24,559 bases of DNA from an uncultured Flammeovirgaceae bacterium. GTDB taxonomy: Bacteria > Bacteroidota > Bacteroidia > Cytophagales > Cyclobacteriaceae. Made by a program: the position numbers and the translations under genes. Below the pieces are notes generated by a model, which worked only from the letters and a program-made list of their open reading frames with translations, was not told the origin of the DNA and did not search any database. Location: positions 1 through 24,559 of the forward strand of contig CAKZPJ010000035.1 in NCBI GenBank assembly GCA_937138955.1, written 5' to 3'. Within the stretch, counting starts at the first letter, position 1; every line of letters starts with the position of its first letter. Below, in pieces: positions 1 to 24,559 of this stretch.

Positions 1-1
1 T

Positions 2-220
2 TCTTCTAAAAAAAAACCTCTGTTTAAATCAAATATTGAAAATTATCTTGAAACAGTTTTGAAAAAAAAAGGATTTTCTCATTTAAATAAAGCTAAAGAT
101 AATGCCTCGCTTCAGAAAAAAATAGATGAATATCTTCTTGAAGAAGTATATCCAGATTGGGCTTTCCCTGCCAATCGGCTACCACCGCTACTCGTAGTTC
201 ATCCTTCGGGTAATTTTTAA
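2..220 (+). CDS. AT-rich partial reading frame entering from the left edge, unknown
   Basis: This frame is open from base 2 to a TAA at 218-220 (72 codons) and has no start inside the window. Its first 50 or so codons are strikingly lysine- and asparagine-rich (it begins SSKKKPLFKSNIENYLETVL) and read like the tail of a real protein from an AT-rich genome. Bases 1-120 are about 23% GC, far below the rest of the window. From about codon 52 on, the frame merely runs antisense to the phosphatase-like gene, so only the first 130-155 bases could be genuine. I do not recognise a family. It may be a foreign insertion, a neighbouring gene cut by rearrangement, or an assembly chimera. Confidence 0.25.
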   Translation, partial: SSKKKPLFKSNIENYLETVLKKKGFSHLNKAKDNASLQKKIDEYLLEEVYPDWAFPANRLPPLLVVHPSGNF

Positions 221-539
221 ATGTATGATTATCGGATTGTTGGCTGTTCGTAGAAACTTGGTAGTGATATACGCCCACCTCTGGGTTTAGCGAGATTTCA
301 ACTTGGTGTAGTCTTGTGTTCTCTTCTATCGTAATCATACTATCGTACTGTTCCGAAGCTCCGTAGCGCACCACTGCATTACCGGGTGTTACACTTTCCC
401 AATTGATTGATAGCTTGTCGGGCTTACTTGATGGATGGGTAAGCCATATTCTCTCCACTTGGGCGGTACTAAACTCAACCATCGTTAAGGTCAGTACAAA
501 ACTGACTAAAGCTCTACTTAGAATTCGCTGATATTTCAT
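93..539 (-). CDS. N-terminal fragment of a secreted purple acid phosphatase-like metallophosphatase
   Basis: The 148-residue frame starts with ATG and a clear signal peptide (hydrophobic core about residues 9-24, probable cleavage after STA at 26). Residues 28-108 resemble the fibronectin-III-like N-terminal domain of purple acid phosphatases (IWLTHPSSKPDKLSINWES, then a VRYG strand and a YHYQV strand). From residue 114 (ELRVAVVADWQGKPNLD) it looks like the first strand of a metallophosphatase domain, but the frame stops about 20 residues later inside AT-rich sequence. The metal-binding Asp/His motifs of a complete enzyme (usually several hundred residues) are absent. It is therefore a 5' fragment, cut by a junction somewhere between about 105 and 160. 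The family assignment rests on general resemblance only. The product would be periplasmic or secreted. Confidence 0.5.
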   Translation of the reverse strand: MKYQRILSRALVSFVLTLTMVEFSTAQVERIWLTHPSSKPDKLSINWESVTPGNAVVRYGASEQYDSMITIEENTRLHQVEISLNPEVGVYHYQVSTNSQQSDNHTFKNYPKDELRVAVVADWQGKPNLDILLQEDIHLFFSEARHYL

Positions 540-1080
540 TATTTGAGGATGGATTCGGTATAAGGTTGTTGTTTACGACGGCTAGAATGTACTCATTTTT
601 CATTGCTATTTACTTTACTTTCTGGCTCGCCTTTTAGCCATCGATGTTTTCAAGCAGTATTAGTTTACAGACTTAGACCATGTCTACAGTAATGAACGGA
701 GCTATCGTTCTAGGGGGATTTCAGCTATCTACAGCTTTCTCTAAACTAGGCTTTTGGTCTGCTAAAGGCTAATCGTTTTGGCAATAAGTCTATCTCATAA
801 AAAGAGCTTAACCGGATTAATCGACAATAGGAGTTTCTAATTTTTAGATATGAATCAATACTGTTTTCACATATTCTTCAACATGGTAAGAACGTGACTA
901 ATCATGTTTCCATAAAGTGTTCACTAATATGAACATTTGTTCAATTATTTTCACTATTTTTTAGCATACTAAACTAACTTGATAGAAAATGTGCCATCTT
1001 GATAACCTAATGCAAGATCTGCATTAAGCTTAATTGTTTTTAGCACATGATATTATCCACTTAGTTAAGTAAACTGTCGT
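540..1080. other. Gene-free stretch of 541 bp
   Basis: No convincing coding frame is visible on either strand. A 27-codon + frame at 692-772 has no ribosome binding site and is probably chance. The stretch holds a TGTTCA inverted repeat (918-935) and, near the end, a single near-match to a DnaA box (TTATCCACT, 1053-1061). It should contain the promoter of the phosphatase-like fragment and the 3' end of the TPR gene transcript. I see no clear terminator hairpin. Confidence 0.5.
918..935. repeat. TGTTCA-N6-TGAACA inverted repeat, possible operator
   Basis: Two 6-bp half-sites form a perfect inverted repeat with a 6-bp spacer, and a third half-site (TGTTCA, inside TTTGTTCAAT) follows at 939-944. 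Such spacing is typical of dimeric regulator sites. It lies about 380 bp upstream of the phosphatase-like ATG, which is far for a simple operator, and chance is possible in AT-rich DNA. Confidence 0.2.
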
Positions 1081-2955
1081 TCAATTAACGGTAAAATCTC
1101 CGCGTAGATTTCGGAAGCGTTTGCGGACATCAGCCACGTAAATACTGCCGGGATATTCTTTAAGAAACTGGGTGTACAGTTCCATCGCTTTCTCAGTATC
1201 GTTCAATTGTTCTTCATAAATACGCCCGGTCATGAAAAGTGCATCATCACCTAAAATATCGTGATTGTACGATTCGATTATCTTTTCCAATCGACTCAAT
1301 GATTTGTCAAAATTGCCTAGCTGCAACTGTACCTTAGCGACCAACCAGTGTATTTCATCTTCTAGTGGATGGCTCTGGTAAGTACTTAGCATACTGTCTA
1401 GCTTACTCAGTGCCTCTTGCTGTCTATTTTGAAATAAAAGAAGCTCAGCATCAGCGTAAGCCTGCATCGCCGCACCTGAGGTATCTAAGACAGTATTATT
1501 CTGAATTAGTAAACTGAGCGACATGGCATCATTGGCAATTTCGCGCGTGGTTGCTTCTTTCAATACATCCAAATGATCCTGGGCTAGCTGAAAATCCCCT
1601 TTATAGTACGACAATTTGGCATTACGCAATTTGGCTTCGTATCCCACTGGCTCTTCCTTATGCGCCTTTTCTACTTGAGAGTAGAGTAGGGTAGATTCCC
1701 AAGATTGATTCATGAGTACGTAGATATCACCCATATCCAGCTTGCTTTGCGCTTTAATTTCCCGACTCGCCTTAGAATTACCGGTTACTTCCTGAAGAAT
1801 GGCTATAGCTCGGTCTTTTTCGTCCATGTAGAAAGCGTAAAGCAGTGCTTGACTTCGCATCGCTTCCAGTGTAGCAGCACTAGGGCCAATGGGGGAACCT
1901 TTGCTCTCATCGATGAAATTCTGATAATCTTGAATAAGGCGGATAATCTCTTCCTGCTGCACCGGAAACTGATTTTTCACCAACTCTTCCCGGGCTTTAA
2001 TTTTGTACCGACGAGCTGAAACATAATTGGAAGTACGCGGATGACGTTCTATCACATGATCGTACATTTTAAGCGCATTATCGTAATCCTGATTTTCCAA
2101 AGCAATCTGAGCTACCTTCATTACTTCGTCGCCATCGGTGCGCTGCCGGCGGTCTACCGCTCGGGCTTGCATAAACGCCCCGTAAAAGTTTTTCTGTTGT
2201 AGGTTGATCCAGATGAGCAACTCACTGTACAACGGATTGTCAGCGTCCTTCTGAATGCGATCTAGCAGCAAGTTTGCCATGCTATCCAGATCTTCATCCT
2301 CGGTCAGAATGTTTTGCAGCACATTTTTCACGTAGCTAACTCGCGAAGGATCTTCGTTGGCGTAGCTGAGGTACTCTAGTACCATCTGATCCACTTTATT
2401 TAATCGGCGGTATACGTTGGCTAATTCCAGCGCGTAAAGGCTAGGGTCGCCACTGGCTTGCCTTCCAGCCATGTATATACTTACCGCTCGTTCTATCAAC
2501 TCATGTCTGATGAGATGACTCGCAACAATTCTCACTTTGTAAATATCTGATTGGGCGTCTTCAAATACTTGCATAAAATATTTTTCAGCTTCAGCATCTT
2601 CTCCCTGCCGTAAATGCACAACGCCAGCATCAAGCTGGTACAAAATATTGGTGGGATAGTGGCGAAGTGCTTTGGTGAGATATTTTTCAGCTTCTTCCAG
2701 GTATCCGTTATTTATCAACAGCCGGAAGTATCGGTCATGGATGATGGGGATGTTTTTCTTTTTTCCGACCAGCTCATCGTAGAGCGTTTTTGCTTTTTCA
2801 ATTTCACCCTTGTCATCGTATTGCTGGGCTAACTCTATTTGCTGCGTATTCTGCCCTAAAACAAGCATGTTAGTGCTTGTTAGTAAAATAATAACCCAGG
2901 TTATGGTACGAATCATTCTTTGCGGTTTAATGGTGGATAACTTATGAACTAACAT
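1081..2955 (-). CDS. Secreted/periplasmic tetratricopeptide repeat protein
   Basis: This 624-residue protein has an N-terminal hydrophobic segment (about residues 18-34, VIILLTSTNMLVLGQ) that looks like a signal peptide. The internal methionine at residue 14 would give a more usual leader, so the start is uncertain. The mature part is almost wholly helical TPR-type repeats. Examples are AKTLYDELVG, AEKYLTKALRHYPTN, AEKYFMQVFEDA and, near the C-terminus, DTEKAMELYTQFLKEYPGS, which is like the repeats of BamD/YbgF-type periplasmic scaffolds. No catalytic motif is seen, so the role is presumably protein-protein interaction in the envelope. It is transcribed away from the DnaA-box cluster and its first codons also carry a near-match to a DnaA box (2932-2940). 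The specific function is unknown. Confidence 0.85.
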   Translation of the reverse strand: MLVHKLSTIKPQRMIRTITWVIILLTSTNMLVLGQNTQQIELAQQYDDKGEIEKAKTLYDELVGKKKNIPIIHDRYFRLLINNGYLEEAEKYLTKALRHYPTNILYQLDAGVVHLRQGEDAEAEKYFMQVFEDAQSDIYKVRIVASHLIRHELIERAVSIYMAGRQASGDPSLYALELANVYRRLNKVDQMVLEYLSYANEDPSRVSYVKNVLQNILTEDEDLDSMANLLLDRIQKDADNPLYSELLIWINLQQKNFYGAFMQARAVDRRQRTDGDEVMKVAQIALENQDYDNALKMYDHVIERHPRTSNYVSARRYKIKAREELVKNQFPVQQEEIIRLIQDYQNFIDESKGSPIGPSAATLEAMRSQALLYAFYMDEKDRAIAILQEVTGNSKASREIKAQSKLDMGDIYVLMNQSWESTLLYSQVEKAHKEEPVGYEAKLRNAKLSYYKGDFQLAQDHLDVLKEATTREIANDAMSLSLLIQNNTVLDTSGAAMQAYADAELLLFQNRQQEALSKLDSMLSTYQSHPLEDEIHWLVAKVQLQLGNFDKSLSRLEKIIESYNHDILGDDALFMTGRIYEEQLNDTEKAMELYTQFLKEYPGSIYVADVRKRFRNLRGDFTVN

Positions 2956-2958
2956 ACT

Positions 2959-3005
2959 ACATTATTAATTAATTATTTTTCTTCGAAATTACTATTAATT
3001 ATTAC
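2959..3005. other. AT-rich stretch, candidate DNA unwinding element
   Basis: This run of about 47 bp is almost entirely A/T, with repeated ATTAATT units (for example ATTATTAATTAATTATTTTT), and lies directly beside the first DnaA boxes at 3016. It also lies immediately upstream of the TPR gene start at 2955, so it may double as that gene's promoter region. Confidence 0.45.
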
Positions 3006-3217
3006 GCTGTGAATTTGTGAATAACTCCTGAAAATTTGGTCAATTAGTGGGTGTTGTGAATAACTCCCATAATTATCTACAAATTACTAACATACTTATC
3101 CACAACTAATAAAATGATTAACAGATACTTACAAGCAATTTATTCATTTGTTAACTAATATGTGGATAACTCTAAGGATAATATTAAAAGTGCATAACAT
3201 TGTGTATAACTTACGTT

Positions 3218-3270
3218 GAGGAGTGAATAACCTATTGAAAATGTGGAATTAGCTGAGAGGAGTGAATAAC
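3218..3270. repeat. 14-bp direct repeat carrying one-mismatch DnaA boxes
   Basis: The 14-mer GAGGAGTGAATAAC occurs at 3218-3231 and again at 3257-3270, 39 bp apart. Each copy contains AGTGAATAA, one base off the DnaA consensus. The identical flanks suggest duplication of a binding module rather than chance. Confidence 0.7.
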
Positions 3271-3310
3271 AAGCTATTTATTAACAAGTTATTGTTAGTT
3301 TTTCCACAGG

Positions 3311-5380
3311 TTATTCACTCGATAATGTGGATAACTCCCCAACGACGATATTAAGATCGCTACGTTCCCAGTTAGCCCGCAGATCAATGATCTCTTCTTC
3401 GGTATAGAAGTAGATAGGTTCAGGTTCTTCTTGAGAAAGAATGCTACCCGCCTCCCATGTTCCATCTTCATCGGCGTCTATTAAAACTCGGATCTGATAT
3501 TTACCCGGTGACACCAGTTCAAAGGAAAAGTTTTGGGCATTTTTCACTTCTCGAACCAATTCAAATTGTTGATTGAGTAACTGGACAAAATAGCTGGAGT
3601 ACTCAGTGGTAATTGTGCCACTAATCGCTCCGTAGTCTTCGGGATTCTTAAATGAATATTTCTGAATGACTTGTTCACTACTATCATTTTCTACACTCAT
3701 GAAACTACCCGCACTAACGTAGAAATTGAATGAGCGTAAGTTATTCGTTATTTCTTCTCGCTCGAAAATCTTCGGTAAGAACTCTCTATTGATCTGAGTA
3801 GTATCTACGTAGTCGGTGAGCAAGTTGAGTCTAGCTTCTTCTTCCTCCAGCGATTGAATACTATCTAGCATCACTTGGTCTTGGCTTATTCGTTTAACAT
3901 CTACAAACTGTTGCAACCAGTCTAAACGATTTTCTGCCGTAGCGTCAGATTCGTTTTGTAAACTATCTAGGTAAAGAGTTTGCTGACGAACACGATCTTC
4001 GTACTCCAAACTATCGTTCAGTTTTCTATAGTAGATGACGCTATCTACCACTTGAGACTTTTCTACGGGAATACTTAATTTCACCTGATCGAAATGTTCA
4101 TTCCACTGAAGGGCTTGGCTATAATCAATAGGCAGATAGAATAATGTATCGTAACTCAGCAAAATACTATCAGTACTTACTTGAGCAATAGGTTTGGAAA
4201 ACGCAAAATCACCCGAGATTGTATCAGTAATTTCGTTGTCATCTGAGGTAAACAGCGTAGTAAATTCAGCGAGCTTCCTACGACTTTCGTTAAACTTTAA
4301 GTATAACAGAGTATCAGGTAGCAGTTGTTGCGCTGAGTCAGAAGCCGAAATAGTGATAGCCAAACTATCTTGCTTCAGTGTGTTGTAGATACGAACTACC
4401 TTTTGCTCATCCTGAAAATTACTAAAAAGCATAATACTAGTATCAGATAAATTAAATGCTACTGAATCATTCAAGAAGTTCTGAGTGGCTTGGTTTACTT
4501 CTTCGTTTAAAGAGAGTGAATAATTATCTAGCGACTTATTGAATTTTACCTCAAAATACTTCCCATTGGCTCGGGCACTTTGTAATTGAATTGGCCGTAT
4601 ATCTTGTCGCTGAACAAATAAGTCTATTGATTTACCCATTGCATAGGTTGAGTCAGCAATAGCAATAGAATCAGCCCGCACTGATTGGTTAATATCAGTT
4701 CCCAGATATATCGGTTCTGACTTAAATCCGAAAGGTTCGTTATTTGAGTCGATTTTCAGATTACTATTTTCATCAGCGTAGGCGTAAATATTGTACAAAC
4801 CTTCTCGGATATAGCGAATAATATAGTTGCCTTCTTCATCAGTTTTGGCTAAGTACATGGGGGAGCCAGTGAATGCATCTAGTGTATCATTAACATCATA
4901 GAGAGCAACTAGTATATCTTCCACTGGTTGTTGTGTCATTAGACTTCGGACGTTACCATTGATTCGAAAAGAATCAATTTCAGGCCCAGTGCTAAATGCC
5001 ACAATCAGATTCTCGGCCGGATTTTTTTCTGAAGCATCTTTAATTGCTTCTCGAAAATTAAAAGTGTAGGTAGTACTATCTCGTAGTTCTTCTTCAATTT
5101 CTAAGAAAAGCGTTCGCCGGTTTACATAGAAGCTGTACTCCTCAATAGGTGGAGTAATAATAAGTTCTTGTTTTAATTCGCGCCCTTCAATATATTCATT
5201 AAACTCTATCTCAATTTCATCTTCGTCAAAATTGATAGTCTCTAACTCTGGGTACATTCGTACTAGCTTAGGCGGAATTGAATCTTTGGGACCACCGGTA
5301 GGAGTGCCCTGACGAGCACATGATCCCGCCATTATTAGCAAGACCCAAAGTGCTAGTAGCCAGCTATATTGTTTTGTCAT
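3311..5380 (-). CDS. Ig-like (Big_5/SbsA-type) domain lipoprotein
   Basis: This 689-residue protein starts with ATG and a lipoprotein signal; the predicted lipidated cysteine is C21 (IMAGSC). It is followed by the segment GTPTGGPKDSIPPKLVRMYP, typical of a Bacteroidota lipoprotein family with an N-terminal Big_5 Ig-like domain (about residues 33-132, ending VAFSTGPE). A prealbumin- or carboxypeptidase-regulatory-like beta domain follows (about 137-225, with EGNYIIRYIREGLYNIYAYADEN). A second similar segment lies at the C-terminus (GAISGTITTEYSSYFVQLLN through PGKYQIRVLIDADEDGTWE). The middle is low-similarity and rich in Asp and Ser. It is likely anchored in the envelope; no enzymatic function is visible. 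Unusually, its last eight or so codons overlap the DnaA boxes of the putative origin (3311-3319, 3326-3334). Confidence 0.85.
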   Translation of the reverse strand: MTKQYSWLLALWVLLIMAGSCARQGTPTGGPKDSIPPKLVRMYPELETINFDEDEIEIEFNEYIEGRELKQELIITPPIEEYSFYVNRRTLFLEIEEELRDSTTYTFNFREAIKDASEKNPAENLIVAFSTGPEIDSFRINGNVRSLMTQQPVEDILVALYDVNDTLDAFTGSPMYLAKTDEEGNYIIRYIREGLYNIYAYADENSNLKIDSNNEPFGFKSEPIYLGTDINQSVRADSIAIADSTYAMGKSIDLFVQRQDIRPIQLQSARANGKYFEVKFNKSLDNYSLSLNEEVNQATQNFLNDSVAFNLSDTSIMLFSNFQDEQKVVRIYNTLKQDSLAITISASDSAQQLLPDTLLYLKFNESRRKLAEFTTLFTSDDNEITDTISGDFAFSKPIAQVSTDSILLSYDTLFYLPIDYSQALQWNEHFDQVKLSIPVEKSQVVDSVIYYRKLNDSLEYEDRVRQQTLYLDSLQNESDATAENRLDWLQQFVDVKRISQDQVMLDSIQSLEEEEARLNLLTDYVDTTQINREFLPKIFEREEITNNLRSFNFYVSAGSFMSVENDSSEQVIQKYSFKNPEDYGAISGTITTEYSSYFVQLLNQQFELVREVKNAQNFSFELVSPGKYQIRVLIDADEDGTWEAGSILSQEEPEPIYFYTEEEIIDLRANWERSDLNIVVGELSTLSSE

Positions 5381-5458
5381 ATTTCTGATAGTTCGGTATT
5401 TGAATCAGGTTTACACCTTTTTTTGAGGCCAAAAATTCAAAATATAGTTTCTGAATGA

Positions 5459-5506
5459 CTCAATTTTTTTTACGCCATAGCATAAGCTATGGCGGATGGG
5501 ATTGAG
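5459..5506. repeat. Strong hairpin, 9-bp perfect stem with outer repeat
   Basis: CGCCATAGC (5473-5481) pairs perfectly with GCTATGGCG (5486-5494) around a 4-base loop, and CTCAAT (5459-5464) pairs with ATTGAG (5501-5506) further out. A T8 tract precedes the stem on the + strand, so neither strand has the U-tract after the stem expected of an intrinsic terminator. It lies about 80 bp upstream of the lipoprotein ATG, in its leader or promoter region. It could be a dispersed palindromic element or a regulator site. Confidence 0.55.
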
Positions 5507-5671
5507 GAAATTCAGGGGCTAGAGATGAATTTGTAGGTCAAAGGCAAAATTTAAATATACTCTTACAATTAAACGCCTATTCGGAAAGTTTCTTTTGATT
5601 ATTTATATACAGCATGGTAGAAACGGTAAGTATATTTCTATAAGAACCACATCGGTGGGAAAGACAGTACA

Positions 5672-6103
5672 TTAATCTGGTTTGTAGTTTGTAACGCTTA
5701 TTGAAGAACCAACCAACTCTATCAAATAGTCGGTTCTATCACACTGTCCTTCTCGGTTAAACGACCACAAATATTCGTTAGTAATAATAGCATATATTAC
5801 ACCAGGGTCAAGTTGTTCACCACTGAGCGGGCTATCAAAACCTACTCTGTACCGTATGCGATTGGTCAGTTCTGAGTCACGAATGCGCTGCAAAAGCCGA
5901 ACCCAATTAGCAATTCGTTTTCCGTCTAGAGCGTATACCACAAACGCAAATTGTTCCATAAACCGATGCTCGTGAAACTCATCAGGTTCAGAAGAACGTA
6001 TTTGATAGGTATAGTCACCACTGTTTTTCTCATTATTCAGAAGCTCATAAGAGGCAAAGAACTGAGTTTCATTCAGGTTCCACCGAAAGTCTGATGGGCC
6101 TTC
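5672..6103 (-). pseudogene. Remnant of a hypothetical gene, lacking a start
   Basis: The only ATG in this frame (5959) gives 95 residues with no ribosome binding site. However, the frame stays open for 48 more codons upstream, to a TGA at 6104-6106, and that part has protein-like composition (FRWNLNETQFFASYELL, then SGDYTYQIRSSEPDEFHEH) with no ATG, GTG or TTG. The downstream part (FAFVVYALDGKRIANWVRLL, GVIYAIITNEYLWSFNREG) also looks coding. In another frame just upstream (about 6107-6230) a coding-like run ends ...YVRYKKEILPNIDPEKAHQ, suggesting a frameshift near 6100. I do not recognise the family. An intact small gene starting at 5959 is the alternative. Confidence 0.4.
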
Positions 6104-6611
6104 TCAGGGTCGATATTCGGCAAGATCTCTTTTTTGTAGCGTACATACGTTAAACGACCAGCGGTTTCGAAGCGGTTTGAGTAAAAGATAGCCCAAGATC
6201 CCGCTGAGCTATGGTATGGTAGTAGGTTGAGGAAAGGTATTAACGGATAGAAGAAGTGATATAGAAAGAAGATTGAAAAATTGTTACACAATAGCTTAGT
6301 AACGGTTATAAAATAAGTTATCGGTTTTATGGGAGGCAGTTTTGATCTCAGACTAGACAAAAAACGTAGGCGAAGCAACGCTTCGGCGAGGCTTTTTAAC
6401 GTAGTATGAGGTCAAAAATGACCGCATAAAATGACAAAATTATTCTTTGATCGTTACTTAGTAGAGAAATTTATCTAATGATTGGCGCACAATCAATCGT
6501 TTTTGCTGAAGATCCCCTCGTATCAAACAGTATTTCATAAGATTAAACCCTAGAGTGTTTTAACACATCAACTTCTAATTTAATGTTTTGGCCACTTTCA
6601 GTAGTCAGTTT
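6104..6611. other. Gene-poor stretch of decayed sequence
   Basis: On the - strand a 101-codon frame at 6073-6378 begins with low-complexity Leu/Phe-rich residues that do not look like a real protein; only its last 40 or so codons look coding-like and may belong to the broken gene at 5672-6103. A short palindrome (CGAAGC-AAC-GCTTCG) lies at 6371-6385. From 6400 to 6611 I see no coding frame, RNA gene or repeat. Confidence 0.4.
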
Positions 6612-6970
6612 TCAGTAGCAATTAACAATATTCGCGTCAACTTGTAGTCGAGTCGTATCAGGAATTTTATCAAAATTAATTAGTTCTTCAATATCCTGTA
6701 AGCTACCAAATACATCAAACTCTATATTGAACCTTCTTCTATCTTTGATCAATTTGACTTCGTAACTTGAGTTTTCTCTATCAGTTTCGTGGTAGAAACG
6801 TTTTCTTCGCGATTTTTTAACCTATAGCCATCCAAATATTGGCGGGCCGCTTCCGGCTTTTCTTTTAGCTCAATATGTTTTTCCCGCTCTTATTTCAAAA
6901 GTTCTTGGGCATCGCTCTGCATAAATGAGAATGACATCAATCCAACTATAGCAATTATACGATACAGCAT
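6612..6970 (-). pseudogene. Broken small secreted protein gene (PepSY-like family suspected)
   Basis: The - strand ATG at 6970, 7 bp after the mnmG stop, begins a signal peptide (MLYRIIAIVGLMSFSFMQS, then DAQ). An in-frame TAA interrupts it at 6890-6892, after 26 codons. Past it the same frame reads EREKHIELKEKPEAARQYLD. At an A6 run (6813-6818 on the + strand as T6) the coding frame shifts and continues as SRRKRFYHETDRENSSYEVK and RRRFNIEFDVFGSLQDIEEL, ending at a TGA (6612-6614). The beta-strand pattern (YEVKLIKD..RFNIEFDVFGSLQDIE) resembles small PepSY-like secreted proteins common in Bacteroidota. Two independent lesions make a pseudogene more likely than a sequencing slip, although the homopolymer lesion alone could be an error. 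It was probably co-transcribed with mnmG. Confidence 0.6.
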
Positions 6971-6977
6971 CACTCTT

Positions 6978-8843
6978 CTATTTTCCAAGGTAAATCATAA
7001 TAACGGATATATCCGCCGGTGAAACCCCGCTGATTCGGGACGCCTGACCGATGGTTTGCGGGCGAATTTTCCCCAACTTTTCTCGTGCCTCGGTTGATAA
7101 TGCTTTCACCGTTCCGTAGTCGAAGTCGCTCGGAATTCGGTAATCTTCTAGGCTTTCTACTCGTTCAGCATGTTGACGCTCTTTTTCTAAGTAGCTTTCG
7201 TATTTCGTTAGAATCTCAACTTGTTCTATAACTTCCTCATCTATTTGCTGAAAGTATTCCTTTATAGTAGGATCGAGATTCTCTAAGACTGCTACCGAAA
7301 TTTCCGGACGTTTTAATAGTTGGTGAATGCTCACCTTTTCTTTGATAGTAGCGGTAGAAATTTCATCTAGTCCTTCGTTTATCTCGTTAGGAGCTGCTTT
7401 GCGTTGTTTGATTTCCACCAACACTTCTCGAATACTATTTCTTTTATCAAAAACTATTTCCAATCGCGTATCGTCTATTAGCCCAAGTTGATGACCTTTT
7501 TCGGTAAGCCGCAGATCAGCATTATCTTGCCGTAATAGTAAGCGGAACTCGGCTCGGGAAGTGAACATTCGATAAGGCTCATCAGTACCTTTGTTAATTA
7601 AGTCATCTATTAGTACCCCAATGTATGCTTCTGATCTTCGCAGAGTGAATGCTTCTTTTTCCTTAACTTTTCGGTGAGCATTAATACCCGCCATCAAGCC
7701 CTGGCAAGCAGCCTCTTCGTAACCGGTGGTTCCGTTGATTTGTCCGGCAAAAAATAGATTCTCAATAACTTTGGTTTCCAAACTCAACGAGAGTTGAGTG
7801 GGCGGAAAGTAGTCGTATTCAATAGCGTAGCCCGGACGAAATAGTTTCGCTTTTTCAAAACCAGGTATGTGGCGAATAGCCTGGTGTTGGACTTCTTCAG
7901 GAAGTGAAGTAGAAAAACCATTAACGTACACCTCTACGGTATCCCAACCTTCCGGTTCCACAAAAATTTGATGACGGTCGCGCTCAGCAAAGCGGTTAAT
8001 TTTATCCTCAATAGAAGGACAATAACGGGGGCCTTGCCCTTGAATTCGTCCGTTGAACATGGGTGAGCGGTCAAATCCGTCCGCTAAAACTTCGTGTACG
8101 GTAGGATTAGTATACGTGATATGACAGCTCCGTTGATGAGCGAGCGGCTTAGTATCGGTGAAAGAAAACTTACTTGGTCTTTCATCACCGGGTTGCTCTT
8201 CCATTTTGTTGTAGTCTAGCGAACGTCCGTCTACCCTAGGTGGGGTTCCCGTTTTCATTCGTCCCGCTTCAAACCCTAAACTGATAAGCTGTTCAGTAAT
8301 TCCTTTGGAAGCTCGCTCCCCTGAACGCCCCCCTCCCATCTGCTTATCCCCAATATGAATTAAGCCATTCAGAAATGTGCCATTTGTCAGGATAACAGTT
8401 TTTGATTTGATCTCTAGCCCAATACTGGTCTTCACTCCTACCGCCTTCTCCCCTTCTACCAGAATTTCGTTTACCATTTCCTGTAGAAAATCGAGGTTCT
8501 GAATTTTCTCTAATTCCATCCGCCAAGCTTCAGTGAAACGTGCCCGATCATTTTGAGTTCGTGGACTCCACATTGCGGGCCCTTTAGAACGATTCAGCAT
8601 CCTAAATTGGATAGCTGAAACATCGGTGACGATTCCGGAAAGCCCGCCTAGTGCATCAATCTCACGGACTATTTGTCCTTTGGCTACTCCACCCATTGCC
8701 GGATTACAAGACATTTGACCCATTTTGGCCATATCCATCGTAATCAGCAAAGTCTTAGAGCCCATATTTGCCGCAGCGGCGGCCGCTTCGTTTCCAGCGT
8801 GCCCCGCCCCTACTACAATCACATCGTATTTTTCAAACAGCAT
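6978..8843 (-). CDS. mnmG: tRNA uridine-5-carboxymethylaminomethyl(34) synthesis enzyme MnmG (GidA)
   Basis: MnmG works with MnmE to place the carboxymethylaminomethyl group on U34 of certain tRNAs, using FAD and methylenetetrahydrofolate, in the cytoplasm. The 621-residue length matches the family. Seen: the N-terminal dinucleotide-binding motif VIVVGAGHAGNEAA (about residues 8-21), the conserved SCNPAMGGVAKGQIVREIDA (about 45-64), the FNGRIQGQGPRYCPSIEDK segment (catalytic Cys region), a FAGQINGTTGYEEAACQGL motif, and the C-terminal helical domain ending in ISGVSPADISVIMIYLGK. The ATG start at 8843 precedes the FAD motif directly. It lies downstream of ybeY in the same direction, separated by about 250 bp that hold a parS-like site. 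Proximity to the DnaA-box cluster fits the usual origin location of gidA. Confidence 0.97.
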   Translation of the reverse strand: MLFEKYDVIVVGAGHAGNEAAAAAANMGSKTLLITMDMAKMGQMSCNPAMGGVAKGQIVREIDALGGLSGIVTDVSAIQFRMLNRSKGPAMWSPRTQNDRARFTEAWRMELEKIQNLDFLQEMVNEILVEGEKAVGVKTSIGLEIKSKTVILTNGTFLNGLIHIGDKQMGGGRSGERASKGITEQLISLGFEAGRMKTGTPPRVDGRSLDYNKMEEQPGDERPSKFSFTDTKPLAHQRSCHITYTNPTVHEVLADGFDRSPMFNGRIQGQGPRYCPSIEDKINRFAERDRHQIFVEPEGWDTVEVYVNGFSTSLPEEVQHQAIRHIPGFEKAKLFRPGYAIEYDYFPPTQLSLSLETKVIENLFFAGQINGTTGYEEAACQGLMAGINAHRKVKEKEAFTLRRSEAYIGVLIDDLINKGTDEPYRMFTSRAEFRLLLRQDNADLRLTEKGHQLGLIDDTRLEIVFDKRNSIREVLVEIKQRKAAPNEINEGLDEISTATIKEKVSIHQLLKRPEISVAVLENLDPTIKEYFQQIDEEVIEQVEILTKYESYLEKERQHAERVESLEDYRIPSDFDYGTVKALSTEAREKLGKIRPQTIGQASRISGVSPADISVIMIYLGK

Positions 8844-9037
8844 GGTTTATGTAAATTTCCCTTCTTCTTTACAAGTAAAAGTAGTATTTCGTTTCCGAAT
8901 TGTTGTGATTTCTTCTCCTGAATTTATGATGTTGCAGTTTCACTACAATTGGGTCGGCCTTATATTAGATTTTTTGCTATTAGCCTTGCTATTGATTTGA
9001 GTATACCCCTTATTCTGAATGAGTTATACTACTTCGT

Positions 9038-9086
9038 GTGAAGCAATTAGTTAATGTTCCACGTGGAACGTAGTCGTGAAGCAATT
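9038..9086. repeat. 11-bp direct repeats flanking the parS-like site
   Basis: GTGAAGCAATT occurs at 9038-9048 and 9076-9086, in the same orientation on either side of the 16-bp parS-like palindrome. The repeat may reflect a duplication or a flanking recognition element. Confidence 0.55.
9055..9070. promoter_or_regulatory. parS: parS-like centromere site (ParB/Spo0J binding)
   Basis: TGTTCCACGTGGAACG matches the broadly conserved bacterial parS consensus TGTTNCACGTGNAACA at 15 of 16 positions, the only difference being the last base. The inner 14 bases (9056-9069) are a perfect palindrome around CACGTG. It sits in the non-coding gap between ybeY and mnmG, about 5.7 kb from the DnaA-box cluster. 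In many bacteria parS sites gather near oriC and load ParB for origin segregation and SMC recruitment. No parA or parB gene lies in this window. Confidence 0.85.
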
Positions 9087-9094
9087 GAGAAAAC

Positions 9095-9535
9095 TTAGGT
9101 AGAGTGAAAGTTTTGAAAGTAGATACTGATAAACTTACTTTCTAACAATCGCATTTCCAATTTCTCGGCATCGGTAGAATCGTTAAACTCCAGAAGATGG
9201 AGAACACCATGGATGGTCACTCTCAGAAGTTCGTTGAGAAAAGGGGTATTCATATGCTGAGCATTTTCTTTTACTCTATCAACGCTAATGAATATGTCAC
9301 TTTCGAGAGGCTGATCAGTTTGATCGCGATTATCAAAGGTGATTATATCAGTGTAATAATTGTGGGAGAGATACTGCTGATTGATGGTGAGCAGATATTC
9401 GTCAGAACAAAAAATGTAGTTAATTTCTTGAATGGTTCGATCGTAATGCTTCGCTACTTGAAGTAACCATTCCGGTACAAGAGGGAGAATAGAATGAGGG
9501 GAAAAGTCTGTATCTTCTACAAAAAAATGAACCAC
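9095..9535 (-). CDS. ybeY: Endoribonuclease YbeY, rRNA maturation factor
   Basis: YbeY is a zinc-dependent endoribonuclease involved in 16S rRNA 3'-end maturation and ribosome quality control. The 146-residue product shows the family pattern: EINYIFCSDEYLLTINQQYL (38-57), YTDIITFD (61-68), DIFISVDRVKENA (80-92) and the metal motif HGVLHL (109-114). The usual H-G-x-L-H-L-x-G-x-D-H reads HGVLHLLEFND here, so H109 and H113 are kept but the third histidine position is Asp119. I believe an Asp there is common in Bacteroidota YbeY proteins. The start is GTG at 9535, with an AAGGTGG-like sequence overlapping it. It follows the ATPase gene with a 1-base gap, so translation is probably coupled. Confidence 0.93.
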   Translation of the reverse strand: MVHFFVEDTDFSPHSILPLVPEWLLQVAKHYDRTIQEINYIFCSDEYLLTINQQYLSHNYYTDIITFDNRDQTDQPLESDIFISVDRVKENAQHMNTPFLNELLRVTIHGVLHLLEFNDSTDAEKLEMRLLESKFISIYFQNFHST

Positions 9536-9536
9536 C

Positions 9537-9938
9537 TTAATTTATGTAGAAAATAAGCTCTACTGTGCAACCGTCATCCTGAAAGTTTACTTCGTCAGAA
9601 AGGTGCTTCATCAAAAAGATACCTCGCCCGCCGGGTTTATCAATATTTTCAGGGGCCGTTGGATCAGGTAGGTTAGTGTGGTCAAAACCATCACCTTCGT
9701 CCTTAACCCAAAAGATAATAGAGCCATCATTAAGCTTTAAGGAAAGATTAACATTCTTATGAGAGTCGCCTTTATTACCATGACGAATAGCATTGTTCAC
9801 TGATTCAGTGACAGCAATCATTATATTACCGTATATATCATCGTTCAAACTGAACTGTTCTTTAGCATTGTCAATAAAACTTTCTATCATCCGAATGTTT
9901 TCAGATAATGAAGGAACAGAAATGCTGATTGAATTCAT
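9537..9938 (-). CDS. Small HATPase (RsbW/SpoIIAB-like) anti-sigma-type ATP-binding protein
   Basis: This 133-residue protein is a lone GHKL/HATPase_c_2 domain, as in RsbW and SpoIIAB anti-sigma kinases. Seen: the N-box TESVNNAIRHGN (44-55), the G1 box DEGDGFD (80-86) and the G2 box PGGRGIFLMKHL (102-113). It would bind ATP and either phosphorylate an antagonist protein or hold a partner. No STAS antagonist, PP2C phosphatase or sigma factor gene lies nearby, so its partner is unknown. It is packed between the DUF4175 gene (4-bp gap) and ybeY (1-bp gap). The ATG at 9938 agrees with the family's usual length. Confidence 0.88.
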   Translation of the reverse strand: MNSISISVPSLSENIRMIESFIDNAKEQFSLNDDIYGNIMIAVTESVNNAIRHGNKGDSHKNVNLSLKLNDGSIIFWVKDEGDGFDHTNLPDPTAPENIDKPGGRGIFLMKHLSDEVNFQDDGCTVELIFYIN

Positions 9939-9942
9939 ATTG

Positions 9943-12900
9943 CTAGTTTAAACGCTTAAAGTACTTATTAGCCTCGGTTTTATAATAAGGATTGAGTTTG
10001 AGAGGCACTGTTTTCAATAGCTCAATCTCTTGCTTCTTTAGTTGAATATATTCGTCGAAACGTTGAGCCGCTTGCTTTTCATACGAGTCTTTAGCGGTTT
10101 CTCCTTTTCGCTTTTGATCCAACTCTTGCTCACGATCCGACTTTTCTACATCTAACAAACGGGTCAGAATTTGTTTCTGTCGTTCAATCAACTCGCTAGA
10201 AAGCTTTTTGTTGACCAAATCGGTTTCAGTTTCTTCCATTTCCTTCGCTAGTTCATCTCCGGTACCTCCCCCCCCATCTTCTTCTGAATCCATGTCTTCC
10301 AATGCCTTTCGAATTTTCTCTTGCTGCTGAGCGAGTTTGGATAATTCTTCGGATAAGGCTCTTCCCGATTTCCCGCTCTTCTGTAAATTTTGAATTTGCT
10401 CATTGAGCTGCTTTTGCAACTCACTCAAATTCATATTTTGTTGAGAGTCGCCCGGATTCTGCTGAGGGTTGCCCATTGCATCTGCCATTTGCTGTTGCAT
10501 TTGGCTAAGTACATCGTTCAGTAAAAGAGCTAAATTATTAATAGAGGTCATGGCAAACTGTTGCTGACTAATCGCTTTATACTGCTGGCGTTCCCGTAAT
10601 GACCCCATACTTTCATCCATGTACTTGTTCATGTCCTTCACCTCTCGGGTCACGAACGACTGAATCTGGAACACCCTTTCGGCTAACGCAAGCAAGCTAT
10701 CTTCAATAATTTTGGCATCGTCCCGCAGCTTTAGTTGTTCTTGAGAAAGATCAATAAAGCGGGGATCGTTTTGCTTTACCTCTCGGAAGTCCTTCATTAC
10801 GGTTTCTTGGTCAAAAGAAAGAGTAAGTAGATTATCCAGAATGTTTCGTAGATTATCCATGTTCTCTTGTAGCATTTCCATCTCCATACTCTGCTGCATC
10901 TGCTGCATCTTTTGCGCCATTTGTTGCATTTGCTTGGCACTCTTTTGCTGAGATTTCTGAGCTTTCTTTCGCTGGTTTTTTTCTAAAGCTTCCTGAGCTT
11001 TCTGCTGCTCCTGTTGAGTTTGCTGCTGCTCCTGCTTCATGTCTTGCATGGGAGATGGGTTCTTGAGATCCTGGTTCAGTTCATTAAGCTCTTCCATTTC
11101 TTTTTGAAGCTGTTCAAAATCTTCGTTCATCTGCTCTTGCTGCTCACTCAGTTCTTCAGTATCGTTGTCTTTGTCTTCGGTTTCTTCAGCTAGTTGTTGC
11201 TGCTCTTCCGCTTTTTGCTCCATTTGCTGTTGCACATCTTCCAGCTTAGAATCAAATTTCATTCGTTTGAATAGCTCTAGAGTACGCTCTAATTCTTCTT
11301 CCAAATTCTCCTCTTGGTCATTAATCTTCTGAAGTTGATCGCGCATTTTATCCATATCGAGCTGATCGTCCAGAAGTTTTTGCAGCTCTTCGTACATCTT
11401 CTTGGTTTCTTCATCCAGTAACTCATCCATTAGTTGCTGTAATTGATCAATTTGCTCCTTCACTTTCTCACTTTGTTCGCCGAATTGCTCCTGCTGCATT
11501 TTACTGGCTTGACTCTGTTCTTTTAGCTGCTCTAGCTGTTTTTCTAAGTCCTGTCGTTGCTTTACAATGTCTTCCAATAGCTGCTTATCTTGCCAGGTTA
11601 AATCTTTTTTGCCCCGTAGTCGCTTTTCTACCTCTTCAATATCTTGCTTCAACTGTTCGGCCTGTTGCACCGTTTTGCTAATTTGACTCTGGGTTTCCGC
11701 CGCTGATTTCTCTATATTTTCACGAATAGTTTCCCGGTCAGGAATACTAAAAACGTAAGCAGAAGTTTGAGATGACTTATTTCCATTTACCGCGTCATTG
11801 TCCCATACCTTAAGGAAGTAGCGGATCTTATCACCAGGATTTAGACCGAGCGTATCCACATTCCACTGGTAGTAGTAGCTTTGGTTATTCTGTTTAGAGT
11901 CTAGCGGCAGCCTCATTTTTTGATATTTCTCTTCACTTTTCTCTCCTTCTTCCGAAGCCTCAAATTTATAATATAACGCAAGTTGGGTAAGCCCATAGTC
12001 ATCAGATACGTTGCCTCCTAGCACCAAGAACTGATAGAGGGTAGTATCCTGAAATTGCTCTAAACTGATTTGCGGATTCTGATCAGGAATAACATTTAGG
12101 TAATAGCGGATATCTTGTTTGTTGCTGCTATACTCATTTACCAGATCAATCTGGTAAGTATCTGATTTCAACGCCTGTTTTTCTAGCGAAAACGCCCCGT
12201 TAGTATCTTGTTCCAACTGATGAATTTCCTCCTGCTCTACAAACAGCAGTTGCATACTATCGGCGGCCAGTGCGCTAAATTGCCAAGTGATGTTCGTTCC
12301 CTCGGGTACTTGTAGGTTTCCAATGTTGTCTAATCGCTGATCATCTCGTGAAAGATAGTTTGGATAATCAAGATAAACGCTGAAGTTTTTAAGGTTAGGG
12401 CGATCTACCACTTGAATAGTACGAGATACCGAATTAAATCCGGCAGCTTCTATGTAGAAGGGAGTATCGCGCTGAATATTTTGAAAGGCAAATTGGAGGG
12501 TTCCTTCCTCGTTGGGAGTCATACGAAAACGACGCCCCGACGCTACTAAATAGGCTTTATCGGGGATAGCGCTTCCTTCCAAATCCACATCAACGGTGAA
12601 ATCTTCATTCTTAAAGGCGATGAGTGACTCGTTTCCGATATTAAATGAGAAAGGAGCTTCAGGAACGTATTCCTTATTGAAGTTCACAATTCGGCGCGTT
12701 CCTTCCGAAAAAAATTGAGGAACGAAGAGTAATACCACTACCATAACTCCTACTGGCGCAGCAAGGTACTTCAGATGCCGTAAATTTTTACGCAAGTTAA
12801 TAGCTACTGGAAATCGCACTACAGAAAGGTGCTTGGTTTTTTGGGCAATACTAGCTGCCACTAACTCTCCCTGTCTACTATCTGCCTTATTTAATTGGAT

Positions 12901-13248
12901 TAAATTTAATAGCTTGTCTTGCACATCGGGAAAGAACGTACCAATCTGTCGGGCTGCCTCTTCATCGCTAATCTGGCGTTTGTTGTTGTACAAACGAACT
13001 AGTGGGTCTATTACCCACTTAATCAGAATAAATAGGAACAATAACAAAAAGCTGAAGAATAGTACTCCTCGCCATAGACTATTAAGGCGGGCAGTATATT
13101 CAATAGAATTGAATAGAAGATATACGGAAAGTACAGTAGCTCCGAAAAAGATAGCTCCTCGGATCAGCTTGTTCAGGTAGTATTTCCGCTTGTATTGCTG
13201 AAGCTGTTCGGTAACGCTACTAAAGGGAGAGTCGGCTGACATAAGCAT
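9943..13248 (-). CDS. DUF4175-family large membrane protein with long coiled coil
   Basis: The 1101-residue protein begins with two transmembrane helices (about 30-48 and 60-80) and a third at about 161-180 (YLAAPVGVMVVVLLFVPQFF). An extracytoplasmic beta-rich region follows (about 190-500), then a very long Gln/Glu/Lys-rich coiled coil (about 515-795, with runs such as QQQTQQEQQKAQEALEKNQR) and a helical C-terminus. This layout matches the uncharacterised DUF4175 proteins found across Bacteroidota. Its biochemical role is unknown; an envelope scaffold is a guess. The start is ATG at 13248, with a second ATG two codons in. It is the first gene of a tight unit with the small ATPase and ybeY. 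The glutamine-codon runs give the + strand a visibly repetitive TGCTGC/TTGCTG texture at about 10860-11700. Confidence 0.85.
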   Translation of the reverse strand: MLMSADSPFSSVTEQLQQYKRKYYLNKLIRGAIFFGATVLSVYLLFNSIEYTARLNSLWRGVLFFSFLLLFLFILIKWVIDPLVRLYNNKRQISDEEAARQIGTFFPDVQDKLLNLIQLNKADSRQGELVAASIAQKTKHLSVVRFPVAINLRKNLRHLKYLAAPVGVMVVVLLFVPQFFSEGTRRIVNFNKEYVPEAPFSFNIGNESLIAFKNEDFTVDVDLEGSAIPDKAYLVASGRRFRMTPNEEGTLQFAFQNIQRDTPFYIEAAGFNSVSRTIQVVDRPNLKNFSVYLDYPNYLSRDDQRLDNIGNLQVPEGTNITWQFSALAADSMQLLFVEQEEIHQLEQDTNGAFSLEKQALKSDTYQIDLVNEYSSNKQDIRYYLNVIPDQNPQISLEQFQDTTLYQFLVLGGNVSDDYGLTQLALYYKFEASEEGEKSEEKYQKMRLPLDSKQNNQSYYYQWNVDTLGLNPGDKIRYFLKVWDNDAVNGNKSSQTSAYVFSIPDRETIRENIEKSAAETQSQISKTVQQAEQLKQDIEEVEKRLRGKKDLTWQDKQLLEDIVKQRQDLEKQLEQLKEQSQASKMQQEQFGEQSEKVKEQIDQLQQLMDELLDEETKKMYEELQKLLDDQLDMDKMRDQLQKINDQEENLEEELERTLELFKRMKFDSKLEDVQQQMEQKAEEQQQLAEETEDKDNDTEELSEQQEQMNEDFEQLQKEMEELNELNQDLKNPSPMQDMKQEQQQTQQEQQKAQEALEKNQRKKAQKSQQKSAKQMQQMAQKMQQMQQSMEMEMLQENMDNLRNILDNLLTLSFDQETVMKDFREVKQNDPRFIDLSQEQLKLRDDAKIIEDSLLALAERVFQIQSFVTREVKDMNKYMDESMGSLRERQQYKAISQQQFAMTSINNLALLLNDVLSQMQQQMADAMGNPQQNPGDSQQNMNLSELQKQLNEQIQNLQKSGKSGRALSEELSKLAQQQEKIRKALEDMDSEEDGGGGTGDELAKEMEETETDLVNKKLSSELIERQKQILTRLLDVEKSDREQELDQKRKGETAKDSYEKQAAQRFDEYIQLKKQEIELLKTVPLKLNPYYKTEANKYFKRLN

Positions 13249-13325
13249 AAGCGTTCGTTCGTGGTTTTAACTTAGAGAGTTGTCTTAAAAATTACGGAAA
13301 TTCTATCAATAAAGTATGTTTCCAG

Positions 13326-14090
13326 TCAGTCTATTTCCAAAACTATCGGACAATGATCAGAATGGTGCGCTTGGGGTAAAATGGTAGCATTTTGCAATCT
13401 GCTTTCTAATGCACTACTCGCCATATGATAATCAATACGCCAACCCAAGTTCTTTTGCCTTGCTCCCGCCCGATAGCTCCACCAAGAGTAGTGATTTGGT
13501 TCTTGGTGAAAGAAGCGAAACGTATCGATAAACCCTGATTCAATAAAGCCCGATACCCACTCTCGTTCTTCGGGCAGAAAACCTGTAGAGTTTTTATTTC
13601 TTACCGGATCGTGAATATCAATTGGGCGATGGCAAATATTGTAATCCCCACTAATTACTAATTCTTTTTTATCCTGTTTAAGTTCGTTAATGTAAGATTG
13701 AAAGTCAGAAAGCCATTGCATTTTAAATGCCTGACGAATATCACCCATCGTACCGGACGGCATGTACACACTCATTACCGAAAAACCTTCGTAATCAGCT
13801 CGGATCACTCGGCCTTCTTGGTCGTATTTTTCTATACCAATTCCGTAGTTGATATGCTTTGGAGTAGGCTTAGAAAAGATAGCTACCCCGCTGTATCCTT
13901 TTTTTATAGTAGGTACTTCCCAGAAAGTCTGATAGCCTAGTGACTCAATCTCTGAAACAGGTACCTGGTCAGGAGTGGCTTTCGTTTCCTGTAAACACAC
14001 AATGTCAGGGTTTTCTTGACTTAGCCATTCCAAAAAGCCTTTTCGGATAGCCGCCCGAATTCCATTTACATTGTAGGAGATAATCTTCAT
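13326..14090 (-). CDS. xth: Exodeoxyribonuclease III (AP endonuclease, ExoIII family)
   Basis: This enzyme cleaves DNA at abasic sites and degrades 3' ends in base excision repair. The 254 residues show the endonuclease/exonuclease/phosphatase fold motifs in order: SYNVNGIRAA (5-14), IVCLQETKA (30-38, catalytic metal-binding Glu), YSGVAIFSK (66-74), VYMPSG (108-113), ISGDYNICHRPIDIHDP (146-162), WWSYRAGARQKNLGWRIDYH (about 203-222) and a C-terminal HHSDHCPIV containing the catalytic Asp-His pair. Length and ATG start are typical. It is 6 bp downstream of a small conserved gene in the same orientation, so the two likely form an operon. Confidence 0.96.
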   Translation of the reverse strand: MKIISYNVNGIRAAIRKGFLEWLSQENPDIVCLQETKATPDQVPVSEIESLGYQTFWEVPTIKKGYSGVAIFSKPTPKHINYGIGIEKYDQEGRVIRADYEGFSVMSVYMPSGTMGDIRQAFKMQWLSDFQSYINELKQDKKELVISGDYNICHRPIDIHDPVRNKNSTGFLPEEREWVSGFIESGFIDTFRFFHQEPNHYSWWSYRAGARQKNLGWRIDYHMASSALESRLQNATILPQAHHSDHCPIVLEID

Positions 14091-14096
14091 GTAATA

Positions 14097-14456
14097 TTAA
14101 ATAGCAATGCCTAGTTCTTGTTCAAAATACTCAATGACGTGCATTTTCAGAAGCTTCTCTTGTTCTAAAAGATCAAAGTGCGGTAGCTTTTTCTGTAGCT
14201 TCCAATGGGGCCAGCCATCTCGGTCTATACCTTCCAATTCATAAAACCCTGATAGAGAAAGCACTTTGCAAATAGCAATATGCATTAGATCTTGCTTCTC
14301 TTCTTTAGAAAAGTGCTGGGCTCCCCTACCCAATTCCTGTACTCCCACTAAAAAGAGAACGGCGTTCATATCGGCGGGTCGTTTGCCTACTTGCTCCTCA
14401 ATAGTAGTTAGTAGGGTTTGCCACTTTCGTTCTAGTACTAAATCTTTTTGAAACAT
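14097..14456 (-). CDS. Conserved hypothetical protein of Bacteroidota type
   Basis: This 119-residue, probably cytoplasmic, mostly helical protein has no signal peptide or membrane segment. It contains NAVLFLVGVQELGRGAQHFS (31-50), EEKQDLMHIAICKVLS (52-67) and a GWPHWKL stretch (80-86). I recall similar small unannotated proteins in Bacteroidota genomes but know no function. It starts with ATG at 14456 and sits 6 bp upstream of the exonuclease III gene, so it is likely co-transcribed with it. It diverges from the ComF-like gene across about 100 bp that should hold both promoters. Confidence 0.75.
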   Translation of the reverse strand: MFQKDLVLERKWQTLLTTIEEQVGKRPADMNAVLFLVGVQELGRGAQHFSKEEKQDLMHIAICKVLSLSGFYELEGIDRDGWPHWKLQKKLPHFDLLEQEKLLKMHVIEYFEQELGIAI

Positions 14457-14559
14457 GTTGAGAAAGAATCAGGAAAATTACGTCGGTAAGATTACAATTT
14501 TTATTGCGTAGAGCGTAAGTAATTGATGCCGTATCTTGTGTGTTTCTATACGGACTAAA

Positions 14560-15237
14560 ATGCTAAAGGATTTCCTATCACTCGTATTTCCCCGAACGTG
14601 CATAATATCGCAAGTTCCCCTAGCTAAAGGTGAGCAATTGATCTCTACTCAGACTGTTATCGGTTTGCCAAGATTTGATTTGAACGAAGAGCATACGAGT
14701 TTGGTAAGAAGAGTGTATAGCTTTGCTCCGGTAAGCCACGTTTGGGCCTACTATAAATTTTCGAAACAAGGTAAGGTTCAAAAGTTATTGCACGCCCTGA
14801 AATATCAAAATCACCCCGAGATAGGAGAAATAACCGGAAAATGGTTTGGTCACGCTTTACTAGAAAATACGGGTATCGCTGATGTTGATTTGATTGTTCC
14901 TGTTCCGATGCATAGAAAAAAGCAAAAAAAGCGCGGCTATAATCAGTGCGACTACATCACCTGGGGACTATCGGAGATATTATCTATTCCTTGGTCAACG
15001 CAAGTATTAGTAAAGACTGAGAATACGGAATCGCAGACACGCAAAAATCGGCTAGAACGATATAGAAATAGCTACCGATCTTACGCCATTCGGAAAAATG
15101 CCAACATCCAGGGAAAACATATTTTACTAGTAGATGATGTGATAACTACCGGGGCAACACTGGGTGCTTGTGCCAACTTATTGTTAGCGGGTGGCTGCCG
15201 AGCAGTTAGCGTAGTGGCGCTAGCTTCGCCGGAATAA
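14560..15237 (+). CDS. ComF family phosphoribosyltransferase-like protein
   Basis: ComF/GntX-family proteins have a phosphoribosyltransferase fold and are linked to DNA uptake or DNA metabolism. Seen: the family segment KLLHALKYQNHPEIGEITG, VDLIVPVPMHRKKQKKRGYNQ, and the PRPP-binding loop HILLVDDVITTGATLGAC (about residues 186-203 of 225). I prefer the ATG at 14560, giving the usual MLKDFLSLVFPRTC opening, over an in-frame TTG at 14536. The N-terminal zinc finger (two Cys pairs in typical members) is degenerate here: only Cys14 is kept, and the others read Ser or Thr (CIIS, LISTQT). It is followed by a strong bidirectional terminator. Confidence 0.9.
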   Translation: MLKDFLSLVFPRTCIISQVPLAKGEQLISTQTVIGLPRFDLNEEHTSLVRRVYSFAPVSHVWAYYKFSKQGKVQKLLHALKYQNHPEIGEITGKWFGHALLENTGIADVDLIVPVPMHRKKQKKRGYNQCDYITWGLSEILSIPWSTQVLVKTENTESQTRKNRLERYRNSYRSYAIRKNANIQGKHILLVDDVITTGATLGACANLLLAGGCRAVSVVALASPE

Positions 15238-15313
15238 ATGTGGGATAAAGCAGAGAATACCAAGGTGACATAGAATAGTCTAACACGGCTAATTAAAAAA
15301 TAACCTTGATAAT

Positions 15314-15350
15314 AAAAAAGGGCTTCGTCATTTAGACGAAGCCCTTTTTT
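15314..15350. terminator. Strong bidirectional intrinsic terminator
   Basis: GGGCTTCGTC (15320-15329) pairs perfectly with GACGAAGCCC (15335-15344) around a 5-base loop, with A6 before and T6 after. Either strand therefore gives a GC-rich stem followed by a U-tract. It lies between the convergent comF-like (+, ends 15237) and gldJ-like (-, ends 15401) genes and would terminate both. Confidence 0.95.
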
Positions 15351-15400
15351 AGTATCTCCCGGATGAGCGATGGCGAATTCCGGGGATTGTTAATTCTTAT

Positions 15401-16615
15401 CTAGTAATTCGTACCGGCGCGAATCATAGCGCAGCGGAAACCAATTGTTGCAGTAGCCGAATCCTGCTCTAAGTAACGACGAGTTCCGGGTGATAACCAG
15501 TAGGCTACATCAGCCCAAGAACCACCTTTATATACTCTCAACTCGTTAGTAACCAATGAGTTAAATTCACCCTGAAAGTTAGGGTACTTCTCGTTATCGT
15601 ACTTTTCTTCCTGGTCAATAGTACCATCCCGACGAATAGGGTTCAAATCATCAAAATCTTGGTAAGAAAGTGGACGATATACATCTAGAACCCACTCGTT
15701 TACATTACCGGCCATATTGTACAGTCCGAAGTCGTTGGGTGGATATTCGTATATGTAATCAGTAATCATGGCACCATCGTTTAGCTTACCAGCAATACCA
15801 GCGTAGTCACCGCGACCTCGCTTAAAGTTCGCTAACATACTACCCATTTCCTTACCATAAGGGTTTCGAGTAGCGTGACCATCCCAAGGATAGATACGAG
15901 AATGCGTTTGATTTTCATCTAGATACTGAGTACCAATTAGTGCTTTAGCTGCATACTCCCACTCAGCTTCGGTTGGTAATCGGAAATCGGGTAGTACTAC
16001 CCCACTTTCAAGAGGAATGCGTCCGCCTTCAGGAACATCTACTTCGGCACCTGATTCTTCTACCAGCTTTTCGTTAACCACTGAAGTACGCCACGCGCAG
16101 TAGTCGTTGGCTTGTCGCCAAGAAACTCCTACAACCGGGAAAAATCGGAACCCAGGGTACCGAAGATAGTGATCTTCGTAAGGATCGTTAAAAGCCAGAG
16201 AACGTCGCCACACGGTAGTATCGGGCAAGGCTGACTCATAAAATTCAGTGGTAGAATCCTGACGAATATCAAACAGATACTCTAGCCAGTTGATATTAGC
16301 GATCTCGGTTTTATCCATATAAAATGAAGCTACCGTAACGGTACGCTCTAAATTATCACGAGAACCCATAAGATCTTCTTCAAAACTACCCATCGTGAAG
16401 CGCCCACCTTCAATATATACCATATTGGGAGCTTCGGGTTGACCTAGGTATTCGTCTAAGGTGAAATTTCCTTCCACATTATACTCAATACCAGTGACAT
16501 TACTAGATTCACCAGGATTCATACTGGTGGGCTGGCTTTTGCTGCAGGCAGCAAGCACGGCAGCACATAACATAAACTGCCAAGCTCGGGTGACTTGGTT
16601 GACCAATTGCTTCAT
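15401..16615 (-). CDS. gldJ: GldJ-like gliding motility/type IX secretion lipoprotein (SUMF1 fold)
   Basis: The 404-residue product has a lipoprotein signal ending in LAAC (Cys24) and a formylglycine-generating-enzyme-like (SUMF1) domain. Seen: MVYIEGGRFTMGSFEEDL (65-82), VASFYMDKTEIANINWLEYL, an FFPVVGVSWRQANDYCAWRT segment, LPTEAEWEYAA, NMAGNVNEWVLDVY and a final IGFRCAMIR. The segment DTTVWRRSLAFNDPYEDHYL and the YMDKTEIANINWLEYL motif resemble GldJ more than GldK; both are outer-membrane-linked lipoproteins of gliding and type IX secretion. I chose the ATG at 16615 over an in-frame TTG at 16663 because it directly precedes the signal peptide and has an AGG-type site upstream. It stands alone here, without gldKLMN. 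Confidence 0.78.
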   Translation of the reverse strand: MKQLVNQVTRAWQFMLCAAVLAACSKSQPTSMNPGESSNVTGIEYNVEGNFTLDEYLGQPEAPNMVYIEGGRFTMGSFEEDLMGSRDNLERTVTVASFYMDKTEIANINWLEYLFDIRQDSTTEFYESALPDTTVWRRSLAFNDPYEDHYLRYPGFRFFPVVGVSWRQANDYCAWRTSVVNEKLVEESGAEVDVPEGGRIPLESGVVLPDFRLPTEAEWEYAAKALIGTQYLDENQTHSRIYPWDGHATRNPYGKEMGSMLANFKRGRGDYAGIAGKLNDGAMITDYIYEYPPNDFGLYNMAGNVNEWVLDVYRPLSYQDFDDLNPIRRDGTIDQEEKYDNEKYPNFQGEFNSLVTNELRVYKGGSWADVAYWLSPGTRRYLEQDSATATIGFRCAMIRAGTNY

Positions 16616-16820
16616 AACCTGTTTTATTAACTCTTCGAAAGCTGTTTTAGACGTATAACACAAACTGTTTTATAAATGATGCTGCTAATTTGCACACATC
16701 TGCGAAATATTAATAGCGAATACCGGGAAAAATTATATGTATGTAAGTTACAGTATAAAATAAACGAGAAACACTAAAAATCAATACGGATACTACGATA
16801 GTAACGAGCTGAGTAATTCT

Positions 16821-16844
16821 AAATTATCTTACGGTAGATAATTT
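16821..16844 (-). terminator. AT-rich hairpin downstream of mfd
   Basis: AAATTATCT (16821-16829) pairs perfectly with AGATAATTT (16836-16844) around a 6-base loop, about 15 bp past the mfd stop. The stem is AT-rich and no real U-tract follows on the - strand, so termination would be weak. Confidence 0.35.
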
Positions 16845-16859
16845 TAACAAGGCTTATTG

Positions 16860-19800
16860 CTACAGCGAGCTAATATCATCTAGTATGCTAATAGCCTGTT
16901 GCGTATTTTCGGTTCTTTCTATGGACAAGATCGGTCGCTTTTTAGTTTCTTTAATGCGACACCTCTTCGGATGCTGCTGCACGTACTGGATAATCTTGCC
17001 GAAGGTTTCCGATTTGAAATAGTTCTCGTTATCTAATCCTACGATGTAGCACTTCATCAATCCATTCTTCAGCATGAGCTTTTCAAAACCTAGCTGTTCG
17101 GCCTTCCAGCGTAATCGCACGGTAGACATCAACTCATGAACTGACTCTGGAATCTCACCAAAACGATCTTCCAACATTTTTTTAAATTCCTGTAGCTGTT
17201 CCTCATCCTTAATATTGTCTAGCCGAGAGTACAATCGCAATCTTTCGGTAGTATTTGTCACATAATCTTCGGGAATGAGTACTTCTAAGTCAGTCTCAAT
17301 GCTGCAATCTTGGACAAGCGGTTTAAGCGTTTCGGCTAAGTCGCGAGTGAAGAGATCTTTAAATTCGGTTTCTTTTAGCTCCTGAACCGCTTCATCCAAA
17401 ATTTTGTGATACATCTCAAACCCTAAATCAGTGATGAAACCGGTTTGCTCGGCTCCTAGTAAGTTTCCAGCTCCCCGGATATCCAGGTCGCGCATAGCTA
17501 CTTTAAAGCCATCACCCAATTCAGAGAATTCCTCTAGCGTTGAAAGACGTTTGCGAGCGTCGGAAGTTAGGCCGGAAGCTGGAGGAGAAAGTAAATAACA
17601 AAAGGCTTTACGGTTAGAACGACCTACCCTACCCCGCATTTGGTGCAAATCAGACAGCCCAAACATATGTGCATTATTAATAAGAATGGTGTTGGCGTTA
17701 GGAATATCTAAGCCCGATTCAATAATGTTGGTAGAAACCAGCACATCGTATTCGCCTTCTATAAACCGAAGCATTGTCTTTTCTAATTTAGCTCCATCCA
17801 TTTGTCCGTGCGCTACCGCTACTCGAGCATTGGGAACTAGTCGGAGAATAATGTTGGCTACTTCTTCAATATTACCTACTCGGTTATGGACGAAAAAAAC
17901 CTGACCTCCGCGTTTCACTTCAAAACTTACTGCATCACGAATAACGCTTTCATTAAATGTATGAATTTCGGTAGTGACTGGTCGGCGATTGGGTGGCGGA
18001 GTGGCAATGATACTTAAATCACGGGCACCCATCAACGAAAACTGTAGTGTTCGGGGAATGGGAGTAGCGGTGAGGGTTAGCACGTCAACATTGACTCGCA
18101 TTTCTTTCAATCGTTCCTTTACCTTCACTCCAAACTTCTGCTCCTCATCAACAACCAGTAAGCCTAAATCTTTAAATTCAACATCTTTATTCACGATGCG
18201 GTGCGTACCAATTAAAATATTAACTTCCCCCGCTTTTACCCGCTTTAGAATCTCTTTAATATTTTTAGTAGACTTAAACCGATTGATATAGTCTATACTC
18301 ACCGGGAAATCAACTAATCGATTATTGAATGTATGATAATGCTGCATAGCCAGAATGGTGGTTGGCACCAGCACCGCTACTTGCTTACCTTCGGTTACCG
18401 CTTTAAACGCAGCGCGAATAGCTATTTCAGTTTTCCCAAAACCCACATCACCGCAAATAAGGCGATCCATTGGGTGACTTAGCTGCATATCACGCTTAAC
18501 ATCTTCAGTAGCGGTAGCCTGGTCGGGAGTATCCTCAAACACAAAAGAAGATTCTAGTTCAGCTTGCAAGAAGCTATCAGGCTGATAGGTAAAGCCGGGA
18601 GCTGATTTGCGTTTGGCATATAAGTCAATCAAGTCTTTGGCAATATCTTGTACTTTCTTCTTCGCGCGCTTCTTTTTGTTTTCCCATTCGGGTGAACCTA
18701 ATTTACTGATAGCAGGTGGACCTTCCTCCTTACCACTGTACTTAGAAATTTTGTGTAACGAATGCACACTTACGTACAGCAAATCATCATCGCGGTAGAC
18801 CAAGCGAATAGATTCCTGCTCTCGGCCGCCCATGTCCATCTTCTCCATTCCCGCAAAGCGACCAATGCCGTGGTCGATATGCACAACGTAATCACCAACT
18901 TTGAGCGAACGAAGTTCTTTCAGGGTAATAGCCTTTGACTTGGCTCGAATACCCTTAGTTTTGTACCGATGAAAACGGTCAAAGAGTTGATGATCGGTAT
19001 AGCAAGCAAAATTTAGAGTTTCATCAATGAAGCCTTCTCGAAGCGAAGTGTACAGTGAGTTGAAAGCTGATTCAGAATCAAGCTCATCAAAAATTTTGTG
19101 AAGTCGCTCAATTTGTTGCTCCGATTCGGAGACGATAAAATTGGTAATGTTACGATCCTTATTTTCGTGCAAGTTAGCCGCCAGCAATTCAAAATTTTTA
19201 TTGAACGAAGGCTGCGGTTGACTCTTAATGGTAAAAACATGATTGGTAGAAAAGGAAAACCGATTACCGAATTCTACCTGAGTAAAAGGTTTGAGACTTT
19301 CTGAAAAACTGCTTTTAGTCTCGAACAGCATATCAGGGCTAAACACTACCTGAGTTCCAGCCGATTCTTGCATCAGTGAATCAAAATTCTCACTGGCTTC
19401 TACATAATAGCGATTCACTACATCTTCAGCCGCTTCTACATCTTTCCACCAGATTTGCGTATTTTCTTCTGGTAGAAAACTAATAAATGATTGTCGTTCC
19501 TCCTCCAATAGTTTAGTCTGCACATTAGGAATAATACTTACCTGATTCACTTCTTCCTGCGAAAGTTGGGAAGTGATGTCGAACGTGCGAATACTTTCCA
19601 CTTCATCGCCAAAAAGTTCAATTCGGTACGGTAGTTCGTGAGCGTAAGAGTAAATATCAATGATACCGCCCCGCACGGCAAACTGCCCCGGTTCATACAC
19701 GAAATCGCTCTTTTCAAAGTCGTAGGTGGTGAGTAGCTCCGCGATAAACTGGGTATCAAGTCGTTCGCCCGTTTTAATAAAGAAGGTGTTTTCTTGAAGC

Positions 19801-20234
19801 GAGCGTTTGTTAATTACTTTTTCGGCTAAAGCATCGGGGTAAGTAACAATTAAATGTCCGTGCGTAGGAGTGTTACTAATAATATTTAAAATCTCGGCTC
19901 GCATCAATACATTAGCATTCTCAGTTTCGTCTAACTGATAAGGTTTCTTGTAGGAAGCAGGAAATAGATGAATTTCTCGCGAAGGATTTAAATTTTGGAG
20001 GTCATTCTGAAAGTAGGCGGCCGCCTCTTGGTCAGAAAGGACAAATAACATCAGTTGAGGGTTAATTCGGTGCAAAGCACTCGCCAGCACCGCATCTAAG
20101 CTGCCAATAACTCCTTTCAGTTGAGCCTTTTTCGCCGCACCAATTTGTGTCGCTAATGTTTGTATAAAACTATCGTTAGAGTAACGCTTAATAAATTGAG
20201 TAGGCTGCACAGAAGAGCTGAAATTATTGAACAA
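16860..20234 (-). CDS. mfd: Transcription-repair coupling factor Mfd
   Basis: Mfd is a DNA translocase that removes stalled RNA polymerase and recruits UvrA. The 1124 residues show the N-terminal UvrB-like modules, the RNA-polymerase interaction (CarD-like) domain at about 440-500 (KVGDYVVHIDHGIGRFAGME), and the superfamily 2 translocase with Walker A GDVGFGKTE (about 593), DEEQ box (about 695), TATPIPRTLQ and motif VI QMRGRVGRSNRKAF (about 868). The C-terminal TRCF domain follows (IETDLEVLIPEDYV and beyond). No ATG exists at the expected start: the frame begins with TTG at 20234, with GTG at 20210 as alternative and a stop not far upstream. It diverges from the oxidase subunit gene across about 100 bp. 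Confidence 0.96.
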   Translation of the reverse strand: MFNNFSSSVQPTQFIKRYSNDSFIQTLATQIGAAKKAQLKGVIGSLDAVLASALHRINPQLMLFVLSDQEAAAYFQNDLQNLNPSREIHLFPASYKKPYQLDETENANVLMRAEILNIISNTPTHGHLIVTYPDALAEKVINKRSLQENTFFIKTGERLDTQFIAELLTTYDFEKSDFVYEPGQFAVRGGIIDIYSYAHELPYRIELFGDEVESIRTFDITSQLSQEEVNQVSIIPNVQTKLLEEERQSFISFLPEENTQIWWKDVEAAEDVVNRYYVEASENFDSLMQESAGTQVVFSPDMLFETKSSFSESLKPFTQVEFGNRFSFSTNHVFTIKSQPQPSFNKNFELLAANLHENKDRNITNFIVSESEQQIERLHKIFDELDSESAFNSLYTSLREGFIDETLNFACYTDHQLFDRFHRYKTKGIRAKSKAITLKELRSLKVGDYVVHIDHGIGRFAGMEKMDMGGREQESIRLVYRDDDLLYVSVHSLHKISKYSGKEEGPPAISKLGSPEWENKKKRAKKKVQDIAKDLIDLYAKRKSAPGFTYQPDSFLQAELESSFVFEDTPDQATATEDVKRDMQLSHPMDRLICGDVGFGKTEIAIRAAFKAVTEGKQVAVLVPTTILAMQHYHTFNNRLVDFPVSIDYINRFKSTKNIKEILKRVKAGEVNILIGTHRIVNKDVEFKDLGLLVVDEEQKFGVKVKERLKEMRVNVDVLTLTATPIPRTLQFSLMGARDLSIIATPPPNRRPVTTEIHTFNESVIRDAVSFEVKRGGQVFFVHNRVGNIEEVANIILRLVPNARVAVAHGQMDGAKLEKTMLRFIEGEYDVLVSTNIIESGLDIPNANTILINNAHMFGLSDLHQMRGRVGRSNRKAFCYLLSPPASGLTSDARKRLSTLEEFSELGDGFKVAMRDLDIRGAGNLLGAEQTGFITDLGFEMYHKILDEAVQELKETEFKDLFTRDLAETLKPLVQDCSIETDLEVLIPEDYVTNTTERLRLYSRLDNIKDEEQLQEFKKMLEDRFGEIPESVHELMSTVRLRWKAEQLGFEKLMLKNGLMKCYIVGLDNENYFKSETFGKIIQYVQQHPKRCRIKETKKRPILSIERTENTQQAISILDDISSL

Positions 20235-20324
20235 TAAAGAAATAACAAGTCAAGAAAATAATCGTTTTGAAAGATAGCTAGAACTAAAAGCTTCCAGATA
20301 TGTTTCTTTGATTAGGTACTAGAA

Positions 20325-20332
20325 TAGATTTG
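20325..20332 (+). promoter_or_regulatory. Possible Bacteroidota -7 promoter element
   Basis: TAGATTTG matches the Bacteroidota -7 consensus TAnnTTTG exactly, six bases before the ATG of the oxidase subunit gene. A TTTG at 20307-20310 is nearer than the usual -33 spacing. If used, the transcript would be nearly leaderless. Confidence 0.25.
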
Positions 20333-20338
20333 TGAACG

Positions 20339-20971
20339 ATGCAAAACTACCACAAAAATACTGAGAAAGCCGAACGCGATAATGCAATTACTCGCTTAGA
20401 AAAGCTACATCCCCATAAAACACTATTGTATCTAGCTATTTTTGGTAGTAGTCTGGTCTTTTTGTTCATGATTGTATCGTACAGCATGAGCCAGCGTAGT
20501 GCTGATGTTTTCATCAACCTTGAATTTCCTAAAGCGTTTGTGGTAAGCTTAGTGCTGCTAATGTTTTCAAGCTATACCATGACTCAGGTGGTGCCTGCCT
20601 TTTTGAAAGATGATTTAAAATCAGTTAAAAATTTGTTAGGAATTACGTTGCTGCTAGGCGTAGCCTTTACTATCTCTCAGTACGTAGGCTGGTCAGAACT
20701 ATATCACTCTGGTATTTATCTTTCGGGCGAAGCATCCGGGGCGTATCTATACGTTATTTCGGGACTGCATGTGCTTCACTTAGCAGCGGGGCTGGTAGTG
20801 CTTACGGTCATGTATACCCAAATAAGCACTGTATCGCGTGATCCGGTAAAAATGCTGATTGTCGTAACGAATCCCTACCAGAAAATTAAGCTAGAGATGC
20901 TGGCAACCTACTGGCACTTTGTAGATGCACTTTGGCTAATTCTATTCTTCTACTTCCTGTTTAGCTTCTAG
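20339..20971 (+). CDS. Cytochrome c oxidase subunit III (short heme-copper oxidase form)
   Basis: This is an integral membrane subunit of a heme-copper terminal oxidase. The 210 residues form five transmembrane helices at about 29-48, 65-82, 99-118, 136-160 and 190-209, the short form lacking the first two helices of seven-helix subunits. The family signature ISGLHVLHLAAGLVVL (140-155) and the C-terminal YWHFVDALWLILFFYFLF (191-208) are clear. No other oxidase subunit gene is present nearby, so it is an orphan copy here; the rest must lie elsewhere in the genome. Its 3' end overlaps the convergent RibD-like gene by 11 bp (20961-20971). Confidence 0.92.
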   Translation: MQNYHKNTEKAERDNAITRLEKLHPHKTLLYLAIFGSSLVFLFMIVSYSMSQRSADVFINLEFPKAFVVSLVLLMFSSYTMTQVVPAFLKDDLKSVKNLLGITLLLGVAFTISQYVGWSELYHSGIYLSGEASGAYLYVISGLHVLHLAAGLVVLTVMYTQISTVSRDPVKMLIVVTNPYQKIKLEMLATYWHFVDALWLILFFYFLFSF

Positions 20972-21938
20972 TAGAAAAATTATAGTAAGTTAAAAGCTGA
21001 TCTTCGCTGATTATCTCTTTAGTTACTAAGTATTTTTTATCGACAATTGGCGCAGTAATTCCTTCACCAAAAGTTGTTTGGCTAGTAAATACTCGAGCTT
21101 CGTCCCACCAACCTTGCTGAATTAGAAACGATAGAAATTGTGCTCCCCCTTCTACGAAAACTGAGACGATTTGCCGTTCATGCAAATCAGTCATCACGTG
21201 CAGAATACGTTGTTCCCAGTCGGTATTATGGGGAAGCGGAGCAAACTCTAAGTTCGAGGTGCTAATTGAAGGCTGATGGGTATAGCAAAGCGTCGGCTGA
21301 CTTTGATCAAATACATTTAGCTGCTTATTCAGCGTTTGGTCAGGGTCAACTACAATGCGAAGAGGGTCTTCGCCTGACCAATCGCGCACATTCAATTGAG
21401 GATTATCGTAACGATAAGTATTTCCTCCCACCCAAATAGCCGCCTCTTGCGACCGCCACCGATGAACCAGCTTTCGGGCATGAACACCACTAATCCATTT
21501 GGAATCATAATTAGAACGAGCGACAAAGCTGTCAGAAGTCTGCGCCCACTTCAGAACAATGTAAGGTCGCTTTTCTTCATGAAACGTATAAACCCTTCGG
21601 TTGACCAACCATTCCGCTTTACGAAGAGAAGGCTCTGACTCATTAGCTACTTGTACATCCTTGATTGAATGGTGAGCAGCAAGCTGATGGAGCTTTTCTA
21701 TATTTTCAAAAGGGTTAGTACTTACGAACAAAGTAGATTGCTCCGGAAATACAGATTTTCCCAGAAAGTTAGTAAGCTGATCTCGGTGCGAGACATTAGG
21801 ATTTAACCACCCCTCAGCCAACAACTGTTGTTGATGAGCAACTGCCCACCCGATCTGGGGGCGGATCGATACCTTCTGAAAATTATCCCGAGCTAAGTCA
21901 ATGCTTCTTTGGCAGAAAAGCCAATGATTTTGGGTCAT
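20961..21938 (-). CDS. ribD: RibD-like riboflavin biosynthesis protein: intact reductase domain, degenerate deaminase domain
   Basis: RibD normally carries out the deaminase and reductase steps that follow GTP cyclohydrolase II in riboflavin synthesis. The 325-residue length is close to typical RibD. The C-terminal reductase half has the family segments EKRPYIVLKWAQTSDSF, WISGVHARKLVHRWRSQEAA, IWVGGNTYRYDNPQLNVR and VFVEGGAQFLSFLI. The N-terminal half aligns in outline (CQRSIDLARDNF, LLAEGWL), but the zinc motif HAE reads HRD (51-53) and the PCxxxGxTPPC motif is replaced by a short NPFEN segment (75-79), with both Cys ligands gone. Deaminase activity is therefore unlikely; a separate deaminase must act if the pathway runs. 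The gene is divergent from prmC with a 35-bp gap. Confidence 0.85.
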   Translation of the reverse strand: MTQNHWLFCQRSIDLARDNFQKVSIRPQIGWAVAHQQQLLAEGWLNPNVSHRDQLTNFLGKSVFPEQSTLFVSTNPFENIEKLHQLAAHHSIKDVQVANESEPSLRKAEWLVNRRVYTFHEEKRPYIVLKWAQTSDSFVARSNYDSKWISGVHARKLVHRWRSQEAAIWVGGNTYRYDNPQLNVRDWSGEDPLRIVVDPDQTLNKQLNVFDQSQPTLCYTHQPSISTSNLEFAPLPHNTDWEQRILHVMTDLHERQIVSVFVEGGAQFLSFLIQQGWWDEARVFTSQTTFGEGITAPIVDKKYLVTKEIISEDQLLTYYNFSTRS

Positions 21939-21973
21939 CTTGTGTAGCTTTACGCCAAATTACGAAGTTTATC

Positions 21974-22837
21974 GTGGTAATTGGTGTACAAAAGTTACAT
22001 AATGAGCTAAATAGTGAACTGTCTAACGCTATAAAGCAGAACTATTCCGTCCAGGAAATCAATACTACAATACAGTGGCTATTGGAGCACGCCTTAGGCG
22101 TAACTAGAACTGACATATTGATAGATAAAGAAGTAGCATTATCTGCAATTCAGCGAAGACAACTGCACAATTATATTGTGCGATTAAATCAAGAAGAGCC
22201 AATACAATACATTCTGGGGGAATGTGAATTTTACGGCAGAAAATTTGTGGTAACTCCTCACGTACTTATTCCCCGACCAGAAACTGAGGAGCTGGTGCAT
22301 CTAATCATTCAGCAACATAAGAAGAGCGAAGGCTTAAAAGTATTAGATATTGGTACGGGTAGTGGCTGCATCGCTATTACTCTAAATGAAGAATTATCCC
22401 AATCTAACGTTTGGGCTTTAGATAATAGCCATGATGCTCTAACCGTAGCTCAACAGAATGCGCTAAATTTACAGGCATCAACAGAATTTGTAGAAATGAA
22501 TATTCTAGTAGATTTTCCGAAAATAAAACAGCTAGATATTATAGTGAGTAATCCGCCCTACGTACTTAATTCAGAGAAGGCTGACATGCGGCAGAACGTA
22601 TTGGAACATGAACCTCCAACGGCGTTGTTTGTAGAAGATTCCGATCCGCTTCTATTTTACCGTCGAATTTCGGAGCTTTGCAGCCAACAACTAGCCAGTG
22701 TAAAGTGGGTGTATCTGGAAGTACACGAAAAATTCGCTACAGAAACCAAGAAATTGTTGACCAAAGGCGGATTCATGGAAACATGTATTGTGAAAGATGC
22801 TCAACATAAAGATCGATTTGTTGTAGCGTATCGTTGA
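21974..22837 (+). CDS. prmC: Peptide chain release factor N5-glutamine methyltransferase PrmC (HemK)
   Basis: PrmC methylates the glutamine of the GGQ motif in release factors RF1 and RF2 with S-adenosylmethionine. The 287-residue product has the N-terminal helical domain, the YYGREF-like segment (ECEFYGRKFVVTPHVLIPRPETEELV), the SAM-binding LDIGTGSGCIAITL (about 123-136) and the catalytic NPPY within VSNPPYV (about 194-197). The frame begins with GTG at 21974; no good ATG lies nearby. It is divergent from the RibD-like gene. Confidence 0.95.
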   Translation: MVIGVQKLHNELNSELSNAIKQNYSVQEINTTIQWLLEHALGVTRTDILIDKEVALSAIQRRQLHNYIVRLNQEEPIQYILGECEFYGRKFVVTPHVLIPRPETEELVHLIIQQHKKSEGLKVLDIGTGSGCIAITLNEELSQSNVWALDNSHDALTVAQQNALNLQASTEFVEMNILVDFPKIKQLDIIVSNPPYVLNSEKADMRQNVLEHEPPTALFVEDSDPLLFYRRISELCSQQLASVKWVYLEVHEKFATETKKLLTKGGFMETCIVKDAQHKDRFVVAYR

Positions 22838-22870
22838 AAACATCATAAGTTAGCTTTATGATTCTCAACG
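22832..22870 (+). other. Imperfect hairpin after prmC
   Basis: CGTTGA (22832-22837, overlapping the prmC stop) pairs with TCAACG (22865-22870), and ATCATAA (22842-22848) with TTATGAT (22856-22862), around a 7-base loop. No U-tract follows, so it may stabilise or attenuate rather than terminate the transcript running into cysC. Confidence 0.4.
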
Positions 22871-22911
22871 TAGTTTTCACACTACTTTTATAAAAATGTA
22901 ATCATATTCTA

Positions 22912-23502
22912 TTGAGTAATATACATCCGATATTTGACACCATTCTGAACCAAGCCGATAAAGAAACTTTGCTGAAGCAAAAAGGTAAGGTTGTCTGGAT
23001 GGTTGGCTTATCCGGTTCGGGTAAAAGTACGTTGGCTCGAGCGGTTGAAAACACGCTGCATCAACAAGGGAAAGTAACCATGTTGCTAGATGGTGATAAC
23101 TTACGAACCGGAGTAAACAATAATTTAGGATTTAGTCAGGAAGATCGACGAGAAAATATTCGCCGAGCAGCGGAAGTGGCCAAGCTCTTTTCGCAGTGCG
23201 GTATTATCACTATTTGTTCCCTCATCAGCCCCACCGCAAGTATTCGCCAGATGGCTAAAGAAATTATTGGGAAAAATTACTATGAAGTATTCATTCACTG
23301 TCCGTTAGAAGTTTGTGAAGAGCGCGACGTGAAGGGGTTGTATGCTAAAGCTCGTCGCGGTGAAATCAGCGATTTTACCGGAATTTCTTCGCCGTTTGAG
23401 GAGCCTCAGCAGTCCAACTTGAAGGTTAGTACACATCAGCAATCTATTGAAGAAAGCCATCAGTTGTTAGTCAGTAAGATTTTAGAAACCACTTCTCATT
23501 AA
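22912..23502 (+). CDS. cysC: Adenylyl-sulfate kinase CysC (APS kinase)
   Basis: CysC phosphorylates adenylyl-sulfate (APS) with ATP to give PAPS. The 196 residues show the Walker A GLSGSGKST (32-40), the LLDGDNLRTGVNNNLGFS segment, EDRRENIRRAAEVAKLF, and DVKGLYAKARRGEI followed by FTGISSPFE. The start is TTG at 22912: MSNIHPIFD matches the usual family opening, and the only nearby ATG (22896) runs straight into a stop. It is followed 19 bp later by cysD, with which it is likely co-transcribed. An ATP sulfurylase large subunit (cysN) would be expected nearby but is not visible. Confidence 0.95.
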   Translation: MSNIHPIFDTILNQADKETLLKQKGKVVWMVGLSGSGKSTLARAVENTLHQQGKVTMLLDGDNLRTGVNNNLGFSQEDRRENIRRAAEVAKLFSQCGIITICSLISPTASIRQMAKEIIGKNYYEVFIHCPLEVCEERDVKGLYAKARRGEISDFTGISSPFEEPQQSNLKVSTHQQSIEESHQLLVSKILETTSH

Positions 23503-23521
23503 TTTAGAAATATAGCTACTT

Positions 23522-24424
23522 ATGAAATATAGCTTAACGCACTTACGACAGTTAGAATCGGAAGCCATCTTTATCATGCGCGAAGTGGCCTCACAATTTG
23601 AAAAGCCGGTGCTACTTTTTTCCGGTGGTAAAGACTCTATCGTCATGGTACGGTTAGCGCAGAAGGCTTTCTGGCCCGCTAGAATTCCGTTTCCTCTAAT
23701 GCATATTGATACTGGTCATAACTTTTCGGAGACGATTGAATTCAGAGATCGGCTAGTAGATAAATTAGGAGCGAAACTGATTGTCCGCTACGTGCAGGAT
23801 TCTATCGATCAAGGGAAAGCAGTAGAAGAAAAAGGCCCCAACCCGAGTCGTAATGGTCTGCAAACGATTACCTTACTGGATGGAATTGAGGAATTAAAAT
23901 TTGATGCTGCTTTTGGTGGTGCTCGCCGCGATGAAGAAAAAGCCCGAGCGAAGGAACGCTTCTTCTCCCACCGAGATGAATTTGGTCAGTGGGATCCCCG
24001 CAACCAGCGCCCGGAACTTTGGAATCTATTTAATGGAAAGAAGTTGTTGGGTGAGCACTTCCGAGTATTCCCGCTGAGTAACTGGACTGAAATGGACGTA
24101 TGGCAGTATATTGCGGCCGAGGAGCTAGATATTCCTAAGATTTATTTCTCTCACCAACGAGAAGTAGTAAAACGTGATGGAGTTCTATTAGCTAAATCCG
24201 ATTTTATTACGCTGATGGAAGGGGAAATTTACGAAGAGCGTCAGATCCGATTCCGTACCGTAGGCGATATGACTTGTACCGGATCGGTGGAATCTCCCGC
24301 AAGTACGCTAGAGGCAATCATCCAGGAGGTAGCGGCCGCTAAAGTAACCGAACGGGGCGGGCGCGCTGATGACAAGCGTTCCGAGGCAGCCATGGAAGAC
24401 CGAAAGAAGCAAGGTTATTTTTAG
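23522..24424 (+). CDS. cysD: Sulfate adenylyltransferase small subunit CysD
   Basis: CysD forms ATP sulfurylase with the GTPase CysN, making APS from ATP and sulfate. The 300-residue length is typical. Seen: the PP-loop SGGKDS (34-39) in VLLFSGGKDSIVMVRLAQ, the MHIDTGHNF segment, GARRDEEKARAKER, WTEMDVWQYI, RFRTVGDMTCTGSVES and the typical C-terminus MEDRKKQGYF. The start is ATG at 23522. It directly follows cysC. The partner cysN does not start within the remaining 135 bases. Confidence 0.97.
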   Translation: MKYSLTHLRQLESEAIFIMREVASQFEKPVLLFSGGKDSIVMVRLAQKAFWPARIPFPLMHIDTGHNFSETIEFRDRLVDKLGAKLIVRYVQDSIDQGKAVEEKGPNPSRNGLQTITLLDGIEELKFDAAFGGARRDEEKARAKERFFSHRDEFGQWDPRNQRPELWNLFNGKKLLGEHFRVFPLSNWTEMDVWQYIAAEELDIPKIYFSHQREVVKRDGVLLAKSDFITLMEGEIYEERQIRFRTVGDMTCTGSVESPASTLEAIIQEVAAAKVTERGGRADDKRSEAAMEDRKKQGYF

Positions 24425-24559
24425 AATGTAAATTTTTGACTCTTACATAAATTATCCCATATGGGACGCGTCACTTATTGCTAATTAGCTCATTAAACTG
24501 TGATAAGATCCTTTGGGATGACAGTAGTGCAAAAACACAAATATCATATTTTCATATCT
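24425..24559. other. Non-coding tail after cysD
   Basis: No coding start or terminator hairpin is visible. A perfect 12-bp palindrome (TCCCATATGGGA, 24455-24466) is the only structure seen. Confidence 0.4.

Follow-up and report, generated by a model that had tools for sequence, protein, structure and literature searches.

Positions 2917–3334 of the analysed contig very probably form the chromosomal replication origin (oriC) of an uncultured Flammeovirgaceae bacterium, as judged from sequence comparisons. The contig (C35) is analysed here at its full length of 24,559 nucleotides and is referred to as the window; the host assembly comprises 5.63 Mb in 879 contigs. The proposed oriC consists of a cluster of DnaA boxes and an unwinding element, placed between a putative lipoprotein gene and a TPR protein gene. 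A sequence-only reading of the window had proposed a candidate oriC here, and the proposal is supported by the boxes, the unwinding element, strand composition in related genomes, a parS site and a recurring gene block. The element type itself, a chromosomal oriC, is ordinary and of a known kind. The notable part is its neighbourhood, which is conserved across many genera of the order, with the initiator gene located elsewhere.

A dense cluster of DnaA boxes

We identified six perfect DnaA boxes (TTATNCACA) and seven boxes with one mismatch in a box scan of positions 2959–3334, where the sequence-only reading had counted six and ‘about six’. The perfect boxes lie at 3016–3024 (minus strand, nearest to the unwinding element) and 3055–3063 (minus), both TTATTCACA; at 3096–3104 (plus), 3161–3169 (minus) and 3326–3334 (minus), all TTATCCACA; and at 3201–3209 (minus, TTATACACA). 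One-mismatch boxes lie at 3073–3081 (plus, TTATCTACA), 3189–3197 (minus, TTATGCACT), 3278–3286 (plus, TTATTAACA) and 3300–3308 (plus, TTTTCCACA), and three further copies share the sequence TTATTCACT (3222–3230 and 3261–3269, both minus; 3311–3319, plus). An extra one-mismatch box starts at 2932, barely outside this segment.

The cluster is flanked on the box side by a gene for a putative lipoprotein with a Big_5 (Ig-like) domain (3311–5380, minus strand) and on the side of the unwinding element by the TPR gene (1081–2955, minus strand), whose true start may be internal, near 2916, given a signal-peptide-like sequence. These flanks had been named correctly in the earlier reading. Its placement of the cluster between the two genes needs amendment, since the boxes at 3311 and 3326 occupy the last codons of the lipoprotein ORF and the cluster is thus not wholly intergenic.

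Such a cluster is not expected by chance. The whole window contains 36 sites with at most one mismatch, compared with 24.4 ± 4.6 in shuffled sequences (0 of 100 shuffles reach 36). Among 20,000 first-order Markov segments of matched composition, 18,984 had no perfect box, 988 had one and 28 had two; three or more were never seen. Perfect boxes are not enriched genome-wide, as the host genome contains 120 against 126 for a reversed-pattern control. The genome-wide scan proposed in the earlier reading revealed no rival: no second place with more than two perfect boxes close together was found among 109 of the 120 boxes. These 109 combine 100 of all 120 matches with all 81 TTATYCACA sites (C or T at the variable place), which leaves out 11 A/G-type sites on late contigs.

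An adjacent putative unwinding element

The window is at its least stable in the A/T-rich DNA unwinding element (DUE) at 2950–3004. Ranked by nearest-neighbour energies, position 2950 opens the least stable 30 bp, 2955 the least stable 50 bp and 2926 the least stable 80 bp (first of 24,529, 24,509 and 24,479 positions, respectively), and these stretches adjoin the perfect box at 3016–3024. The 47-bp A/T stretch of the sequence-only reading exists, though it is not quite pure: the best 47 bp (2958–3004) contain five G/C. An 11-bp direct repeat (ACTAACATACT) occurs beside the DUE (2948–2958) and again at 3086–3096, where it abuts the perfect box at 3096; the copy on the DUE side lies inside a conserved block of an alignment of six sequences.

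The box nearest to the DUE is part of an element on the minus strand (2985–3024) that comprises the box TTATTCACA, a degenerate tandem box AATTCACA, the dinucleotide GC and A/T trinucleotides. By eye, its spacer is 10 nt long and its trinucleotides read 3'-CAT-TAT-TAA-5'. These trios probably lie on the strand opposite the box. In its arrangement of box, degenerate tandem box, spacer, central-A trinucleotides and A/T-rich DNA, the element resembles the basal unwinding system (BUS) of Bacillus subtilis and other bacteria as described in the available part of PMC8287927, where spacer lengths peak at 10–13 bp, a range that includes the 10 nt found here. The same part of that source asks for three or more 3'-NAN-5' trios no further than 16 bp from a DnaA box; the window has them, and this is a lax rule for A/T-rich DNA. 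Unlike those of the BUS in PMC8287927, the trios in the window do not read GAT, and for this reason we rejected them as canonical trios; they agree with the lax rule only. Six further DnaA homologues were assayed according to the available part of PMC8287927 (from Staphylococcus aureus, Listeria monocytogenes, Enterococcus faecalis, Helicobacter pylori, Synechococcus elongatus and Deinococcus radiodurans), none of them from Bacteroidota.

A scan of named genomes yielded 580 confirmed loci, of which the best 80 were analysed. We built a weight matrix for the BUS-like element from 35 of these best 80 of 580 loci and tested it on 33; the other 12, among them loci without a box cluster, were excluded beforehand. 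The window element scores 23.7 and the next best match in the window 5.1. All 33 test loci and 33 of 35 training loci have the best match of the whole locus no more than 600 bp beyond the 3' end of the lipoprotein gene, a test that was not blind because test loci were part of the output from which the initial consensus was derived by eye. Scores above 19.9, the maximum among 100 samples of 20 kb from far away, occur in 28 of the 33 test loci. The five others are L071, L081, L093, L113 and L135, two of which have their match on the other strand. A separate set of loci (L002–L030) exceeds 19.9 in 20 of 29 cases.

A parS-like site accompanies the proposed origin

We identified a parS-like site, TGTTCCACGTGGAACG, at 9055–9070, which has one mismatch to TGTTNCACGTGNAACA and lies between mnmG (gidA; 6978–8843, minus strand) and ybeY (9095–9535, minus strand). 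Both mnmG and a parS-like site had been placed within 6 kb of the cluster in the earlier reading, and both are located there. The site is the single match to TGTTYCACGTGRAAC in the host genome, 6 kb from the boxes. A scan of the window alone with up to three mismatches gives two matches, a number that chance can explain (shuffled sequences average 0.86, and 20 of 100 contain at least two), so the weight of the site comes from the whole-genome search and the searches in relatives.

A search of nine relatives with GTTYCACGTGRAAC located 15 sites, one to three in each of eight genomes, all about 3.5–5.5 kb from the end of the lipoprotein gene that faces the boxes; the ninth relative (G076) gave no exact match. 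Overall, parS matches number 133 in 1.6 Mb of origin-side DNA versus none in 2.76 Mb of other samples. The distance from parS to the lipoprotein stop codon is 3.5–6.0 kb in the best 80 of 580 named loci. An exact parS is absent from eight loci that carry mnmG (three Dyadobacter, two Larkinella, one Persicitalea, one Arcicella and one unassigned Cytophagales). The window thus has a parS palindrome near oriC, as in ParABS systems. An HTH_ParB match, marking a putative ParB gene, lies on contig C783 of the host genome. In none of eight genomes searched is parB at the locus: in the host it is on that other contig, and in the other seven it is about 0.5 Mb or more away.

dnaA lies far from the proposed origin

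The sequence-only reading had pointed out that the origin is not next to dnaA in the window, and dnaA was indeed not found among the window ORFs. The host dnaA is on contig C190, where the gene is cut by the contig start and the box-binding domain (PF08299) is complete. It is likewise distant in all 12 relatives searched: none has dnaA at the lipoprotein locus, from which it is separated by at least about 0.76 Mb or by a contig boundary. A circular distance between dnaA and the locus was computed for eight relatives and ranges from 0.86 to 3.31 Mb (G002 and G016, the main contigs of four-contig assemblies, were treated as circular). In the remaining relatives dnaA is about 0.76 Mb (G057) or about 3.4 Mb (G076) away, 3.0 Mb away as measured along the contig (G013), or on another contig (G028). 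Four loci (G013, G052, G057 and G076) were placed by lipoprotein match, and box inspection left these four out. At 92% (G002) and 88% (G015) of a half-chromosome from the locus, dnaA lies near the opposite pole. Location of dnaA beside oriC is common and not defining.

The numbering of some assemblies may follow dnaA. The dnaA match starts at base 409 of the main contig in G002 and at base 391 in G031 (contig C1 in both), so these contigs look as if they had been rotated to dnaA. The locus is about 3.3 Mb (G002) and 0.96 Mb (G031) from the contig start close to dnaA.

Strand composition changes sign at or close to the locus in relatives

Because the host genome is in 879 contigs, GC skew was sampled in seven relatives, at 20 places of 20 kb in each. 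A skew minimum elsewhere had been named in the earlier reading as evidence that would count against an origin; in the seven relatives sampled, the sign changes at the homologous place or close to it. Among 20 break points the locus ranks first in three genomes, with the expected sign before and after it in 10 of 10 and 10 of 10 samples (G039), 10 and 6 of 10 (G079), and 8 and 7 of 10 (G052). It is the second best of 20 in two others (8 and 9 of 10 in G033; 9 and 10 of 10 in G031), where the best break is one 5% step on. The number of permutations out of 20,000 that reach the observed statistic is 0 (G039), 0 (G079), 38 (G052), 2 (G033) and 1 (G031), counts that are not exact probabilities because neighbouring samples are not independent. 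The locus beats the break nearest to dnaA in all five genomes, with a narrow margin in G031 (0.063 versus 0.056).

In the remaining two relatives, skew becomes positive directly past the 20-kb sample containing the locus. In G015 it is negative in all 12 samples taken from 4.7 Mb round to 1.745–1.765 Mb, the sample with the locus, and positive in 7 of 8 from 1.765 to 4.2 Mb; two boxes of the locus lie at 1.7497 and 1.7499 Mb. The pattern in G002 is weaker: skew is negative in 5 of 5 samples between 0 and 1.6 Mb, near zero from 2.0 to 3.1 Mb, negative at 3.285–3.325 Mb and positive in 8 of 9 samples beyond.

The composition switch is thus present in relatives, resolved to between 20 kb and 5% of the chromosome, and it is not sharp close up. 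Skew in 1-kb steps across the window is mostly negative from the boxes towards parS, between about 3.3 and 19 kb, with no clean local switch. The 20-kb samples that hold the locus in G015 and G002, about three quarters of which lie on the parS side, are also negative. In all three cases the fine-scale switch sits some kilobases from the boxes towards parS. We favour coding bias, which may mask a local switch, since genes on the parS side are mostly on the minus strand; alternatively, initiation may take place some kilobases towards parS.

This displacement, together with the presence of many boxes far from dnaA, would fit a site that titrates or reactivates DnaA in the manner of datA or DARS, with initiation controlled elsewhere, perhaps nearby on the parS side. 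We consider such a site improbable: the broad skew break falls at the homologous place, a unique parS is close by, the least stable DNA adjoins the boxes, and no other cluster occurs among the boxes listed from the genome.

A recurring gene block

Matches to the lipoprotein occur in 77 of 79 genomes, including that of the window; across the class, 115 of 119 genomes have a member of its family, a count that covers the protein only. We cut 30 loci, one of them the window (L001), and counted boxes from 60 bp before to 600 bp after the lipoprotein stop codon. Each of the 30 contains five or more boxes with no more than one mismatch, including one or more perfect boxes. Three genomes of the same genus have all 13 window boxes at identical offsets from the stop codon, some boxes being perfect in one genome and carrying one mismatch in another. 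Some boxes and A/T blocks are invariant in the alignment of six sequences (window included), among them the perfect box at 3161–3169.

The best 80 of 580 named loci are mostly from Cytophagales (for example Cyclobacteriaceae, Fulvivirga, Marivirga, Algoriphagus and Dyadobacter). Most of them share the block ybeY-parS-mnmG-lipoprotein-boxes, with ybeY again beyond parS. An mnmG homologue is present in 71 of these best 80 of 580 loci, a parS match in 63 and a TPR homologue in 56, which in 54 cases begins no more than 800 bp past the stop codon of the lipoprotein gene. In 67 of the 80, no other 500-bp window of the locus has a box score as high as that found 3' of this gene. The 40 bp of lowest stability in the locus lie 3' of the lipoprotein gene in 59 of the 80 and elsewhere in 21. 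At least three perfect boxes occur in only 26 of the 80, so the array often consists of weaker boxes.

No top-scoring cluster follows the lipoprotein gene in 13 of these best 80 of 580 loci, ties included: four that bear the label Mariniphaga or Bacteroidales, three from Emticicia, two from unassigned Bacteroidota, one on a truncated contig, and one each from Pontibacter, Cytophagaceae and Algoriphagus. Among the few loci examined from outside the order, the cluster is absent in L141, L145, L149 and L150 (labelled Mariniphaga or Bacteroidales). The TPR gene of two Emticicia loci (L105 and L112) lies 1524 and 854 bp from the lipoprotein stop, and each has a high-scoring box cluster elsewhere in the locus, more than 460 bp from that stop. 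Pontibacter anaerobius (L132) retains mnmG and parS and has a single one-mismatch box after the lipoprotein gene; its origin may therefore have moved, or its boxes may differ. Pontibacter populi (L135) has a weak box cluster.

The interval between the lipoprotein gene and mnmG (5381–6977, minus strand) also varies. In the close relative G002 it contains frames of 193 and 216 amino acids (stop to stop), and the apparently corresponding frames of the window are shorter (69 and 143 amino acids), through gene decay or assembly error. An ORF within the second frame gave only a partial DUF2490 match.

The cluster lies immediately upstream of the TPR gene and could in principle be a DnaA-controlled promoter region for that gene instead of an origin. 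This is very improbable, as six of seven loci labelled Algoriphagus (among the best 80 of 580) keep the top-scoring cluster without a TPR homologue in the locus; a role solely in TPR regulation was set aside for this reason, and it would leave skew and parS unexplained. Equally improbable is an integrated plasmid or phage origin, or a chance cluster: the core-gene setting recurs in relatives, 10 of 27 window ORFs scanned have no match to plasmid replication families, and the simulations exclude chance.

Comparison with described origins

The Escherichia coli oriC contains DnaA boxes and a DUE and lies in the gidA/mnmG neighbourhood. The proposed oriC of the window is similar in its perfect and weak boxes, its DUE at one edge and the nearby mnmG. 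Unlike E. coli oriC, it is flanked by the Big_5 lipoprotein and TPR genes, mnmG is 3.6 kb away with the lipoprotein gene intervening, and a parS-like site lies past mnmG. The predicted oriC of Yersinia pestis, like that of E. coli, lies between gidA and mioC, according to the available part of PMC10225481. Boxes, a composition switch, indicator genes and trios are features that our analysis shares with DoriC and Ori-Finder, as far as the accessible text of PMC6323995 and PMC10225481 describes them.

Among the open-licence titles and abstract openings examined, none described an origin from Bacteroidetes, Cytophagales or Cytophaga hutchinsonii in such a gene context. A C. hutchinsonii oriC plasmid, carrying a functional oriC, was reportedly constructed by Xu and colleagues in 2012. 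The portions available of PMC13342612, PMC5891637, PMC5219744, PMC7111523 and PMC5771137 contain no description of this origin context.

Proposed function and implications

These features suggest how the proposed oriC would work. DnaA made from a distant gene would bind the array of strong and weak boxes (3016–3334), load from the DUE-proximal tandem box (minus strand, 3024–3008) onto the A/T trinucleotides and open the least stable DNA at about 2950–3004, where helicase would be loaded and two forks depart. The route through the tandem box and trinucleotides is, on balance, probable. ParB, bound at the lone parS site 6 kb from the boxes, would subsequently separate the new origins.

More broadly, we tentatively propose that much of Cytophagales keeps one syntenic origin-centromere block (ybeY-parS-mnmG-lipoprotein-oriC) with dnaA and parB elsewhere, and that the dosage of the initiator gene is uncoupled from origin firing or oppositely phased to it. 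If so, dnaA dosage relative to origin firing would act as a built-in timing device, and the block would be a better ‘position 1’ of the chromosome than dnaA. The analysis provides a sequence-level map of the origin for a lineage in which the position of dnaA misleads. Knowing the correct origin is important when growth rates are estimated from read depth and when replicating vectors are built, and the variable distance between dnaA and oriC opens gene-dosage ideas of initiation control to comparison.
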